A stretch of 64,000 nucleotides of DNA, taken from the NCBI RefSeq assembly GCF_027111315.2, contig NZ_CP114289.2, forward strand, positions 4,092,001 to 4,156,000, in the 5' to 3' direction. How positions within the stretch are numbered: position 1 is the stretch's first letter; every line of letters begins with the position of its first letter. Below, one piece after another: positions 1 through 64,000 of the stretch. Source of the DNA: Flavobacterium limnophilum (lineage in GTDB: Bacteria; Bacteroidota; Bacteroidia; Flavobacteriales; Flavobacteriaceae). The position numbers and the translations under genes were made by a program. The notes under the pieces were generated by a model, which was given only the letters and a program-made list of their open reading frames with translations, was not told the origin of the DNA and did no database searches.

Positions 1-2
1 CA

Positions 3-209
3 TCCAATTACAAAAACGGAACATTTTACAGGAAAGGTGATTTGTTAAAATTAGAAGCTATTAGTAAAAATGATTTGCTAGAAATGGCAAACGATTTAGA
101 AGAGAATACAGCAACAATGCCTGCCGAAATTATTTTTTACGATTTAGATGAATTCAATATAAAAAAATATGAAAAAGACCTTTTTGAACAAGTTATTGCT
201 CGGTTTTAG
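3..209 (+). CDS. C-terminal fragment of an unrecognised protein
   Basis: An open frame enters from the left edge and ends at TAG 207-209, giving 68 residues with no start in the window. The fragment is hydrophilic and ends in EQVIARF. I do not recognise a family. Its last 41 bases overlap the start of the next gene in another frame, which suggests the two genes are co-transcribed and translationally linked. The frame is open through the whole visible stretch and its composition looks coding, but nothing more can be said about its role without the upstream part. Confidence 0.55.
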   Translation, partial: SNYKNGTFYRKGDLLKLEAISKNDLLEMANDLEENTATMPAEIIFYDLDEFNIKKYEKDLFEQVIARF

Positions 210-2439
210 TGCCATTTTGCTTTTTGTTTATGGAATCATTTATGCTTGCGCTGGAGGAGACGATTGGGGTTGGTCATTCGATTCTAATTTCACGCCAGAA
301 GCTTTTGTGGACAAATCCTATACGCCATTATTTTTGTCGCAATATTTCTTTTATACAGGTTTTGATACCGAGCATAATTCGAGATTCAATGACGAAATTG
401 TTCAAGACTGGGCGGATTTCTTGAAAGGGAAAATGGATGTCAAAACGGTACGTTTCTTTCTTATCGACTCAAGTGCAACCGATATCAAGAAAATACAAGA
501 CTTCTATATAACCCAGAAAAACAATTCCGTTTCCAATAAATGGTCTAAAAAAATAGACTTAAATGATAGACGAATTAGTGGTTTTTTTACTTTTTTATCG
601 CTTTCAAAACAAGTAGAAACTGCCTCAATTAGCGATGGCAACAATTGGTCGTATGAACCGGTTGTACAAAAAACGTTCAACAACATCAAAACGATAAAGA
701 CAATCGAAAATAGATACAATACGGTGTCGGATTTGTTTTTGAAAAATCGTTATTGGTTTCAAACGATTAAAGCTTATTTTTATAATGGTGATCAACAAAC
801 TGCCATTGCTTTTTTTCAAAAAACCGAAAATACAGTGCCAAAAAACACTCTTTACTATCGCGCTTTGGCTTATATAGCAGGAATGAATTATAAAAAGAAA
901 AATTACGCCTTATCAAATTATCAATACAGTCAGGTTTTTGATAAATGCCCAGCAATGCGAGTGGTTTCGGCATATTGTTTTCATCCAAAAGAGGAAAAAG
1001 ACTGGAAAGAATCTTTGAATTTAGCCAAAACCAATGAAGGAAAAGCCGCACTTTGGGCAATTCAAGGCTATTATGGAGACGAAGAAAAAGCCATTGCCGA
1101 AATCTATAATTTGCAACCTAAAAGTGAACATTTGGATTATTTATTGACCCGATTAATTAACAACCAAGAGACTAAAATTGACAATTCTTTCAAAGAAAAA
1201 TCGGTTGTCGAAAACAAGAAAAGAACCAAAGACAGCATTCACAAATCGACGATTGATTTGGTGGTTAAAATCGCACAATCGGACAAAACCGCAAAACCCT
1301 ATTTGTGGAATGTTGCTGCAGGGTATTTGGAAACTTTGAACGGCAATTATGCACAAGCCGACAAGAATTTTGACAAAGCCGAAAGCAAAATGCCTCAAAC
1401 ACCGTTGGCAATCAGTCAAGTTCGTCTGCTTCGATTCGTGAATAATTTGAGTAAAATAGAGAAGATAGGTTCCAATAATGAAAAAACAATTCTAAAAGAT
1501 TTGACTTGGTTGTACAACGAAACACCTAAAAATAATATTGAAAATTTTCGATATTATAATGCGACAGCTTGGAGCAAAAAATACCTGTCGGCATTGTATA
1601 AATCGCAAAAAAATGAAGTAATGGCGGAGTTGTTTGACAGAGACAATAACTTTTATGACAATGAAGAGAATTTGAAAGCCATGAAGGTTTTTTTGTCCAA
1701 AAACAATAAAACCGAAATAGAAAAAATTGGCGTTGGTGTTTATGATGTGACACTTGACGACATCAATAATTATCAGGCGGTAGTTGCCACATTTGCCAAT
1801 AAAATTCCAGAAGCAATCGAGTTTATGCAAAAAACAAATAAACTACAAGAAACAAAATTTTACGGAAATCCATTCAACGGTAGCATCAAAGATTGTCACG
1901 ATTGCGACCACGTTGCTTATCAAAAGAAGAAATATTCGCAAATCGATTTCTTGAATACCATAAAAACGATGCAGGAGAATGTTGCCAAAGGCGAAGATGT
2001 TCATGCCAATTTATTGTTGCTTGGAAATGCGTTTTACAATATCACCCATTATGGAAATGCGAGAATATTTCACGAAACAAACATCACTGGATATGGGTAT
2101 AGTTCGTATGATTTTAGGGATAAAATTAGAGATATGATTGCCGATTGTTCGCTGGCAAAAATGTATTATCAAAAAGCGTTAGCTGTCGCAAAAACCAACG
2201 AACAAAAAGCAAAATGCTATTATATGATTGCCAAATGCGAGCGAAATGAGTATTATAATAATCAGTATGATCCAAACAAAGACAGTTGGGAGAACCAATA
2301 TGCCCTAAGAAGTTCCAAAATCAATTTTATCGCTTGGGATGGATTTAAAATATTGAAAAGAGACTATTCAAACACAAAATATTACCAAGAAGTAATCAAT
2401 GAATGTGGCTATTTTAGAACCTTTGTGTCTCAAAATTAA
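169..2439 (+). CDS. Predicted TPR-like cell-envelope lipoprotein, function unknown
   Basis: A 756-residue protein starting MKKTFLNKLLLGFSAILLF, a clear export signal, followed by IYAC at residues 24-27, which can serve as a lipoprotein cleavage site although Tyr at -2 is unusual. The body is rich in helices of the form ALAYIAGMNY, ALSNYQYSQVF and AKMYYQKALAVA, which resemble degenerate tetratricopeptide repeats. No catalytic motif is visible. It overlaps the upstream gene by 41 bases, so the two probably form an operon. A role as a protein-binding scaffold in the periplasm or outer membrane is inference only; the lipoprotein call is moderately supported. Confidence 0.75.
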   Translation: MKKTFLNKLLLGFSAILLFVYGIIYACAGGDDWGWSFDSNFTPEAFVDKSYTPLFLSQYFFYTGFDTEHNSRFNDEIVQDWADFLKGKMDVKTVRFFLIDSSATDIKKIQDFYITQKNNSVSNKWSKKIDLNDRRISGFFTFLSLSKQVETASISDGNNWSYEPVVQKTFNNIKTIKTIENRYNTVSDLFLKNRYWFQTIKAYFYNGDQQTAIAFFQKTENTVPKNTLYYRALAYIAGMNYKKKNYALSNYQYSQVFDKCPAMRVVSAYCFHPKEEKDWKESLNLAKTNEGKAALWAIQGYYGDEEKAIAEIYNLQPKSEHLDYLLTRLINNQETKIDNSFKEKSVVENKKRTKDSIHKSTIDLVVKIAQSDKTAKPYLWNVAAGYLETLNGNYAQADKNFDKAESKMPQTPLAISQVRLLRFVNNLSKIEKIGSNNEKTILKDLTWLYNETPKNNIENFRYYNATAWSKKYLSALYKSQKNEVMAELFDRDNNFYDNEENLKAMKVFLSKNNKTEIEKIGVGVYDVTLDDINNYQAVVATFANKIPEAIEFMQKTNKLQETKFYGNPFNGSIKDCHDCDHVAYQKKKYSQIDFLNTIKTMQENVAKGEDVHANLLLLGNAFYNITHYGNARIFHETNITGYGYSSYDFRDKIRDMIADCSLAKMYYQKALAVAKTNEQKAKCYYMIAKCERNEYYNNQYDPNKDSWENQYALRSSKINFIAWDGFKILKRDYSNTKYYQEVINECGYFRTFVSQN

Positions 2440-2442
2440 CCA

Positions 2443-3126
2443 TCAAGAATGTGCCATTGCCATACAAACAATACTGATTTTTGCGCCGGGAATTTTCAAT
2501 AAGGCGTGTGAACAAGCTTCTAGAGTAGAACCGGTCGTGAGCACGTCATCAATCAGCAAGAAATGTTTGCCGTGGTCTTTTTCAGTAAAAGTAACGTCGA
2601 AAATGGTGTCGATGCCTTCGCTTCGGTTTAAGAAACTTTTTCGGGATTGGGTTTTCGAGTAAATGTTTCGAACCAATATATTGGGATTATAAGGGATATT
2701 CAAACCGTTGGAAAGCGTTGTTCCAAAATTAGTCACCTGATTGTAACCTCTTTCTCGTAGTTTTCTTTTGTGCAAAGGCACCGGAATAATTTCATCAGCG
2801 GATTGCAGTATTTCTAGGTTTTTCAAATCATCGGCGTACCATTCGCCCAAAACAGTGCCAATTTCTTCTTGACCTTTGTATTTCAAGTTGTGGATTAATT
2901 CCTGGACGATTCCCTTTTTGTGAAAATACAACAATGCCGAAGTATGTTCGACAGGAATTCGACCGTAAAATTTCTTGAAAGCCTCGTTTTCGGGATTCAA
3001 ATGATGATTGGTTAGCGGAATATTGTGTCGGCAAAGCGTGCAAATCACGTTTTCATTAGATACCAAAAACGAATGACAACCCGCACAAACGGGAGGAAAA
3101 AATAGATTGATAATGCTTTTCAACAT
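2443..3126 (-). CDS. comF: ComF family phosphoribosyltransferase-like protein
   Basis: The protein has 227 residues, the usual length for the ComF family. The N-terminus carries a four-Cys zinc-ribbon-like cluster (C14, C17, C29, C32), the middle has EIIPVPLHKRKLRERGYNQ, and the C-terminus has the PRPP-binding loop LLIDDVLTTGST. ComF proteins help single-stranded DNA entry in naturally competent bacteria, but in many Bacteroidota the protein is present without proven competence. It is convergent with the TPR-like gene, their stops only 3 bases apart, and is divergent from glycyl-tRNA synthetase. Family assignment is strong; function in DNA uptake is inferred. Confidence 0.9.
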   Translation of the reverse strand: MLKSIINLFFPPVCAGCHSFLVSNENVICTLCRHNIPLTNHHLNPENEAFKKFYGRIPVEHTSALLYFHKKGIVQELIHNLKYKGQEEIGTVLGEWYADDLKNLEILQSADEIIPVPLHKRKLRERGYNQVTNFGTTLSNGLNIPYNPNILVRNIYSKTQSRKSFLNRSEGIDTIFDVTFTEKDHGKHFLLIDDVLTTGSTLEACSHALLKIPGAKISIVCMAMAHS

Positions 3127-3207
3127 AAAAACTACATTTTTTCATAAAAATAGCAAAATCAACGCTTCAAACTTCAAAAATGTTTCTTTTTTTAAGTTCA
3201 CTTTTTA

Positions 3208-3215
3208 TATTTTTG
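3208..3215 (+). promoter_or_regulatory. Bacteroidota -7 element for glycyl-tRNA synthetase
   Basis: TATTTTTG fits the TAnnTTTG consensus and ends only 7 bases before the ATG at 3223, so the transcript would have almost no leader. No convincing -33 TTG is seen at the expected distance. Confidence 0.5.
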
Positions 3216-3222
3216 CACCACT

Positions 3223-4764
3223 ATGGCAAAACAAGAAGATTTATTTAAGAATGTAATTTCGCACGCAAAAGAATACGGATTTATTTTTCCGTCAAGCGAA
3301 ATATACGATGGTTTAAGTGCAGTCTATGATTATGCACAAAACGGAGTAGAATTAAAAAAGAACATACGCGAATATTGGTGGAAAGCAATGGTTCAAATGA
3401 ACGACAACATTGTTGGATTGGACGCGGCAATATTGATGCACCCAACAACTTGGAAAGCATCTGGTCACGTTGACGCCTTCAATGATCCATTGATAGACAA
3501 CAAAGATTCCAAAAGAAGATACAGAGCCGATGTCTTGATTGAAGATTATGCCGAAAAGCTGAATCTAAAAGCGAAAAAAGAAATCGAAAAGGCAAAAACT
3601 CGTTTTGGCGACGCTTTCAACGAACAAGAATTCATCACGACCAACGCAAGAGTGGTGGAATATCTTGCCAAAGAAAGAGAAATTCTGGAAAGAATGGGAC
3701 GTTCTTTGGGAGCTGGAGACTTGGAAGATGTCAAAGCATTAATCGAAGAATTGGAAATTGCTTGTCCGGAATCAGGTTCCAGAAATTGGACTGAGGTGCG
3801 TCAATTCAACTTGATGTTCGGTACCAAACTAGGAGCTTCTGCAGATACGGCAATGGATTTATACTTGCGTCCAGAAACCGCACAAGGTATTTTTGTTAAC
3901 TTCTTGAATGTTCAAAAATCAGGAAGAATGAAAGTTCCTTTTGGAATTGCTCAAACTGGAAAAGCGTTCAGGAATGAAATCGTTGCCAGACAATTCATCT
4001 TCCGTATGCGTGAATTTGAACAAATGGAAATGCAATTTTTTGTTCAACCAGGCAAAGAAATGCAATGGTACGAACACTGGAAAACGGCTCGTTTGAACTG
4101 GCATTTATCTCTTGGATTAGGAAAAGAGAATTACCGTTTTCACGATCACGAAAAATTGGCACACTATGCAAATGCTGCTGCCGATATAGAGTTTAATTTC
4201 CCTTTTGGATTCAAGGAGTTGGAAGGAATTCACTCTCGAACTGATTTCGATTTAAAAGCACATGAACAATATTCCGGTAGAAAATTACAGTATTTTGATG
4301 CTGAATTGAACCAAAACTATGTTCCTTATGTAGTGGAAACTTCTGTTGGTTTGGACAGAATGTTCTTGGCGGTTTTCGCCACTTCTTTGAAAGAAGAAAC
4401 TTTGGAAGATGGTTCAACCAGAACAGTTTTGAAATTACCAGCGGTTTTAGCACCAACAAAAGCAGCTGTTTTGCCATTGGTTAAAAAAGATGGATTGCCA
4501 GAAATCGCACACAAAATCATTGATGATTTGCGTTGGGATTTCAATGTGGCTTATGATGAAAAAGATGCTGTAGGTCGTCGTTATAGAAGACAAGATGCAT
4601 TGGGAACTCCTTTCTGTATTACTGTAGATCATCAAACTGTCGAAGACCAAACGGTAACCATTCGTCACAGAGACACAATGAAACAAGATCGTGTTGCTAT
4701 TGCTGATTTGAAATCAATTATCGAAAATGAAGTTTCGATGAAAAATTGGTTGATGAAAATGTAA
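3223..4764 (+). CDS. glyQS: Glycyl-tRNA synthetase, single-chain class II type
   Basis: A 513-residue class II aminoacyl-tRNA synthetase that charges tRNA-Gly. It is the homodimeric alpha2 type, not the two-subunit glyQ/glyS type. Visible class II features are motif 2 in GKAFRNEIVARQFIFRMREF and motif 3 around ETSVGLDRMFLA, followed by the C-terminal anticodon-binding domain with AVLPLVKKDGLPEIA and VGRRYRRQDALGTPFCITVD. The ATG is immediately downstream of a -7 element. The gene stands alone and ends at a strong terminator shared with the convergent barrel gene. Confidence 0.96.
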   Translation: MAKQEDLFKNVISHAKEYGFIFPSSEIYDGLSAVYDYAQNGVELKKNIREYWWKAMVQMNDNIVGLDAAILMHPTTWKASGHVDAFNDPLIDNKDSKRRYRADVLIEDYAEKLNLKAKKEIEKAKTRFGDAFNEQEFITTNARVVEYLAKEREILERMGRSLGAGDLEDVKALIEELEIACPESGSRNWTEVRQFNLMFGTKLGASADTAMDLYLRPETAQGIFVNFLNVQKSGRMKVPFGIAQTGKAFRNEIVARQFIFRMREFEQMEMQFFVQPGKEMQWYEHWKTARLNWHLSLGLGKENYRFHDHEKLAHYANAAADIEFNFPFGFKELEGIHSRTDFDLKAHEQYSGRKLQYFDAELNQNYVPYVVETSVGLDRMFLAVFATSLKEETLEDGSTRTVLKLPAVLAPTKAAVLPLVKKDGLPEIAHKIIDDLRWDFNVAYDEKDAVGRRYRRQDALGTPFCITVDHQTVEDQTVTIRHRDTMKQDRVAIADLKSIIENEVSMKNWLMKM

Positions 4765-4784
4765 TCACACATTCATTCATATAA

Positions 4785-4814
4785 AAAAAGGCTTCTCAAT
4801 CGAGAAGCCTTTTT
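4785..4814. terminator. Bidirectional rho-independent terminator
   Basis: Stem GGCTTCTC (4790-4797) pairs perfectly with GAGAAGCC (4802-4809) across loop AATC, with A-tract and T-tract flanks. It lies between two convergent genes and can end transcripts from both. Confidence 0.9.
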
Positions 4815-4826
4815 AGTGTGTTTTAA

Positions 4827-5351
4827 TTAAAATCGGTAGCCTAATGTTATTCCACCACGTCCGACTATTTCAAAATCGGAATCGCTGCTATTGAACAAGT
4901 TTCGGCCTACGCCTCCGTTTATTTCAAAGACAAACCCTTTTTGGGTTACCCATTTTGCTCCTAATCCAAAACCAAGAGCGAAATCAGTTCTAGTAACATC
5001 ATTAAAACTTGAATAGTTGTTTGCTTCATTATAAATGGAGTCATCATAAGAATTTAACATTCCAAAACCCTCTACAAAAAATCCTGCGGCTGGTTTTTTG
5101 CCAAAATAAAAGCGGTAATAAGGAGTGAGGCTAAAATTCACGTCGATTTCATTCTCATAAGGTACAAATAGTGAAACTCCAACTCCGGATTCTTCATTAA
5201 GTAATCGCTCATAAGTGACTTCTAAGGCACCAGCTACTAAAAATAGTGCATTTCCTTTAATTTCATTTTTTTTAAAATCGACTTTTTTTTCCTCCTGACT
5301 GTAGCCAAAAGTAAATATGGATGAACATAGTACTATTAAAATTTTTTTCAT
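4827..5351 (-). CDS. Small outer-membrane beta-barrel protein
   Basis: The 174-residue product begins with a signal peptide (MKKILIVLCSSIFTFGYSQ, cleavage likely after the SQ region) and continues as alternating strands rich in aromatic and glycine residues, ending in LGYRF, the aromatic C-terminus expected for insertion by the BAM complex. It resembles the small OmpW/DUF3575-like barrels common in Flavobacteria. There is no sign of an enzymatic motif. It is transcribed alone from a -7 element at 5366-5373. Barrel assignment is firm; the specific role is unknown. Confidence 0.75.
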   Translation of the reverse strand: MKKILIVLCSSIFTFGYSQEEKKVDFKKNEIKGNALFLVAGALEVTYERLLNEESGVGVSLFVPYENEIDVNFSLTPYYRFYFGKKPAAGFFVEGFGMLNSYDDSIYNEANNYSSFNDVTRTDFALGFGLGAKWVTQKGFVFEINGGVGRNLFNSSDSDFEIVGRGGITLGYRF

Positions 5352-5365
5352 TTGTATATTTTTTT

Positions 5366-5373
5366 CAAATATA
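5366..5373 (-). promoter_or_regulatory. Bacteroidota -7 element for the barrel gene
   Basis: On the minus strand this reads TATATTTG, matching TAnnTTTG, 14 bases before the ATG at 5351. No clear -33 box. Confidence 0.45.
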
Positions 5374-5674
5374 TAGAATTTTTCTGATTGTTATAATGGT
5401 TTTGAAGTTAATTTAAAAGGGTGTTAAATTGTTTTCTTGTCGGTACTTTATCGGATTTATTTGCAGTTTGTTTTAATGTATTAACAATTAGTTCTATAAA
5501 TATTAACAATACATAGGGGAAAAGGTGTAAATGTTTATTTTTATCCTGTTAAACAAGTTTGTTGTAAAATTGAAGTTTAGTTTGATTAGTTTTCCCAAAC
5601 TACCTGCTTAATATTTTAAAGTATTTCACTTAAAATGTCTAATGTTGTGCCTAACAAATTAGGACAAAACATTG
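5374..5674. other. Gene-free AT-rich spacer upstream of the LytTR gene
   Basis: With the minus-strand promoter this makes a 323-base gap between the barrel gene and the LytTR gene. I see no reading frame of note and no RNA gene. It holds the paired TATTAACAAT direct repeat annotated separately, and presumably the LytTR gene promoter, but no good TAnnTTTG element was found on the plus strand. Confidence 0.5.
5479..5510 (+). promoter_or_regulatory. Candidate operator: TATTAACAAT direct repeat, 22-bp spacing
   Basis: TATTAACAAT occurs at 5479-5488 and again at 5501-5510, identical over 10 bases and 22 bases apart start to start, i.e. two helical turns. LytTR-domain proteins are known to bind pairs of direct repeats about two turns apart, and the gene downstream encodes such a protein, so self-regulation is plausible. 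This is inference from spacing; AT-rich DNA can produce such repeats by chance. Confidence 0.35.
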
Positions 5675-6511
5675 ATGAATTATCCGTATATCATTATTGA
5701 CGACAATCAAGAAAGTGTTTTGAAAACTAAAGCAATAGCCGACGGTTTTTCGGAGCTGCTCTTCGTGGCTTCGGCCAATAATTATGCGGATGGTTTAAAT
5801 CTTGTCTTAGAACATACTCCAAAAATAATTTTTCTCGAAATTGATCCAGCCGACAAAGCGAGTAATTTGTCATTGGCACTTATCAATGAATTGTATCGTT
5901 ATTTGAAGGTTGTTCCTAAAATCATAATTACGACAATCAAGAAAGATTTGGCTTTTGATGCCATACAATACGAGGTGGCCGATTATATGATCAAGCCGGT
6001 GCAACGTATTGATTTGGTAAAATCTCTTTTAAAATTAAAAAAATCGACTGGGGAAGACGAGGTTTTTTTTACCCGGACAGCAGACCTTGACAACTCTTCA
6101 AAACTTCAAGAAGCGCAAACGCCAGATTCTTTGGTGTCAGTAGGGGTTCAAAATAGTGAATCACCTCTTATATTATGCGTCAAGTCCTATGGTGATTACA
6201 GGTATATTGACACCAGAGATATTTCTTACTTACAAGCCGACAATAATTCTACGGACATTTACCTAAATAATGGTGAAATGATTACGGCTTTCAAAACATT
6301 GAAGCATTTTGAAGGTGTTTTGCCTCATCCTTTTGTCCGAATCCACAACAGTTATATTGTAAACCGCAATTGTATTTCCAGAATCCACACAGGAAATGCG
6401 GTATGTTACATTAAAAACACCACTGTAAAAGTCCCGTTTTCCAAATCTTATAAGCCAAATGTGGATGTAATTATTTCTGATTTTGCCAATGGTAATTATC
6501 TGGAAATTTAA
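5675..6511 (+). CDS. LytTR-family response regulator with Glu at the phosphoacceptor site
   Basis: The N-terminal receiver domain (about 1-125) keeps the acidic pair D9-D10 and the conserved Lys in DYMIKPV, but the phosphoacceptor position reads FLEI (E55) where FLDI is expected. The C-terminal LytTR DNA-binding domain (about 168-275) is well formed: RYIDTRDISYLQAD, then FVRIHNSYIVNRNCI and VPFSKSYK. E55 may mimic a phosphorylated state, so the protein may act without a kinase. I place the start at ATG 5675; a TTG directly upstream is also in frame. A 42-bp-repeat gene and a kinase/regulator pair follow. Confidence 0.85.
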   Translation: MNYPYIIIDDNQESVLKTKAIADGFSELLFVASANNYADGLNLVLEHTPKIIFLEIDPADKASNLSLALINELYRYLKVVPKIIITTIKKDLAFDAIQYEVADYMIKPVQRIDLVKSLLKLKKSTGEDEVFFTRTADLDNSSKLQEAQTPDSLVSVGVQNSESPLILCVKSYGDYRYIDTRDISYLQADNNSTDIYLNNGEMITAFKTLKHFEGVLPHPFVRIHNSYIVNRNCISRIHTGNAVCYIKNTTVKVPFSKSYKPNVDVIISDFANGNYLEI

Positions 6512-6690
6512 AAAACAACCATCTACCCTAATTTGATGGTCATTTACTATCAAACGACCACATTCTACCACAAACGCCTGTTTTTGCTGCTCAAATCGAG
6601 ATAGGTGACGTAGTTTTACATCGTGATTCAGTGATAGATACGAGTCATTTAACAAAGTAAAACGTATAACAATATAAAACCCCAAGTATT
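6512..6690. other. Leader region of the repeat-protein gene
   Basis: No gene is seen in these 179 bases. Two CTACC motifs (6523-6527, 6565-6569) and a TATAACAAT close to the LytTR repeat sequence (6665-6673) are present, but none makes a convincing operator. Length suggests a regulated leader or promoter region. Confidence 0.25.
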
Positions 6691-6972
6691 ATGAAAAAAT
6701 CAATTTTTGCAATCGGATTTTTGTCTTTAGTGATGATATTAACATCATTTACTACAACTGAAACTAAAAAAGTAGCTGTAAATAATAATGTGACTTTACA
6801 GGCTGCTGGTCAAGGAGCTGTTGGAGGTAGTGTGAGATTAGATGCAGCAGGACAAGGTGCTGTAGGTGGAAGTGTGAGATTGGATGCAGCAGGTCAAGGA
6901 GCTGTAGGTGGAAGTGTGAGATTGGATGCAGCAGGTCAAGGAGCTGTAGGTGGAAGTGTGAGGTTGGATTAA
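6691..6972 (+). CDS. Small secreted protein of four 14-residue repeats
   Basis: The 93-residue product has a signal peptide (residues 1 to about 23, MKKSIFAIGFLSLVMILTSF), a short linker, then four copies of (Q/D)AAGQGAVGGSVRL at residues 37-50, 51-64, 65-78 and 79-92, with a final Asp. Repeats are almost identical in protein and DNA. No Cys, no catalytic residues. The glycine-rich repeats with one Arg per unit would suit a structural or surface-adhesive peptide, or a multicopy peptide precursor; both are inference. It sits between a LytTR gene and a sensor kinase pair and has its own terminator. I do not recognise a family. Confidence 0.75.
   Translation: MKKSIFAIGFLSLVMILTSFTTTETKKVAVNNNVTLQAAGQGAVGGSVRLDAAGQGAVGGSVRLDAAGQGAVGGSVRLDAAGQGAVGGSVRLD
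6799..6966 (+). repeat. Four tandem 42-bp coding repeats
   Basis: Units lie at 6799-6840, 6841-6882, 6883-6924 and 6925-6966. Units 3 and 4 differ by a single base; unit 1 is the most diverged. Each unit is a multiple of three, so copy-number change keeps the reading frame. Confidence 0.95.
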
Positions 6973-7005
6973 TTTAAATGAAAAAGTAATATTATAATAT
7001 ATCAT

Positions 7006-7034
7006 AGGCTATCAATTTTTGATAGCCTTTTTTT
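7006..7034 (+). terminator. Rho-independent terminator after the repeat-protein gene
   Basis: AGGCTATCAA (7006-7015) pairs perfectly with TTGATAGCCT (7019-7028) around a TTT loop and runs into seven T. Confidence 0.92.
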
Positions 7035-7069
7035 ATGTCAATAGTTTTATTTTAGTATTTTTGATGAAA

Positions 7070-7097
7070 TTGAAAAGCAACTATTGAAAAGCAACTA
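7070..7097 (+). repeat. 14-bp tandem duplication at the start of the sensor kinase gene
   Basis: TTGAAAAGCAACTA occurs twice without a gap, at 7070-7083 and 7084-7097. With one copy removed, ATG 7064 would read MKLKSNYSILISL straight into the kinase frame. With two copies, ATG 7064 ends at TGA 7085-7087 after seven codons. Confidence 0.9.
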
Positions 7098-9105
7098 TTC
7101 CATATTAATTTCCCTATTGTTGATAATTTTCTCGTGTACTAAGAAAAACACAGCAAATCAAACAACCACTTCTTCAGAAGACAGTCTTTCTGCTTATCTG
7201 TCTAAAGCTAATGATTTTAGTTCCACTACAAAAAAGAGGCAGGAATATATCCAAAAGGCATTTGATATTGTCATTAATCAGGAAGGTGACTCCTTACAAA
7301 GAGCCAACTTGTTTAGGATAGCCAATCGCTATTATAATTTGAACGATTGGAATAGATATCTTGAAATAACTAAGATTATTTTAGAAAAAGCTATAAGCAG
7401 TAAGGATACAGTAAGTACTGCCAAAGCTTATTCGTATTTAGGGGATTATTATGGTTCTCAAGGCGTTTCAGACACTGCTTTTTCTAACTATTTCAAAGCC
7501 GAAAAAATATATCTGCAAAAAAACGATAATTTAAATCTTGCCAAAACAAGATTGAATAAGGCAATGTTACAATACAATGAGAGTGATTTTTTTGGCAGTG
7601 AAATATCGGCACTCAGGGCTTTACGTGTTTTAAAAGGTCAAAAGGTAGATGATACGGTTTATGAGTTGTATAATCTTTTAGGGACAGTTTATAATGAATT
7701 AGGAGAATATGATAAAGCCATTGAGTTTCATAGTAAGGCATTAAGTTTAAGTGATAATAATGTGCCTATAGAAATTCAATCGAAAGCTACTTCAATGAAT
7801 AATTTGGGTTTGGTGTATTTGAATTTGAATCAGTACAAAAAAGCAATACCTTACTTTCAAAAAGGCTTGGAACAAAAAAAAGAGTTGCTTTTATATAAGC
7901 CATTTGTTTATGCAGTATTGTTAGATAATTTGGGTTATTCCCGATTCAAACTTAAAGAATCAAAAGGACTTCCTGAGCTGTTTTATGAATCCTTGAAATT
8001 AAGGGATAGTTTGCAATTAACGACTGGAGTTATTATCACAAAAATTCATTTGTCTGAATATTTTGCCTCCCAAAATGACACAGTAAAAGCATTGCAATAT
8101 TCCAATGGAGCATTGGCTACGGCTAAAAAATCAAAAAATGCAAGAAATATTTTACTGCCGTTAAAGCAATTGGCAATTATTGAACCAGCAAAAGCTGGAG
8201 TGTATAACAAAGAATACATTCATATCAACGATAGTCTGCAAAAATCTGATCGGAAAATCGCTGATAAGTTCTCCCGCATAGAATATGAAACAGATGAAAT
8301 CAAACAGGAAAACACGGATTTGACGACCCAAAACAGGAATTTGGTTTACATCTTTGGTTCGATTTTAATTTTGGGGATGTTTTTGTATATCATCAAAGCA
8401 CAAAAAGCCAAAAACAGGGAGTTGTTGTACAAACAGGAGCAACAAAAAGCGAATGAAGAAATCTATAATTTAATGATTTCTCAACAAAACGATGTTGAAA
8501 CCATAAGGGTAAAAGAGAAAAAACGCGTTGCCCAAGAATTGCACGATGGCGTACTGGGAAGGATGTTTGGAGTAAGGATGAATTTGGACAGTTTGAATAA
8601 AATTCACGATGAAACAGCTTCTCTTCAAAGAATCAGTTACTTGACGGAATTAAAAAATATTGAACAGGATATTCGCGAAATTTCACATGACTTGAATAGG
8701 GAAAAATCAGAATTAATTAATAACTTCGTTGCTATCGTAGACAATTTGTTTGAAGATCAAAAAAAGACGTTTAAAGCAAAATTGGTTTCAACTATTGACT
8801 CGAATATCAAATGGGAAAAGGTGAGTAATGCCGTAAAGATTAATTTATACCGCATTATTCAAGAATCGTTTCAAAATATTAATAAATATGCCAATGCCGA
8901 TATTGTCAGAATAGAATTCAAAAAAGAAACAGACAATTTATTTTTACAAATTAGCGATGATGGAATAGGGTTCAATGTTAACAGGGCAAAAAAAGGGATT
9001 GGTTTGCAAAATATGCTTTCCAGAATTAATGAATGCAAAGGAACATTTGAAATAAAATCCAAAAAAGGAGAAGGAACAATTATTACAGTTACAGTCCCAA
9101 TATAA
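7084..9105 (+). CDS. TPR-containing sensor histidine kinase, HisKA_3/NarL type
   Basis: The product (673 residues from TTG 7084) starts with an export signal ending in a good lipobox (LLIIFSC, Cys near residue 18), then TPR units over about 30-380 (for example YNLLGTVYNELGEYDKAIEFHSKAL), a membrane segment near 420-437, a coiled coil, the HisKA_3 H-box RVAQELHDG with H487, and a HATPase_c domain with NINKYANA and DDGIGF. It would autophosphorylate and signal to the response regulator that starts 11 bases after its stop. The start is compromised by a 14-bp duplication, so the gene may be off, weakly started from TTG, or phase variable. Confidence 0.85.
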   Translation: MKSNYSILISLLLIIFSCTKKNTANQTTTSSEDSLSAYLSKANDFSSTTKKRQEYIQKAFDIVINQEGDSLQRANLFRIANRYYNLNDWNRYLEITKIILEKAISSKDTVSTAKAYSYLGDYYGSQGVSDTAFSNYFKAEKIYLQKNDNLNLAKTRLNKAMLQYNESDFFGSEISALRALRVLKGQKVDDTVYELYNLLGTVYNELGEYDKAIEFHSKALSLSDNNVPIEIQSKATSMNNLGLVYLNLNQYKKAIPYFQKGLEQKKELLLYKPFVYAVLLDNLGYSRFKLKESKGLPELFYESLKLRDSLQLTTGVIITKIHLSEYFASQNDTVKALQYSNGALATAKKSKNARNILLPLKQLAIIEPAKAGVYNKEYIHINDSLQKSDRKIADKFSRIEYETDEIKQENTDLTTQNRNLVYIFGSILILGMFLYIIKAQKAKNRELLYKQEQQKANEEIYNLMISQQNDVETIRVKEKKRVAQELHDGVLGRMFGVRMNLDSLNKIHDETASLQRISYLTELKNIEQDIREISHDLNREKSELINNFVAIVDNLFEDQKKTFKAKLVSTIDSNIKWEKVSNAVKINLYRIIQESFQNINKYANADIVRIEFKKETDNLFLQISDDGIGFNVNRAKKGIGLQNMLSRINECKGTFEIKSKKGEGTIITVTVPI

Positions 9106-9116
9106 AATAACAAGAA

Positions 9117-9812
9117 ATGATGAATGATTCAATTGGAGAGGCAATAATTAAAAAAAACATATTAATTGTTGATGACCATCCATTTATAATTGAAGGGTAT
9201 AAAAATGGCATTACCAGATACAATCCAAATGAATTTGAGTATTCTATTTCTCAAGCCATTGATTGTAAATCTGCTTACGAAATCATTACCAATCCAGAAA
9301 CGGCGGCGTTTGATATTGCCTTTTTAGATATTAGCATGCCTACTTATGAAGAAAAGGGGCTTCATTCTGGAGAAGATTTGGCTAGATTGTTGATGGAATT
9401 TATGCCCAATTGCAAAATTATTTTGCTGACCATGTACACGGAAGAGTTGAAAATAAAGAATATTATCGAAACAATAAATCCAAGTGGATTGGTCATAAAA
9501 AATGATTTGACCTTTGATGAACTGCTTTTTGGATTCGACAAAGTGATAAAAAATGAAATTTATTACAGTCAATCCATTCAAAAAATGATGGATTTATCCC
9601 AACAAGATGCCATTGAAATTGATGTTTTCGACAAGCAAATTTTATTTCATATTTCAAAAGGAACAAGAACATTAGATATTCCCCAATATGTTCCAATATC
9701 TCTAGAAGCCATTGAAAAAAGAAAATTAAACCTGAAAAAATTATTGAATATACATGATGAAAGTGATATTGAATTAGTGAGGGAAGCCAGAAATAAAGGC
9801 CTGCTATTTTAA
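9117..9812 (+). CDS. NarL/LuxR-type response regulator, partner of the TPR kinase
   Basis: A 231-residue protein. The receiver domain has acidic D19-D20, phosphoacceptor D71 in AFLDISMP and a switch Thr in LLTMYT. The C-terminal region (about 165-231) follows the LuxR helix-turn-helix pattern (FDKQILFHISKGT, then SLEAIEKRKLNLKKLLNI, ending in ARNKGLLF) but is diverged, lacking the usual LTPRE start. The gene follows the kinase by 11 bases, forming a two-component operon. ATG at 9117 or 9120 is possible. DNA binding is expected from the fold but not obvious from the motif. Confidence 0.82.
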   Translation: MMNDSIGEAIIKKNILIVDDHPFIIEGYKNGITRYNPNEFEYSISQAIDCKSAYEIITNPETAAFDIAFLDISMPTYEEKGLHSGEDLARLLMEFMPNCKIILLTMYTEELKIKNIIETINPSGLVIKNDLTFDELLFGFDKVIKNEIYYSQSIQKMMDLSQQDAIEIDVFDKQILFHISKGTRTLDIPQYVPISLEAIEKRKLNLKKLLNIHDESDIELVREARNKGLLF

Positions 9813-9831
9813 TTCTCTAATCGTTACATAT

Positions 9832-9868
9832 AACAAAAACGGCATTTCATTGAAATGCCGTTTTTGTT
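9832..9868. terminator. Bidirectional terminator
   Basis: A long perfect stem: AACAAAAACGGCATTTC (9832-9848) with GAAATGCCGTTTTTGTT (9852-9868), loop ATT. It serves both the response regulator and thiL, which converge here. Confidence 0.92.
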
Positions 9869-9874
9869 ATTTTT

Positions 9875-10924
9875 TTATTCTTCGCTCAAAGCATTCCAGC
9901 CCCGAGCTTTCAAGGGAATTCGGCTATTGGCGCGGGTTACCAAATGAATTCCTTCGCTTTCTTGGGTCATGTGGCCAATAATCGTGAAGTTTGGATTTCC
10001 TTTTATTTTTTCAAAATCTTCCATTTTGATGGTGAAGAGCAATTCATAATCTTCGCCGCCATTGATGGCTACAGTTGTGGCATCCAAGTCGAATTCTTCA
10101 CAGGTATTCATAAACTGGGGATCAAGCGGCAATTTGTCTTCATATAAATTGCAACCCACTTTCGATTGTTTGCAAATGTGCATAATTTCAGAAGACAATC
10201 CGTCCGAAATATCAATCATCGCTGTTGGTTTTATTTCCAAAGCGTGTAACAAAGTGCGAACGTCTTTGCGGGCTTCAGGTTTTAATTGGCGTTCTATTAA
10301 ATACGTATAAGCATCCAAATCAGGTTGCGAATTTGGGTTTACCTGAAAAACTTGTTTCTCTCTTTCGAGAACTTGCAATCCCATATAAGCTGCACCAAGA
10401 TCTCCGGTTACCACCAATAAATCGGTTTGGCCAGCACCGTTTCTATATACAATTTCATCTTCTTCAACTTCGCCAATAACAGTAATGCTGATAATCATTC
10501 CTTTTTGGGAGGAAGTCGTGTCTCCACCAATAACGTCCACCTTGTATTCATTGGCGGCAAGTGTAATTCCATCGAATAATTCTTCCAAGGCTTCCAATGG
10601 AAAACGATTCGAGACCGCTATCGAAACCAAAATCTGGGTCGCTTTGGCATTCATCGCACAAATGTCCGAAACATTCACTACGACTGCTTTGTAACCTAAA
10701 TGTCTCAAAGGCATATAAGCCAAATCAAAATGAACACCTTCAATCAATAAATCAGTTGAAATAACGGTTTTTTTGTCCTTGAAATCCAAAATCGCGGCAT
10801 CATCTCCAATTCCTTTCAAGGTGGAAGCTTGGTTGATTTCAAAGTTTTTTGTCAGGTGGTCTATCAATCCAAATTCGCCTAATTGAGCAATACTGGTTCG
10901 TTGTGGAGTTTTATCTTCGATCAT
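9875..10924 (-). CDS. thiL: Thiamine-monophosphate kinase
   Basis: ThiL phosphorylates thiamine monophosphate to the cofactor thiamine diphosphate. The 349-residue sequence has the expected N-terminal GEFGLIDHL, the Mg/ATP site motif GIGDDAAIL, DLLIEGVHFDL, then SDICAMNAKA, VIGGDTTSS and the C-terminal ISDGLSSE and INGGEDYELLFT. It is monocistronic on this strand, with a minus-strand TACCTTTG (10947-10954) 22 bases before the start. No thiamine riboswitch was recognised upstream; the spacer there is taken up by an inverted-repeat element. Confidence 0.95.
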   Translation of the reverse strand: MIEDKTPQRTSIAQLGEFGLIDHLTKNFEINQASTLKGIGDDAAILDFKDKKTVISTDLLIEGVHFDLAYMPLRHLGYKAVVVNVSDICAMNAKATQILVSIAVSNRFPLEALEELFDGITLAANEYKVDVIGGDTTSSQKGMIISITVIGEVEEDEIVYRNGAGQTDLLVVTGDLGAAYMGLQVLEREKQVFQVNPNSQPDLDAYTYLIERQLKPEARKDVRTLLHALEIKPTAMIDISDGLSSEIMHICKQSKVGCNLYEDKLPLDPQFMNTCEEFDLDATTVAINGGEDYELLFTIKMEDFEKIKGNPNFTIIGHMTQESEGIHLVTRANSRIPLKARGWNALSEE

Positions 10925-10983
10925 TGTGATTTATATTTTAAAGTGGCAAAGGTACGAAGAACAGAAGGCTTTTTCTGAATTAA

Positions 10984-11055
10984 AATTGCCACTAAGTCAC
11001 AAAGCCACAAAGAAGAATCAAAACTTTGCGTCTTTGCGCCTCCGTGGCAAAAATT
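10984..11055. repeat. Short inverted-repeat element with GCCACAAAG-type arms
   Basis: Left arm 10984-11012 (starting AATTGCCACTAAGTCACAA) and right arm 11024-11055 (ending CCGTGGCAAAAATT) are imperfect inverted repeats with an 11-base centre. The same arm sequence recurs at 29911-30106 and, as a single arm, at 39707-39738, so this is a dispersed family. Confidence 0.75.
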
Positions 11056-11121
11056 AATTTCCTGTTAATGGCTTTGGGTAGTTCCTTATCCTTAAATTTA
11101 TGCCATTAAAAAAAACAGAAA

Positions 11122-12054
11122 ATGAAAACATTCGATATTGTCACGCTTACTGTTAATCCAGCTTTAGATAAAAGTGCCCATTTTAGAGGATTGGTTCCCG
11201 AACAAAAAATTCGTTGCGAGGAACCTCGTTACGATGCTGGCGGCGGAGGAATTAATGTTTCTAAAGCCATCGCTCGATTAGAAGGAGAATCATTCTGTGT
11301 ATTTACTTCCGGTGGTCCAATTGGGTTGATGTTGGAAGAATTATTACAAAAAGAATCCATTGCTTTAAAAGCTATAAAAACGTCTAATTGGACAAGGGAA
11401 AGTTTCGTGGCTGTTGACGATAACACCAATTCTCAATACCGTTTTGGTTTTTCTGGTTCGCCGATTTCTGAACAGGAGCAAAAAGAAATTATTCAAACTA
11501 TTCAAGAATTAAAGCCCGAATTTTTGGTTTTAAGTGGTAGTTTAAACGAAGGTTTGCCAACCGATTATTATCAAAACATAGCCAAGTTAGCCAAGGAATC
11601 GGGTTCGAAAGTAATTGTCGATACTTCTGGCGAAGCTTTGCAAAAAGTATTGGAAACAGGCGTGTATTTAATAAAACCAAATGTCGGGGAATTGGCTAAA
11701 TTAATTGGAGTCGAAACATTAGAAATGGACGAAGTAGCGCACGCTGCCCAAACCTTAATCGAAAAAGGAAGTGCCGAAATTGTTGTGGTTTCATTGGGTC
11801 CTCAAGGAGCAGTTTTGGTGACGGCAACCCAAACCGAATTTGTTCCTGCACCTAATGTGGTCAAGAAAAGTACCGTTGGAGCCGGAGACAGTATGGTTGG
11901 AGCAATGACTTGGGCATTATCCCAAAACAAAAGTCTAAAAGAAGTCGTTCAATGGGGCGTTGCCTGTGGATCGGCAGCAACAATGAATGAAGGAACTCAA
12001 TTGTTTAAATTGGAAGATGCCAAACGATTATTTGAGTGGTTGCAGAAGAAATAA
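11122..12054 (+). CDS. pfkB: PfkB-family phosphofructokinase
   Basis: A 310-residue ribokinase-fold sugar kinase. The N-terminal TLTVNPALDKS and AGGGGINVSKAI and the C-terminal anion hole STVGAGDSMVGA, with D as the catalytic base, match minor 6-phosphofructokinase (PfkB) and its relatives 1-phosphofructokinase and tagatose-6-phosphate kinase. It lacks a PTS or transporter neighbour, which makes a role in fructose-1-phosphate metabolism less likely. It stands alone between the inverted-repeat element and lepA. Sugar kinase assignment is certain; the exact substrate is inferred. Confidence 0.88.
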   Translation: MKTFDIVTLTVNPALDKSAHFRGLVPEQKIRCEEPRYDAGGGGINVSKAIARLEGESFCVFTSGGPIGLMLEELLQKESIALKAIKTSNWTRESFVAVDDNTNSQYRFGFSGSPISEQEQKEIIQTIQELKPEFLVLSGSLNEGLPTDYYQNIAKLAKESGSKVIVDTSGEALQKVLETGVYLIKPNVGELAKLIGVETLEMDEVAHAAQTLIEKGSAEIVVVSLGPQGAVLVTATQTEFVPAPNVVKKSTVGAGDSMVGAMTWALSQNKSLKEVVQWGVACGSAATMNEGTQLFKLEDAKRLFEWLQKK

Positions 12055-12061
12055 AAACAAA

Positions 12062-12089
12062 AAACCTGACAATTTTCATCATCAGGTTT
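12062..12089. terminator. Weak hairpin between pfkB and lepA
   Basis: AAACCTGA (12062-12069) pairs with TCAGGTTT (12082-12089). The T-tract is short, so termination is probable but not certain. Confidence 0.5.
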
Positions 12090-12130
12090 CTATCTTAATA
12101 CTTTGTACTTAAATCTTAATACTCAAAAAA

Positions 12131-13927
12131 CTAGTCGTTCAATTTCAAAACAGCCATAAACGCTTCTTGCGGAATTTCAACATTTCCAACTAGTCTCATG
12201 CGTTTTTTACCTTTTTTCTGTTTCTCCAATAATTTACGTTTACGCGAAATATCTCCACCATAACATTTGGCGGTAACGTCTTTACGTAAGGCTTTTATGG
12301 TTTCACGGGCAATAATTTTAGCACCAATTGCTGCCTGAATTGGAATATCAAATTGTTGTCTCGGAATCAGTTCGCGCAATTTCTCACACATTTTTTTACC
12401 AATATTGTATGCATTGCTTTCGTGAATCAAGGCAGAAAGCGCATCCACTGATTGAGCATTCAATAAAACGTCCAGTTTTACTAATTTGGAAGTACGCATT
12501 CCAATTGGTGAATAATCAAACGAAGCATATCCTTTAGAAACGGTTTTCAATCTATCGTAAAAATCGAATACAATTTCGGCCAATGGCATGTCGAAATTCA
12601 ATTCCACTCTTTCCGTAGTCAAATAGGTTTGATTGGTGATGACACCACGTTTTTCGATACACAAACTCATTACGTTACCCACAAAATCGGCTTTGGTAAT
12701 GATGGTCGCTTTGATGTAAGGCTCTTCAACACGATCCAACCTGGAAGGTTCCGGTAAATCGGAAGGATTGTTAACTACGAAAGGAGTTTCTGGATCTTTC
12801 TTGGTGTAAGCCAAATAGGAAACGTTGGGAACAGTGGTAATCACTGTCATGTCGAACTCACGTTCCAATCGTTCCTGGATAATTTCCATGTGCAGCATTC
12901 CCAAGAATCCGCAACGGAAACCAAAACCTAAAGCTGCAGAACTTTCCGGTAAAAACACCAACGAAGCATCGTTCAACTGTAGTTTTTCCATCGAAGCTCT
13001 CAACTCTTCGTAATCTTCAGTGTCTACGGGGTAAATCCCAGCAAAAACCATTGGTTTCACATCTTCGAAACCGGTAATCATATTTGTTGTTGGCGTTTTG
13101 GCATCTGTCAGCGTGTCGCCCACTTTTACCTCTTTTGCCTCTTTAATTCCTGAAATCAAATAACCAACATCACCTGTTGAAATGACACTTTTTGGAACTT
13201 GGTTTAATTTCAATGTTCCTACTTCATCGGCAAAATATTCATTGCCCGTAGCCATAAATTTAATCTTCTGACCTTTTTTGATTTCCCCATTTTTCACACG
13301 GAAAATAACTTCAATTCCACGAAATGGGTTGTAATGTGAGTCAAAAATCAAAGCCTGTAATGGTTCGTCTTTATTTCCTTTTGGAGCAGGAATTTTCTCG
13401 ATAATGGCAGCCAAAATGTTTTCGACACCAAAACCTGTTTTCCCCGAAGCGTGAATAATATCTTCCAGCTTGCAACCCAATAAATCTATAATATCATCGC
13501 TCACTTCCTCAGGATTCGCACTTGGTAAATCAACTTTGTTCAAAACCGGAATAATTTCCAAGTCATTTTCCAATGCCAAATACAAATTCGAAATCGTTTG
13601 TGCCTGAATACTTTGCGCTGCGTCTACAATCAAAAGTGCGCCTTCGCAAGCCGCAATCGAACGAGAAACCTCATACGAAAAATCCACGTGGCCTGGAGTA
13701 TCAATCAAATTCAGGATATAATCCTCGCCTTTGTATTTGTATTCCATCTGGATGGCGTGACTTTTTATGGTAATCCCACGTTCGCGTTCCAAGTCCATAT
13801 TGTCAAGCAATTGGGCCTTTTCCTCACGAGCTGTAACCGTTTGTGTAGCGCCAAGAAGTCTGTCGGCAAGCGTACTTTTACCGTGATCAATGTGTGCAAT
13901 AATGCAAAAATTTCTTATGTGTTTCAT
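12131..13927 (-). CDS. lepA: Elongation factor 4 (LepA)
   Basis: LepA is a translational GTPase that binds the ribosome and can back-translocate or rescue stalled complexes. The 598-residue protein has G1 [15 protein letters not shown]2/G3 RGITIKSHA and DTPGHVDF, G4 NKVDLP, EF-G-like domains, and the LepA-specific C-terminal domain ([25 protein letters not shown]). Length and motifs are full. Start ATG at 13927 is directly followed by [16 protein letters not shown], as in homologues. Monocistronic. Confidence 0.97.
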
Positions 13928-13950
13928 TCTCTGTTTGTGTCAAATTATGT

Positions 13951-14062
13951 CCAACTGAGCGCAGTCGAAGTTAGGGCGTGACCACAAGGGTCGGGCTATC
14001 CGCTATATCTTTTGTTCCGCTATCGCTTCACAAAAGGATGTCGCTGCTATCCCTCACGCAAT
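13951..14062. repeat. Dispersed-type intergenic element
   Basis: A GC-richer block beginning near CAACTGAGCGCAGTCGAAG and running through GGCGTGACCACAAGGGTCGG to CTATCCCTCACGC stands out in the AT-rich spacer. It contains an internal inverted repeat ATCTTTTGT (14007-14015) with ACAAAAGGAT (14030-14039). I recall near-identical blocks from other Flavobacterium spacers, but only one copy is in this window, so the family claim needs a search. Confidence 0.5.
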
Positions 14063-14160
14063 TAATCTGCAAATATAGTTTAAATTCAGCAGTTTCAAAG
14101 TCCATCCCTCACAAACTAATTGGTTTAAGGTTGTGTTAACATCTTTTCATCTAAAAATTC

Positions 14161-14168
14161 TATCTTTG
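14161..14168 (+). promoter_or_regulatory. Bacteroidota -7 element for dusB
   Basis: TATCTTTG matches TAnnTTTG and ends 14 bases before the TTG start of dusB. A -33 box at good spacing is not evident. Confidence 0.5.
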
Positions 14169-14182
14169 CAAAAAAATTACCC

Positions 14183-15175
14183 TTGATAAAGATTGGCAAC
14201 ATAGAACTTCCTGATTTTCCGTTACTTCTCGCACCTATGGAAGATGTGAGCGATCCGCCCTTTCGTAGATTGTGTAAAGAACACGGAGCCGACTTGATGT
14301 ATTCCGAATTTATTTCCTCCGAAGGATTAATTCGCGATGCCATCAAAAGCCGAATGAAATTGGATATTTTCGATTACGAAAGACCAGTTGGAATCCAAAT
14401 TTTTGGAGGAGACGAAGAAGCAATGGCTTTGTCATCTAAAATTGTTTCAACGGTAAATCCAGATTTGATAGATATTAATTTTGGTTGTCCCGTAAAGAAA
14501 GTTGTTTGCAAAGGCGCAGGCGCAGGAGTTTTGAAAGACGTCGATTTGATGATTCGTTTAACGCAAGCGGTTATCGACAGTACCCATTTGCCTGTTACGG
14601 TAAAAACCCGTTTGGGTTGGGATGATACTTCCATCAATATTGATGAGGTAGCCGAGCGTTTGCAGGATATTGGAGTTGCCGCTTTGAGCATTCACGCTAG
14701 AACTCGTGCCCAAATGTACAAAGGTCATTCGGATTGGTCACACATTGCCCGAGTGAAAAATAATCCCAGAATCACTATGCCTATTTTTGGAAATGGTGAT
14801 ATCGATTCACCTGAAAAAGCATTGCAATATAAAAATGAATACGGTATCGACGGCATTATGATTGGTCGTGTCGCCATTGGTTATCCTTGGATTTTTAACG
14901 AAATCAAACATTTCTTCAAAACTGGAGAACATTTAGCAAAACCAACTGTTGCCGATAGAGTGGAAGCGGTTCGAAACCACCTGACCTGGGCAATGGAATG
15001 GAAAGGCGAAAGACTCGGAATTGTGGAGACACGTCCGCATTATACCAATTATTTCAAGGGAATTCATTCGTTTAAAACCTTTAGACAAAAGTTGGTAACC
15101 CTCGACAAACCAGAAGAATTATTTGCTCATTTGAATGAAATTGAAGCAGCTTATACTGGTTATGAAGTGGTTTAA
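14183..15175 (+). CDS. dusB: tRNA-dihydrouridine synthase (DusB type)
   Basis: This flavoenzyme reduces uridine to dihydrouridine in the D-loop of tRNAs. The 330-residue TIM-barrel shows FMN-site LLLAPMEDVSDPPFR, the signature DINFGCPVKKVVCKGAGAGVL with catalytic Cys, then VKTRLGW, HARTRAQMYKG and GNGDIDSPEKA and MIGRVAIGYPW. Translation must begin at TTG 14183: no ATG lies in frame upstream and the next ATG is inside the first barrel strand (APME). The TTG start and nearby -7 element agree. Confidence 0.93.
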   Translation: MIKIGNIELPDFPLLLAPMEDVSDPPFRRLCKEHGADLMYSEFISSEGLIRDAIKSRMKLDIFDYERPVGIQIFGGDEEAMALSSKIVSTVNPDLIDINFGCPVKKVVCKGAGAGVLKDVDLMIRLTQAVIDSTHLPVTVKTRLGWDDTSINIDEVAERLQDIGVAALSIHARTRAQMYKGHSDWSHIARVKNNPRITMPIFGNGDIDSPEKALQYKNEYGIDGIMIGRVAIGYPWIFNEIKHFFKTGEHLAKPTVADRVEAVRNHLTWAMEWKGERLGIVETRPHYTNYFKGIHSFKTFRQKLVTLDKPEELFAHLNEIEAAYTGYEVV

Positions 15176-15213
15176 AAATTTAATAATCCAAATTATTGTT
15201 TTCTAATTTTCAT

Positions 15214-15221
15214 TATATTTG
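15214..15221 (+). promoter_or_regulatory. -7 element for the toxin-antitoxin pair
   Basis: TATATTTG matches the consensus, 18 bases before the antitoxin ATG. An upstream TTG (15196-15198) is only 15 bases away, shorter than usual. Confidence 0.45.
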
Positions 15222-15239
15222 TTGTAAATAGTATTCATT

Positions 15240-15473
15240 ATGAGTGTTCAAACAGAAAAATCTCTTTTAATTGATTTACTTCAAAATATCAATGACGCTT
15301 CTATTATTCAGAAAGTGAAGAATTTTGTTTTGCACGAAATTGAACCTGTGTCTTTATCCGAAAATCAAAAAAAAGAACTAGATAAAAGGCTATTGGAACA
15401 TCAAGAAAATCCTAAATCGGGTGTAGATGCATTTGAATTTTTAGATTCTTTGAAGTCTAAATATGAGTTATAA
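15240..15473 (+). CDS. Putative antitoxin of a RelE/ParE-type pair
   Basis: A 77-residue, helix-rich acidic protein. The C-terminal half (LSENQKKELDKRLLEHQENP, then FEFLDSLKSKYEL) is typical of addiction-module antitoxins whose tail wraps the toxin. The next gene starts inside its last codons (11-base overlap), the usual antitoxin-first arrangement. No clear DNA-binding motif is seen in the N-terminus, so self-repression is uncertain. Assignment depends on the partner. Confidence 0.7.
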   Translation: MSVQTEKSLLIDLLQNINDASIIQKVKNFVLHEIEPVSLSENQKKELDKRLLEHQENPKSGVDAFEFLDSLKSKYEL

Positions 15474-15765
15474 CAAACTCATTTTAAAAACAAATGCAGC
15501 GATTGAAATAGAAAATATAATTGCACATTACAGTTCAATTAATCTTGTTTTAGCTAGAAGAATAGAAAAAGAGATACGATTTGGTTTCAAAACTATTGCC
15601 AAAAATCCTGAAATTTTCCAGTACCGTTATTCTAAAATTAGAATATTTTGGTTGAATAAATTCCCTTATGGGTTGTATTATATTTGGGAAAACAACGAAG
15701 TGTTTATTGTAGCATTTTGGCATTCAAAAGAAGATATTCCCAGCAAGCTTCCGCAGATTTTGTAA
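15463..15765 (+). CDS. RelE/ParE-family toxin
   Basis: A 100-residue basic protein with the RelE/ParE fold pattern: N-terminal helix AAIEIENIIAHY, central FKTIAKNPEIFQYRYSKIRIFWLNKFPYGLYYIW, then strand NEVFIVAFWHSKED. Members either cleave mRNA on the ribosome or poison gyrase; which applies cannot be told from sequence alone. It overlaps the antitoxin by 11 bases and ends one base before the convergent permease gene. Confidence 0.8.
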   Translation: MSYNKLILKTNAAIEIENIIAHYSSINLVLARRIEKEIRFGFKTIAKNPEIFQYRYSKIRIFWLNKFPYGLYYIWENNEVFIVAFWHSKEDIPSKLPQIL

Positions 15766-15766
15766 A

Positions 15767-16966
15767 CTAATCCAACAACTTCTTACTTACACGACTACTT
15801 GCAATCAGCGAAGCAATGAAGCCAAGCGTGACAATGGTTGCCAGAACAATCAATACGTTTTCTAAAGAAAAAACTACGGGATAAGCCAGTGTTGGGGTAA
15901 TCATCACTAGTTCATAATGTTGCTGCAACAAGACGATTGCAATGCCTAAAGTTAAACCAATAATTCCGCCGAAGACACTTAATAATGTGCCTTGTAGCAG
16001 GAATATTTTGCGCAAATCCTTGATTTCTGTTCCTAGATTTAATAGCGTTTTCAGGTTTGCTTTTTTGTCCAGAATCATCATTATCAAAGCGCCAATCAGG
16101 TTGAAAAGAGCGATGACAATCACTAAAGTAAATATGAGATAAACGGCAAGATTCTCTGTGTTCAACATTTTATACAAGGACTCGTTGAGTTGCGCCCTGT
16201 TTTTTACCGTGATTTTATTGTTGAAAATGGTTTGGAGTTTGCTGATGATGGCATTTTCATCCGCATCTTTTTTTGTTTTGAGTTCAATTCCCGAAATTTG
16301 GTTGGTTTTGTATTCCAGTAATTCTTGGGCTAAACCTAAATCGGCAAATACATATTTAGAATCCAAGTCTTCGCTGATGGCATAAATACCGACAGGAATA
16401 AGAGTCATTTTATTAAAAGCCTCTTCTGGATTTTCGATGTTGCCTTTTCCTGGCTTTGGAGCCAAAACTTCCAAATAGTGATTGTAATCTAATAAACCCA
16501 TTGAAAATTGTTGGGCAATTCCATAACCAACAACTACTTGGTAGGTGTCTTTTTTTAGCCAATCGCCGTTGTAAATGGTTTTTTTAAGAGCATTAACTTT
16601 GTTAAAGTTTTCGTCTACGCCTTTCAAATAAGTAACTTCTTGCTTTCCATCAAAGGTAAATAAAACTCGTTCTTCCAATATTTTACTATAGGAAACAACA
16701 CCTTCAATTTGAATGATTTGGCTTTCTTGTGAAGGTGAAATAAAAAACGATTTCCCTAAAGTACTGCTGATTTTTAAATCAGGATCAATATTGTTGGAGA
16801 AGGAAAGACTAAAAACTTTCAATCCGCTAAAGACGGATAAAACCACGAACAAAGCCATCGCGCCAACAATGATTCCCATACTGGCGATGCGATTGATGAT
16901 ATTGATAGCGTTGTTTTTGCTGCTGCTAAAAATATATCGTTTGGCTATGTAAAGAGGGAAATTCAA
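15767..16966 (-). CDS. LolC/LolE-like ABC transporter permease (FtsX domain)
   Basis: A 399-residue inner-membrane protein with the MacB/FtsX layout: a TM near residues 25-50 (GIIVGAMALFVVLSVFSGLK), a periplasmic core domain, and three TMs at the C-terminus (LAVYLIFTLVIVIALFNLIGAL, then VFGGIIGLTLGIAIVLLQ and VLIVLATIVTLGFIASLIASS). In Lol systems such permeases release lipoproteins from the inner membrane. The ATPase gene is not nearby. It follows rbfA by 3 bases on the same strand, so the two are co-transcribed. Confidence 0.85.
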   Translation of the reverse strand: MNFPLYIAKRYIFSSSKNNAINIINRIASMGIIVGAMALFVVLSVFSGLKVFSLSFSNNIDPDLKISSTLGKSFFISPSQESQIIQIEGVVSYSKILEERVLFTFDGKQEVTYLKGVDENFNKVNALKKTIYNGDWLKKDTYQVVVGYGIAQQFSMGLLDYNHYLEVLAPKPGKGNIENPEEAFNKMTLIPVGIYAISEDLDSKYVFADLGLAQELLEYKTNQISGIELKTKKDADENAIISKLQTIFNNKITVKNRAQLNESLYKMLNTENLAVYLIFTLVIVIALFNLIGALIMMILDKKANLKTLLNLGTEIKDLRKIFLLQGTLLSVFGGIIGLTLGIAIVLLQQHYELVMITPTLAYPVVFSLENVLIVLATIVTLGFIASLIASSRVSKKLLD

Positions 16967-16969
16967 ATT

Positions 16970-17362
16970 TTATTGAAATCTACGTTTGTCTAAAAGATCA
17001 CGGTTTTCAATTGGATTTTCTTTATTTGACAAAGCGTTGTCAATTTTTTCGATATAATCTAATGAGTCATCTATAAAGAACACCAAATTGGGAACTTTTC
17101 GTAATTGCAAGCGCACTCTTTGCGATAAATCATGTTTGATTAATTTAGAATTAGCTTTTATTCCCACTAAAGTTTCCTGTGCTTTCTCTTGAGGGAATAT
17201 GCTTAAATGCACCGTTGCCACAGATAAATCTGTAGTTACGCTAACCTTGGATACTGAAATTATCAAATTGCTAACTCCATTTTTTCTCACTTCACCTTGC
17301 AGGATGTCTACCAAATCTTTTTGGATGACACCACCTATTTTTTTCTGTCTATTTGTTTCCAT
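16970..17362 (-). CDS. rbfA: 30S ribosome-binding factor A
   Basis: RbfA binds the 30S subunit during late maturation of 16S rRNA. The product METNRQKKIGGVIQKDL... is 130 residues, of the KH-like RbfA family, with VSNLIISVSKVSVTTDLSVATVHLSIF and LRKVPNLVFFIDDSLDY as the hallmark strands. A longer frame from 17392 would add MGLKKLYFCT, but that stretch overlaps the promoter; the ATG at 17362 lies 4 bases after the -7 box, so the transcript is probably leaderless. It leads an operon with the permease gene. Confidence 0.92.
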   Translation of the reverse strand: METNRQKKIGGVIQKDLVDILQGEVRKNGVSNLIISVSKVSVTTDLSVATVHLSIFPQEKAQETLVGIKANSKLIKHDLSQRVRLQLRKVPNLVFFIDDSLDYIEKIDNALSNKENPIENRDLLDKRRFQ

Positions 17363-17366
17363 TGTG

Positions 17367-17395
17367 CAAAAATACAATTTTTTTAAACCCACAAA
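17367..17395 (-). promoter_or_regulatory. Bacteroidota promoter of rbfA
   Basis: Minus strand: TTTG (17395-17392), 17-base spacer, TATTTTTG (17374-17367). The ATG begins 4 bases later, where the transcription start is expected. Confidence 0.65.
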
Positions 17396-17449
17396 GGTTC
17401 AAATCCACAAAGTTTAGTTCCTGTAAACAAATATATCTTATTTAAAGCT

Positions 17450-17527
17450 ATGTTGATAGCGATTTTGAAACCTTATTTTATTTACTTTTACATATTGTTT
17501 TGGGTATTTGGCTTCGCATTAAAATAG
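17450..17527 (+). CDS. Possible 25-residue membrane or leader peptide
   Basis: ATG 17450 to TAG 17525 encodes a very hydrophobic peptide (MLIAILKPYFIYFYILFW, then VFGFALK). It ends 7 bases before the ATG of the epimerase gene, a position suited to a leader peptide or small membrane protein. Conservation is unknown, so this may be a chance frame. Confidence 0.25.
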   Translation: MLIAILKPYFIYFYILFWVFGFALK

Positions 17528-17534
17528 GTGGATT

Positions 17535-17936
17535 ATGAAAAAAATTGAACATATAGGAATTGCGGTCATTGATTTGGAAGAGGCTTCAATTGTGTATGAA
17601 AAACTATTCGGCTCAGCAGCTTATAAACGCGAGGAAGTTGTCAATGAGGGTGTGAAAACTGCTTTTTTCAAGAATGGACCAAACAAAATAGAACTCCTTG
17701 AAGCTACAAATGCTGAAAGTCCTATTGCAAAATTCATTGCAAAAAAAGGAGAAGGGATTCATCATATTGCTTTTGAAGTTGATGACATTGTGTCTGAAAT
17801 TGCCCGGTTGAAAAAAGAAGGGTTTATAGTTTTGAATGAAACACCCAAAAAAGGGGCTGATAATAAGTTGGTCGTTTTTTTACACCCAAAAAGCACCAAC
17901 GGTGTTTTGATAGAATTGTGCCAAGAAATTTATTGA
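17535..17936 (+). CDS. mce: Methylmalonyl-CoA epimerase
   Basis: The enzyme interconverts (R)- and (S)-methylmalonyl-CoA in propionate and odd-chain or branched-chain catabolism, or in succinate-propionate routes. The 133-residue VOC-fold protein has the metal ligands in EHIGIAV (His), IELLEA (Glu), GEGIHHIAFEVDDI (His) and GVLIELCQ (Glu), arranged as in known epimerases. The mutase genes are not in the window. Single gene with a possible small upstream frame. Confidence 0.92.
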   Translation: MKKIEHIGIAVIDLEEASIVYEKLFGSAAYKREEVVNEGVKTAFFKNGPNKIELLEATNAESPIAKFIAKKGEGIHHIAFEVDDIVSEIARLKKEGFIVLNETPKKGADNKLVVFLHPKSTNGVLIELCQEIY

Positions 17937-18040
17937 TTCCTTTTCATAAATAGATATTGTCGAAGGAAACTAATAATCAGAGGATTCGGTTTTAAGTAAA
18001 TGCATTAATGCGGTTAAATGAAAATCTATTTCAAAAATAG

Positions 18041-18071
18041 TTGCAAAAAATATAAAATAGTAGTAGTTTTG
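18041..18071 (+). promoter_or_regulatory. Promoter of the CAU tRNA
   Basis: TTG 18041-18043, 20-base spacer, TAGTTTTG 18064-18071, 13 bases before the tRNA 5' end. Confidence 0.65.
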
Positions 18072-18084
18072 CAACCGCAATAAC

Positions 18085-18158
18085 GGTCCTATAGCTCATT
18101 CGGTTAGAGCAACTGACTCATAATCAGTAGGTGCTTGGTTCGATTCCAAGTGGGACCA
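18085..18158 (+). tRNA. tRNA with anticodon CAU (elongator Met, or Ile2)
   Basis: A 74-nt cloverleaf: acceptor GGTCCTA with TGGGACC (a G-T pair), D-arm GCTC/GAGC, anticodon arm ACTGA-CTCATAA-TCAGT, T-arm CTTGG-TTCGATT-CCAAG, discriminator A. The 3' CCA is not encoded. The CAU anticodon could be elongator tRNA-Met or lysidine-modified tRNA-Ile2; it is not the initiator since the G-C-rich anticodon stem is absent. Confidence 0.93.
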
Positions 18159-18161
18159 CTT

Positions 18162-18200
18162 AAAAAACCCTTCAGATTTATTGATTTGTAGGGTTTTTTT
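18162..18200 (+). terminator. Terminator after the CAU tRNA
   Basis: AAAAAACCC (18162-18170) and GGGTTTTTT (18191-18199) pair across a 20-base loop and end in a T-tract. Confidence 0.6.
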
Positions 18201-18260
18201 GTGACTTGCGTTAGCCAATGCGTTTTATCGATAAAAAATGCGTTTTAGTCGATAAAAAAA

Positions 18261-18290
18261 TTGTTTCCCAGTAAAATATAAATAACTTTG
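18261..18290 (+). promoter_or_regulatory. Promoter of the small PGLPID-tail protein
   Basis: TTG 18261-18263, 19-base spacer, TAACTTTG 18283-18290: a good match to the Bacteroidota promoter, about 70 bases upstream of ATG 18363. Confidence 0.65.
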
Positions 18291-18362
18291 TTACGTTATT
18301 GAGAGTTTTTTTGACTTTTAATTAAACAAAAACTCGCTATTTTGTTATTTCTTTCAATAAAA

Positions 18363-18584
18363 ATGAAAACTATTGTGTATAGGTTTTTTATTTTAAGTGT
18401 CACCCTTTTCGGAGTGATGTGTGCTTTTGCGTCACCATCTCCTCCAATGCCGGGAGCAAAAAAACTGCCGCCGCCACCGGGATTGCCTATTGACGAAAAT
18501 ATTTACATTTTGTTGATAATGGCAATACTGTTTGGAGTATATATAATTTTTAGATTTCAATCAAAAACAAAGGCTCCGAGGTAG
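18363..18584 (+). CDS. Small membrane-anchored protein with PGLPID C-terminal tail
   Basis: A 73-residue protein: signal peptide (MKTIVYRFFILSVTLFGVM), Pro-rich linker with PPPPGLPID, then one TM helix (IYILLIMAILFGVYIIF) and a basic tail. This layout recalls the PID-CTERM sorting tail described in Flavobacteria, where a short Pro-Gly-x-Pro-Ile-Asp motif precedes a TM helix; that link is my recollection and needs checking. Start ATG 18363 is preferred over a TTG seven codons earlier. Its stop codon lies in the loop of the terminator. Confidence 0.65.
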   Translation: MKTIVYRFFILSVTLFGVMCAFASPSPPMPGAKKLPPPPGLPIDENIYILLIMAILFGVYIIFRFQSKTKAPR

Positions 18585-18604
18585 AAATCGGAGCCTTTGT
18601 TTTT
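18568..18604. terminator. Bidirectional terminator containing a stop codon
   Basis: CAAAGGCTCCGA (18568-18579) pairs perfectly with TCGGAGCCTTTG (18588-18599), followed by T. The TAG of the small protein (18582-18584) is in the loop. It also serves ribE on the other strand. Confidence 0.9.
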
Positions 18605-18619
18605 AATTAGAATTGTTTT

Positions 18620-19207
18620 CTATTTATTGGCATACAATTTGGAAACATATTTGCCAATCACGTCAAATTCAAGATTTACTTTTGTTCCTTCTTTGAAGTT
18701 TTTAAAATTAGTGTGCTCAAAAGTATACGGAATGATGGCAACGCTAAATGTGTTTTTACCCGAATCAACCACGGTCAAACTCACGCCGTTTACGGTAATC
18801 GATCCTTTTTCGATGGTTATGTTTTGGAGCGATTCGTCATATTCGAAAGTATAATACCAACTTCCATTGGTTTCTTTTGCAACAATGCAATTTCCTATTT
18901 GATCGACGTGTCCTTGAACGATGTGACCGTCTAGCCTGTCTCCAAGTTTCATTGCTCTTTCAAGATTTACGAGGTCTCCAGTTTGCCAATGCGAAATATT
19001 TGTCTTTTTGATGGTTTCTCCAATGGCGGTTACCGTATAAAGATTTTTGTGAATGGCTACCACGGTCATGCAAATCCCGTTATGGGCAACACTTTGGTCT
19101 ATTTGAAGTTCATCGGTAATGGAGGAAGCTATTGTGATATGGACGTTGTCTTTGTCTTTTTTGATTTCTTGGACTGTGCCAAGGGTTTCTATGATTCCTG
19201 TAAACAT
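18620..19207 (-). CDS. ribE: Riboflavin synthase, alpha chain
   Basis: The enzyme dismutates two 6,7-dimethyl-8-ribityllumazine molecules to riboflavin. The 195-residue protein begins MFTGIIETLG, the conserved N-terminus, and has the two tandem lumazine-binding barrels: NGICMTVVAI in the first and VNGVSLTVVD in the second, each followed by FSVAIIPYT-like strands; the GHIVQGHVD inter-domain segment is present. Other rib genes are not nearby and no FMN riboswitch is seen. Confidence 0.95.
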   Translation of the reverse strand: MFTGIIETLGTVQEIKKDKDNVHITIASSITDELQIDQSVAHNGICMTVVAIHKNLYTVTAIGETIKKTNISHWQTGDLVNLERAMKLGDRLDGHIVQGHVDQIGNCIVAKETNGSWYYTFEYDESLQNITIEKGSITVNGVSLTVVDSGKNTFSVAIIPYTFEHTNFKNFKEGTKVNLEFDVIGKYVSKLYANK

Positions 19208-19224
19208 TTCTTATTTTATTTTAC

Positions 19225-19232
19225 TAAATTTG
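19225..19232 (+). promoter_or_regulatory. -7 element for pdxA
   Basis: TAAATTTG, 32 bases before the pdxA ATG. No clear -33 box. Confidence 0.4.
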
Positions 19233-19264
19233 CACTTCAAAATTAGCAATAAATAAGTGATGTC

Positions 19265-20308
19265 ATGGTAAAAAAAGCAGAAAATATAATCGTCGGAATT
19301 TCAATAGGAGATTTAAACGGTATTGGAAGCGAAGTTATTCTAAAAACATTTGAAGATTCTCGAATGTTGGAATTATGTACACCGGTTATTTTTGCCAATG
19401 TAAAAATTCTTTCGTTTGTAAAAAAGAGCTTCGAATCCACGTCGATGCTTCAAGGAATTGATAGATTGGATCAAATAGTTTTGGGCAAAATCAACGTTTT
19501 GAATGTTTGGCAAGAAGGTGTGGAAATCAATTTTGGCGTAAACGACGAAAAAGTTGGAAAATATGCCGTAAAATCATTTATTGCGGCAACAAAAGCTTTG
19601 AAAGAAGGGCTTATAGATGTATTGGTAACTGCTCCAATAAACAAGTACAACATTCAATCGGAATCTTTTAAATTTCCAGGGCATACTGATTATTTGGATC
19701 AAGAGTTGGAAGGAAATGCCTTGATGTTGATGGTTCAAGATAATTTGAGGGTAGGGTTGTTGACGGATCATATTCCTTTAAACGAGGTTGCGTCACATCT
19801 TACGGAAGAATTGATCGTTAAAAAAATAGAAACAATAAAACAAACATTGATACAGGATTTTAGCGTCAACAAACCGAAAATTGCAGTTTTGGGGTTGAAT
19901 CCGCATTGTGGAGATGGTGGAGTTATTGGCAAAGAAGAAGATGTGATTTTAAAGCCAACGTTGAAGAAAATATTCGAAAAAGGTACATTGGTATTTGGGC
20001 CTTTTGCTGCCGATGGTTTTTTTGGAAGCAATCAGTACGAAAAATATGATGCTATTATTGCAACTTATCATGATCAAGGATTGATCCCTTTCAAAACGTT
20101 GTCGTTTGGCAAAGGAGTGAATTATACGGCAGGTTTAAATAGAATAAGAACTTCGCCAGATCACGGTACTGCTTATGACATAGCAGGGAAGGGTATTGCC
20201 GATTATAATTCGTTCAAAGAGGCTGTTTATCTTGCCATTGATGTCTATCATTCGAGAAATCAATATGCAGAAATCAGCCAGAAACCCCTAAAAACAAAAG
20301 AAAAATAG
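19265..20308 (+). CDS. pdxA: 4-hydroxythreonine-4-phosphate dehydrogenase
   Basis: PdxA oxidises 4-phosphohydroxy-L-threonine in DXP-dependent pyridoxal phosphate synthesis. The 347-residue protein has N-terminal GISIGDLNGIGSEVI, substrate/metal ligands in FPGHTDYL and LLTDHIPL, the GLNPHCGDGG motif, and C-terminal YDAIIATYHDQGLIPFK and RTSPDHGTAYDIAG. Divergent from ribE. Full length and well conserved. Confidence 0.95.
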   Translation: MVKKAENIIVGISIGDLNGIGSEVILKTFEDSRMLELCTPVIFANVKILSFVKKSFESTSMLQGIDRLDQIVLGKINVLNVWQEGVEINFGVNDEKVGKYAVKSFIAATKALKEGLIDVLVTAPINKYNIQSESFKFPGHTDYLDQELEGNALMLMVQDNLRVGLLTDHIPLNEVASHLTEELIVKKIETIKQTLIQDFSVNKPKIAVLGLNPHCGDGGVIGKEEDVILKPTLKKIFEKGTLVFGPFAADGFFGSNQYEKYDAIIATYHDQGLIPFKTLSFGKGVNYTAGLNRIRTSPDHGTAYDIAGKGIADYNSFKEAVYLAIDVYHSRNQYAEISQKPLKTKEK

Positions 20309-20357
20309 ATATAAACAAAAAAAGGCAAATAAGATTATTAGGTTTACAATAATTTTA

Positions 20358-20365
20358 TATCTTTG
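20358..20365 (+). promoter_or_regulatory. -7 element for the DUF177-rpmF operon
   Basis: TATCTTTG ends 33 bases before ATG 20399. An upstream TTG at 20363 lies inside this box and so cannot be the translation start. Confidence 0.55.
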
Positions 20366-20398
20366 CACTCCCGAAGTTTAGGGCAAATTGTTGTTGAA

Positions 20399-20950
20399 AT
20401 GAACAAGATAAAAGAATTTTTAATTCCTTTTATAGGATTAAAGCTAGGAAAACATCATTTTGAATACCAAATAAGTAATGCGTTCTTTGAAATCTTTGAT
20501 TATCACGAGTTTAATAATTCGAATATCAAAGTAAATGTAGTTTTAGAGAAAAAAAGCACGATGTTGGAGTTGGCTTTCAAGCACAAAGGAACGGTTAATG
20601 TTCCTTGCGATATGACAAATGAAGAATTTGATTTGCCGATAAAAGGCAATATGAAATTGATTGTTCGTTTTGGTGAAGCATTCAATAATGACAACGAAGA
20701 GTTGCTTATTTTGCCACATGGAGAATATCAAGTAGATATTGCGCAATATATATATGAAATGATTGTGCTTTCGGTTCCTCTAAGACGAATTCATCCAGGA
20801 GTCAAAGACGGAAGTTTAAATACGGAAGCCTTGACAAAACTGAAAGAATTAACAGTAAAAGAACTGAAAAAGGAGAGTAAAGAAGAACAAAAAGAAGAAA
20901 ATATTGACCCTCGTTGGGACAAATTAAAGCAACTATTAACGGATAAATAA
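20399..20950 (+). CDS. DUF177 (YceD) family protein
   Basis: A 183-residue protein beginning MNKIKEFLIPFIGLKLGKHHFEY. The conserved pocket NVPCDMTNEEFDLPI and the tail segment VLSVPLRRIHP are those of YceD/DUF177, which across bacteria lies directly before rpmF; in chloroplasts and bacteria the family is linked to 23S rRNA accumulation. The C-terminus is a charged Lys/Glu helix ending in DPRWDKLKQLL. It lies 9 bases upstream of rpmF. ATG 20399 is chosen because longer frames run into the promoter. Confidence 0.9.
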   Translation: MNKIKEFLIPFIGLKLGKHHFEYQISNAFFEIFDYHEFNNSNIKVNVVLEKKSTMLELAFKHKGTVNVPCDMTNEEFDLPIKGNMKLIVRFGEAFNNDNEELLILPHGEYQVDIAQYIYEMIVLSVPLRRIHPGVKDGSLNTEALTKLKELTVKELKKESKEEQKEENIDPRWDKLKQLLTDK

Positions 20951-20959
20951 TATAGTAAA

Positions 20960-21154
20960 ATGGCGCATCCTAAGAGAAAAATCTCGAAAACAAGAAGAGA
21001 TAAAAGAAGAACACATTATAAAGCTACCGTAGCGCAAATCGCTACTTGCCCAATCACTGGTGAAGCACACTTATACCACAGAGCTTACTGGCATGAAGGT
21101 AAAATGTATTACAGAGGGCAAGTTGTTATAGATAAATCTGTAGCGGTTGCTTAA
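20960..21154 (+). CDS. rpmF: 50S ribosomal protein L32
   Basis: A 64-residue basic protein with [20 protein letters not shown], the diagnostic L32 start, and [17 protein letters not shown]. The zinc-ribbon cysteines found in some L32 versions are reduced to one Cys here, as in the C-minus type. It follows the DUF177 gene and ends before a strong terminator, separate from fabH. Confidence 0.97.
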
Positions 21155-21176
21155 TATGTTTTTGTAAATGATATTT

Positions 21177-21203
21177 AAACTCTCACAATGTGAGAGTTTT
21201 TTT
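21177..21203 (+). terminator. Terminator after rpmF
   Basis: AAACTCTCAC (21177-21186) and GTGAGAGTTT (21190-21199), loop AAT, then TTTT. Confidence 0.92.
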
Positions 21204-21326
21204 GTTGTTTATAATTTTCGTTAAATAAGAGCAATTAAAACGATAGGGATTAGATTTTTTTTGTAATTTTCGAGTCCTTTAGAAATTTTTCAAATGGCAG
21301 CATTTGGTAAGAAATAACAGAGTATA

Positions 21327-22325
21327 ATGAATAATATCACAGCCGCAATCACAGCTGTTGGAGCTTATGTTCCAGACTACGTGCTTACAAACAAGATTCT
21401 CGAAACATTGGTTGACACAAATGATGAGTGGATTACCTCGCGCACGGGAATAAAAGAGAGAAGAATTCTAAAAGACGATACTAAAGGAACTTCATTTTTG
21501 GCTATAAAAGCAGCTCAAGATTTAATAGCCAAAGCTAATATCGATCCCCTAGAGATTGATATGGTTATATTGGCAACTGCAACTCCGGATATGCTTGTAG
21601 CTTCAACGGGAGTACATGTGGCTACAGAAATTGGTGCTACAAATGCTTTTGCCTATGATTTACAGGCGGCTTGTTCAAGTTTTTTATTCGGAATGTCCAC
21701 TGCTGCTGCATATATTCAATCCGGAAGATATAAAAAAGTATTGTTAATTGGTGCTGATAAAATGTCATCCATTGTAGATTATACGGATCGTACAACTTGT
21801 ATTATTTTTGGTGATGGAGCTGGTGCAGTATTGTTTGAGCCCAATTATGAAGGATTAGGTTTACAGGATGAATACTTAAGAGGTGATAGCATTGGACGTG
21901 ATTTTCTTAAAATTGATGCTGGTGGTTCATTGAATCCTGCAACAATTAAAACTGTTGAAGAAGGAAGGCATAATATCAAGCAAGATGGAAAAACTGTTTT
22001 TAAATATGCAGTGACCAATATGGCCGATGCGAGTGAAAAGATTTTGGAAAGAAATAATTTGACCAATGCAGACGTAGATTGGTTGGTTCCTCATCAAGCA
22101 AACAAGCGTATCATTGATGCCACGGCAAGCCGAATGAATTTGGAAGATTCAAAAGTGTTGATGAACATAGAAAAATACGGAAATACAACATCGGCAACTT
22201 TGCCATTAGTGCTTAACGATTTTGAAAGCCTATTCAAAAAAGGAGATACCATTATTTTGGCAGCTTTTGGAGGCGGATTTACTTGGGGATCTGTTTACCT
22301 AAAATGGGCATACGATAAAAAATAA
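21327..22325 (+). CDS. fabH: Beta-ketoacyl-ACP synthase III
   Basis: FabH starts fatty-acid synthesis by condensing an acyl-CoA with malonyl-ACP. The 332-residue thiolase-fold protein has the active-site Cys in DLQAACSSFLFGM, His in WLVPHQANKRI and Asn in IEKYGNTTSATLPL. NDEWITSRTGIKERRI is the typical N-terminal motif. Followed 25 bases later by accB and then accC, it forms a fatty-acid initiation operon, the usual Bacteroidota order. Confidence 0.96.
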   Translation: MNNITAAITAVGAYVPDYVLTNKILETLVDTNDEWITSRTGIKERRILKDDTKGTSFLAIKAAQDLIAKANIDPLEIDMVILATATPDMLVASTGVHVATEIGATNAFAYDLQAACSSFLFGMSTAAAYIQSGRYKKVLLIGADKMSSIVDYTDRTTCIIFGDGAGAVLFEPNYEGLGLQDEYLRGDSIGRDFLKIDAGGSLNPATIKTVEEGRHNIKQDGKTVFKYAVTNMADASEKILERNNLTNADVDWLVPHQANKRIIDATASRMNLEDSKVLMNIEKYGNTTSATLPLVLNDFESLFKKGDTIILAAFGGGFTWGSVYLKWAYDKK

Positions 22326-22350
22326 ATTTAAACTAAAAACACAAATAATC

Positions 22351-22827
22351 ATGGATTTAAAAGAAATTCAAAATCTAATCAAATTTGTAGCAAACTCAGG
22401 AGTTGCTGAAGTTAAATTAGAGATGGACGATGTTAAAATCACCATTAGAACAACCTTGGAAGGAAACGTGTCTGAAGCTACTTATATTCAACAAATTCCA
22501 GCTCAACCAGCTCTTCAACCAGTATTGGCCCAACAAATTGCTCCAGTGGCTCCAACTCCGGCTGCGCCAGCGGTAGAGAATTCTAATTACATCACTATTA
22601 AATCTCCAATTATTGGAACTTTCTATAGAAAACCATCTCCAGACAAACCCATGTTTGTTGAAGTAGGTAGCACAATTGCCAAAGGAGACGTGCTTTGTGT
22701 AATCGAGGCAATGAAATTATTTAACGAAATCGAATCTGAAGTATCCGGTAAAATCGTTAAAATATTGGTGGACGACATGTCGCCAGTAGAATATGACCAA
22801 CCATTATTTTTAGTAGATCCGTCATAA
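22351..22827 (+). CDS. accB: Biotin carboxyl carrier protein of acetyl-CoA carboxylase
   Basis: A 158-residue carrier: an N-terminal dimerisation segment (MDLKEIQNLIKFV), an Ala/Pro/Gln-rich swinging linker (about 45-80), and a C-terminal biotinyl domain with the biotin Lys in VIEAMKLFNEIES. It moves carboxyl groups between AccC and the carboxyltransferase. Co-transcribed with fabH; a 109-base repeat-rich spacer separates it from accC. Confidence 0.96.
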   Translation: MDLKEIQNLIKFVANSGVAEVKLEMDDVKITIRTTLEGNVSEATYIQQIPAQPALQPVLAQQIAPVAPTPAAPAVENSNYITIKSPIIGTFYRKPSPDKPMFVEVGSTIAKGDVLCVIEAMKLFNEIESEVSGKIVKILVDDMSPVEYDQPLFLVDPS

Positions 22828-22936
22828 ATTTAAGATTTTAGATTACAGATTTTAGATTGCAGATTTGAACCTTAGATTCCAATCAATTGCATTCTTGACT
22901 TCTAACTTCTAACTTCTAACTTCTAACTTTTAAAAG
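22828..22936. repeat. Repeat-rich spacer between accB and accC
   Basis: TTTTAGATTxCAGA-type repeats (about 22834-22866) are followed by four perfect CTTCTAA heptamers (22899-22926) and one imperfect copy, ending directly before the accC start. Such simple repeats change length by slippage. No promoter is obvious here. Confidence 0.8.
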
Positions 22937-24283
22937 ATGTTTAAAAAAATACTAATAGCCAATAGAGGAGAAATTGCCCTTCGCATCATTAGAACATGCA
23001 AAGAAATGGGTATCAAGACGGTAGCTGTTTATTCTACTGCCGATGCCGAAAGTTTGCACGTGAAGTTTGCGGATGAAGCAGTTTGCATTGGGCCGCCTCC
23101 AAGCAACTTGTCCTATTTGAAAATGTCAAATATCATTGCCGCTGCCGAAATCACCAATGCAGATGCAATACATCCAGGATATGGATTTCTTTCCGAAAAT
23201 TCAAAATTTTCAAAAATATGTCAAGAACATAGAATCAAATTCATCGGGGCATCTCCAGAAATGATTGATAGAATGGGAGACAAAGCTTCAGCAAAAGCTA
23301 CAATGAAAGCCGCTGGAGTTCCATGTGTTCCGGGTTCTGACGGATTGTTGGAATCTTTTGAACAAACCCAAAAACTGGCCAAAGAAATGGGCTATCCAGT
23401 AATGCTGAAAGCAACTGCCGGTGGTGGTGGAAAAGGAATGCGTGCCGTTTGGAAAGAAGAAGAATTGCTAAAAGCATGGGAAGGTGCACGTCAAGAATCG
23501 GCGGCAGCTTTCGGAAATGACGGGATGTATTTGGAGAAACTTATTGAAGAACCAAGACATATTGAAATTCAAATCGTGGGAGATTCTTACGGTAAAGCAT
23601 GTCACCTTTCTGAAAGAGATTGTTCCGTGCAACGTCGTCATCAAAAATTGACCGAGGAAACTCCTTCGCCATTCATGACGGACGAATTGCGTAAAAAAAT
23701 GGGATTGGCGGCCGTGAAAGCTGCCGAATATATCAAGTATGAAGGTGCAGGAACGGTAGAATTTTTGGTAGACAAACACCGTAATTTCTACTTTATGGAA
23801 ATGAATACCCGTATTCAAGTAGAACACCCAATTACCGAGCAAGTTATTGATTACGATTTAATTCGCGAGCAAATTATGGTTGCTGCCGGAATTCCAATTT
23901 CGGGCAAGAATTATTTGCCACAATTGCACGCCATCGAATGCCGTATCAATGCCGAAGATCCTTACAATGATTTTAGACCTTCACCGGGAAAAATCACGAC
24001 GCTTCATATGCCGGGTGGTCACGGAGTTCGATTGGATACTCACGTTTACTCAGGTTACACGATTCCGCCAAATTACGATTCGATGATTGCCAAATTGATT
24101 ACGACAGCACAAACACGTGAAGAAGCCATCAGCAAAATGAGAAGAGCTTTGGATGAATTCGTGATTGAAGGAATCAAGACAACCATTCCTTTCCACAGAC
24201 AGTTGATGGATGATCCGCGTTACATCGCCGGAGATTACACCACGGCTTTTATGGATACTTTTAAAATGAATGATCCAGAATAA
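22937..24283 (+). CDS. accC: Biotin carboxylase of acetyl-CoA carboxylase
   Basis: AccC carboxylates biotin on AccB using ATP and bicarbonate. The 448-residue ATP-grasp protein starts [20 protein letters not shown], has the ATP loop [35 protein letters not shown], and catalytic [16 protein letters not shown]. Complete. Transcript ends at a strong terminator shared with the convergent peptidase gene. Confidence 0.97.
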
Positions 24284-24304
24284 AAACTAGATTTTATTTA
24301 TATA

Positions 24305-24338
24305 AAAAATCCCGTCAAAATATTTTGACGGGATTTTT
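24305..24338. terminator. Bidirectional terminator
   Basis: AAAAATCCCGTCAAAA (24305-24320) pairs perfectly with TTTTGACGGGATTTTT (24323-24338), loop TA. Confidence 0.93.
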
Positions 24339-24362
24339 AGTTTTATGAAATATTCGAACTTG

Positions 24363-26264
24363 TTACAAAGTTTCTTTTAGCCATTTGAAAAATTCTCTTT
24401 GCCAAACTATGGCGTTTTGAGGTTTTAAAACCCAATGATTTTCTTCCGGGAAATACAGGAATCTGCTTTTTATTCCGAGCATTTGTGCCGCTTGAAAAGC
24501 TTCTTGCGCTTGTCCAATAGGAACCCTGAAATCATTTCCACCTTGAATGATTAGTATGGGCTTGTTCCATTTTTCCACTCGGCTGGCAGGATTAAATGTG
24601 GTGTAGCCTTTTTGTGCCGCGGCATTGTCTTTTTCCCAATAAGCACCACCAAAATCCCAGTAGTTAAAGAAAACTTCTTCGGTCGTGCCAAACATGCTTT
24701 GGGTATTGAAAACCCCGTCGTGGGCAATAAATGTTTTGAATCTATTGTTGTGGATTCCAGCCAAATAAAATGCGGAATAACCTCCGAAACTGGCACCAAC
24801 ACATCCCAAACGGGTTTTGTCGACATATTTTTCTTTGGCTACATCATCAATGGCCGAAAGATAATCGTTCATAACTTGTCCGCCCCAATCTTTGCTGATT
24901 TGTTCGTTCCATTCCACACCGTGTCCCTGCATTCCGCGACGATTGGGAGCCACGACAATATAGCCTTGTGCAGCCATCAATTGGAAATTCCAACGGAAAG
25001 AATAAAATTGCGTCAAAGGAGATTGCGGTCCACCTTGGCAATAAAGTAATGTTGGGTATTTTTTTGAAGCATCAAAATTCGGAGGAAGAATAACCCAAAC
25101 CAGCATTTTTTTGCCGTCGGTTGTGGTAACGTATCTTCTTTCGGTTTTGCTTAACGCCAATGATTTGTAGGTTTCCGTGTTTACATTAGACAACTGCTTC
25201 CAATTTTTGTTCTTTAAATTATAAGAAAAAATTTCAGCAGCGTGGTTCATGTCGGTTCGGTTCACGATGATGGTGTCTCCAGAAAAACCAACAATGCTAA
25301 CCACGTCAAAATCACCATTTGTTAATTGAGTAACTACAGGTATTTTCTTGGTCAAACCCGGAAAATCTACTTCAAATAGCTGAAGTGTTCCGTCAATTGG
25401 TGCCACAAAATAGACTTTCTTACTGTCTTTGCTCCAAAGAAAATTTTCAACCGTTCCGTCCCAATGGGCAGTCAAATTGATGTTCATTCCTTTGAGACTA
25501 ACAATAATGTCGTTTTTGTCGGCTTCATAACCGTCGCGTTTCATTTGCAACCAAGTCAAATTGCCTGTTGGAGAAAAAGCAGGATTGGTGTCGTAACCCA
25601 AGTTGCCTTCGGTTCTGTTGGTGGTTTCTCCTGTTTCTAAATGGTATTCGTAAATGTCAGTATTGGTACTGGTAGCATAAGCCGTTCCTGATTTTTTCTT
25701 GCAAACATATAAAATGCTTTTGCTGTCTGGCGACCAAATGTAATCTTCATCTCCGCCAAAAGGTTTTTGTGGACTATCGAAATTTTCGTCTTTCAAAATG
25801 TCAATTCCAACAGAACCTCCTTTGTTTTCTTTGTAAAAAACGTGATTGAATTTACCTTCATTCCATTTGTCCCAATGGCGATAATCCAATGCGTTATAGA
25901 CTTGAACATTCGATTTTTCCAGTTCTGGATAAAAATCTTTTCCGTGTACTTTGTCGATTTTCACCTCTTCATTGTAAACAAGATATTTTCCGTCCGGGGA
26001 AACATTTTTGTCTTTCAATAACTCTTTGGTATCTGCCTCCTCTGTTGGAGTTCCACCATTTATGGGCAAGGAATAAAACTTGGAATTCGATTTATTTTCT
26101 TCAATAGAAGGAAAATCTACTTTATAAATTATGTTTTTTTCGTCTTTTGAAATCCCTAAAGTAGTTATTCTTCCTAATTTCCAGAGCAGTTCTGGCGACA
26201 TCGTGTTTTGTGCCATTGCAGTTAAGTTTGTCATTATCAATGTTATAAATACTATCTTTTTCAT
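24363..26264 (-). CDS. Secreted S9-family peptidase (dipeptidyl/acylaminoacyl peptidase type)
   Basis: The 633-residue protein has a signal peptide (MKKIVFITLIMTNLTAMAQ) and so acts in the periplasm. A beta-propeller region with WSPDSK, FSPTGN and WSKDSKKVYF blades covers about 30-360; the C-terminal alpha/beta-hydrolase domain has the nucleophile S492 in GASFGGYS, Asp in GGNDFRVP and His in EENHWV. It would cleave short peptides as part of protein-based nutrition. Monocistronic, convergent with accC. Confidence 0.93.
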   Translation of the reverse strand: MKKIVFITLIMTNLTAMAQNTMSPELLWKLGRITTLGISKDEKNIIYKVDFPSIEENKSNSKFYSLPINGGTPTEEADTKELLKDKNVSPDGKYLVYNEEVKIDKVHGKDFYPELEKSNVQVYNALDYRHWDKWNEGKFNHVFYKENKGGSVGIDILKDENFDSPQKPFGGDEDYIWSPDSKSILYVCKKKSGTAYATSTNTDIYEYHLETGETTNRTEGNLGYDTNPAFSPTGNLTWLQMKRDGYEADKNDIIVSLKGMNINLTAHWDGTVENFLWSKDSKKVYFVAPIDGTLQLFEVDFPGLTKKIPVVTQLTNGDFDVVSIVGFSGDTIIVNRTDMNHAAEIFSYNLKNKNWKQLSNVNTETYKSLALSKTERRYVTTTDGKKMLVWVILPPNFDASKKYPTLLYCQGGPQSPLTQFYSFRWNFQLMAAQGYIVVAPNRRGMQGHGVEWNEQISKDWGGQVMNDYLSAIDDVAKEKYVDKTRLGCVGASFGGYSAFYLAGIHNNRFKTFIAHDGVFNTQSMFGTTEEVFFNYWDFGGAYWEKDNAAAQKGYTTFNPASRVEKWNKPILIIQGGNDFRVPIGQAQEAFQAAQMLGIKSRFLYFPEENHWVLKPQNAIVWQREFFKWLKETL

Positions 26265-26334
26265 TAAGTTATGGGGATTTATTATTTCTTAAAAATACAA
26301 ATTCTAAATGTTTTACTAACGGTTGTTTTATGGT

Positions 26335-26342
26335 TAATTTTG
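26335..26342 (+). promoter_or_regulatory. -7 element for mtgA
   Basis: TAATTTTG fits TAnnTTTG, 49 bases before the ATG. -33 spacing is not convincing. Confidence 0.35.
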
Positions 26343-26391
26343 AAAACGGAAATATTTTTTTATATTTATAAAAATTAGAAGATTTAATAGA

Positions 26392-27141
26392 ATGGCGACA
26401 AAAATCACATCCAAAAAAACAAAGCAATCCGCAAAAAAAGACTCAGGAACTTTCAAGAGTAAACTAAGTCGGTTTTTATTCAAGGCATTGTTGTGGTTTC
26501 TTGGATTATCCATTTTTTCCGTGGTCTTTTTTAAGTTTGTACCCGTTCCATTCACGCCCTTGATGGTCATTCGAGCCATAGAAAATAAAATGGACGGCAA
26601 AGAAAATTATTTCAGCCACGATTGGGAACCCATTGAAAACATATCGGTTAATTTGCAAAAAGCTGTTATTGCAAGCGAAGACGGGACTTTTTTGACCCAT
26701 AACGGTTTTGATTTTACGGCCATGCAAAAAGCCTACAAGAATAACTCAAGAGGCCGAAGAATAAAAGGAGGGAGCACCATTTCGCAACAAACGGCCAAAA
26801 ATGTTTTTCTTTGGCAAGGAAGAAGTTATCTCCGTAAAGGTCTTGAAGCTTATTTCACGGTCTTGATAGAAGTGATTTGGGGAAAAGAACGCATTATGGA
26901 AGTCTATCTCAATAGCATAGAAATGGGGAATGGCGTTTATGGAGCCCAAGCCGCAACCCAGCATTGGTACAGGAAAGATGCCAAAAGCCTCACCAAAATG
27001 CAAGCCGCCGGAATTGCCGCCATTTTGCCCAATCCAAGAAAATATTCCGCCACAAGTTCTTCCTCTTATATCAATCGTAGAAAAGATAAAATTGTTCGCA
27101 TAATGCGACATATCGGCAAGATTGAGTATCAAAAAAGATAA
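26392..27141 (+). CDS. mtgA: Monofunctional peptidoglycan transglycosylase
   Basis: MtgA polymerises lipid II into glycan strands. The 249-residue protein has a basic N-terminus, one TM (about 30-52, ALLWFLGLSIFSVVFFKFV), and a GT51 domain: catalytic Glu in AVIASEDGTFLTHNGFD, GGSTISQQTAKNVFLW, YFTVLIEVIWGKERIMEVYLNSIEMGNGVYG, and AAILPNPRKYS. No transpeptidase domain. Single gene. Confidence 0.95.
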   Translation: MATKITSKKTKQSAKKDSGTFKSKLSRFLFKALLWFLGLSIFSVVFFKFVPVPFTPLMVIRAIENKMDGKENYFSHDWEPIENISVNLQKAVIASEDGTFLTHNGFDFTAMQKAYKNNSRGRRIKGGSTISQQTAKNVFLWQGRSYLRKGLEAYFTVLIEVIWGKERIMEVYLNSIEMGNGVYGAQAATQHWYRKDAKSLTKMQAAGIAAILPNPRKYSATSSSSYINRRKDKIVRIMRHIGKIEYQKR

Positions 27142-27209
27142 AAATAATTTGCAATTTGTGGTTGCCATTTTATTTTCAAATCAAAATTCAATCCGAATAT
27201 TAGCCCATA

Positions 27210-27244
27210 AAAAATGCCTAAAATTTCTTTCAGGCATTTTTTTT
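27210..27244. terminator. Bidirectional terminator
   Basis: AAAAATGCCT (27210-27219) pairs with AGGCATTTTT (27232-27241), then T. Lies between convergent mtgA and a barrel gene. Confidence 0.88.
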
Positions 27245-27259
27245 AATCAGCAGTTATTG

Positions 27260-27697
27260 TTAAAGCTTCATTGTTATTCCAATACCGGGAGACATTCCAG
27301 AAACATTTCCGCCAGCAATTTCTACATAAACTCCCCATTTGTCATTCCAAAAATAACGTCCTCCAAATTGAAGACCAAGGTTAATGTCACTTTCATCATT
27401 GCCATTCTCGTCTCCGTTAAAAATGGAATATCCAGCATTCACGCCGCCATATACATCCCAAGCATCATCTGAAATGCCAAATAAATTATCAAAGTAATAG
27501 TTTCCTTTTACCCCTAAATTGATCCAATCCAAATCTAAGCTGGTTCCTACTCCAGGAGCAATAGTAATATCCTTATGGACAGGAATTTCATAATTAATAC
27601 CCACAAGACCAAAGTTCAATTCTTTTCTGGCTTGTCCAAAAACATTTGCAAAATTCAACATTAATGCAAAAACAAATAATAAAGTGGTTTTTTTCAT
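27260..27697 (-). CDS. Small outer-membrane beta-barrel protein
   Basis: A 145-residue product with signal peptide MKKTTLLFVFALMLNFANVFGQ and eight or so amphipathic strands (INLGVKGNYYFDNLF, WDVYGGVNAGYSIF, NLGLQFGGRYFWNDKWGVYVEIAGG) ending in GIGITMKL. This is the size and pattern of the OmpA/OmpX-like 8-strand barrels. Acidic loops (NGDENGNDESD) may face outward. No specific function. It may share a promoter region with the TonB receptor gene upstream, 175 bases away. Confidence 0.75.
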   Translation of the reverse strand: MKKTTLLFVFALMLNFANVFGQARKELNFGLVGINYEIPVHKDITIAPGVGTSLDLDWINLGVKGNYYFDNLFGISDDAWDVYGGVNAGYSIFNGDENGNDESDINLGLQFGGRYFWNDKWGVYVEIAGGNVSGMSPGIGITMKL

Positions 27698-27872
27698 GAT
27701 TTTTTTATTAAAAGGTTATACACAAATATAAGGGTATTTGTGTAATGAAAATAAGTTAAAACACACAAAATTTATTTAAATATTAAAAATAGTTGATAAC
27801 AATAACGCAAGTCTTTATAAAATAAGTTTGCTTTTTTGGTTCAAATTACCTTTGCTGTTTAAATAATTTCTT

Positions 27873-29876
27873 TTAAATGGTAAAATTCAACCCAAGAACA
27901 ATATTTCTTCCCATATTCGGAATGCCATCTGTTTTTAATCGGGAAAGATGTGCTGTATATTCTTTGTCCAATAAATTATTGCCATTCAAGTTGATGTCGA
28001 AAGTCGTTTTTCCTAATTTCACTTTTCCGCCTAAACCAAGATTCAAGAAAGTGTAGCCATTTGATTTTGTCTCGAAACCGCTTACATTTTTTTGATTAAA
28101 GGTTGTTGAAACATTTAAAGTGGCAAAGCCGTCTTCCAACCAGTTTTTAATCTTGAACTCGGTTCGAATGGTGTTGTTCCAGTTGTTTGCAGGAATTAAC
28201 GGCAAGTAATCGCCATCTTGTTTTTTGCCGGTAACGGTTTCAAAACTGGTTTCATAATGCAACCAATCCAACGGATGTGGATGAAAATGAAGTCCTATTT
28301 CTCCACCAAATAATTTGGCGTCATTTTGAATATAATCGAAAATGGCGTTCTCGTCAATGATTTCCCCAGTTGGTGAAGTGTAAATATAATTGTTGATGTG
28401 GTTGTAAAATCCGTTGGCGAAAAACTCGACATGGCTGCTTTTGTATTCCAAATTAAGGTCTGTTTGTATGTTTTGCTCCGTTTTCAAATCGGGGTTTCCC
28501 ACTTCATAGCGATTGGTTCCTTCGTGAACGCCGTTTGAAGTCAGTTCGGCCAAATTGGGTGCCCTGAATCCGGAAGCCAAATTCATTCGTAAAGCCAATT
28601 TTTTGGACAAATTTGTTTTGTAACCCAAAGAGGCATTAAAACTGTCATAAGATTTATCAAGTGCTCCAAACGAACCTTCTTCGCCCGGAGTTCCGTGTGC
28701 CGTTGTTGTTGTTTTTCTATTGTCGAAACGCAATCCCGCTTGCAATACATTCGATTTCCATTCGTAATTTCCGGTTCCGAAAAATCCGAAATCATTGGTT
28801 GTAGCATCGGGAATTAAATATTCTTCCCCCGAATTGGCATTGGTTTGATGCATTCCTTGAACACCAAGGATGGATTCGAATTTACCCATTTTTGGGAAAT
28901 GGTATTTCGCATCGTAGTTGAATGTTTTCAATTTCATGTGCAAAACAGCAACATCGCTGTCTTCAAATTCGCTTCGGTCATTCGAGATATAACCCAAATC
29001 GACATCTAGTTTGGATTTTTGGAAAAAGAAAACGTTGTTCAAACTCAACAAATGATTGAAAACACCTTGTTTGGGATATTCCGTTTTTTTGTTGGTGGTT
29101 TGGTTTGCGATGCCTTCCTCTGGAATTCCTAAATCCAAATCATTGTAATTGTAACGAAAAATGCTTGAAAATTTCGAATTGCTGTAACCAATTCCAGTCT
29201 TGAAATCGGTTTCATTGTAACGGGTGTTGGTTACTCGGTCACCTTCCCCAGTTTTGTAATCGGAATGCGTGTTGTAGCTTCCGCGAGCCAAGAATTTCCA
29301 ATTTTCGGTAGAAGTTTTCAATCCCAATGTTGAATTGCTTCCCAAAGTATTGGAGAATAATTTTTGGTTAAAATTAGCTTGAAAAGTATTTGCTGGAGCA
29401 AATTTCTCTGGATTAAAATATAAAACTCCGCCCAAAGCGTCCGAGCCATAAAGCAAGGAAGCCGGACCTTTTATGACTTCGACACTTTCAATTCCGGCAT
29501 CGTTTAATCCCAAACCGTGCTCGTCGCCAAACTGCTGATTTTCGATTCGAACACCTTGTGAATAGACCAAAACGCGGTTGCCGCTCAACCCTCGAATGAC
29601 GGGTTTACCAATGGAAGTTCCCGTCGAAACTTGTGAAACTCCCGGAATGGTGGCCAATCCTTCAATCAAGGTTGCAGTTCCTTTTTGTTGCAGTTCCTTG
29701 ACGGTCGAATGTTCCACTTTCATCACGTTTTGTGATTGTATTTTGTTGAAAGCGGTCGAAACAATCACTTCGTCCAATACAAATGGTTTGTTTTTGTGAA
29801 GACTGTCTTGTTTGATTTCTTGTGCTTGAATAATAGCCGAAAACCCCACGAATAGGGTAAATATAAATTTTTTCAT
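27873..29876 (-). CDS. TonB-dependent outer-membrane receptor, probably for a metal
   Basis: The 667-residue protein has a signal peptide (MKKFIFTLFVGFSAIIQAQ), a plug domain with VLDEVIVSTA as TonB-box-like region, GKPVIRGLSGNRVLVYSQGVRIE, then EVIKGPASLLYGSDALGGV, and a 22-strand barrel ending GLNFTI. The DEHGLGLNDAGIE stretch resembles ZnuD-type receptors for zinc or haem. Upstream on the same strand is a small His/Cys-rich protein, which supports a metal, but the ligand is inferred. No Fur- or Zur-like site was recognised. Confidence 0.88.
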   Translation of the reverse strand: MKKFIFTLFVGFSAIIQAQEIKQDSLHKNKPFVLDEVIVSTAFNKIQSQNVMKVEHSTVKELQQKGTATLIEGLATIPGVSQVSTGTSIGKPVIRGLSGNRVLVYSQGVRIENQQFGDEHGLGLNDAGIESVEVIKGPASLLYGSDALGGVLYFNPEKFAPANTFQANFNQKLFSNTLGSNSTLGLKTSTENWKFLARGSYNTHSDYKTGEGDRVTNTRYNETDFKTGIGYSNSKFSSIFRYNYNDLDLGIPEEGIANQTTNKKTEYPKQGVFNHLLSLNNVFFFQKSKLDVDLGYISNDRSEFEDSDVAVLHMKLKTFNYDAKYHFPKMGKFESILGVQGMHQTNANSGEEYLIPDATTNDFGFFGTGNYEWKSNVLQAGLRFDNRKTTTTAHGTPGEEGSFGALDKSYDSFNASLGYKTNLSKKLALRMNLASGFRAPNLAELTSNGVHEGTNRYEVGNPDLKTEQNIQTDLNLEYKSSHVEFFANGFYNHINNYIYTSPTGEIIDENAIFDYIQNDAKLFGGEIGLHFHPHPLDWLHYETSFETVTGKKQDGDYLPLIPANNWNNTIRTEFKIKNWLEDGFATLNVSTTFNQKNVSGFETKSNGYTFLNLGLGGKVKLGKTTFDINLNGNNLLDKEYTAHLSRLKTDGIPNMGRNIVLGLNFTI

Positions 29877-29910
29877 TTGAAATGATTTTATGAACTATTC
29901 AAGAGTTAAC

Positions 29911-30106
29911 TTTTGCCACAAAGACACAAAGTCGCAAATTTTAAATTATGTAGCAGTTTTGGAGCAATTTAAGTACTCCATAAATTCATATTTTTTACGA
30001 CAATATTGTTTAATCTCTTAATGGTAAATGAACCTGAATAATTACAGTTTTATGATTAAATAGGAAGCGCAAAAAAACTTTGCGTCTTTGTGCCTTTGCG
30101 GCAAAT
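29911..30106. repeat. Inverted-repeat element (MITE-like) between two metal-related genes
   Basis: Left arm 29911-29946 (TTTTGCCACAAAGACACAA...) and right arm 30071-30106 (ending GTGCCTTTGCGGCAAAT) are imperfect inverted repeats of about 35 bases around a 124-base AT-rich centre without a gene. The arms match the element at 10984-11055. It has no transposase; target duplications were not identifiable. Confidence 0.75.
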
Positions 30107-30110
30107 ATGT

Positions 30111-30461
30111 TTATACAATAAAACTCGGGGGAGCACGAAGCGCAAAAAGGCTTCCTTTAAAGAATTGGGTAATTTCCCTGGATTTGAAAAAGGAATATCC
30201 AGATGGAATGTTGATTTTTTTGAATTCGAAATGATGAATATCCGAAGCAATAAAACTGCTTATGGTAAAATTACAAACAAAACAATGATCGAAATTATGG
30301 TGTTGATGCGTGATTTCCTTGCTGGAAGTGTATGCGTGGTGGCATTTTTTTTCGGATAGTTGTTGCGCTAAATGCTCATAACTATGCGCCGATTGAAACA
30401 GCATGGCAAACAATACCGCAACTACCAAGAAAAGATTTACTATGACAAATTTCTTTTTCAT
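30111..30461 (-). CDS. Small His/Cys-containing exported protein upstream of the TonB receptor
   Basis: The product (116 residues from ATG 30461) has a TM/signal segment (VIVNLFLVVAVLFAMLFQSAHS), then a metal-ligand-rich stretch: H-x3 to CHHAY, THQHHNFDHCFVC, DIHHFEF, and an ending ALRAPPSFIV. Such proteins with an HxxC and an R-x-PP tail occur beside metal TonB receptors in Bacteroidota. A periplasmic metal-binding or sensing role is inference. A TTG start three codons earlier overlaps the -7 box and is rejected. The receptor gene is 235 bases downstream, beyond the repeat element. Confidence 0.65.
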   Translation of the reverse strand: MKKKFVIVNLFLVVAVLFAMLFQSAHSYEHLAQQLSEKKCHHAYTSSKEITHQHHNFDHCFVCNFTISSFIASDIHHFEFKKINIPSGYSFFKSREITQFFKGSLFALRAPPSFIV

Positions 30462-30467
30462 CCAATG

Positions 30468-30475
30468 CAAAGGTA
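30468..30475 (-). promoter_or_regulatory. -7 element for the His/Cys-rich gene
   Basis: Minus strand TACCTTTG, with ATG 30461 six bases later; near-leaderless transcript expected. Confidence 0.5.
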
Positions 30476-30487
30476 GTTATACCCAAT

Positions 30488-30533
30488 AAAAAATCCGGTC
30501 AACTTTAACATAATTTAAAGTCAACCGGATTTT
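30488..30533 (-). terminator. Terminator of asd
   Basis: Imperfect long hairpin AAAATCCGGT...ACCGGATTTT with a two-base internal mismatch, running into a T-tract on the minus strand, 20 bases beyond the asd stop. Confidence 0.8.
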
Positions 30534-30552
30534 ATGAAATATTAAAATGGTT

Positions 30553-31542
30553 TTAAACCAAATTGTGTGCTATTAAATATTCAGCAATTTGAATCGTGTT
30601 TGTTGCAGCGCCTTTTCTCAAGTTGTCGGCCACAATCCACATATTCAAGGTGTTGTCTTGGCTTTCGTCACGACGAATACGTCCCACAAATACGTCGTTT
30701 TTACCTTCGGCATATTTTGGCATTGGATAAGTAAAAGTGTCCAAATTGTCTTGAACCGTCACACCATCCGTTTGGCTCAAAAGCGTTCTTACTTCGTTTA
30801 CGTCAAAATCATTGCTGAATTCCACATTTACGGCTTCGCTATGACCACCAACAACCGGTACACGAACTGCGGTAGCCGTAACTTTGATGCTGTCGTCGCT
30901 CAAGATTTTTTTAGTTTCTTTAACCAATTTCATCTCTTCTTTGGTATATCCATTTGGTTCGAAAACGTCACATTGAGGAATACAGTTTCGGTTGATTTCG
31001 TATTTGTAAACCATGTCGCCTTTTATGCCGGCCACTTCATTTTCGAATTGTTGAACCGCTTTTACTCCAGTTCCAGTGATGGATTGGTAAGTAGAAACAA
31101 TCACGCGTTTTACATTGTATTTTTTGTGCAAAGGAGCCAAGGCCAAAACCATTTGAATTGTGGAACAGTTTGGATTGGCAATGATTTTATCTTCTTTTGT
31201 CAATTCGTTTGCATTGATTTCAGGAACGATCAATTTTTTAGTTGGATCCATTCTCCAAGCCGATGAGTTATCAATAACTGTAGTTCCAGCTGCAGCAAAT
31301 TTTGGTGCCCAATCCAATGAAGTTTGTCCGCCTGCCGAGAAAACAGCAATTTCTGGTTTCATGTCCACTGCAGTTTGTAAACCAACAACGGTATGCTTTT
31401 GTCCTTTGAATTCAATTACTTTACCCACTGATTTTTCAGACGCAACAAGAATTAATTCGGTGTATGGAAAATTTCTTTCTTCTAATACTTTTAACATTAT
31501 TTCGCCAACCATTCCAGTGGCTCCTACAACTGCAAGTTTCAT
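30553..31542 (-). CDS. asd: Aspartate-semialdehyde dehydrogenase
   Basis: Asd makes aspartate semialdehyde for lysine/DAP, threonine and methionine. The 329-residue protein has the NADP loop VVGATGMVGEIML, catalytic Cys in IIANPNCSTIQM, Gln in STYQSITGTG, and His in VVGGHSEAVNVEF. Complete and monocistronic, with a well-formed promoter and terminator. Confidence 0.96.
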   Translation of the reverse strand: MKLAVVGATGMVGEIMLKVLEERNFPYTELILVASEKSVGKVIEFKGQKHTVVGLQTAVDMKPEIAVFSAGGQTSLDWAPKFAAAGTTVIDNSSAWRMDPTKKLIVPEINANELTKEDKIIANPNCSTIQMVLALAPLHKKYNVKRVIVSTYQSITGTGVKAVQQFENEVAGIKGDMVYKYEINRNCIPQCDVFEPNGYTKEEMKLVKETKKILSDDSIKVTATAVRVPVVGGHSEAVNVEFSNDFDVNEVRTLLSQTDGVTVQDNLDTFTYPMPKYAEGKNDVFVGRIRRDESQDNTLNMWIVADNLRKGAATNTIQIAEYLIAHNLV

Positions 31543-31580
31543 ATTGTGTATTTTTTATTTTTAATATTAATTTCAAAGTA

Positions 31581-31610
31581 CAAAAGTAAGCAATAAGTTA
31601 TTTAAAACAA
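31581..31610 (-). promoter_or_regulatory. Promoter of asd
   Basis: Minus strand TTG (31610-31608), 19-base spacer, TACTTTTG (31588-31581), 38 bases before the ATG. Confidence 0.7.
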
Positions 31611-31654
31611 GCGCGTTCACAAAAAGTAACAAAATGTTATATTTGTAACAATTA

Positions 31655-31685
31655 CAAAAAAGAACCACGCTGTTGGGCGTGGTTT
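31655..31685 (-). terminator. Terminator of mscL
   Basis: AACCACGC and GCGTGGTT pair across a short loop, followed on the minus strand by TTCTTTTTT. Confidence 0.85.
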
Positions 31686-31712
31686 AGTTAGAATATATAG
31701 TGTAGCGGAAAT

Positions 31713-32141
31713 TTATTTTTTCAACAAATCCCTGATTTGTGTTAGCAATTCTTCTTGAGTTGGCCCAGCTGGTACAGCAGGAGCAGCTTCCTTTTTCTTT
31801 TTTGTTTTTTCATAAGCTTTTAAAACCATAAAAATACAAAAACCAATAATCACGAAATCGAAAACGGTTTGTATGAAAGCTCCATAATTCAGGGCGACTT
31901 CTGCAACGGCGGGAGCTTTTTCAACTCCATTTTCCATTATTGCCGGAATGCCGTCTTGCAGCACGATTTTCAAGTTTTTGAAATCCACTTTTCCTAAAAG
32001 CAACCCAATTGGCGGCATTAAAACATCATTTGTAAATGAAGTTACAATTTTTCCAAAAGCACCACCCACAATTACGGCTGTTGCCAAATTTACTATTTCG
32101 CCTTTCATCAAAAAGGCCTTAAAATCGCTTACGAATCCCAT
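31713..32141 (-). CDS. mscL: Large-conductance mechanosensitive channel
   Basis: MscL releases solutes on hypo-osmotic shock. The 142-residue protein has the amphipathic N-helix (MGFVSDFKAFLMKGEIVNLA), TM1 pore (TAVIVGGAFGKIVTSFTNDVLMPPIG), a periplasmic loop, TM2 (YGAFIQTVFDFVIIGFCIFMVLKAYEK) and a charged cytoplasmic bundle with a Pro/Ala linker (AAPAVPAGPTQEELL). Typical length. Confidence 0.96.
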   Translation of the reverse strand: MGFVSDFKAFLMKGEIVNLATAVIVGGAFGKIVTSFTNDVLMPPIGLLLGKVDFKNLKIVLQDGIPAIMENGVEKAPAVAEVALNYGAFIQTVFDFVIIGFCIFMVLKAYEKTKKKKEAAPAVPAGPTQEELLTQIRDLLKK

Positions 32142-32201
32142 AATTTTTTTGTTTTTAGGTTTAAATTTAACACGAATATAATTAATTTATTTTAAATTTT
32201 T

Positions 32202-34643
32202 TTATTCGCGATAAAAAACTCGTTTTACCCTTTGGGAAATACTGGTCAAGATTTCATAAGGAATGGTTTGCAATTGTTCAGCGATAAAAGAAACACTTGG
32301 GCTTTCGCCAAAAATTATGACGGAATCCCCTTCTTTACAATTGATTTCGGTAATGTCAACCATCAACATATCCATGCAAATACTGCCAACGATGGTTGCT
32401 TTTTGATTATTTATTGTCACAAAACCAACTCCATTCCCCCAATGTCTCGAAATTCCGTCGGCATAACCAATTGGGATTGTGGCTATTTTTGTTGGTTTTT
32501 CGGCAACAAATCGTCTTCCATAGCCTACGCTTTCGCCAGCTTGAATAGTCCTGATTTGCGAAATAATGGATTTTAAAGTACCCACGTTTTCTAAATATTT
32601 TTGTTCCTCGACATCGTTAGAAACGCCATAGAGTCCAATGCCAAGGCGAACCATGTCATATTGTGCTTCCGGAAAATTACTGATTCCCGATGTGTTTAAA
32701 ATATGGCGAATGGGTTTTATTTGCAATTCAGCCATTAATTTTGAAGACAATTTTTCGAATAAATCAATCTGTGAATGTGCAAAATCTTGATGTTCCAAGT
32801 CATCGCTCGTGGCCATATGCGACAAAATACTTTTTACGGTCACGAATTTGTTGTCTTTTAAAACTGCAATTAATTCGTCTAAATTCTCTTCTTCGAAACC
32901 CAAACGGTGCATTCCGGTGTCGAGTTTGACGTGAATGGGAAAGTGTTTCAGTTTTCGTTTTTCGGCAATGTTCAAGAAGGCATTCAAGCCTTTCAAACTG
33001 TAAATTTCGGGTTCTAATTTATATTGAATGATGGACGAAAAACTGGTTGTTTCTGGATTCATAACCATTATGGGTAAAGTGATTCCAGCATTTTTCAACG
33101 AAATTCCTTCATCGGCAAAAGCCACGCCCAAATAATCTACCTTGTGATGTTCGAGTAGTTTGGCAATTTCAAATCCGCCGTTTCCATAACCAAACGCTTT
33201 TACCATTACCATCATTTTGGTAGTAGGTTTGAGTTTCGATTTAAAAAAACTAAGATTGTGACTAATGGAATTTAGGTTGATTTCCAGAACGGTTTCGTGT
33301 GTTTTCTCTTCTAATGCGGCAACTATTTCTTCAAATTGAAAATGTCTCGCTCCTTTTATTAGAATGGTTTCGTTTACAAAATTCAAATAGTTGAAATTCA
33401 GAAAAAAGTCGGCAGTGTTTTTAAAAGTGATGCAGTTGGTAAGCTTGTGTTTAAATGCTGAAATAGTTTCGCCAATTCCAATGACACGATTGATTTTATT
33501 ATTTTTAATTAATTGGGCAACCTTCGTATATAATTCTTCGTTGGACAAGCCACTTTGAAAAATGTCCGAAAGGATGACCGTTTTGTTTTTGTATTGTTTT
33601 TGGCTTTCCAGAAAATCCAAGGCAATTTTCAACGACTGAAAATCTGAACTATAGCTGTCGTCAATAAGTGTCGTATTGTTGATTCCGGTTTTGACTTTCA
33701 AACGCATTTCAACCGGATACAGCCATTGCATACGGTTTTGAATCGTTTTCTTGTCGTATTTAAAACTCAATAAAACCATCAAGCAAGTAACGGCATTTTC
33801 AATTGAAGCTTCATCCTGAAAAGGAATTTGTATGTCGAAATTGTCTTTGCCATAGCGAATTTGCAAAATCGTTTTGTCTTCAATGGCTTTTCTTCTGACA
33901 AAAACATCGGCTGTTTCATCACTGTAACTCCAGGAAAAAGCTTTTATATTGGATTCGATAAGAGCATCAATAATTTTATTTTTTTGATATATGATTAGCT
34001 TCGAATGTTTGAAAAGTTTTAGTTTTTCCTTGATTTTTTTCTCCAAATCTTCAAAACCTTCGTCGTGCGCCGTACCAATATTGGTTATGATTCCAATGGT
34101 TGGTTTGATGATGGTTTCCAGTTTTTCCATCTCGTTCATTTTCGAGATTCCCGCTTCAAAAATGCCCAGATTGTGCTTGTCATTAATCGAAATTACCGAT
34201 AAAGGAACGCCCACTTGAGAATTATAGCTTTTGGGACTTCGGATGATGTTGAAATCTGGATTTAATAGAAAGTTCAACCATTCTTTGACGATGGTTTTTC
34301 CGTTGCTTCCCGTCAATCCAAAAACGGGGAACTTAAAAAGACTTCGGTAGTAAGCCGCATAGCGTTGCAATGCATCCAAGGTGTTTTCGACGACCAAAAA
34401 AGTGGCTTTGCCTGTTAATCCTTCCGGAATGTGGGTAACCACAAAGCAGCGAACGCCTTTTTCGATTAAGGATGAAATGTAAATGTGGGCATCATTATTG
34501 GGTCCAACTAGTGCAAAAAACAATGTTTTTTCATTGTTTTGCAAAGAACGGCTATCAATGGAAATAGTGTCAATTGTGCCGTTACTGTCTCCAAACCTTT
34601 TGGCGTGGAGAATTTTTTCGATGTTTGGGATAGATAAAGTCAA
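32202..34643 (-). CDS. murF-alr: MurF-alanine racemase fusion
   Basis: An 813-residue bifunctional enzyme. The N-terminal half (about 1-445) is MurF, the D-Ala-D-Ala adding ligase, with GLTGSNGKTIVKEW (P-loop), NIGTAHDEGF and the DDSYSSDFQSLKIAL region. The C-terminal half (about 455-813) is an alanine racemase with the PLP Lys in MVMVKAFGYGNGG, KLDTGMHRLGF and the Tyr region VGYGRRFV, CMDMLMVDIT. One chain thus makes D-Ala and adds D-Ala-D-Ala for cell wall precursors. The fusion is characteristic of Bacteroidota. Start is TTG 34643; no earlier or nearby ATG fits. Confidence 0.95.
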   Translation of the reverse strand: MTLSIPNIEKILHAKRFGDSNGTIDTISIDSRSLQNNEKTLFFALVGPNNDAHIYISSLIEKGVRCFVVTHIPEGLTGKATFLVVENTLDALQRYAAYYRSLFKFPVFGLTGSNGKTIVKEWLNFLLNPDFNIIRSPKSYNSQVGVPLSVISINDKHNLGIFEAGISKMNEMEKLETIIKPTIGIITNIGTAHDEGFEDLEKKIKEKLKLFKHSKLIIYQKNKIIDALIESNIKAFSWSYSDETADVFVRRKAIEDKTILQIRYGKDNFDIQIPFQDEASIENAVTCLMVLLSFKYDKKTIQNRMQWLYPVEMRLKVKTGINNTTLIDDSYSSDFQSLKIALDFLESQKQYKNKTVILSDIFQSGLSNEELYTKVAQLIKNNKINRVIGIGETISAFKHKLTNCITFKNTADFFLNFNYLNFVNETILIKGARHFQFEEIVAALEEKTHETVLEINLNSISHNLSFFKSKLKPTTKMMVMVKAFGYGNGGFEIAKLLEHHKVDYLGVAFADEGISLKNAGITLPIMVMNPETTSFSSIIQYKLEPEIYSLKGLNAFLNIAEKRKLKHFPIHVKLDTGMHRLGFEEENLDELIAVLKDNKFVTVKSILSHMATSDDLEHQDFAHSQIDLFEKLSSKLMAELQIKPIRHILNTSGISNFPEAQYDMVRLGIGLYGVSNDVEEQKYLENVGTLKSIISQIRTIQAGESVGYGRRFVAEKPTKIATIPIGYADGISRHWGNGVGFVTINNQKATIVGSICMDMLMVDITEINCKEGDSVIIFGESPSVSFIAEQLQTIPYEILTSISQRVKRVFYRE

Positions 34644-34845
34644 GGGTCTAACTTTTTGGTATTGAAATTAAGAATTCGGTGGTTGTCATTACTGTTGTTT
34701 TCGGAATTTTTGAAATAAAAAAACAGTTGTCGATAACGATTTATTTGTATGTATAAAAGTACAGAATAAAACGGTGTAAGAAAAAAAAAATGGCTTTTTT
34801 CTAACGGTTTTTTTTCTTAAGAATGGTTTTTTGGAAAAGAGAGAA

Positions 34846-35223
34846 TTAATCGGTGATTAATTTGAATTTTACAGCTTGAAAAAATAGTTTCGAATCTTTC
34901 TCGAAATAGATTCCGTTTTCTTTTTCCTCCAATTTTACTTGGTAGCCATGAATTAGGGCAGTTTGTGCAATAACATTTATTTGGTAAGTAGTACCCGTTT
35001 TGTTTGTGCTGGAGATTTTTTGAACAATGCCATTAATCACAACCGATTTTGGGACAATAGTAGCGTTATTTAGTTCAAAACAAACTATATATCCTTTCTC
35101 GCTATTCCTGTTATAACTTTTATACGTTTGGTTTTTAATGCCCAAAAGCTGACTGGTACAGGAAAAAAGAAAAAATCCGAAAGAAAGTAATAAAAATCCG
35201 GTTTTGAACATACTATTTTTCAT
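34846..35223 (-). CDS. Small lipoprotein, function unknown
   Basis: A 125-residue protein with a lipoprotein signal ending in LFSC (Cys near residue 22), followed by a beta-rich domain (YIVCFELNNATIVPKSVVINGIVQKI, then YQINVIAQTALIHGYQVKLEEKENGIYFE). I do not recognise a family. Divergent from an S41 protease gene, 55 bases apart, with a -7 element (minus TAGATTTG, 35253-35246). Confidence 0.65.
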   Translation of the reverse strand: MKNSMFKTGFLLLSFGFFLFSCTSQLLGIKNQTYKSYNRNSEKGYIVCFELNNATIVPKSVVINGIVQKISSTNKTGTTYQINVIAQTALIHGYQVKLEEKENGIYFEKDSKLFFQAVKFKLITD

Positions 35224-35245
35224 AATTTTAAAGTTTTTATAGCTA

Positions 35246-35253
35246 CAAATCTA
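35246..35253 (-). promoter_or_regulatory. -7 element for the small lipoprotein gene
   Basis: Minus strand TAGATTTG, 22 bases before the ATG at 35223. No clear -33. Confidence 0.4.
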
Positions 35254-35278
35254 ACTTAAATTATACGATTGATAAATA

Positions 35279-36769
35279 ATGAAATTAAAATATATCATTA
35301 AAACACTGCTTGTAGCATTTGTTTTTACTTCTTGCAGCAAGGATTCTGATTCTAATGAAATCACGACTGCCAAACCAGACGAGATTAACAACTTTGTTTG
35401 GAAAGCGATGAATTCTTGGTATTACTGGCAACCCAATGTTGCCGATTTGTCTGATAGCAAAATTGCTTCTGCCACGACCTATGCCAATTTTATAAACGGA
35501 AAAACGCCCGATGCGCTTTTTTATTCGCTCCTGTATCAAAGAGGAACTGTCGATAGATTTTCTTGGATTGAAAACAGTAATGAAGTAGTGTATGCCTCAA
35601 AAATTGCAGAAGTTGAAAAAAGTGGTGGTTTTAGTTATGGAATTTACCCTAAAGACGTATCCAGTATAAATATGGTAGCCTTGATTAACTACATTGTACC
35701 TGGTTCGCCAGCAGCTTTGGCGGGATTGAAAAGAGGCGACGTCATTACAAAAATAAATGGAAGCCAGCTTACTTTAAGCAATTATGGACAACTTGATAAT
35801 TCACAAATAACAGTTACTTTGGCATCTAGCGTGCAATTTACAAGCTCTAGTTTAGTAACTACAGACAAAGTAGCAACTGTAACTCTAACAAAAGCCGATA
35901 TCGACGAAAACCCTGTTGCTTATTATGAAAAGAAAGTATATGGAGGCAAAAACATTGGCTATTTGGTTTATAATGGTTTTAAATCAGATTATAATGATGA
36001 ACTCAATGCGGCTTTCGCCAAAATGCAATCGGATGGAATTAACGAATTGGTTTTGGATTTAAGATACAATGGAGGTGGATCATTAGAAACGGCAGTTGCT
36101 TTGGCACAAATGATTAATGGCAGTTTTACCAATAAACCTTATGCTTATTTAGATTTTAATGACAAACACAATGATGAAGATGGCTATGAAAACTTTTCCG
36201 ATAAAGTAAGAATTTTTAACTTGGTTGATAACGAGCCCACTTTTCAGAGAGAAGAAAGTGTCAACAGTCTTGCTTTGACAAAAATATATGCGTTGGTAAG
36301 TTTTCAAACGGCTTCTGCCAGTGAACTTACCATACAATGCCTGAAAAAATACATTAACGTAACCACGATAGGAGAAGAAACAACAGGCAAGTTTGTGGGG
36401 TCTAATACATTGTACGATTCTCCTGTTTATGATTACACCTCATATGCCAATAGAAGTACCAAACACAAATGGCAATTGCAACCCATAACTTTTTCTTATT
36501 ACAACAAAGACAAAGACGCAAATCCAACGAATATTGCGCCGGATTACGAAATTAATCCTTACAGTGTTTTCTTGAATCTGGTTGAATTTGGAAACGTAAA
36601 AGACCCTTGTTTGAAAAAAGCACTCGAATTGATTACGGGACAAACTATGCGTACTACGGGGAAAAATGTGGACGCCTCGTTTTTTAGAACCGGCAATCTT
36701 GCTGCATTCAACCCTACAAACACTGCCAAAGGATTGTATATCGAGGATTTCAAAAGTAGAAAAAAATAA
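35279..36769 (+). CDS. Lipoprotein S41 peptidase (C-terminal processing protease)
   Basis: A 496-residue lipoprotein (signal MKLKYIIKTLLVAFVFTSC) with a PDZ domain (about 100-190; IVPGSPAALAGLKRGDVITKINGS) and the S41 catalytic domain: LVLDLRYNGGGSLETAVALA, nucleophile S346 in QTASASE, and general-base K371 in GEETTGKFVGS exactly 25 residues later, as in CtpA. It would cut C-terminal ends of envelope proteins. Convergent with tdk. Confidence 0.93.
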   Translation: MKLKYIIKTLLVAFVFTSCSKDSDSNEITTAKPDEINNFVWKAMNSWYYWQPNVADLSDSKIASATTYANFINGKTPDALFYSLLYQRGTVDRFSWIENSNEVVYASKIAEVEKSGGFSYGIYPKDVSSINMVALINYIVPGSPAALAGLKRGDVITKINGSQLTLSNYGQLDNSQITVTLASSVQFTSSSLVTTDKVATVTLTKADIDENPVAYYEKKVYGGKNIGYLVYNGFKSDYNDELNAAFAKMQSDGINELVLDLRYNGGGSLETAVALAQMINGSFTNKPYAYLDFNDKHNDEDGYENFSDKVRIFNLVDNEPTFQREESVNSLALTKIYALVSFQTASASELTIQCLKKYINVTTIGEETTGKFVGSNTLYDSPVYDYTSYANRSTKHKWQLQPITFSYYNKDKDANPTNIAPDYEINPYSVFLNLVEFGNVKDPCLKKALELITGQTMRTTGKNVDASFFRTGNLAAFNPTNTAKGLYIEDFKSRKK

Positions 36770-36851
36770 TTGATGGTTTGAAAGTTAAAAATCTCAAACA
36801 CCAAGGGGTTGCAATTTCAATTTAGAAAAAGATATCTTTAAAATACAAAAT

Positions 36852-36890
36852 AAACCCTTTCAGAATTTTGAATACTGAAGGGGTTACTTT
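36852..36890. terminator. Bidirectional terminator
   Basis: AAACCCTTTCAG (36852-36863) pairs with CTGAAGGGGTT (36875-36885; one bulge), then T on the plus strand; A-rich on the left for the minus strand. Confidence 0.75.
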
Positions 36891-37481
36891 TTATTTTTCC
36901 TCATTCTTTTTCATCGCATAAAAATAAGCGGCGCGACTCAAGGGTTCGTATTCTTCGATTTCGCCGAGCATCACGAGTTTGTCGTTGTCGGTTTTCCTGA
37001 AGCTGTAATTGGCCAGATTTCCTGTTCGGGTGCAAACAGCGTGCACTTTGGTCACGTATTCTGCTGTGGCCATCAGGGCAGGCATTGGGCCAAAAGGATT
37101 GCCTTTGAAATCCATATCCAATCCGGCAACGATGACACGAATGCCTTGGTTGGCCAAATCATTGCAGATTTTCACGATTTCGTCGTCAAAAAACTGGGCT
37201 TCGTCAATGCCGACCACATCGCAACCTTGTGCCAAAATTGCAATATTGGCCGCGGCTGGAACCGGTGTGGAGCGAATTTCATTAGCATCGTGCGACACCA
37301 CCATTTCGTCATGATAACGCGTGTCTATTTCGGGTTTGAAGATTTCCACTTTTTGTTTGGCAAATTGCGCTCTCTTAAGTCTGCGAATGAGTTCCTCGGT
37401 TTTGCCCGAGAACATTGAACCGCAAATAACTTCGATCCAACCAAATTGTTCTTTATGATTTACTGTGTTTTCGAGAAACAT
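36891..37481 (-). CDS. tdk: Thymidine kinase (type II)
   Basis: The enzyme salvages thymidine to dTMP. The product is 196 residues from ATG 37481, with P-loop [16 protein letters not shown], Mg motif [24 protein letters not shown], and a zinc lasso with Cys in AVCTRTG. A longer frame from GTG 37556 adds 25 unlike residues and is rejected; the N-terminus [19 protein letters not shown] fits homologues. Confidence 0.94.
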
Positions 37482-37583
37482 TTTGTATTTTTCGGACTTT
37501 AGAAATGAATAATTTTTATTACTTTGTAACGAAAACAAATTTATTAAAAAAGACACACCTTACTCACTATAATTTCAAAAGTT

Positions 37584-38552
37584 ATGAAGAAAAAATTGGA
37601 AGCCGACTTGATGAGCATTGCGCACAGGGTATTGCAACTGAAAAACAAATCCGACATCAATCAATTGTGTGTTGAAACGAGGAAATTGTATGAAAAATTG
37701 GCAATTTTGCAATTTGTTGAAGAGCATTTTGAAGGAGTGAAACCCACTATTGGTCAAGCCGAAATAGTGGAAAAAATGAAGCAATTTTTTGAAGAAAACC
37801 ATTTATCGGATAGCAAGCCAATGAAGGTTCAAGAGAAAGTTGTTGTAGATGAAATTGTCGACAAAGAAACAGAAGAAGAATCCATTATTGATGAAATTGT
37901 TGTTGATGGAAACCAAGAAAACGAGAAAATTTTTGAGGAAGAAGTAGCTGCCATTGAACCGGAAGAAGAAATTGTTGCGGAATCTTCGGAGGACAAATTA
38001 AACGAAGTTGATTTTTTGTCTTCTTTTGAATTAGACGAAGCAGAAAAGGAAGAAAAAGTAGAGGAAGAGCAAATTCAAACGAAACCTGAAGAAGTCCAAA
38101 TTTCTTTTATAGATTTATTGGGCGGAGATTATACCGAAACTTTGTTTGTAAAAGTGGAAGACAGTGAAGAAAAAGCAAATCCATTGGATTTTGATCTTCC
38201 AAAAGAAGCTACACTTCCAAAAGAAACCAATATCCAGAAAATGAGAGAAGAACTTTTGGCTGAAATGGAATTAAATCCAAAAGATATAGAACCTAAACCA
38301 GTTTCGCTCAACGAAAAATTGGCGCAAGGAATCAGCATTGATTTGAATGACAGAATCGGCTTCGTGAAAAACCTTTTTGGCAACAGCGACGAAGATTACA
38401 ACCGTGTTTTAAACCAATTGATTACCTACGACAGTTTTGAGGAAGCGAAAAGTTTTATCGATGACATGGTAAAACCCGATTATGGTGATTGGGAAGGCAA
38501 AGAAGATTATGAACAACGTTTTATGGAAATCATCGAGAAAAAATTCGCTTAA
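37584..38552 (+). CDS. Acidic protein of unknown function, upstream of rsmI
   Basis: A 322-residue protein with a helical N-terminal domain (1 to about 75), a long low-complexity Glu/Val/Asp middle (about 85-200), and an ordered C-terminal domain (about 240-322; SIDLNDRIGFVKNLFGNSDEDYNRVLNQL, then FEEAKSFIDDMVKPDYGDW). I know similar hypothetical proteins in Flavobacteria but no function. Its stop overlaps the rsmI start (TAATG), implying co-translation. Confidence 0.75.
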   Translation: MKKKLEADLMSIAHRVLQLKNKSDINQLCVETRKLYEKLAILQFVEEHFEGVKPTIGQAEIVEKMKQFFEENHLSDSKPMKVQEKVVVDEIVDKETEEESIIDEIVVDGNQENEKIFEEEVAAIEPEEEIVAESSEDKLNEVDFLSSFELDEAEKEEKVEEEQIQTKPEEVQISFIDLLGGDYTETLFVKVEDSEEKANPLDFDLPKEATLPKETNIQKMREELLAEMELNPKDIEPKPVSLNEKLAQGISIDLNDRIGFVKNLFGNSDEDYNRVLNQLITYDSFEEAKSFIDDMVKPDYGDWEGKEDYEQRFMEIIEKKFA

Positions 38553-39253
38553 TGGGTAAATTATACATTGTCCCAACACCGATTGGCAACCTCGAAGACA
38601 TGACTTTTCGGGCGATTCGAATTCTAAAAGAAGTCGATTTGATTCTTGCCGAAGACACGCGCACCAGCGGAAAATTATTGAAACATTTCGAGATTGGCAC
38701 GCACATGCACAGCCATCACATGCACAACGAACACAAAACAGTCGAGAACTTGATTTCGCGTTTGAAAGCCGGAGAAACCATTGCCTTGATTTCGGATGCA
38801 GGGACGCCGGCGATTTCTGATCCCGGATTTTTGCTGACTCGTGCTTGTGTCGAAAACAAAATTGACGTGGAATGTTTGCCTGGCGCAACGGCTTTTGTAC
38901 CGGCCTTGGTCAATAGCGGTTTGCCAAATGACCGATTCATTTTCGAAGGTTTTTTGCCTGAAAAAAAAGGAAGACAAACCCGATATTTGGCGCTCGCCGA
39001 AGAAACCCGCACGATGATTTTGTATGTTTCGCCACATAAATTGGTGAAAACTCTAGCTGAATTTATCACTTATTTTGGCGAAGACCGACAAATTTGTGTT
39101 TCAAGAGAATTGTCAAAACTGCACGAAGAAAATGTTCGAGGAACGGCTCGTGAAGTACTAACTCATTTTGAAAATAAACCACCAAAAGGAGAAATTGTGG
39201 TGGTAGTTGGGGGTAAAACGACAACTAAAGAAAATAAAAAACAATCAGAATAA
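38552..39253 (+). CDS. rsmI: 16S rRNA (cytidine-1402-2'-O)-methyltransferase
   Basis: RsmI methylates the ribose of C1402 in the 30S decoding centre. The 233-residue SAM-dependent protein shows LYIVPTPIGNLEDMTFRAI, AEDTRTSGKLLKHF, ALISDAGTPAISDPGFLL, PGATAFVPALVNSGL, and ISRELSKLHEE-type segments. Length is typical without the extra C-terminal domain. It overlaps the acidic protein gene by one base and is followed by a HopJ gene 11 bases on. Confidence 0.95.
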   Translation: MGKLYIVPTPIGNLEDMTFRAIRILKEVDLILAEDTRTSGKLLKHFEIGTHMHSHHMHNEHKTVENLISRLKAGETIALISDAGTPAISDPGFLLTRACVENKIDVECLPGATAFVPALVNSGLPNDRFIFEGFLPEKKGRQTRYLALAEETRTMILYVSPHKLVKTLAEFITYFGEDRQICVSRELSKLHEENVRGTAREVLTHFENKPPKGEIVVVVGGKTTTKENKKQSE

Positions 39254-39264
39254 TAAATTATATA

Positions 39265-39612
39265 ATGAGCATTACCACTTTTTTAGAAAAATTAAAACAA
39301 ACACCAACCGCAATTACATTCCCGGAAACTATTGCCGTGATTGAGGAAAATTACGATTTTACTCCAACGACTTTCAGTAATGGAACACAACACAATGAAG
39401 CAGGACAAAACTCGGGTTCCTGCAAACTATTTGCTTTTGCCCAATTGCAAAACTTATCCCAAGCCGAAACATTGGCTTGTTTTGGAGCCTATTATTTTGA
39501 AGAAGTTTTGGGTGATCCAGAAGGAACCAACCACCAAAATATCCGTAATTTTATAAAATTAGGATGGGATGGAATCCAATTTGAAGGAGAAGCTTTGAGT
39601 TTGAAAGCTTAA
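39265..39612 (+). CDS. HopJ-family protein
   Basis: A 115-residue protein with FTPTTFSNGTQHNEAGQNSGSCKLFAFAQLQNLSQAETLACFGAYY, the HopJ pattern, and a tail ending HQNIRNFIKLGWDGIQF. The family was named for a Pseudomonas type III effector but is widespread in free-living bacteria with no secretion system; function unknown. It follows rsmI closely and likely shares its transcript. Confidence 0.85.
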   Translation: MSITTFLEKLKQTPTAITFPETIAVIEENYDFTPTTFSNGTQHNEAGQNSGSCKLFAFAQLQNLSQAETLACFGAYYFEEVLGDPEGTNHQNIRNFIKLGWDGIQFEGEALSLKA

Positions 39613-39618
39613 CAATTC

Positions 39619-39702
39619 GTCATTGCGAGGAACGAAGCAATCTCACTAAATTGCTCAACTTGTTTGCTCTCGTGATAGGATTGCTTCGTTCCTCGCAATG
39701 AC
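39619..39702. repeat. Perfect 24-bp inverted repeat, CATTGCGAGGAACG type
   Basis: GTCATTGCGAGGAACGAAG... (39619-39642) is perfectly inverted at 39679-39702 around a 36-base centre. No T-tract follows directly; it may still act as a transcript end for rsmI-HopJ and ade. I recall this palindrome in many bacterial genomes as a dispersed repeat. Confidence 0.85.
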
Positions 39703-39706
39703 ACTG

Positions 39707-39738
39707 AAAAAACTTTGCGACCTAGCGTCTTTGCAGCT
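39707..39738. repeat. Single arm of the GCCACAAAG/CTTTGCGTC repeat family
   Basis: AAAACTTTGCGACCTAGCGTC and TTTGCAGC resemble the right arm of the elements at 10984-11055 and 29911-30106. The ade stop codon (minus strand, 39739-39737) lies at its end. Confidence 0.5.
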
Positions 39739-41362
39739 AATTCTCCACTTCCAAATCCACAAACGTAAAAGTATTTCCGCTAAATAATCCTTTGTCGGAT
39801 AATTTCAAATCGGGAATCACGAGCAAAGCCATAAACGAAAGCGTCATAAAAGGCGCTTTCAAATTGCTACCTAATTCTTTTGCCATAGCATCAATTTCTT
39901 GGTATAATTTCCCGGTTTTCCAACCATTTTTGTCGCTCATGATTCCGGCAACGGGCAAAGCCAGCATTTTGTTTTCGGAACCATTTACAGCACAAACGCC
40001 CCCCGTATTTTTGATAATCAAATTGACGGCATTGCAAATTTCCTCGTCAGAAGTTCCCACGACCACAATATTGTGACAATCGTGCGCCACCGAACTGGCA
40101 ATTGCACCTTTTTTTAACCCAAAATTCTTGATGAAAGCGATGGCCGGTTTTGTGTTTTCATAACGATTGACAACCGCCATTTTCAAGATGTCGTTTTCCG
40201 TGTCCGAAACGATTTTTCCATCTACGATTAATGATTGATGATGAAGTTCATTGGTAATCAATTGTCCTTCCAAAGCTTCGATAACCCTTATTTTTGACCC
40301 AGAACCCAAAACGGCAAAATCACTGATTTCTTTGGAAGAAATATTGAAATTATTAGGCGTTTCAAACGGCACGTGTTTTACAAACGATTCGCCATTTTTA
40401 GCAACTAATTCGCCATTGATGTAAGTTTGTTTTACTTTAAAATTAATCAAATCTTCAACTACAATAAAATCGGCAGCATCGTTTTCTTTTAATAAACCCA
40501 CGTTCATTTTATAATGATTTACTGGGTTCACGCAAGCGGCTTGCAGGATTTTGAAAAGGTCGATTCCTTTGGCAACAGCCCGAGCACAAAGCAAGTTGAT
40601 GTGACCTACAATCAAATCGTCGGGATGTTTGTCGTCCGAGCAAAACATTATGTTTTCGTGATTTTCTGGAAGTAAATCGATCAATGCTTCGAAGTTTTTG
40701 GCAGCACTTCCTTCGCGAATGAGGACTTTCATTCCAAGAGATAGTTTTTCTTCGGCTTCTTCAAAAGTGAAACATTCGTGGTCGGTAGAAATTCCTGCCG
40801 AAATGTATTTTTTTACCGCTTCACCTCTTAATCCTGGAGCATGACCATCGACTGGTTTATTGAAATGTTTTGCCCATTCAATTTTCTTCAAAACTTCGGC
40901 ATCGTCGAATAAAACTCCGGGATAATTCATCATTTCCGCCAGATAATAAATGTCGGGTGAAGCCATCAATTCCTTGATTCCATTAGAATCGATGACAGCG
41001 CCGGCACTTTCGAAAGTGGTCGCTGGAACACAAGATGGAGCACCAAAATGGAATTTCAACGGCACTTTTTTACCATTTTCAATCATGTAATAAACGCCAG
41101 CCGTACCCAGAACATTGGCAATTTCGTGCGGGTCGGAAATGGTTGCCACCGTTCCGTGAAGCACGGCAATTTTTGCAAATTCGGAAGGAACGAGCATCGA
41201 ACTTTCGATATGGATGTGGGAATCGATAAATCCGGGCATAATGTAATGTTGGACATCGTGATTTTTTTCGATTATCGAAATGATTTTTCCGTTTTCGACC
41301 GTGATTTCTCCGGCATAAATGCGTCGGTTTTGAATGTCGACAATTTGTCCTTGAATTTGCAT
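39737..41362 (-). CDS. ade: Adenine deaminase
   Basis: The enzyme converts adenine to hypoxanthine and ammonia for purine salvage. The 541-residue amidohydrolase has metal ligands in [14 protein letters not shown] and [11 protein letters not shown], with [16 protein letters not shown], the [12 protein letters not shown] region in the C-terminal half, and [18 protein letters not shown]. Full length; ATG at 41362. Minus strand TACTTTTG at 41394-41387 is a likely -7 box. Confidence 0.95.
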
Positions 41363-41386
41363 TTTGTTTTGATTTTAAAAGCTATT

Positions 41387-41394
41387 CAAAAGTA
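41387..41394 (-). promoter_or_regulatory. -7 element for ade
   Basis: Minus strand TACTTTTG, 24 bases before the ATG. No clear -33 box. Confidence 0.45.
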
Positions 41395-41448
41395 CCATGA
41401 TTTTTTTTAGCATTTATTTTTTTGCAGCAGATTCGTAGATTATTTTTT

Positions 41449-41530
41449 AATTTTAGCCACAGATTAAAAGTATTATCACAGATTTTTATTAAATGGTTTT
41501 GTAAAATCTGCGAATCTGCGGTTAATTTTT
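41449..41530. repeat. Degenerate inverted repeat, CACAGATT/AATCTGCG type
   Basis: AGCCACAGATTAAAAG and ATCACAGATTTTT (41455-41487) face AAAATCTGCGAATCTGCGG (41503-41521) as imperfect inverted repeats in the spacer between ade and recJ. Similar in style to the other spacer elements; shared origin is a guess. Confidence 0.4.
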
Positions 41531-41561
41531 TTGACCATAAATTAGTTAGCTATTTTTAAAC

Positions 41562-41569
41562 TAAATTTG
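41562..41569 (+). promoter_or_regulatory. -7 element for recJ
   Basis: TAAATTTG, 48 bases before the ATG; just downstream are short CGTAATT repeats (41584-41615). Confidence 0.4.
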
Positions 41570-41617
41570 TCCTATCACACAAAATCGTAATTCGTAATTC
41601 TCAAATCGTAATTAATT

Positions 41618-43306
41618 ATGCGTTGGACCATCAAACCAAAACCTTCTGAAGAAAAGGTAAAACTACTTGCTGAAACTTTGAATGTGGAGGAATTTGTGGC
41701 AACACTTCTGGTGCAACGCGGCATTGAAACTTTCGAACAAGCCAGACAATTTTTCCGTCCCACTTTAGAAGATCTGCATAATCCATATTTGATGAAGGAT
41801 ATGGATAAAGCGGTTGAACGCATAGAATTGGCGATTGAAAACGGTGAAAATATTCTCGTTTTTGGCGATTATGACGTGGATGGAACAACGGCAGTTTCCT
41901 TGGTTTCGTCTTATTTGAAAACCTATTATCCTAATGTTGCCACTTATATTCCAGACCGTTATGACGAAGGTTACGGTGTTTCTTTCAAAGGAATTGATTA
42001 TGCCGACGACAATGTTTTTTCGCTAATTATTGCCTTGGATTGTGGTATAAAATCGATTGATCACGTGGCTTACGCCAAAGAGAGAAACATCGATTTCATT
42101 ATTTGTGATCACCATAGACCGGGTGAATTTTTGCCAAAAGCAGTGGCGGTTTTAGATCCAAAGCGTGACGATTGTAATTATCCGTATGATGAATTATGCG
42201 GCTGCGGAATTGGTTTTAAATTGATTCAGGCATTGGGCGAAAACCGAAATCAAACCATCGAAGATTTGACTTCGTATCTGGATTTGGTGGCGACAGCTAT
42301 TGCAGCGGATATTGTTCCGATGACGGGTGAAAATCGGGTTTTGGCTTATTTTGGTTTGCAGGTCATCAACTCCGACCCGAGACCGGGATTCAAGGCTTTG
42401 ACACATCAAATAAAAAAGAAAACCTTGGATATTACCGACGTGGTTTTTATCATCGCACCCAGAATTAATGCGGCAGGACGAATCAAACACGGAAATCACG
42501 CCGTGGAATTGTTGACGGAATTCGATTTTGAGCAAGCCCAACAATTTGCCTCGGAAATTGAAGCTTATAATTCCGAAAGAAAAGATTTGGACAAACAAAT
42601 TACCAAAGAAGCACTTAGCCAGATTGTAGAGAATAATGAAGAAAAACGTTTTACATCGGTCGTTTTTCAAGAAGATTGGCACAAAGGCGTGATTGGAATC
42701 GTGGCTTCGCGATTGATAGAAACCTATTATCGTCCGACCTTGGTTTTTACCAAAAGCGGCAATAAATATGCGGCTTCGGCACGCTCTGTAAAAGGTTTTG
42801 ATGTCTATAATGCCTTGGAAGCTTGTTCCGAACATTTGGAACAATTTGGCGGACATATGTATGCTGCTGGAATGACTTTGTTGGAAGAAAATTATCTGGC
42901 TTTCAAAAATGCTTTCGAAAAAGTGGTCGAAGAAACCATTCATCCCGATATGTTGACGCCGGAAATTTTGATTGATGCCGAAATCAACTTAACGGACATC
43001 ACTCCAAAACTCATCCGGATTTTGAAACAATTCGAACCTTTTGGGCCACAAAATATGACGCCTGTTTTTCTGACCAAAAATGTGAAAGACACGGGTTATG
43101 CCCAAAAATTGGGAGCTGATGAAGAACATTTAAAACTATTTGTACGTCAAAATAGTTCCGAAGGAATGGCGGCCATTGGTTTTGGATTAGGAAATAAAAT
43201 GGAATTGACAACGAATAAAAAACCGTTCGAAGCAGTGTATTGCATAGACGAGAACGAATGGAATGGTAAAACTTCCGTTCAATTGCGATTGAAAGATATT
43301 AAATAG
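41618..43306 (+). CDS. recJ: Single-stranded-DNA exonuclease RecJ
   Basis: RecJ degrades single-stranded DNA 5' to 3' in repair and recombination. The 562-residue protein has DHH motifs: VFGDYDVDGTTAVSL, IALDCGIKS, IICDHHRPGEFLP, then the DHHA1 region with HKGVIGIVASRL and EQFGGHMYAAGMTL, and a C-terminal OB fold. Eleven bases separate it from the MFS gene, so the three genes recJ, MFS and DUF2062 are probably an operon. Confidence 0.96.
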   Translation: MRWTIKPKPSEEKVKLLAETLNVEEFVATLLVQRGIETFEQARQFFRPTLEDLHNPYLMKDMDKAVERIELAIENGENILVFGDYDVDGTTAVSLVSSYLKTYYPNVATYIPDRYDEGYGVSFKGIDYADDNVFSLIIALDCGIKSIDHVAYAKERNIDFIICDHHRPGEFLPKAVAVLDPKRDDCNYPYDELCGCGIGFKLIQALGENRNQTIEDLTSYLDLVATAIAADIVPMTGENRVLAYFGLQVINSDPRPGFKALTHQIKKKTLDITDVVFIIAPRINAAGRIKHGNHAVELLTEFDFEQAQQFASEIEAYNSERKDLDKQITKEALSQIVENNEEKRFTSVVFQEDWHKGVIGIVASRLIETYYRPTLVFTKSGNKYAASARSVKGFDVYNALEACSEHLEQFGGHMYAAGMTLLEENYLAFKNAFEKVVEETIHPDMLTPEILIDAEINLTDITPKLIRILKQFEPFGPQNMTPVFLTKNVKDTGYAQKLGADEEHLKLFVRQNSSEGMAAIGFGLGNKMELTTNKKPFEAVYCIDENEWNGKTSVQLRLKDIK

Positions 43307-43317
43307 AATACAATTAA

Positions 43318-44586
43318 ATGAAGAAGAAAGATCCTTACGCAGCCCTGCGTTATAAAGAATTCAATATGTTTTTGTTGATGCGATTTGCCATGGTTTTTGC
43401 CTGGTCGATGCAATTTATCATTATCGAATGGGAGGTGTATAGTTTGACCAAAAGTGCGCTTTCGTTAGGAATGATTGGATTAATGGAAGTGATTCCGGCG
43501 ATAGGAATGGCTTTGTTCGCCGGACATATTGTCGATCAAAAGGAAAAAAAAGGAATGCTTCTTAAATGTATTTTGGGATTTTCAATTATTAGTTTTGGCT
43601 TGTTTTTATTGACCTGGCCAAGAATTGTAAGTGATTTTTCGACCAACACCATTTTGTATTCCATATACTTTTTGGTCTTTTTAGGAGGATTGGTTCGTGC
43701 TTTTTTGGGACCCACCATCTTTTCGTTGATGTCTTTGATTGTTCCTAAAAAAGCCTATCCCAATGCAGCCACTTGGAGTAGTTCGGTTTGGCAAATAGGT
43801 TCGGTTGTAGGGCCTGCCGTTGCCGGATTTTCGATTACTTGGATAGGAGTACATTGGTCTATGTGTACTATTTTTGCCTGTTCTATTTTCGCATTGTTGA
43901 TATTGACACAAATTTCAACCAAGCCTATTTTAAACCCAAAAATTGGTGAACCGATAATGGAAAGTTTGAAGGAAGGAATAAAATTCGTTTATACCAATAA
44001 ATCTGTTTTGGGAGCTTTAACGCTGGATATGGTGGCAGTTCTTTTTGGTGGAGCCGTGGCACTTTTGCCCATTTTTGCCCAAGATATTTTGAAAGTTGGG
44101 CCGGAAGGTTTCGGAATTTTGAGAGCAGCTCCAGCCGTTGGTGCTTTGTTGACGATGTTTGTTTCGGCACATTTGCCTTTTTACAAAAATGCGGGAATCA
44201 AGCTTTTGGCGGCTATTTTTGGATTTGGTGTTTGTATTATTGTTTTTGGACTTTCCACTTGGTTTTGGCTATCGGTCTTTGCCTTATTTATGAGCGGTGT
44301 TACCGATGGAATTTCGGTGGTGATTCGTCAAACCATTTTGCAACTCAAAACTCCAGACTCAATGCGAGGTCGTGTGGCTGCGGTAAATTCCATATTTGTT
44401 GGTTCATCAAATGAATTAGGAGCTTTCGAAAGTGGATTGACGGCCAAATTGATGGGAACGGTTTCTGCAGTTGTTTTTGGCGGAACTATGACTCTCATAA
44501 TCGTTGTTTTCACTGGAATTAAATTACCGGGTTTTAGAAACTTGGATTTGCAAAAAGATTTGGAAGAACACGAAAATCACAAATAA
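43318..44586 (+). CDS. MFS transporter
   Basis: A 422-residue integral membrane protein with about twelve TM helices. The first half has RYKEFNMFLLMRFAMVFAW, LGMIGLMEVIPAIGMALFAGHIVDQKEKKG (the loop 2-3 signature in modified form) and GLVRAFLGPTIFSLMSLIVP; the second half has LRAAPAVGALLTMFVSAHLP and MRGRVAAVNSIFVGSSNELG. The family includes drug and siderophore exporters; substrate unknown. Its stop is followed immediately by the TTG start of the next gene. Confidence 0.9.
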   Translation: MKKKDPYAALRYKEFNMFLLMRFAMVFAWSMQFIIIEWEVYSLTKSALSLGMIGLMEVIPAIGMALFAGHIVDQKEKKGMLLKCILGFSIISFGLFLLTWPRIVSDFSTNTILYSIYFLVFLGGLVRAFLGPTIFSLMSLIVPKKAYPNAATWSSSVWQIGSVVGPAVAGFSITWIGVHWSMCTIFACSIFALLILTQISTKPILNPKIGEPIMESLKEGIKFVYTNKSVLGALTLDMVAVLFGGAVALLPIFAQDILKVGPEGFGILRAAPAVGALLTMFVSAHLPFYKNAGIKLLAAIFGFGVCIIVFGLSTWFWLSVFALFMSGVTDGISVVIRQTILQLKTPDSMRGRVAAVNSIFVGSSNELGAFESGLTAKLMGTVSAVVFGGTMTLIIVVFTGIKLPGFRNLDLQKDLEEHENHK

Positions 44587-45042
44587 TTGAAACAGAAATT
44601 AAATTCGTTAAAAGATAAAACGACCGCTCTTTTGAAGCAAGGTTTAATGCCAAAGGAACTGATTCAGAGCATTATTGTGTCGGGATTAATTTCGATCATT
44701 CCGATTCTTGGCGTGAGCACTTTTATGATTACCACTGTTTCGCTGAAGCGAAAATTGAATTTTCCAGTAATGATTTCGCTAAGTTATTTGATGTGGCCTG
44801 TGCAAATTTTGATGATAATTCCTTTTATTCGAGTGGGAGAATTTATTTTTTCCGTTCCTCGAAATCGTCACACGGTCGAAGAAATTATCAGTTCCTTTCA
44901 AAGCAGTTTTTTTCAAACCCTGAGCCAACTTTCATTTGAATTGTTGTGTGGTTTGGGCGGTTGGTTACTGACGGCTGTTCCTACTGCTGTAGTAGTTTAT
45001 TGGGTGTCGCTTTTGTATTTGAGAGAGAGAAAAACGCTGTGA
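44587..45042 (+). CDS. DUF2062 membrane protein
   Basis: A 151-residue protein with the DUF2062 pattern: an N-terminal amphipathic helix (LLKQGLMPKELIQSII), TM helices around SGLISIIPILGVSTFMITTV and MISLSYLMWPVQILMIIPF, and a C-terminal TM (GGWLLTAVPTAVVVYWVSLLYL). The start is TTG 44587, directly after the MFS stop codon; the next ATG would remove part of the domain. Function unknown, inner membrane. Confidence 0.75.
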   Translation: MKQKLNSLKDKTTALLKQGLMPKELIQSIIVSGLISIIPILGVSTFMITTVSLKRKLNFPVMISLSYLMWPVQILMIIPFIRVGEFIFSVPRNRHTVEEIISSFQSSFFQTLSQLSFELLCGLGGWLLTAVPTAVVVYWVSLLYLRERKTL

Positions 45043-45085
45043 TCCTGCTTAAATGAATTTATATGTCTTGTGTGGTTAAAGGTTT

Positions 45086-45841
45086 TTACTCAAACTTCTT
45101 CACCTCAAAAGTTTCTCCATCAAAAACACCATAAGTAAAATAAGTGATCCAATCTCCTAGATTCACGTAATTGGAATTCTCGCCAACAGCAACGATCATT
45201 GGTAAATGACGATGGCCAAAAACAAGGTAATTGTAATGCTTGGTTTCCAGTTTTCTTTTGGAATACAAAATCAGCCATTCGTTTTCTTCGCCCAGGAATT
45301 TCACGTCTTCATCACCGGAAATCAACTTGTTTTTTACGGAAAGATATTGCGCCAGTTTCATTCCAATATCAGGATGAAGCCAACGATAAAGCCATTTGGA
45401 GACTGGATGCGTGAATACTTTTTTCATTCGTTTGTAGCCTTTATCACCCGGACCTTTTCCGTCGCCGTGACCAATGAGGAAGGTTTTTCCGTTGAAAGTA
45501 TATTCTTGGTTGTCGTGATATACGGGAATGTTCAGTTCTTTTTCGAGATAATCGTCCATCCATAAATCGTGGTTGCCTACAAAGAAATAAATGGGAATTC
45601 CGCTGTCGCGAATTTCGGCCAATTTGCCCAAAACTCGCACGAAACCTTTAGGAACAACGGTTTTGTATTCGAACCAGAAATCGAATAAATCGCCCAGTAG
45701 AAAAATAGCTTCCGCATCTTTTTTGACTTCGTCGAGCCAAGCGACGAATTTTTGTTCTCTGGGAAAACTCAATTCAGGGGTTGGTGCGCCAAAATGCTGG
45801 TCGGAGGCGAAATATATTTTTTTGTTGGGCGTGATTTGCAT
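45086..45841 (-). CDS. lpxH: UDP-2,3-diacylglucosamine diphosphatase
   Basis: LpxH hydrolyses UDP-2,3-diacylglucosamine to lipid X in lipid A synthesis. The 251-residue metallophosphatase has the motifs FASDQHFGAP, FLLGDLFDFWFEY, FVGNHDLWMDDY, FLIGHGDGKG and VFGHRHLP. The series of genes on this strand (enoyl-CoA hydratase, small membrane protein, queD, lpxH) is tightly spaced. Full length. Confidence 0.93.
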   Translation of the reverse strand: MQITPNKKIYFASDQHFGAPTPELSFPREQKFVAWLDEVKKDAEAIFLLGDLFDFWFEYKTVVPKGFVRVLGKLAEIRDSGIPIYFFVGNHDLWMDDYLEKELNIPVYHDNQEYTFNGKTFLIGHGDGKGPGDKGYKRMKKVFTHPVSKWLYRWLHPDIGMKLAQYLSVKNKLISGDEDVKFLGEENEWLILYSKRKLETKHYNYLVFGHRHLPMIVAVGENSNYVNLGDWITYFTYGVFDGETFEVKKFE

Positions 45842-45864
45842 AAAGCTAAAGTAGAGATTTTGAA

Positions 45865-46317
45865 TTACAAATTATCGCTTGCAAACCATTCGGCAAACGA
45901 AGATTCGGTTTCTTGTAATTTCAAGGAAAAAAGATTGATGTTTTCGGGTAATCTACTGATGATTCTTTTCGAAAAATCGACTACCATGTTTTCGCTCGTA
46001 GGCTGGTAATCTACCAAAATTACGTGGTGACCGCGCGATTTTAATTCTTTGGCCAATTCGATATGAGGTGTAGTTCCGTTGAAAACCGAGGCATGGTCAA
46101 ACTGGTCGACAATTTCCTCTTTCACGATTTTTTTCAAATCGGTAAAATCGATAACCATTCCAAATTTTGAGTTGTTGCGGTCTGTTATGGGCGTTCCAAT
46201 TACGGTAACCGACAATTTATAACTGTGTCCATGCACATTTTTGCACTTTCCGTCGTAACCGTAAAGGGCGTGACCGGTTTCGAAACCAAACTGCTTTGTA
46301 ATCCTGATTTTGCTCAT
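45865..46317 (-). CDS. queD: 6-carboxy-tetrahydropterin synthase / PTPS family
   Basis: A 150-residue T-fold enzyme beginning MSKIRITKQFGFETGHALYG. Zinc His residues lie in ETGHALYGYDGKCKNVHGHSYK; GMVIDFTDLKKIVKE and FDHASVFNG are typical. QueD makes carboxytetrahydropterin for queuosine, while PTPS makes tetrahydrobiopterin precursor; the CKNVHGH context fits QueD. A longer frame from 46338 starts inside the -7 box and is rejected. Other que genes are not nearby. Confidence 0.9.
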   Translation of the reverse strand: MSKIRITKQFGFETGHALYGYDGKCKNVHGHSYKLSVTVIGTPITDRNNSKFGMVIDFTDLKKIVKEEIVDQFDHASVFNGTTPHIELAKELKSRGHHVILVDYQPTSENMVVDFSKRIISRLPENINLFSLKLQETESSFAEWFASDNL

Positions 46318-46335
46318 TATATTTTTATTTGAATG

Positions 46336-46343
46336 CAAATTTA
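46336..46343 (-). promoter_or_regulatory. -7 element for queD
   Basis: Minus strand TAAATTTG, 18 bases before the ATG at 46317. No -33 box was identified. Confidence 0.45.
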
Positions 46344-46349
46344 GTGAAT

Positions 46350-46526
46350 CTACTCCTTTCTGTCCGCTTTTTTAGCCCGATAATACATCCAATAGGCAAC
46401 ACCAACCAACAAAACAAAAGGGAGAAACGAACCTATGACGACTCCAATTTGATAACTGTTGTCGGGTGCGACTTTTAATTTTTCTGCAACATTCACTTGT
46501 AGTAATGGCAAGATGAGGTACATCAT
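46350..46526 (-). CDS. 58-residue single-pass membrane protein
   Basis: A short frame (ATG 46526 to TAG 46350) encoding a hydrophobic start (MMYLILPLLQVNVAEKL), a linker (KVAPDNSYQIG) and a clear TM helix (VVIGSFLPFVLLVGVAYWMYY) with a basic tail RAKKADRKE, so the C-terminus faces the cytoplasm. It begins 3 bases after the enoyl-CoA hydratase stop and precedes queD, which supports a real gene in an operon. Easily missed because of its length. Function unknown. Confidence 0.7.
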   Translation of the reverse strand: MMYLILPLLQVNVAEKLKVAPDNSYQIGVVIGSFLPFVLLVGVAYWMYYRAKKADRKE

Positions 46527-46529
46527 TGT

Positions 46530-47294
46530 TTATTTTTTAAATTGGGACAATGCTTTTTTCGAGAAATCCGAAAGCACTAATTTTCCTGAAATTTCGGCTC
46601 TTTCGTAAAGCAAAGTGTTCCAGTTTTCGGTTCCTTCCCAAAGTGTTTTTTTTATTTCGGTTAATGCCTCGGGATTGAAACCGGCCAGTTTGTTGGCGAA
46701 AGCCGCAATTTCTATATCCAATTCGGCTGAAGTTTTAAATACTTTGGCGTACAATCCTTTTTGGTTTGCCCAAGCTGCCGTTTTCCATTCCGTGTCCAAA
46801 GTCATTTCGGTCGTGGCACTTTTTCCTATTTTTCGGGTTACGGCAGGTTCTATTACAAAAGGACCAATTCCAATTGCCAATTCCGACAGTTTTATGGCAC
46901 TTTCATTCGTCGCCAAAGCATAATCGCAAGCGGCTGCAATACCTACTCCGCCACCAACTGCTTTTCCGTGAATTCTTCCGATGATTATTTTCGAACAATT
47001 GCGCATTGCATTCAATACATTGGCAAATCCGGAAAAGAATTTTGTGGCTTCGTCTAAATTTGAAACTGCCAAAAGTTCGTCAAAAGAAGCTCCGGCACAA
47101 AATGCTCCCGAACCACTGCTTTTTAAAACAATAACCGAAGCTAAATTGTTGTTACTTAGTTTGTTGAGTTCATTCGTCAATCGGTTTAATAAATCACTCG
47201 GAAAAGAATTGCTCGCAGGATGCCCAAATTCTAGGGTCGCGATTTTGTTTTCGATTGTGGTGATTAGTAAGCCGTTTGGGTTTTGAGTTGTCAT
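46530..47294 (-). CDS. Enoyl-CoA hydratase/isomerase family protein
   Basis: A 254-residue crotonase-fold protein. The oxyanion region GAFCAGASFDELL and GKAVGGGVGIAAACDYALA are present, with a Glu in SELAIGIGPFVIEPAV. The substrate is a CoA thioester, but whether it acts in fatty-acid oxidation, leucine catabolism (methylglutaconyl-CoA hydratase) or another route cannot be decided here. First gene of a probable minus-strand operon. Confidence 0.88.
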   Translation of the reverse strand: MTTQNPNGLLITTIENKIATLEFGHPASNSFPSDLLNRLTNELNKLSNNNLASVIVLKSSGSGAFCAGASFDELLAVSNLDEATKFFSGFANVLNAMRNCSKIIIGRIHGKAVGGGVGIAAACDYALATNESAIKLSELAIGIGPFVIEPAVTRKIGKSATTEMTLDTEWKTAAWANQKGLYAKVFKTSAELDIEIAAFANKLAGFNPEALTEIKKTLWEGTENWNTLLYERAEISGKLVLSDFSKKALSQFKK

Positions 47295-47354
47295 TACACA
47301 GATTTTGATGTAAAGTTAAAAATATTAAGGGAAGCAGGATATTTTTTTTAGAAA

Positions 47355-47387
47355 TTTGCATTTTACTTTATTTATGTGTTATATTTG
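47355..47387 (+). promoter_or_regulatory. Promoter of the tRNA-Ala cassette
   Basis: TTTG 47355-47358, 21-base spacer, TATATTTG 47380-47387. It lies before the 5' half-tRNA, so it would transcribe half-tRNA and tRNA-Ala together. Confidence 0.65.
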
Positions 47388-47397
47388 CGCCAGAATT

Positions 47398-47445
47398 GGG
47401 GGATTAGCTCATTTGGCTAGAGCGTCCCGATGAAATCGGGAAGGT
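47398..47445 (+). pseudogene. 5' half of a tRNA-Ala-like gene with an altered anticodon arm
   Basis: The first 27 bases (47398-47424) are identical to the intact tRNA-Ala 5' part, including acceptor strand GGGGGAT and the full D-arm. The anticodon arm is replaced by TCCCGATGAAATCGGGA (47425-47441), which still folds as 5+7+5 with loop ATGAAAT, i.e. U33 then GAA. After AGGT (47445) similarity stops: there is no T-arm or 3' acceptor strand. Confidence 0.85.
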
Positions 47446-47468
47446 AACTGTTCAAAATAAAAAATATT

Positions 47469-47542
47469 GGGGGATTAGCTCATTTGGCTAGAGCGCTTGC
47501 CTGGCAGGCAAGAGGTGGTCGGTTCGAATCCGATATTCTCCA
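47469..47542 (+). tRNA. tRNA-Ala (GGC)
   Basis: A full 74-nt cloverleaf: acceptor GGGGGAT/ATTCTCC with the G3-U70 pair that marks tRNA-Ala, D-arm GCTC/GAGC, anticodon arm CTTGC-CTGGCAG-GCAAG (anticodon GGC), T-arm GTCGG-TTCGAAT-CCGAT, discriminator A, no encoded CCA. It is the only intact tRNA in this cluster. Confidence 0.95.
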
Positions 47543-47581
47543 CAAAAGACTCAAACATTGTTTGGGTCTTTTTTATTTCTA
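47513..47581 (+). repeat. 69-bp direct repeat, copy 1 (tRNA 3' part plus terminator)
   Basis: Runs from AGGTGGTCGG in the tRNA through its 3' end and terminator to TTTCTA. The same 69 bases occur at 47858-47926. Confidence 0.9.
47546..47576 (+). terminator. Terminator of tRNA-Ala
   Basis: AAGACTCAAAC and GTTTGGGTCTT form a stem with one G-T pair, followed by T; 4 bases after the tRNA. Confidence 0.85.
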
Positions 47582-47586
47582 GTCTT

Positions 47587-47835
47587 ATGTTTTACACTTA
47601 TATCATTTATTCAAAAGCGATTGATAAATATTATGTTGGTTCTTGTCAAGATATACAAGAGCGGCTTGAAGATCATTTGAACAGCAGAAGTAAATACACC
47701 AAACAGGCTAAAGATTGGGAATTAAAGTATTTTGAGACATATTCTTCCAGAAGTGAGGCTTATCAAAGAGAAATGCAAATCAAGAAGATGAAAAGCCGAA
47801 AATATATCGAAAATTTGATAGGAAATAAGAGCTAG
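47587..47835 (+). CDS. GIY-YIG nuclease domain protein
   Basis: An 82-residue single-domain nuclease. The signature appears as YTYIIY (residues 3-8) and YYVGSCQDIQERLEDH (about 15-30), with the conserved Arg in ERLEDH and a C-terminal Glu-containing helix (SRSEAYQREMQIKKMKSRKYIENLI) like the UPF0213 group. The longer frame from 47497 reads through the tRNA (MPGRQEVVG...) and is not real. It starts 11 bases after the tRNA-Ala terminator and its TAG stop is formed by the tRNA-derived GCTAGAGCG. No promoter is obvious between terminator and ATG. Confidence 0.88.
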   Translation: MFYTYIIYSKAIDKYYVGSCQDIQERLEDHLNSRSKYTKQAKDWELKYFETYSSRSEAYQREMQIKKMKSRKYIENLIGNKS

Positions 47836-47887
47836 AGCGTCCCGATGACAATCGGGAAGGTGGTCGGTTCGAATCCGATATTCTCCA
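47831..47887 (+). pseudogene. 3' half of a tRNA-Ala-like gene with an altered anticodon arm
   Basis: It begins GCTAGAGCG, then TCCCGATGACAATCGGGA (18 bases, one longer than a normal arm, 8-base loop), then AGGTGGTCGG through the T-arm and ATTCTCC-A, identical to the intact tRNA-Ala 3' part. The 5' acceptor and most of the D-arm are missing. Confidence 0.85.
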
Positions 47888-47926
47888 CAAAAGACTCAAA
47901 CATTGTTTGGGTCTTTTTTATTTCTA
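47858..47926 (+). repeat. 69-bp direct repeat, copy 2
   Basis: Identical to 47513-47581, 345 bases downstream, beyond the GIY-YIG gene. Confidence 0.9.
47891..47921 (+). terminator. Duplicate terminator after the 3' half-tRNA
   Basis: Same hairpin as 47546-47576, carried by the 69-bp repeat; here it would end the GIY-YIG transcript. Confidence 0.85.
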
Positions 47927-48016
47927 CTATCATCAGATTCAAAATTTTTCACGTTTAAGACCTATTTGAATTCGTGCTGAAAGTATCTTCCGTTTTTTGA
48001 TTTACTTAATTTAACA

Positions 48017-48051
48017 TTTGCTCCAATATGTGTTATATTTTCATATTTTTG
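48017..48051 (+). promoter_or_regulatory. Promoter of the prolyl oligopeptidase gene
   Basis: TTTG 48017-48020, 23-base spacer, TATTTTTG 48044-48051. The first in-frame ATG (48058) is 6 bases later, the signal-peptide ATG at 48073. Confidence 0.6.
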
Positions 48052-48072
48052 CAACAAATGATAAATCTTCAA

Positions 48073-50214
48073 ATGAAAAAAACAATTTTTATTCTGGTTG
48101 TTGCAACTGTACTATCTTCGTACGGTCAAAAACAAAAAAACGTGAAATACCCACAAACAAAAAAAGGAGAAACAGTTGATCTGTATTTCGATACCAAAGT
48201 CAATGATCCGTATCGTTGGCTCGAAGACGACAAATCGGAGGAAACGGCTGCTTGGGTAAAAGCAGAAAATGAAGTGACTTATGATTATTTGTCAAAGATT
48301 CCTTTTAGAAACGAATTAAAAGACAGATTAGAAAAATTATGGAATTATGAAAAAATAGGGTCACCTTCCACCGAAGGAAACTTCTCCTATTTCTTCAAAA
48401 ATAACGGTTTGCAAAACCAATCCGTTTTGTATCGAAAAGACGCTTCCGGTAAAGAAGAACTTTTTCTGGATCCAAACACTTTTTCCAAGGATGGAACCAC
48501 TTCTTTGGGCGAAATGGATTTCTCGAAAGACGGTTCCATCTTGGCTTATTCCATTTCGGAAGGCGGTAGCGATTGGAGAAAAGTAATTATTATGGATGCC
48601 CTTTCCAAAAAAGTAGTAGAAGATACTTTGGTTGACGTAAAGTTCAGCGGATTGTCCTGGAAAGGAAACGAAGGATTTTTCTATTCCAGTTACGACAAAC
48701 CAAAAGGGAGCCAATTGTCGGCCAAAACAGACCAACACAAATTGTATTTCCATAAATTGGGAACTTCACAAAAAGAGGACAAGGTAATCTTTGGTGCAGA
48801 CCAAAAAAGAAGATACGTGGGCGGTAGCGTCACCGATGACGACAACTATTTGGTCATTACGGCCTCTGTTGCCACTTATGGAAATGAATTGTACGTCAAG
48901 GATTTAACCAATCCAAACAGTCCTTTGGTTGTCATTGTGGATAATTTCAACAGCGACAGCAATGTTATCGAGAATGATGGCACTAAATTGTACATCGAAA
49001 CCGACTGGAATGCACCCAACAAACGCATTGTTACGGTTGATGTAAGCAATCCAAAACCCGAAAATTGGAAAGATTTTATTCCTGAAACAGAAAATGTTTT
49101 GACGCCTTCCACTTGTGGTGGTTTTTTCTTTGCCAATTACATGAAAGATGCCGTTTCGGTCGTTCAACAATATGATTATTCTGGAAAACTCGTTCGCAAT
49201 ATCCAATTGCCGGGATTGGGAACAGCTACTGGTTTTAGCGGAAAGAAAACAGACAAAACAGTATATTATTCTTTTGCCAATTATATTACGCCCGGAACCA
49301 TTTATGCCTTGGAACCCCAATCCGGAAAATCGGTGATTTACGAAAAACCAAAAGTGGATTTCAAAAGTGAAGAATATGTTTCCAAACAAGTTTTTTACAC
49401 ATCGAAAGACGGAACCAAAATCCCGATGATGATTACCCACAAAAAAGGATTGAAACTTGACGGCAAGAATCCAACGATACTCTATGCTTATGGCGGTTTC
49501 AATATCAGCTTGACGCCAAGTTTCAGCATTGCCAATGCAGTTTGGTTGGAAAATGGTGGAATTTATGCCGTTGCCAACTTGCGAGGTGGTGGCGAATATG
49601 GGAAAAAATGGCATGATGCAGGAACCAAAATGCAAAAACAAAATGTGTTCGACGATTTCATCGCCGCCGCCGAATATCTAATCTCCGAAAAATATACGTC
49701 ATCCAGTTTCCTTGCCATTCGTGGCGGATCAAACGGCGGTTTGCTCGTGGGAGCCACCATGACACAACGTCCCGATTTGATGAAAGTGGCCTTGCCGGCA
49801 GTGGGTGTTTTGGATATGTTGCGTTACCATACTTTTACTTCTGGCGCAGGTTGGGCTTATGATTATGGAACTTCCCAAGACAGCAAGGAAATGTTTGAAT
49901 ACATCAAGAAATATTCCCCTGTGCACAATGTGAAAAAAGGAACGCAATATCCTGCCACGATGGTTACAACCGGCGATCATGACGATAGAGTGGTGCCGGC
50001 GCACAGTTTTAAATTTGCTGCCGAGTTGCAGGAAAAACAAAGCGGAAGCAATCCAACTTTAATCCGTATCGACGTAAAAGCAGGTCATGGTGCCGGAAAA
50101 TCGATAGCAGCCACAATTCAGGAAAATGCAGATGTCCAAGCTTTTACTCTTTATAATATGGGATTCACGGCATTGCCTAAAACTGTGATTTTGTCGTCGC
50201 CAGAGATGAAATAA
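48073..50214 (+). CDS. Prolyl oligopeptidase (S9A)
   Basis: The 713-residue enzyme cuts after proline in short peptides. Signal peptide [19 protein letters not shown] places it in the periplasm. The N-terminal segment [28 protein letters not shown] is the S9A signature; a seven-blade propeller follows, then the hydrolase domain with [11 protein letters not shown], nucleophile Ser (about residue 553) in [11 protein letters not shown], Asp in [12 protein letters not shown] and His in [12 protein letters not shown] 48073 is preferred over 48058 because it gives a clean signal peptide. Confidence 0.94.
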
Positions 50215-50264
50215 TTCCACGATTTATTGAAGATGCCTTTTTGATTTAGGTTTTCTTCACCAAC

Positions 50265-50307
50265 AAAAACCGCAAATCTTTTTCGAAAATTTGCGGTTTT
50301 TTGTTTT
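50265..50307. terminator. Bidirectional terminator
   Basis: AAAACCGCAAAT (50266-50277) pairs with ATTTGCGGTTTT (50289-50300), then T. Between convergent peptidase and transpeptidase genes. Confidence 0.9.
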
Positions 50308-50331
50308 TAATTGGTTCACCATAAAATTGAA

Positions 50332-51921
50332 CTATTTGAAATCTTCCTCAAACAGCAATTCTGCCAATCGATTGTCTCTTTGATAAACGTCTCTATAAAA
50401 ATTAATCATTCCAGAATCATCAACCCAAGCCGTGAAATAGCCAATATAAACCGGTATTTTCTTTTTCAGGTAACAGGTTGTTTCAACGCCACCGTTCATG
50501 GCGGCATCTATCCGGTCAACAGGCCAATCTGGGTAGTCTTTTAAAATCAAAATAGCCAATTCTTTGGCTTTGTCCATATTGATGCATCCGTGACTAAACA
50601 ACCGAACTTCGGTGTCAAACAATGATTTGACGGGCGTGTCATGCAAATAAATACTATTCGAATTCGGAAACATGAACTTGACTAATCCCAAGGAGTTTCT
50701 TGGGCCAGGTTTTTGCCTAACATTGCCATTGTTCCATTCCATGTTATGGGAAGCCAAATAATTTTTGTCACGCTCCATGGCGAATTTTAATTCGTTTTCG
50801 ATGATGCTTCTGGGGACATTCCAATACGGGCTAAACACAATGTGGCTTATATTGCCGCTAAAGATTACCGTTTCGGTCATAATTTTACCCACAAACACTC
50901 TCGATTCCAATTCTTTTATACCATTTCTTCGGTATATTAATTTAAAAGACGGGATATTTATCACGATAAATTCATCGAATTTTGTCAACTCTGGATCAAT
51001 CCAACGGCAACGTTCCATGTTTACCATAATGGTTTTGATGCGCTCTTCAACGGGCACATTCAGGTGTTCGAGATGTTCTGATTCGATGCGGTAATTTAGT
51101 CTAAAGCCATTTCTTTTTTTGTAATTCAAGACTGCGGCCATTAATTCTTCGTCATACCAATTACTTTTGGAATCTTTTTTTAAATCTCCGGTAATGGTGA
51201 GTCTTTTCCTGATTTGGCCAATGACTTTCGAGCTGTCATTTGGTTTGTAGTCTTTTATGAACGGATCCATTTTAATGGTATTCCAACCGCCATTTTGTTC
51301 TATACGGCGGTATTTTTTCAAGGCTTCCCGCATTTTGTAATATTGTCCCAAAAGCTGGTCTTCATTTTTGTTTAATAACTTGGAATCCACCAATAATGAA
51401 TCCAGTAAATTCGCATAAGAGAGTTTTTTTCGGGGAATGAACCAGCCAGTTTCCGTTATTTTTTCGGTCTCAATTCCTTTATATACTTTTTCCGCATAAT
51501 AGACATACATCGACGACAAGAGAATTTCAGTATCGGTTTTTGAAAGTTTTTTGGAGGTTTCTCCGTTGAAAATACTGTTAATTTCATCTTTGTAAGGTAA
51601 ATTGAATTCTAATCCTTCTTCCTCAAGTCGATTTGCTTTTGAATATAATAGATTGGCAAACTCTATCAACCCTTCTTTGTCGTGCCAAATCCAAGAGTAT
51701 TTTCGGTTTTTATACAAGGCATTTACCTCGGATTCATAGTCTTTCAGATAAGGATATTTCTTGAAAAAGGCCGATAGAATGGCCTTGCTGACTATTGGTT
51801 CTTGAAAAACTTGGCCAGAAGAAATGACGCTGTTCGCACTATTTAGTTTTCTGTTGCCGTAAATAGCTGAAATTGAAAAAAGCAACAACATAATTACAAG
51901 GGCCAAAACAAGTTTTTTCAT
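50332..51921 (-). CDS. L,D-transpeptidase (YcbB/LdtD type)
   Basis: A 529-residue envelope enzyme that makes 3-3 peptidoglycan cross-links or attaches proteins. It has an N-terminal signal/anchor (MKKLVLALVIMLLLFSISAIYG), a scaffold domain, a peptidoglycan-binding-like segment, and the YkuD catalytic domain with IYLHDTPVKSLF and the active Cys C446 in LFSHGCINM. Minus strand TATCTTTG (51946-51939) is the likely -7 box. Confidence 0.93.
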   Translation of the reverse strand: MKKLVLALVIMLLLFSISAIYGNRKLNSANSVISSGQVFQEPIVSKAILSAFFKKYPYLKDYESEVNALYKNRKYSWIWHDKEGLIEFANLLYSKANRLEEEGLEFNLPYKDEINSIFNGETSKKLSKTDTEILLSSMYVYYAEKVYKGIETEKITETGWFIPRKKLSYANLLDSLLVDSKLLNKNEDQLLGQYYKMREALKKYRRIEQNGGWNTIKMDPFIKDYKPNDSSKVIGQIRKRLTITGDLKKDSKSNWYDEELMAAVLNYKKRNGFRLNYRIESEHLEHLNVPVEERIKTIMVNMERCRWIDPELTKFDEFIVINIPSFKLIYRRNGIKELESRVFVGKIMTETVIFSGNISHIVFSPYWNVPRSIIENELKFAMERDKNYLASHNMEWNNGNVRQKPGPRNSLGLVKFMFPNSNSIYLHDTPVKSLFDTEVRLFSHGCINMDKAKELAILILKDYPDWPVDRIDAAMNGGVETTCYLKKKIPVYIGYFTAWVDDSGMINFYRDVYQRDNRLAELLFEEDFK

Positions 51922-51938
51922 GGCGTAATTATTTTATA

Positions 51939-51946
51939 CAAAGATA
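51939..51946 (-). promoter_or_regulatory. -7 element of the L,D-transpeptidase gene
   Basis: Minus strand TATCTTTG, 17 bases before the ATG at 51921. Confidence 0.5.
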
Positions 51947-52007
51947 GAAAATATATAAATTACTCGAAAAAAAACACTATTATTGATGTGATTAATAGCT
52001 GTTTACC

Positions 52008-52667
52008 ATGACGCATCCAGAATATCTCCAACTTTCCGCCGATTTGCAGCAGTTGTTAAAAACGATTCCGCTTCATTGGGGCGCCATTCAAAATGATGGG
52101 ATGGATTGTAAAGTAAAGATGTTCCAAATTCATTCTTTTGCCGAGTTGGAAATCCGAATCCAAAACCTGTCGGAAGACGATAAGAATTATTTTCGGAGAA
52201 GATGGTTTTTGTGGAAATGTGCCCAATGCGACGAACATATTTTCTGCACAAACCAGAATGTTACACCAAATCCCAATCCGAAAGATCAAGATTACGATAT
52301 CGAATTCAACGGAAATCCAGAATTAAGATTCGATGTCAAAGGAACGGTGATTCCAAAGAAATTCAGAGACAAAATTGATGCAGTAATTCTAGATCCGACC
52401 GAGATGGTTCGGTTTTTCTACGAAAAGCAGAGTCGTGGCGTTCGCGACCATGTGCAAAACCGCTTGTTCATCGTTCATCATTCTTTTAGAAGTCCGGAAC
52501 GGGAAATGGTTTTGCGTTGTCATTGGGAATATAAGAAGGATTTATACAAAGAATATGCTTCCAAAATTTCGGCAACATCCAGTTTTATTACGTACCAAAA
52601 CATAAAATCCGGTATCGTGTTTCTTTTCGAAAATTTAGACAAATCGATTTCCCATAAATTTTTTTAG
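52008..52667 (+). CDS. Putative restriction endonuclease of the adjacent C5 methyltransferase
   Basis: A 219-residue protein with no family I can name. DYDIEF (95-100) followed by RFDVKGT (D109, K111) fits a PD-(D/E)XK active site with Asp in the middle position. A possible zinc cluster lies nearby (C71, C74, C80). It is 18 bases upstream of a C5 methyltransferase gene on the same strand, and a Vsr gene follows, the classical layout of a type II system. Restriction activity is therefore inferred from context and a plausible active site. No toxin-like or phage features. Confidence 0.6.
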   Translation: MTHPEYLQLSADLQQLLKTIPLHWGAIQNDGMDCKVKMFQIHSFAELEIRIQNLSEDDKNYFRRRWFLWKCAQCDEHIFCTNQNVTPNPNPKDQDYDIEFNGNPELRFDVKGTVIPKKFRDKIDAVILDPTEMVRFFYEKQSRGVRDHVQNRLFIVHHSFRSPEREMVLRCHWEYKKDLYKEYASKISATSSFITYQNIKSGIVFLFENLDKSISHKFF

Positions 52668-52685
52668 CAGTTTGATTTTTGTAAA

Positions 52686-54002
52686 TTGCGCCAAATAAAC
52701 CTAATCATTTTGGACAAAGAACCACAAAATAATTCCTTCTACGGCATCACCGAAATTTCCGAAAAACTCGGGGTTTCCCAAAAACTCGTCCGAAGACACA
52801 TCGCGAGCGGAGCTTTGCAATCGACCAAAATTGGCGGAGTTTACAAGATTCCCGTGCAATCCTTGGATGATTTCATGAATGATATCGAGATAAAAAATGA
52901 AGAATTATTGGCATCTGATTCTCCAAAAGAAAAATCTAAAAGCATTACAAAATCGACCAATAATTACAAAAACAATTCCAAAGACGACGTCAATTGGGTT
53001 GATATTGTGGAAGATTGGGAGAATCCAAAAAAATCAAAACTCACCTTTGTTGACTTGTTTTCGGGAGCAGGAGGAATAACAAAAGGCTTTGAAATGGCGG
53101 GATTGAATGGCGTTTGCGGACTCGATTGGTTCGAAGCAGCCGGAAAAACGTATAGAAGAAATTTCAACCATCCATTCATAGAAGGCGACATCAAATCGCC
53201 AGAAAAGAAAGCGGAATTTTATGCCACCGTAAAAAAAGGACTCAAAGGAAGACCATTAAATATCGTGGCTGGCGGATTCCCGTGCCAGGGATTTTCAATG
53301 GCCGGAAACCGAATTGTTGACGACCCCAGAAATTCACTCTACAAAGAATTGTTGGAAATCGTGACGACCCTGAATCCCGAATTCGTGGTTTGCGAAAACG
53401 TGGTCGGCATTCGTTCGATGCACAAAGGCAAAGTCGAAGAAATGATAATCAACGATTTCAAGGCTGCCGGTTACGAAATGAAAGTGACTGTTTTGCGCGC
53501 CGCCGATTATGGAGTTCCCCAAAAAAGAGACCGCGTAATTTTTATGGGCAATCGCATCGATAAAACTAATTTTCACCCAAAACCTTTTTTAAAACCTACA
53601 GAATATATTACCACAGGTCAAGCCATTGGTGACTTGATGCAAATGGGCGACAATCCTGATTTTAATCATGTTCAAACCAAGCATCGTCCTGACATGGCCG
53701 AAAGAATGTTGCAACTCGAAGAAGGCAAAAGTCTCTATAAAGGCTATTCCGATGCCTGGAAAAAATGTCCTTGGAACGAGGCTTCCTGCACCATCAAAGA
53801 AAACCACGGCGGCGTAAACGTGCATCCCAAATTGCCAAGAGTCTTGACGGCAAGGGAAATGGCAAGAATTCAATCTTTTCCCGATGATTTTATTTTTGAA
53901 GGCCCAAAAAACAAACAATTGGTGCAATTGGGCAATGCCGTTCCTCCTTTATTGTCGAAAGCGATTGGTTTGGCAATTCGAAAATCCTATGATTTGATAT
54001 GA
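52686..54002 (+). CDS. DNA (cytosine-5) methyltransferase with N-terminal helix-turn-helix
   Basis: The C-terminal 330 residues are a complete C5 methyltransferase: motif I FVDLFSGAGGITKGFEMAG, motif IV GGFPCQGFSMAG with catalytic C200, motif VI VCENVVG, motif VIII RDRVIF-type PQKRDRVIFMG, and motifs IX-X (LTAREMARIQSFPDDF, QLGNAVPPLLSKAI). The first 65 residues form an excisionase-like HTH (YGITEISEKLGVSQKLVRRHI, then TKIGGVYKIPVQSLDDFM). The start is TTG, at 52686 or 52710; no ATG is available. The HTH may allow self-control of the operon, which is inferred. Confidence 0.92.
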   Translation: MRQINLIILDKEPQNNSFYGITEISEKLGVSQKLVRRHIASGALQSTKIGGVYKIPVQSLDDFMNDIEIKNEELLASDSPKEKSKSITKSTNNYKNNSKDDVNWVDIVEDWENPKKSKLTFVDLFSGAGGITKGFEMAGLNGVCGLDWFEAAGKTYRRNFNHPFIEGDIKSPEKKAEFYATVKKGLKGRPLNIVAGGFPCQGFSMAGNRIVDDPRNSLYKELLEIVTTLNPEFVVCENVVGIRSMHKGKVEEMIINDFKAAGYEMKVTVLRAADYGVPQKRDRVIFMGNRIDKTNFHPKPFLKPTEYITTGQAIGDLMQMGDNPDFNHVQTKHRPDMAERMLQLEEGKSLYKGYSDAWKKCPWNEASCTIKENHGGVNVHPKLPRVLTAREMARIQSFPDDFIFEGPKNKQLVQLGNAVPPLLSKAIGLAIRKSYDLI

Positions 54003-54051
54003 TAAACCGCATAAAACCGCTAACTTTGAACTAGGTTTTAAATCCATTTTT

Positions 54052-54471
54052 ATGGACAATCTAACTTCAATCCAGCGTTCCAAAATTATGCAGGCCATTC
54101 GCAGCACCAATACCAAGGACGAAGTTCGTTTGGCAAAAGCCTTGTGGCATCTGGGTTATCGGTATCGAAAAAACAACCGGAAAGTTTTTGGCACGCCCGA
54201 CCTCACCTTCAAAAAACTCAAGATTGCCATCTTCGTTGACAGCGAATTTTTCCACGGCAAAGATTGGGAAACCCAAAAAAATCGATTCAAGAGCAATCAA
54301 GAGTTTTGGCAAAATAAAATCGAAAGGAACATGCAGCGCGACATCGAAGTCAGTAATTATTTGATGGAACAAGGCTGGACCGTAATTCGTTTTTGGAGCT
54401 CCGAGATTAAAAAAAATTTGGAGGAATGCATTGCCAAGATTCAAACGGAGATTGTCTTGAAACGGGAATAG
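54052..54471 (+). CDS. vsr: Vsr-type very short patch repair endonuclease (zinc-less variant)
   Basis: Vsr nicks at T-G mismatches left by deamination of 5-methylcytosine and so accompanies C5 methyltransferases. The 139-residue protein has IQRSKIMQAIRSTNTKDE, catalytic D50 in FGTPDLTF, FVDSEFFHGKDW (63-72) where most Vsr proteins have DGCFWHGC, and FWQNKIERNMQRD and GWTVIRFW. The Cys ligands of the zinc site are missing (S64-E65, K70). It follows the methyltransferase by 49 bases. Confidence 0.88.
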   Translation: MDNLTSIQRSKIMQAIRSTNTKDEVRLAKALWHLGYRYRKNNRKVFGTPDLTFKKLKIAIFVDSEFFHGKDWETQKNRFKSNQEFWQNKIERNMQRDIEVSNYLMEQGWTVIRFWSSEIKKNLEECIAKIQTEIVLKRE

Positions 54472-54506
54472 AATCAATTAATTTTTTTCATAATGTTTTA
54501 TTAAAG

Positions 54507-54532
54507 GGACTATTTTTATGGAAAAAGAGTCC
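54507..54532. other. Palindrome between vsr and hpf
   Basis: GGACT-A-TTTTT (54507-54517) and AAAAA-G-AGTCC (54522-54532) form a hairpin with no T-tract after it, just ahead of the hpf -7 box. Could be a weak terminator or operator. Confidence 0.35.
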
Positions 54533-54540
54533 TAAATTTG
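54533..54540 (+). promoter_or_regulatory. -7 element for hpf
   Basis: TAAATTTG, 23 bases before the ATG at 54564. Confidence 0.45.
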
Positions 54541-54563
54541 AGAAAAACAATAAATAATCACTT

Positions 54564-54878
54564 ATGAAAATTCAATTTAATACAGACAAAAACATAGAAG
54601 GTCACGAAAGATTAGAAACATTTTTTGCTGGGGAACTAGAAAAAGACCTGGCTCGTTTTGAGGACAAAATTACTCGCATCGAGGTGCATCTTGGAGACGA
54701 AAACAGCGATAAGGGAGGCGTAAACGACAAACGTTGCTTGATAGAAGCTCGCCCTGCAAAACTGCAACCCGTAGCCGTTACCGCTCATGCAGACACGATT
54801 GAAAAAGCCTTTTTTTTGGCGGCCGAAAAAATAAAGAAAACCTTGACTACCACTTTTGAAAAACAGAGTGCGTATTAA
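54564..54878 (+). CDS. hpf: Ribosome hibernation factor, HPF/RaiA family (short form)
   Basis: HPF/RaiA binds the 30S decoding channel and idles ribosomes in slow growth. The 104-residue protein has the family pattern: N-terminal MKIQFNTDKNIEGHERLETFF, ITRIEVHLGDEN, CLIEARPAKLQPVAVTAHADTIEKAFFLAAEKIKKTL. It lacks the long C-terminal dimerisation domain, so it is the short form. Monocistronic with a strong terminator. Confidence 0.93.
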   Translation: MKIQFNTDKNIEGHERLETFFAGELEKDLARFEDKITRIEVHLGDENSDKGGVNDKRCLIEARPAKLQPVAVTAHADTIEKAFFLAAEKIKKTLTTTFEKQSAY

Positions 54879-54914
54879 GAATATCGTTTTTCAGGTTAAT
54901 TGTTAATTCAGATC

Positions 54915-54950
54915 AAGCAGTCTCAAGGAAATCTTTAGACTGCTTTTTTT
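54915..54950 (+). terminator. Terminator of hpf
   Basis: AAGCAGTCT (54915-54923) pairs with AGACTGCTT (54937-54945), followed by a run of T. Confidence 0.85.
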
Positions 54951-55057
54951 ATGGCATAAAAGGTAAATATTTGTTTTGGATAGTCAAATTTGTTAAATTA
55001 TTTCCTTTAATCTTATAAGGTTTTCATTATCTTTATGTTAAAATAAACACAAAAAAT

Positions 55058-57559
55058 ATGAAAAGCTATTTTGCCAAAGCCAAAAGTTTCTTTTCGACCA
55101 AAGGTTTTAAAAGAGCATTCAAGATAATTGGGTTTTTCTTTATTGGATTGTTTGCCTTGATATTGATTAGTGCTGTTGGCTTGCGGATTTATTTTGAAAG
55201 AAATAAAACGGAAATAGTAAAAAAAATCAACACCCAAATCAACGACAATATTCTGGGAGAAGCCAAAATTGGCGACATAGGATACAAGTTCTTGATCGGA
55301 TTTCCCAATTTTACCGTGGTTTTGAAAGATGTGGAACTAAAGGACAGTTTGTTTGCCATTCATAAACGTCCCGTGCTGAAAGCGGGCGAAATCGAGGTGC
55401 GTTTGAATGTTCTGGCTTTGTTGAAAAAAGAAGTCAATATCCACAAAATTGTCATCAACGATGCTACTATTGATTTGTATAAGGACAAAAATGGAGTCAG
55501 CAATTCCAATATCTTCAAGCCCAAAAATAAAAAACCAAAAACAGAAAGCACCACCACGACTTCCATTGATGAGGTAGTCTTGAAAAACGTTAATTTTATA
55601 TCGGAAAATCAACAAGGGAACAAGTTGTTTTATTTTCATATAGAGTCTTTGAAAAGTAAAATAGACTACTCGGACGAAGGTTGGAAAACGGACGTTCGTC
55701 TGAAAACCTTTGCCAAAAGTCTGGCGTTTAACACCCAAAAAGGAAGCTTTGTGAAAGACAAAGAAATTGACGGCAACTTGTCTGTCGATTTTTCGAAAGC
55801 ACGAAACCAGATAAGTGTCGTTGCCGACAAATTGGAAATAGGCGGAGACCCTTTCAAGATCAAGGCTCATTTCAACATTGGAAAAGGAAATTCACTGTTT
55901 GATATTGACATCAAGACCAAAATATTGTGGCGCAACGCTTCTAATTTATTGTCCAACAACATTAGTTCCAAACTTAACAAGTTTGATTTGAAAGTGCCTC
56001 TCGAAGCTTCTTGCCTCATAAAAGGCGACATGAGAGTGAAAGGCGATCCCGAAATTTTGGTCAATGCCGTGATAAAAGACGACGAACTGAAGACTTCTTA
56101 CGGTGCAGTTGCCAATTGCAGTTTTAACGGAAAATTCACCAATAATTATAAAAATGGATTGGGTTGTAATGATGCCAATTCTGCCGTTATTGTCACTGAT
56201 TTTAAAGGAGAACACAAAGAAATTCCGTTAAGCATCCCATCGGCAATCATCAATAATCTGGAGAAACCGGTGGCGACGGGCAAATTCAATTCAGAATATG
56301 ACGTGGTCAAGATGAAAAACTTGATTAATGAAGATTTTATCAAATTCCATGAAGGAAGGGCCAAAGTAAATCTTGATTTCAAGGTTGATATTGTTGACCT
56401 AAGGTTGAATAAACCCCATTTTACCGGAAATATCATCATCAATGACGTGAGTCTTTATTATAAGCCAAAAAATATGAATCTTCAAAAAACAAACATTGAA
56501 CTTCATTTTACCGAACAGGCTTTGCTGATAAACAAGATTAAATATCAAAACCAAAAAAACACTGTTTTTATGGAAGGAAGAGTGGATAATTTCCTCAATT
56601 TGTATTATGATGCGCCCGAAAAAATGACCGTCAATTGGAAGATTTACAGTCCGTTTCTTGATATTAAACAAATAATTGGCGTTTTGTCCTACCACGATAA
56701 ATCCGTTCCCCAAAAAACCAAGACTAAAACACAATCTTCTGGGCAATTGCAAGAAGTGTTCAGCAAATCAAAAGTTAATCTCGATTTACGGGTCGATAAA
56801 TTGTCCTATAATAAAATGTTGGGAAACCAGTTTAAGGTTGATATTGCCATAAACAACGGTGGTTTGTATGTCAAAAACGGATCAATGCAAGGTTTGACAG
56901 GGAGTTCCATTTATTTTGATGCGCAACTGGTTCCCAAAAATGGATTGGTGTTTTTCAAATCGAACATCAACTTGAAAGATGGGGAAATTTCAAGATTTTT
57001 GGCCTCGTTCAATAATTTTGGCATAAAATCTTTTAGCCCAAACAGCATTAAAGGAAAACTTTCGCTCACGACTTCACTTACGGGAACTCTTAATCCGGAA
57101 AGGGATTTAATCAAAAGTTCCATTAAGGGAGACGTGAAATTTGATGTAAAAAACGGAACACTGATTAATTTTGAACCAATCCAAAAAATAGGGAAAGTAG
57201 CTATATCAAATAGGGACGTGAGCCATATTACTTTCAGTGATTTGTACGCCATTGCAACAATAAATGGAGAGAAAATAAATGTCAAAGAATTAAAAGTGAG
57301 TTCGAATGTCCTGAATATTGATGTAAATGGGATGTATTCATTGTCTGGTCAAGGAACCAATTTAGCCGTAAAAATTCCTTTGCGAAACCCAAAAGACGAT
57401 TACAAGATTGCAAATCAAAAGGAAAGAGACGAACTCAGATACAAAGGAATCGTCTTGAACTTGCTCGTGGTTGACGGAAAAAATGGCGAAACTAAAATTA
57501 AATTAGGCAAACCATCCGAAGAAGCACCCAAGGAAAAGCAAAAAAGGAAAAAGAAATAG
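55058..57559 (+). CDS. AsmA-family envelope protein
   Basis: An 833-residue protein with one N-terminal TM (about 26-48, IIGFFFIGLFALILISAVGLRIYF), then a long beta-rich region of AsmA type: LGEAKIGDIGYKFLIGFPNFTVVLKDVELKD, LNVLALLKKEVNIHKIVINDA, and near the end LKSSIKGDVKFDVKNGTLINFEPIQKIGKVAI. AsmA/TamB-like proteins span the periplasm as hydrophobic grooves and help lipid or protein traffic to the outer membrane. The tail is very basic (EKQKRKKK). Role specific to this protein is unknown. Confidence 0.88.
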   Translation: MKSYFAKAKSFFSTKGFKRAFKIIGFFFIGLFALILISAVGLRIYFERNKTEIVKKINTQINDNILGEAKIGDIGYKFLIGFPNFTVVLKDVELKDSLFAIHKRPVLKAGEIEVRLNVLALLKKEVNIHKIVINDATIDLYKDKNGVSNSNIFKPKNKKPKTESTTTTSIDEVVLKNVNFISENQQGNKLFYFHIESLKSKIDYSDEGWKTDVRLKTFAKSLAFNTQKGSFVKDKEIDGNLSVDFSKARNQISVVADKLEIGGDPFKIKAHFNIGKGNSLFDIDIKTKILWRNASNLLSNNISSKLNKFDLKVPLEASCLIKGDMRVKGDPEILVNAVIKDDELKTSYGAVANCSFNGKFTNNYKNGLGCNDANSAVIVTDFKGEHKEIPLSIPSAIINNLEKPVATGKFNSEYDVVKMKNLINEDFIKFHEGRAKVNLDFKVDIVDLRLNKPHFTGNIIINDVSLYYKPKNMNLQKTNIELHFTEQALLINKIKYQNQKNTVFMEGRVDNFLNLYYDAPEKMTVNWKIYSPFLDIKQIIGVLSYHDKSVPQKTKTKTQSSGQLQEVFSKSKVNLDLRVDKLSYNKMLGNQFKVDIAINNGGLYVKNGSMQGLTGSSIYFDAQLVPKNGLVFFKSNINLKDGEISRFLASFNNFGIKSFSPNSIKGKLSLTTSLTGTLNPERDLIKSSIKGDVKFDVKNGTLINFEPIQKIGKVAISNRDVSHITFSDLYAIATINGEKINVKELKVSSNVLNIDVNGMYSLSGQGTNLAVKIPLRNPKDDYKIANQKERDELRYKGIVLNLLVVDGKNGETKIKLGKPSEEAPKEKQKRKKK

Positions 57560-57599
57560 TATTTTATGCCGGCTCGGGATTCTGTCTTATATATTTCCT

Positions 57600-57607
57600 T
57601 AATTTTG
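57600..57607 (+). promoter_or_regulatory. -7 element for trmB
   Basis: TAATTTTG; the GTG start of trmB is 53 bases downstream. No clear -33. Confidence 0.35.
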
Positions 57608-57660
57608 CCAGCCAAGACCTTTAGGTCGAATTGTACGAAGTAAAAATATTTTATAAAAGC

Positions 57661-58338
57661 GTGGGAAGTAAAAACAAGTTAAAGAGATTCAAGGAAAACG
57701 AAACATTCAACAATGTTTTTCAACCTTCAAGAGAAGAAGTGGTAGGCGATTTGTTTCCGCTCAGAGGCAAATGGAACGCCGATTTTTTCAAAAATGATAA
57801 TCCAATTGTTATTGAATTGGGTTGTGGAAAAGGCGAATATTCCGTTGGTCTGGCCGAAAGATATCCCAACAAAAACTTCGTGGGAATCGACATTAAGGGC
57901 GCGCGTTTTTGGCGTGGAGCCAAGACTGCCGTGGAAACCGGTTTGCATAACGTGGCTTTCATTCGTACCCAAATCGAATTAATCAACCACATTTTTGCCG
58001 AAAACGAAGTCGATGAAATCTGGATTACTTTTCCGGATCCGCAAATAAAATACAAACGCACCAAACACAGAATGACCAACTCGGAATTTCTGCAATTGTA
58101 TAAAAAAATCCTCAAAAAAGACGGCGTTGTCAATCTGAAAACCGACAGCGAATTTATGCACGGGTACACCCTTGGATTGTTGCACGGCGAAGGTCACGAG
58201 GTGTTGTATGCCAACCATAATGTCTATGTAAACGAAGGAAGTCCGGAGGAAGTCACTGCTTTCCAGACCTTTTACGAAAAACAATATTTGGAAATTAACA
58301 AAGCAATTACGTATATTCGATTCAAAATTAAGGAATAG
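57661..58338 (+). CDS. trmB: tRNA (guanine-46-N7)-methyltransferase
   Basis: TrmB methylates G46 in the variable loop of tRNAs. The 225-residue protein starts at GTG 57661 (M/VGSKNKLKRFKENE), the conserved N-terminus; a longer frame from TTG 57631 adds ten unlike residues. Motif I is VIELGCGKGEYSVGLAERYPN, then GIDIKGARFWRGAKTA, the catalytic region ITFPDPQIKYKRTKHRMT, and a C-terminal FYEKQYLEINKAITYIRF. LysE gene follows 27 bases later. Confidence 0.94.
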   Translation: MGSKNKLKRFKENETFNNVFQPSREEVVGDLFPLRGKWNADFFKNDNPIVIELGCGKGEYSVGLAERYPNKNFVGIDIKGARFWRGAKTAVETGLHNVAFIRTQIELINHIFAENEVDEIWITFPDPQIKYKRTKHRMTNSEFLQLYKKILKKDGVVNLKTDSEFMHGYTLGLLHGEGHEVLYANHNVYVNEGSPEEVTAFQTFYEKQYLEINKAITYIRFKIKE

Positions 58339-58365
58339 TCATTTTTCAACGCTTATACATCATAA

Positions 58366-58998
58366 ATGATTTATATATCGCCATTGTTTTTCGGTTTTAT
58401 TAGTGCTTTTATAGGGATTATTCCACCGGGATTGATCAATATGACTGCCGCAAAAGTAAACCATAAAGAAGGAAAACGGAATGCGTTATGGTTTGTTTTG
58501 GGAGCGATTCTGGTTATTTGTTTCCAAGTTTTTTTCGCCATTTTTTTTGCAAAGATTATAAACCGCCGTCCGGATTTAGTCACGTTTTTGCGCGAAATAG
58601 GATTCGGCATATTTACGGCCTTGACCATTTATTTTTTATGGATTGCGAAAAAGCCGAAAAGCAAATCAAAAAAATTGAAAAAAAACAGTAAAACCAAAAG
58701 GTTTTTTCTGGGAATGTTGCTTTCGGCACTCAACTTTTTCCCCATTCCCTATTATGTTTTTGTCAGCATATTTCTTGCTTCATACAAGCTTTTTTCATTC
58801 GACACGACATCCATTTTTATTTTCGTGAACGGTGTCGTGGCAGGTTCGTTTCTGGTTTTCTATTTTTATATTTCCTTTTTCGACAGGATTGAAAATAAAA
58901 GAGATTATATTATGAAAAACATGAACACCATCATTGGGAGCATTACAGCATTGATTTCAATTCTTACATTGATCAATATCATCAATTACTATTGGTAA
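58366..58998 (+). CDS. LysE/RhtB-family exporter
   Basis: A 210-residue inner-membrane protein with about six TMs. The N-terminal GFISAFIGIIPPGLINMTAAKV is the LysE family signature; a Lys/Ser-rich cytoplasmic loop (KKPKSKSKKLKKNSKTKR) lies between TM3 and TM4. Members export amino acids or related metabolites; the substrate is unknown. It runs directly into the alkyltransferase-like gene (2-base gap). Confidence 0.85.
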   Translation: MIYISPLFFGFISAFIGIIPPGLINMTAAKVNHKEGKRNALWFVLGAILVICFQVFFAIFFAKIINRRPDLVTFLREIGFGIFTALTIYFLWIAKKPKSKSKKLKKNSKTKRFFLGMLLSALNFFPIPYYVFVSIFLASYKLFSFDTTSIFIFVNGVVAGSFLVFYFYISFFDRIENKRDYIMKNMNTIIGSITALISILTLINIINYYW

Positions 58999-59000
58999 AA

Positions 59001-59336
59001 ATGACTGCGCCAAACGACAATTTTTTCGAAAGAGTTTATGCCGTCGCCCGACAAATTCCTTATGGTAGGGTTACTTCCTATGGTGCTATTGCAAAAGCTG
59101 TGGGAACAGCCCGCTCTGCCCGAATGGTAGGCTGGGCAATGAATGCTTGCCATAATCTAGAAGACGTGCCGGCACATCGGGTCGTGAACAGAAAAGGATT
59201 GCTTACCGGGAAACATCATTTTGACGGCACTAATCTAATGCAACAATTGCTGGAAAGCGAAGGAATTGTCGTGGTGGACAACCAGATTGTCGATTTCAAA
59301 AAACATTTTTGGGAACCGGAAGTGAGTGCTGGGTAA
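59001..59336 (+). CDS. Alkyltransferase-like protein (MGMT family, no active Cys)
   Basis: A 111-residue protein with the MGMT DNA-binding domain: FFERVYAVARQIPYGRVTSYGAIAKAVGTARSARMVGWAMNA. The active-site motif, PCHRV in MGMT, here reads PAHRVVNRKG, so the alkyl-accepting Cys is replaced by Ala. Such ATL proteins bind O6-alkylguanine and hand it to nucleotide excision repair. ATG 59001 is chosen; a TTG three codons earlier overlaps the lysE stop. Confidence 0.9.
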   Translation: MTAPNDNFFERVYAVARQIPYGRVTSYGAIAKAVGTARSARMVGWAMNACHNLEDVPAHRVVNRKGLLTGKHHFDGTNLMQQLLESEGIVVVDNQIVDFKKHFWEPEVSAG

Positions 59337-59372
59337 TTTGTTTTTTTGCTTGAAGAATTGAAATAACGGGTT

Positions 59373-60173
59373 TCAATCATTAATAGGCAAATCAACTTTT
59401 CTGACATACCAATACCCGTATTCGTATTCAAAAGTCATGCTCCCATTTCCTGAATAGTTGATTTTGGCATCTGTTCCTTTAATTTTTGCCCAAAAATCGA
59501 TGTTGAATTCCACTTTTGCATTTTGTTCGTCGAAAACTATATTCTTGAATTCAAAAAACTGGATTTTAAATGTTTTGAATAACGATCTAAAAGTGTTTAA
59601 TTCTTCGTGATTTGAAGCGTCTTTACTATGATAATCATCATAAAAACTAGATTTTGTATTGAAGAACATTTTCAAAAAATCTTCAGTTGCATGCTTTAAA
59701 TCGTACTCGTGATTTTGGTGAAAATCCTCGTAAATAAAATTGGTTACCATTCCGGGAACACTTATGTCGTCAATTTCATGAAGAAATAGCTCATCGGTTA
59801 TGAAATTGTAAATCAAGCGATTGTTGTTTTCGTAATTGGCAAGAACTTCCAGGGCGAGTCCGTTTTGATTCATTAAATCCATAATTCGTTCCAATTCAAT
59901 ACTAATTTCTTCGTCAGACAAGGTTGTGCCGATTTTGAATTTAGGACTGCCTATTTTCTCGAAAACAGAAATTGGTTTGGCATTTTGGAAAGCTTTTTCA
60001 AAATTGGAAACATAATCCAAAAACTGACCCTCAATTTCTGGAGGCAAATTGCTGTTGGTGTTTTTAGAAAAGTCCATGCCGTATTCCAGATCGAGTTTAA
60101 GTTTTTTAAACTCGTTCTCTTCTTCAATGCTTAATTTTGGAAGTTCTTTTTCGCTGTCGTCTTCTTTATTCAT
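59373..60173 (-). CDS. Protein of unknown function
   Basis: A 266-residue cytoplasmic-type protein, acidic and charged at the N-terminus (MNKEDDSEKELPKLSIEEENEFKK), with an alpha/beta body (YNFITDELFLHEIDD, FIYEDFHQNHEYDLKHATEDFL, ending WYVRKVDLPIND). No signal peptide, TM or known motif. The last third (about 185-266, VEFNIDFWAKIKGT...SMTFEYEYGYW) could be a small beta domain. It overlaps the preceding gene by 8 bases and so is co-translated with it. Confidence 0.6.
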   Translation of the reverse strand: MNKEDDSEKELPKLSIEEENEFKKLKLDLEYGMDFSKNTNSNLPPEIEGQFLDYVSNFEKAFQNAKPISVFEKIGSPKFKIGTTLSDEEISIELERIMDLMNQNGLALEVLANYENNNRLIYNFITDELFLHEIDDISVPGMVTNFIYEDFHQNHEYDLKHATEDFLKMFFNTKSSFYDDYHSKDASNHEELNTFRSLFKTFKIQFFEFKNIVFDEQNAKVEFNIDFWAKIKGTDAKINYSGNGSMTFEYEYGYWYVRKVDLPIND

Positions 60174-60513
60174 TGTTGTTTTTTTTAACGATTTCGGTCA
60201 TTCTCAAAATATAGTCTTCTATGGGTTCTCCTTCTAAGATCGGGATATGTTCCAGTACACTGCTCAAACTGTTTATCAAATTTGAATATCGGTTGAAGAT
60301 TTCTTCGAGTAATTTTTCGTCTCTGGTTTCCCAAAATTGACCTTCATCCGTGAAAGTGTTGTTTGGAAAAGCTTCGTCAAAAATCGAAAATTTCCATTTA
60401 TTTGCGATGCAAATATCTGTAACTTCTTCAATCAATTTTTTTAAAGATTGTGGTTTTTTTAGTTTGCCTTTGTAATGAAAACTTAAGCCCATATTTTCTT
60501 GTTTGACAATCAT
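60166..60513 (-). CDS. Protein of unknown function, upstream partner of the previous gene
   Basis: A 115-residue protein from ATG 60513 (MIVKQENMGLSFHYKGKLKKP), with KLIEEVTDICIANKWKFSIFDEAFPNN and NLINSLSSVLEHIPILEGEPIEDYILRM. Its first part resembles small domains that recur as a first gene before DUF-type partners in Bacteroidota, but I cannot name it. A longer TTG start at 60543 is possible. The 8-base overlap indicates an operon of two. Confidence 0.55.
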   Translation of the reverse strand: MIVKQENMGLSFHYKGKLKKPQSLKKLIEEVTDICIANKWKFSIFDEAFPNNTFTDEGQFWETRDEKLLEEIFNRYSNLINSLSSVLEHIPILEGEPIEDYILRMTEIVKKNNNE

Positions 60514-60621
60514 AAATGAACGAATTTTTGTAATTATTTCCAAATTTTTTTTTAATTTTCAAATAATTGCAAATTCTTCATCCTTTTGCATTCTGGCTAT
60601 CAAACATTGCGCCTTTTAAAC

Positions 60622-60653
60622 TTTGCCGTTTCGGTACTTCTTTACTATCTTTG
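60622..60653 (+). promoter_or_regulatory. Promoter of the Mrp/NifU/ferredoxin block
   Basis: TTTG 60622-60625, 20-base spacer, TATCTTTG 60646-60653: the best consensus match in the window, 71 bases before the mrp ATG. Confidence 0.75.
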
Positions 60654-60724
60654 TAATCTAAAATCAGTTTAAATAAACATAATATTTCAATTGAATAATC
60701 ATCAGTTGAAAACATACACAGCAC

Positions 60725-61852
60725 ATGAAATTAGATAGAAAAGAAATACTTAAAGCATTAGAAACCATTACCGTTGCCGGTGAAGGTAAAAATATGGTGG
60801 AAAGCGGTGCGATTGCTAACGTTGTCACTTTTGGTGATGAGGTTGTTGTAGATTTAGTATTGCATGCTCCGGCTTTGCACATCCGAAAAAGAGCCGAAGA
60901 AGACATCAATAAAACTATTTTGGAAAAGGTTTCGGCTGAGGCCAAAGTCAAAATCAATGTCAAAATTGAAACTCCGGAAAAAGTGGAAATTAAAGGAAAA
61001 GCAATTCCTGGAATACAAAATATTATCGCAGTTGCCTCTGGAAAAGGAGGAGTTGGAAAATCTACCGTTACGGCAAATTTGGCAGTATCGCTAGCGAAAA
61101 TGGGATTCTCGGTAGGAATTCTTGATGCCGATATTTATGGACCGTCAATGCCCATCATGTTTGACGTGGAAACTGCAAAACCACTTTCTGTTGAGGTGGA
61201 TGGAAAATCAAAAATGAAACCTATCGAAAATTACGATGTCAAAATACTTTCGATAGGATTTTTTACTTCTCCGAGTCAAGCCGTTATGTGGCGTGGGCCA
61301 ATGGCGGCAAAAGCATTAAACCAAATGATTTTTGATGCCGATTGGGGCGAGTTAGACTTTTTGTTAATCGATTTGCCACCAGGAACAGGAGATATTCATT
61401 TGTCCATCGTTCAATCTTTGCCAATAACGGGTGCGGTTGTCGTGAGTACACCACAAGCCGTGGCACTTGCTGATGCCAAGAAAGGTGTTGCCATGTTCAT
61501 GTCTGAAGCCATAAATGTTCCTGTTTTGGGAATTATTGAAAATATGGCTTATTTCACGCCGGAAGAATTGCCTAACAATAAATATTACATCTTCGGAAAA
61601 GAAGGTGCCAAAAATCTTGCAGAAGATTTAGCCGTTCCATTTTTGGGAGAAGTTCCAATTGTGCAATCTATTCGTGAAGCCGGCGATTTTGGTCGTCCAG
61701 CAGCCCTGCAAACGGGTTCGATTATAGAAACTGTTTTTGAGAACATTACCCGAAACGTAGTCCAAGAAGTAGTAAGCAGAAACGAAAATTTGCCTGCTAC
61801 CGAAGCCGTAAAAATAACAACAATGGCAGGTTGTTCATCAGTAAAAAAATAA
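60725..61852 (+). CDS. apbC: Mrp/ApbC-family iron-sulfur carrier ATPase
   Basis: A 375-residue P-loop NTPase that carries and hands over Fe-S clusters. An N-terminal MIP18/DUF59 domain (1-95) precedes the deviant Walker A ASGKGGVGKST (104-114), then DADIYGPSMPIMF, SIGFFTSPSQAVMWRGPMAAKAL and LPPGTGDIHLS. The CPxC cluster site near NMAYF is absent here (reads NMAYFTPEELPNNKYYIFG); one Cys remains in the tail MAGCSSVKK. It leads a block with NifU-like and ferredoxin genes. Confidence 0.92.
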   Translation: MKLDRKEILKALETITVAGEGKNMVESGAIANVVTFGDEVVVDLVLHAPALHIRKRAEEDINKTILEKVSAEAKVKINVKIETPEKVEIKGKAIPGIQNIIAVASGKGGVGKSTVTANLAVSLAKMGFSVGILDADIYGPSMPIMFDVETAKPLSVEVDGKSKMKPIENYDVKILSIGFFTSPSQAVMWRGPMAAKALNQMIFDADWGELDFLLIDLPPGTGDIHLSIVQSLPITGAVVVSTPQAVALADAKKGVAMFMSEAINVPVLGIIENMAYFTPEELPNNKYYIFGKEGAKNLAEDLAVPFLGEVPIVQSIREAGDFGRPAALQTGSIIETVFENITRNVVQEVVSRNENLPATEAVKITTMAGCSSVKK

Positions 61853-61889
61853 TCCTGAAATTCACCTAAATGGTGATTAAAATATAAAA

Positions 61890-62129
61890 ATGACAACAGA
61901 AGAAATTACCAATAATGTGCTAAAGGCGCTTGAAGAAATCAGGCCTTTTTTGAATTCTGACGGTGGCGACATTAAACTCATCTCCATCGAAGATGATAAA
62001 CATGTAAAAGTTCGTCTTGAAGGAGCATGTACCAGTTGTAGCGTGAGTCACATGACATTGAGAGCCGGTGTGGAAACCACCATCAAAAAATATGCTCCAG
62101 AAATAGAAACTGTTGTCAATATTGCCTAG
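61890..62129 (+). CDS. NifU-like C-terminal domain protein
   Basis: A 79-residue Nfu-type scaffold: VLKALEEIRPFLNSDGGDIKLI, VRLEGACTSCSVSHMTLRAGVE with the cluster CxxC (C47, C50). Such proteins bind a 4Fe-4S cluster between two chains and deliver it. Located 37 bases after apbC and likely in the same transcript. Confidence 0.93.
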   Translation: MTTEEITNNVLKALEEIRPFLNSDGGDIKLISIEDDKHVKVRLEGACTSCSVSHMTLRAGVETTIKKYAPEIETVVNIA

Positions 62130-62208
62130 GAAATCAAGGTTTAATCCTGTTTTCAATGCATCAAAACACAAGCAAATATACATTACCCCAATTCCTAGCG
62201 ATTAAATA

Positions 62209-62523
62209 ATGGACGTATTAATAAAAATAAAAGACCGAGAAGGAGCTGTACATGAACTGCAAGCTCCAACTGATATGGCAATGAATATTATGGAACTTTG
62301 CAAAGCCTACGAGCTTCCTGTAGAGGGAACTTGTGGCGGAATGGCAATGTGTGCATCTTGTCAGTGCTATGTTCTTAACAAAGTGGAGTTGCCTTCAATG
62401 GGTGACGATGAAGAAGCCATGCTTTCAGAAGCTTTCCATGTGAAACCAAATAGCCGTTTGGGTTGTCAAATCCCTATTACCATGGATTTGGAAGGTCTAG
62501 AATTAGAATTGGCACCTGAATAA
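62209..62523 (+). CDS. Adrenodoxin-type 2Fe-2S ferredoxin, paralogue 1
   Basis: A 104-residue ferredoxin with the ligands C42, C48, C51 and C86 (C-x5-C-x2-C-x34-C) in EGTCGGMAMCASCQCYV and RLGCQIPI. It carries one electron; partners are not in the window. A second copy follows 100 bases on. The block Mrp, Nfu, ferredoxins suggests shared Fe-S supply. Confidence 0.93.
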   Translation: MDVLIKIKDREGAVHELQAPTDMAMNIMELCKAYELPVEGTCGGMAMCASCQCYVLNKVELPSMGDDEEAMLSEAFHVKPNSRLGCQIPITMDLEGLELELAPE

Positions 62524-62623
62524 TAAAACGCTTGTTTTAAGAAATTAGTTTTTCTGAATCTTGCAGTTTTTTGCCAAAAAATCCAAAACCTAGACTATTT
62601 TAATTCCAAGCCAATATTTCGAT

Positions 62624-62950
62624 ATGGATATATCAGTAAAAATCACAGACCGAAGAGGTCAAACTCACGAAGTAAAAGTTCCAACAGATATGGGGCTGAA
62701 CATGATGCAAGTGGTTCAAGCTTATGAACTGGAGCCATTTGGAACCGTTGGGATGTGTGGAGGAAAGCTAATGTGTCCTACCTGCCAATGTTACGTTCAA
62801 AACGAGGTTAACTTACCGGAAAAAAGAGAAGAAGAATTGGGCACACTTTCCAGATTATTGCACGTGAAATCCAATAGTCGTTTGAGTTGCCAGATTCCCG
62901 TTACCAAAGAATTGGACGGAATAGAAATAGAACTGGCACCGTTGTTTTAG
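62624..62950 (+). CDS. Adrenodoxin-type 2Fe-2S ferredoxin, paralogue 2
   Basis: A 108-residue paralogue with C45, C51, C54 and C89 (MCGGKLMCPTCQCYV, SRLSCQIPV). It shares about half its residues with paralogue 1 and has a two-residue insertion before the first Cys (GTVGMCGG). The different loops around the cluster suggest different partners. Terminator follows. Confidence 0.93.
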   Translation: MDISVKITDRRGQTHEVKVPTDMGLNMMQVVQAYELEPFGTVGMCGGKLMCPTCQCYVQNEVNLPEKREEELGTLSRLLHVKSNSRLSCQIPVTKELDGIEIELAPLF

Positions 62951-62965
62951 GTAGCAAAAATTCAT

Positions 62966-63001
62966 AAAAAAAGGCTTTTCAGAGATGAAAAGCCTTTTTT
63001 T
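62966..63001. terminator. Bidirectional terminator
   Basis: AAAAAAAGGCTTTTC (62966-62980) pairs with GAAAAGCCTTTTTTT (62987-63001), loop AGAGAT. Confidence 0.92.
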
Positions 63002-63017
63002 GTTTATTTTCAATGGA

Positions 63018-63800
63018 TTAAGCCATTTCCATCTTCATCATGATTTGCTCTTCAATGGCATTCCAAAGCCCGATGCGTTTTTCTAGAGCCAATACGGAAA
63101 CAGCTTCCGCTTCTGCCCATTTTTGCGCATCGGTTCCGCAAAGTTCCGAAATCATTTTCATTGCCATTGGGCCATGTTCATCAGCGTCCAATTCTATATG
63201 TCTTTCAAAATAATAAATTAATTTGCTTAAATCGGTTTCGGGAAAATTTTCCTGAAAGTTTTTCAAGATTACGGTAAACATACTGGGAATCAAATCCTCT
63301 CTTCCAAAGGTGAAGGCGGCCGCAATTTCATGTGTTTTGCCTTCGTCAATAATTCTAAAAGTAAAGTCTAAAAAAGTTTTAATATTGGGGTGCAAGTTGC
63401 TTTTTTTGATGGCAACAAATATATTGTGAAGCGAATTAAGTTCTGATAAAAAATGCTCAATGCCGGCGGTGTCTGCGCCACAAGCTTGCATTGCTTCAAT
63501 ATACATTTCATAATGACTTAGGTGGCGACCATCAATCGTCAAGTCGGATTCTTCGGCAAGCACAATTTCATTTATCAAATACCTGATTTCTGGATTTTCT
63601 GTGGCAAACCAAGGGGTAGTCGTGCAGGTCAATTTGGCTTGCAAAGCTTTTAACAATGACATAAAATCCCAAACGGCATAAACGTGATTTTCTAAAAAGC
63701 AGTTTAAAGACTCGATATTTTTCACCTTTCCGTACAAGGAATGTTGTAGTAGCAGTTTTTTTTGCGGTTGGATTCTACGGTTTATTGTTGCAATCTTCAT
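63018..63800 (-). CDS. DUF3050 family protein
   Basis: A 260-residue helical protein with NCFLENHVYAVWDFMSLLKALQ, INEIVLAEESD, LSHYEMYIEAM, AAAFTFGREDLIPSMF and FERHIELDADEHGPMA. The spaced His and Glu residues (NHVY, HYEMY, ERHIELDADEH) look like a haem-oxygenase-like di-iron fold, as recalled for DUF3050; function unknown. Separate transcript, convergent with the ferredoxins. Confidence 0.85.
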   Translation of the reverse strand: MKIATINRRIQPQKKLLLQHSLYGKVKNIESLNCFLENHVYAVWDFMSLLKALQAKLTCTTTPWFATENPEIRYLINEIVLAEESDLTIDGRHLSHYEMYIEAMQACGADTAGIEHFLSELNSLHNIFVAIKKSNLHPNIKTFLDFTFRIIDEGKTHEIAAAFTFGREDLIPSMFTVILKNFQENFPETDLSKLIYYFERHIELDADEHGPMAMKMISELCGTDAQKWAEAEAVSVLALEKRIGLWNAIEEQIMMKMEMA

Positions 63801-63821
63801 ATTTTAATTTTTTATAAATAT

Positions 63822-63850
63822 AAAAAAGCTTCTCGTTTCCAAGAAGCATT
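63822..63850 (-). terminator. Terminator of the acyl-CoA dehydrogenase gene
   Basis: GCTTCT (63828-63833) pairs with AGAAGC (63842-63847); minus-strand T-tract follows. Located 37 bases beyond the gene stop. Confidence 0.7.
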
Positions 63851-63886
63851 TACTATCGAATTTATGAATAGTTTAATAGTTTTATG

Positions 63887-64000
63887 CTACTTGAAAGCAG
63901 AAATTCCCGTGATGTCCATTCCGGTAATCAATAAATGAATGTCGTGTGTCCCTTCATAAGTTATCACCGATTCTAAATTCATCATGTGACGCATAATCGA
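63887..64000 (-). CDS. Acyl-CoA dehydrogenase, C-terminal fragment
   Basis: The last 37 residues of a minus-strand gene that enters from the right edge. The tail [20 protein letters not shown] and then [17 protein letters not shown] is the C-terminus of an acyl-CoA dehydrogenase, most like glutaryl-CoA dehydrogenase: YEGTHD contains the conserved base-region Glu. FAD enzyme of CoA-thioester oxidation. The start is outside the window. Confidence 0.85.

What the first reader, a model, noticed from the sequence alone, without database searches (positions are those of the whole stretch)
47398..47926. GIY-YIG nuclease gene and intact tRNA-Ala enclosed by two half-tRNA genes
The order is 5' half-tRNA (47398-47445), intact tRNA-Ala (47469-47542), GIY-YIG gene (47587-47835), 3' half-tRNA (47831-47887). 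The two halves are from the same tRNA-like gene and are joined through a 30-31-bp direct repeat. Deleting the interior between repeats would restore one full-length tRNA-like gene, while the intact tRNA inside supplies the function. This looks like a nuclease cassette that enters a tRNA anticodon region and brings a working tRNA copy, similar in logic to mobile units that rebuild their target. I know of no description of it.
Basis: partly seen in the sequence, partly recalled or inferred. Interest (0 to 1): 0.8.

Follow-up and report, generated by a model that had tools for sequence, protein, structure and literature searches.

The report
tRNA-parasitic nuclease cassette with hairpin-broken copies
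A tiny DNA-cutting-enzyme gene sits beside an intact tRNA gene between broken tRNA copies whose anticodon arm has been swapped for a hairpin; the same layout recurs at many tRNA genes across the Bacteroidota, so it looks like a little-known selfish element that lives in tRNA genes.

Summary
In the window, a 5' half-tRNA-Ala, an intact tRNA-Ala(GGC), an 82-aa GIY-YIG gene and a 3' half-tRNA follow each other. The same genome holds a second case at tRNA-Arg, with seven 374-bp [GIY-YIG + hairpin-broken tRNA] units. In Flavobacterium and other Bacteroidota, relatives of this gene lie about 60 bp downstream of a same-strand tRNA (68 of 86 and 61 of 75 loci read), at Ala, Arg, Pro, Val, Asp, Asn, Lys and Met genes. 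The GIY-YIG tree sorts by tRNA isotype (12 changes, shuffled 71-82). A syntenic empty site exists. Upstream copies keep the tRNA 5' half, downstream copies the 3' half. The best reading is a chromosomal, tRNA-specific, homing-like GIY-YIG element: half-tRNAs serve as homology arms, hairpins remove the target arm, the intact tRNA keeps the host alive. Cutting and movement are inferred. The nearest precedent is phage SegB. Against the simplest version: the intact tRNA is not recoded, and the protein has no separate DNA-binding domain.

The parts
47398..47424 (+). 5' half of a pseudo-tRNA-Ala (tRNA nt 1-27, identical to the intact gene)
47425..47441 (+). hairpin TCCCGAT-GAA-ATCGGGA in place of the anticodon arm (upstream copy)
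47469..47543 (+). intact tRNA-Ala(GGC)
   Evidence: ARAGORN; Rfam RF00005 60.2 bits
47544..47581 (+). first copy of the terminator-like inverted repeat that follows the tRNA
   Evidence: direct reading
47587..47835 (+). GIY-YIG nuclease gene, 82 aa, GIY-YIG domain only; stop codon overlaps the copied D-loop
   Evidence: Pfam PF01541; alignment A1 (Y3, Y5, Y15, Y16, G18, R26, H30, E62 invariant in 5 of 5)
47831..47839 (+). D-loop/D-stem remnant of the downstream pseudo-tRNA (GCTAGAGCG)
47840..47857 (+). hairpin TCCCGAT-GACA-ATCGGGA in place of the anticodon arm (downstream copy)
47858..47888 (+). 3' half of the displaced tRNA-Ala (tRNA nt 45-75, identical to the intact gene)
47889..47926 (+). 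second copy of the terminator (identical 38 nt to 47544-47581)
   Evidence: direct reading; in L238/L244 the host-type terminator seen in empty L240 holds this place

Best explanation
A chromosomal selfish element that parasitises tRNA genes: a free-standing, homing-like GIY-YIG nuclease, specialised by lineage on one tRNA isotype. Shown: it sits immediately 3' of a tRNA; beyond it lies the displaced 3' half of a tRNA with a host-type terminator; often 5' half-tRNAs lie upstream; the anticodon arm (or, at some tRNAs, the variable loop, T-loop or D-loop) of the broken copies is exchanged for a palindromic hairpin; units occur in tandem; a syntenic empty site exists. Inferred: the nuclease breaks the tRNA gene at or near the arm that is exchanged; the broken ends pair with the half-tRNAs, which serve as homology arms (5' half for the left end, 3' half for the right end); repair copies everything between them, including an intact tRNA that keeps the host alive; the hairpin removes the target from the arms so that they are not cut; slippage between repeated 3' halves makes the tandem arrays.
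For: Position: 68 of 86 and 61 of 75 distinct loci have the gene within 150 bp 3' of a same-strand ARAGORN tRNA, median 59-60 bp (4 and 5 contig-edge rows dropped; in 1 of the 68 and 3 of the 61 that tRNA is itself a hairpin-bearing copy). Isotypes: tree of 136 proteins, 12 label changes against 71-82 in 100 shuffles. Junctions: in 100 of 146 downstream tails a hairpin lies between two tRNA-matching flanks; it replaces exactly the anticodon arm in 33 of 37 (Ala), 10 of 11 (Arg), 6 of 6 (Pro), 2 of 2 (Met), and to within one base in 28 of 30 (Val). Homology-arm asymmetry at Ala: upstream copies keep the 5' 25 nt exactly in 46 of 59 and the 3' 26 nt in 0 of 59; downstream copies keep the 3' 26 nt exactly in 15 of 29 and the 5' 25 nt in 0 of 29 (copies pre-selected as recognisable, ungapped comparison). 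Empty site with both flanking genes syntenic (L240) against filled L238, L244 and window. Tandem GIY-YIG copies in 14 of 90 and 8 of 80 loci and 7 x 374 bp at tRNA-Arg of this genome, 99% alike. Protein under purifying selection: median dN/dS 0.08 over 133 usable of 351 pairs of 27 genes. Precedent: SegB, a GIY-YIG homing endonuclease, cuts inside tRNA genes and is needed for tandem amplification of [tRNA-Tyr + segB] (PMC13096335 sections 7, 9, 10, 12).
Against: The intact tRNA is identical in occupied and empty genomes, and occupied (49) and empty (65) tRNA-Ala loci share the five commonest anticodon-arm types, so no recoded, cut-proof tRNA protects the carrier. The protein is the GIY-YIG domain alone (82 aa), without the separate DNA-binding part of known homing GIY-YIG enzymes (recalled). 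GIY-YIG and flank identities correlate (r = 0.64 over 465 pairs), so much inheritance is vertical. No match in the phage or plasmid collections at E 1e-5. In Asp and Asn the hairpin sits elsewhere than the anticodon arm, and 46 of 146 tails did not pass the hairpin test (some degenerate, some with mutated or differently placed hairpins, some with no recognisable tRNA). No cutting or movement was observed.
Confidence: 0.57

Rival explanations
1. A GIY-YIG/palindrome partnership comparable to RAYT/REP: the nuclease acts on the hairpin itself (extruded cruciform or single strand), and hairpins exchange with other stem-loops; tRNA genes, whose arms are natural hairpins, became the carrier repeat of this branch.
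For: Hairpin type tracks the isotype lineage (TTCCGAT in 19 of 30 Val, TCTCGTC in 6 of 7 Asp, TCCCG in 37 of 37 Ala and 9 of 11 Arg). In the own genome 4 of 4 non-tRNA small GIY-YIG loci (five genes) lie inside a cluster of a dispersed palindrome-type repeat: 11 of 21, 7 of 18, 7 of 41, 12 of 33 sites. The same TCCCGAT hairpin is also swapped into the interior of another palindromic repeat (L014, L017, L026, L027). Closest solved relatives are small GIY-YIG proteins UPF0213.
Against: The repeat patterns were chosen from sequence beside each GIY-YIG gene and no random-gene control was run; one of the four families has a bigger cluster (10 of 41 sites, 1490575-1491182) with no GIY-YIG match there. 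TCCCGAT hairpins occur in 290 of 299 genus genomes (reversed control 0-3 per genome), far more than the 155 with a gene match. It does not by itself explain why the broken copies keep exactly the outward tRNA halves.
Confidence: 0.25
2. Passive origin: tandem duplication and decay of tRNA genes, with hairpins inserted by another mobile system (e.g. a Y1/REP transposase) and the GIY-YIG gene only a passenger.
For: Y1_Tnp genes occur in 23 of 40 genomes searched including this one. tRNA pseudogenes and terminators are duplicated together.
Against: Same architecture at several isotypes with isotype-specific nuclease clades, purifying selection, arm exchange at the same position in different tRNAs. 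G004, G011, G012 have no Y1_Tnp match but 15, 12 and 22 TCCCGAT hairpins; G016 and G020, also without, have 2 each.
Confidence: 0.12
3. The broken tRNAs are functional RNAs, for instance decoys for tRNA-cutting toxins or regulators of the tRNA.
For: Downstream copies keep terminators, and some arrays are long (7 upstream copies in L184).
Against: Downstream copies lack all or most of the 5' acceptor strand; the anticodon arm that anticodon-cutting toxins see is gone; the halves kept differ between sides; no match in the PADLOC defence library for the three GIY-YIG proteins tested.
Confidence: 0.05
4. Assembly error.
For: Repeats of 27-69 bp in a short space.
Against: Independent assemblies show it, including single-contig chromosomes (G103, G288, G096; NZ_CP058246.1 L161; CP128386.1 L186; CP034120.1 L228).
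Confidence: 0.01

Closest known systems
SegB of phage T6 (free-standing GIY-YIG homing endonuclease; Chihara et al. 2026, PMC13096335; abstract, sections 7, 9, 10, 12 and passages read)
   Same: GIY-YIG catalytic type; free-standing; beside tRNA genes; [tRNA + nuclease] tandem amplification whose joint lies between the tRNA 5' end and the nuclease 3' end, as here where the GIY-YIG stop overlaps the copied tRNA 5' part.
   Different: Chromosomal, mainly Bacteroidota genes, not phage; 82 aa; hairpin-broken half-tRNAs; lineages bound to single isotypes, whereas the paper reports no favoured isotype; a search of that paper for 'pseudo-tRNA' gave 0 hits.
tRNA-integrating elements of tyrosine integrases (ICEs, prophages; recalled)
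   Same: The tRNA is left intact and its displaced 3' part lies at the far end.
   Different: No integrase in the cassette; nearly the whole tRNA is copied; hairpin exchange; GIY-YIG nuclease instead of a recombinase.
REP/RAYT systems (PMC3116915, PMC2817692: search listing and start of abstracts only)
   Same: A single-gene nuclease/transposase beside palindromic repeats.
   Different: GIY-YIG instead of Y1 transposase; here the repeat is tRNA-derived.
UPF0213 small GIY-YIG proteins (PDB 1ywl, 1zg2)
   Same: The only solved sequences matched, E 5e-6 and 1e-5.
   Different: Their gene context was not looked at; function not tested.
Group I introns with GIY-YIG genes (intron-borne homing; recalled)
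   Same: GIY-YIG nuclease, tRNA anticodon site; weak sub-cut-off match of the window protein to NCBIfam 'group I intron endonuclease' (26 bits, cut-off 56).
   Different: No intron RNA matched in the region; an intact tRNA lies beside the insertion.

Membership tests
free-standing GIY-YIG homing endonuclease genes | GIY-YIG catalytic domain with conserved residues | tested here: met
   Pfam E 1e-15; invariant Y, R, H, E columns in 5 of 5
free-standing GIY-YIG homing endonuclease genes | not inside an intron or intein | tested here: met
   No intron family up to E 1 in 46500-48500; 82-aa gene from the ATG (one search lists it within a 112-aa frame from an upstream TTG inside the tRNA)
free-standing GIY-YIG homing endonuclease genes | separate DNA-binding part beside the catalytic domain | tested here: not met
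   The domain fills residues 1-73 of 82
free-standing GIY-YIG homing endonuclease genes | empty alleles at syntenic sites | tested here: met
   L240 empty; L238, L244, window filled, same two flanking genes
free-standing GIY-YIG homing endonuclease genes | cuts the empty allele and is copied into it | not testable with these tools
   needs bench work
SegB family (by sequence) | sequence relatives in phages | tested here: not met
   tblastn phages: no match at 1e-5; only weak PHROG homing-endonuclease matches for the window protein, best E 7e-6, none for the Arg- and Pro-type; 3 distant viral-contig matches
RAYT/REP | Y1 tyrosine transposase as the associated gene | tested here: not met
   The cassette gene is GIY-YIG
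RAYT/REP | nuclease gene beside dispersed palindromes | tested here: inconclusive
   4 of 4 non-tRNA loci, but patterns picked locally, no control
tRNA-integrating elements | tRNA kept intact, displaced 3' part at the far end | tested here: met
tRNA-integrating elements | integrase gene | tested here: not met
   no other ORF of 60 aa or more lies between the tRNA pieces
group I intron | intron RNA fold | tested here: not met

The most novel reading that the evidence does not exclude
Small GIY-YIG nucleases of Bacteroidota are a second, unrecognised counterpart of RAYTs: each lineage drives its own palindromic hairpin family, hairpins are exchanged base-to-base with other stem-loops, and one branch has taken tRNA genes as its carrier repeat, becoming a tRNA-isotype-specific selfish element that brings along a working tRNA and uses half-tRNAs with hairpin-swapped arms as uncuttable homology arms.
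Probability: 0.3. Interest if true: 0.92.

Novelty: new variant of a known kind. Interest (0 to 1): 0.8.

Why it matters
Essential tRNA genes would be hosts of a selfish nuclease widespread in a bacterial phylum. It would explain recurring tRNA pseudogenes (some of which ARAGORN here reads as extra Lys, Ile, Gly or Phe tRNAs) and tandem GIY-YIG arrays, carry SegB-type tRNA-linked amplification over to chromosomes, and make testable whether small GIY-YIG proteins without a DNA-binding domain move palindromic hairpins.

Tried and rejected
Plain 'half-tRNA' reading: rejected, the anticodon arm is replaced by a hairpin. Recoded rescue tRNA: tested and not supported, arm types are shared by occupied and empty loci. 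TCCCGAT hairpins as a mark of the tRNA-GIY gene alone: rejected, 290 of 299 genomes have them. Phage or plasmid carriage: no match; viral contigs 3 distant matches. Group I intron: no Rfam match; a sub-cut-off NCBIfam match to 'group I intron endonuclease'. RAYT as necessary hairpin mover: three genomes without Y1_Tnp match still have 12-22 hairpins, which does not exclude past action. Defence gene: PADLOC none. Structure prediction, fold search and the 5.8-billion protein search were not run.

Limits: A1 was built from five tRNA-linked proteins, so the surveyed set leans to that family. Only the better-scoring matches were fetched as loci (30 given by that call plus 60 chosen places); one search kept 80 of 299. 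Counts use de-duplicated rows; rows at contig ends, without a nearby assigned tRNA, or with labels '?', 'Stop', 'Ile', 'Phe' (mostly pseudo-tRNAs) were dropped, and tails cut short by a contig end. One search counted tandem GIY-YIG copies loosely (18 of 90, 12 of 80), including genes split by a frameshift (L090, L176) and partial copies; the stricter recount (14 of 90, 8 of 80) is used. In one search copies were kept only if one half was recognisable (at most 6 or 8 mismatches). The number of 'empty' tRNA-Ala loci is not an unbiased rate, since I fetched mostly loci not already known to be filled. dN/dS used 133 pairs with dS between 0.05 and 2 out of 351.

Full report
WHAT IS IN THE WINDOW. 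The order is: tRNA-Ala nt 1-27 (47398-47424), a TCCCGAT-GAA-ATCGGGA hairpin (47425-47441), a short AT-rich stretch, intact tRNA-Ala(GGC) (47469-47543), a terminator-like inverted repeat (47544-47581), an 82-aa GIY-YIG gene (47587-47835), a D-loop remnant (47831-47839), a TCCCGAT-GACA-ATCGGGA hairpin (47840-47857), tRNA nt 45-75 (47858-47888) and a second, identical terminator (47889-47926). The 69 bp from tRNA nt 45 to the terminator end occur twice, identical. In both broken copies the hairpin stands exactly where the 17-nt anticodon arm (nt 28-44) should be. The GIY-YIG stop codon lies inside the copied D-loop. Joining the halves at the hairpin gives a 75-nt gene that ARAGORN reads as tRNA-Phe(GAA) on an Ala body.

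A SECOND CASE IN THE SAME GENOME. Pfam GIY-YIG has 15 matches in this genome. Seven are a 374-bp tandem array at tRNA-Arg(TCT): intact tRNA, terminator, then seven [GIY-YIG + 5'-truncated tRNA-Arg with hairpin for anticodon arm + terminator] units, 99% alike.

RECURRENCE. A pattern 'TCCCGAT hairpin followed by a tRNA T-arm' was found in 35 of 299 same-genus genomes, the reversed pattern in none. A profile of five such proteins (A1) matched 155 of 299 genus genomes at E 1e-12, and a scan of named genomes gave 299 relatives, best 80 kept. Among distinct loci read, 68 of 86 (set) and 61 of 75 (set) have the gene within 150 bp downstream of a same-strand ARAGORN tRNA, median 59-60 bp; another 11 and 5 lie within 500 bp; 7 and 9 have none so near. 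In 1 of the 68 and 3 of the 61 the called tRNA is itself a hairpin-bearing copy. Isotypes seen: Ala, Val, Asp, Arg, Pro, Asn, Lys, Met and one Leu. Named carriers include Flavobacterium, Dokdonia, Flavivirga, Flagellimonas, Gillisia, Seonamhaeicola, Pedobacter, Taibaiella and Chitinophagaceae; MAGs of Petrimonas, Paludibacter, Prolixibacteraceae, Bacteroidales and Cloacimonadota; and a record titled Glaciecola amylolytica complete genome, CP034120. In some of these (for example L150, L182, L185, L199, L208) only the tRNA-gene order, not a broken copy, was seen.

PRECISE JUNCTIONS. In 100 of 146 distinct downstream tails a hairpin lies between two tRNA-matching flanks. The last tRNA base before and the first after are 27|45 in 33 of 37 Ala, 10 of 11 Arg and 2 of 2 Met, and 28|46 in 6 of 6 Pro, i.e. 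the anticodon arm base-to-base; in Val they are 28|46 (9) or 28|45 (19) of 30, the latter one base off. Asp (38|51 in 4 of 7) and Asn (45|51 in 4 of 6) carry it after the anticodon loop or in the variable loop; some copies have it in the T-loop or D-loop. The other 46 tails include visibly hairpin-bearing copies with mutated stems, copies with hairpins elsewhere, and tails with no recognisable tRNA. Hairpin sequence follows the isotype lineage: TTCCGAT in 19 of 30 Val, TCTCGTC in 6 of 7 Asp, TCCCG in 37 of 37 Ala (TCCCGA in 35).

HOMOLOGY-ARM ASYMMETRY. At tRNA-Ala, 59 upstream copies keep the first 25 nt exactly in 46 and the last 26 nt in none; 29 downstream copies keep the last 26 nt exactly in 15 and the first 25 nt in none. 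Within a locus the 3' part matches the intact tRNA exactly in 16 of 31 pairs, against 25% of random between-locus pairs.

EMPTY AND FILLED SITES. L240 (genome G112) has the same neighbours as the window, an enoyl-CoA-hydratase-type gene (74% identical) and a prolyl-oligopeptidase-type gene (77%) (gene names by my reading of the sequence), with one plain tRNA-Ala and its terminator. L244 and L238, with the same neighbours, are filled: a terminator like that of L240 follows the displaced 3' half, and another terminator and the GIY-YIG gene stand before it; L238 also has the upstream 5' half with hairpin. In L238 the two terminators differ clearly, in L244 less, in the window not at all. Some loci carry an upstream hairpin copy but no GIY-YIG gene (for example L032, L054), as expected of remnants.

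TREE, SELECTION, TURNOVER. A tree of 136 proteins needs 12 changes of tRNA isotype (least possible 8), shuffled labels 71-82 (short alignment, many unresolved forks, long branches meet). Ala-type genes: median dN/dS 0.08, 27 genes, 133 usable of 351 pairs. GIY-YIG identity correlates with flank-gene identity (r 0.64, 31 loci), so much is vertical, but L178 has flanks about 0.9 and GIY-YIG about 0.68 identical to several loci, which suggests replacement. Tandem GIY-YIG copies occur in 14 of 90 and 8 of 80 loci.

MECHANISM. The paper closest in substance is PMC13096335 (abstract, sections 7, 9, 10 and 12 and passages read): phage SegB, a free-standing GIY-YIG homing endonuclease, cuts within tRNA genes (motif RAWTSGAAC in 23 of 83 sites, which I read as the reverse complement of a T-loop), is needed for tandem amplification of a 718-bp [tRNA-Tyr + segB] unit, and microhomology between the tRNA 5' end and the segB 3' end may guide the recombination. 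The cassettes here have the same kind of joint. I infer that the nuclease breaks the tRNA gene near the exchanged arm, that the half-tRNAs are homology arms, that the hairpin makes the arms uncuttable, and that the intact tRNA is the rescue copy. The weak point is self-cutting: the intact tRNA of carriers is not altered. The SegB authors name a like open question, how SegB avoids destroying its own genome. Also, most broken copies here keep the T-loop, so a SegB-like T-loop target would not be removed by the hairpin; the target would have to be the exchanged arm. The alternative, that the hairpin is the substrate, is favoured by hairpin-lineage matching and by four non-tRNA GIY-YIG loci of this genome embedded in palindrome clusters, without a random-gene control.

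NOVELTY. Searches of the paper library for GIY-YIG with REP, RAYT, palindromic, Flavobacterium, Bacteroidetes, tRNA gene, tRNA pseudogene, free-standing and bacterial chromosome listed no description of such cassettes: 20 of 280, 20 of 330, 3 of 3, 15 of 163, 0 of 0 and 12 of 52 papers were shown. In the 2006 GIY-YIG phylogenomics paper (PMC1564403) only a search for six words was made; it gave three passages with tRNA, none about tRNA-linked genes. The library lacks most subscription papers, so this is not proof. By function it resembles free-standing homing genes of tRNA loci; it fails the feature of a separate DNA-binding part and has hairpin-swapped pseudo-tRNAs that I know from no family, hence 'new variant of a known kind'.

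Noticed in passing
G000:C1 153262-155829, 292285-293005, 168856-169968, 1773674-1776714 (L010-L013): Four non-tRNA small GIY-YIG loci each lie in a cluster of their own dispersed repeat (11 of 21, 7 of 18, 7 of 41, 12 of 33 genome sites). One is a 969-bp duplication with two GIY-YIG genes. No random-gene control.
   Followed up: partly
L014, L017, L026, L027 (own genome): The TCCCGAT hairpin is also swapped into the interior of another palindromic repeat (gttcgagtg - hairpin - tgtatcgagaac), as in the tRNAs; in L018 and L024 it looks like part of a transcription terminator.
   Followed up: partly
window 47398-47441 joined to 47858-47888: A direct join of the halves would give a tRNA with Ala body and GAA anticodon (ARAGORN tRNA-Phe), potentially a misreading tRNA.
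   Followed up: no
L009 2053-2130, L030, L031, L034, L038, L045: Hairpin-broken pseudo-tRNAs are called by ARAGORN as tRNA-Ile(tat), Lys(ttt), Phe(aaa), Gly(tcc) or undetermined: a source of false extra tRNAs in annotation.
   Followed up: no
L030 (G075:C4 603421-606457): Four pseudo-tRNA units about 128 bp apart with no GIY-YIG gene found in the 3-kb stretch.
   Followed up: no
L228 2366-2810 (Glaciecola amylolytica CP034120.1): A tRNA-Val cassette with hairpin-broken copy in a record titled as a gammaproteobacterium, possibly interphylum transfer; the record was not checked further.
   Followed up: no
L299 (viral contig, 210 kb): A distant relative (35% identity) in a viral contig with a tRNA array about 1.1 kb downstream, SegB-like context.
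   Followed up: no
L188, L201, L215, L221, L222: GIY-YIG genes preceded only by a 3' tRNA fragment, no intact tRNA called upstream in the stretch; possibly further rearranged cassettes.
   Followed up: no
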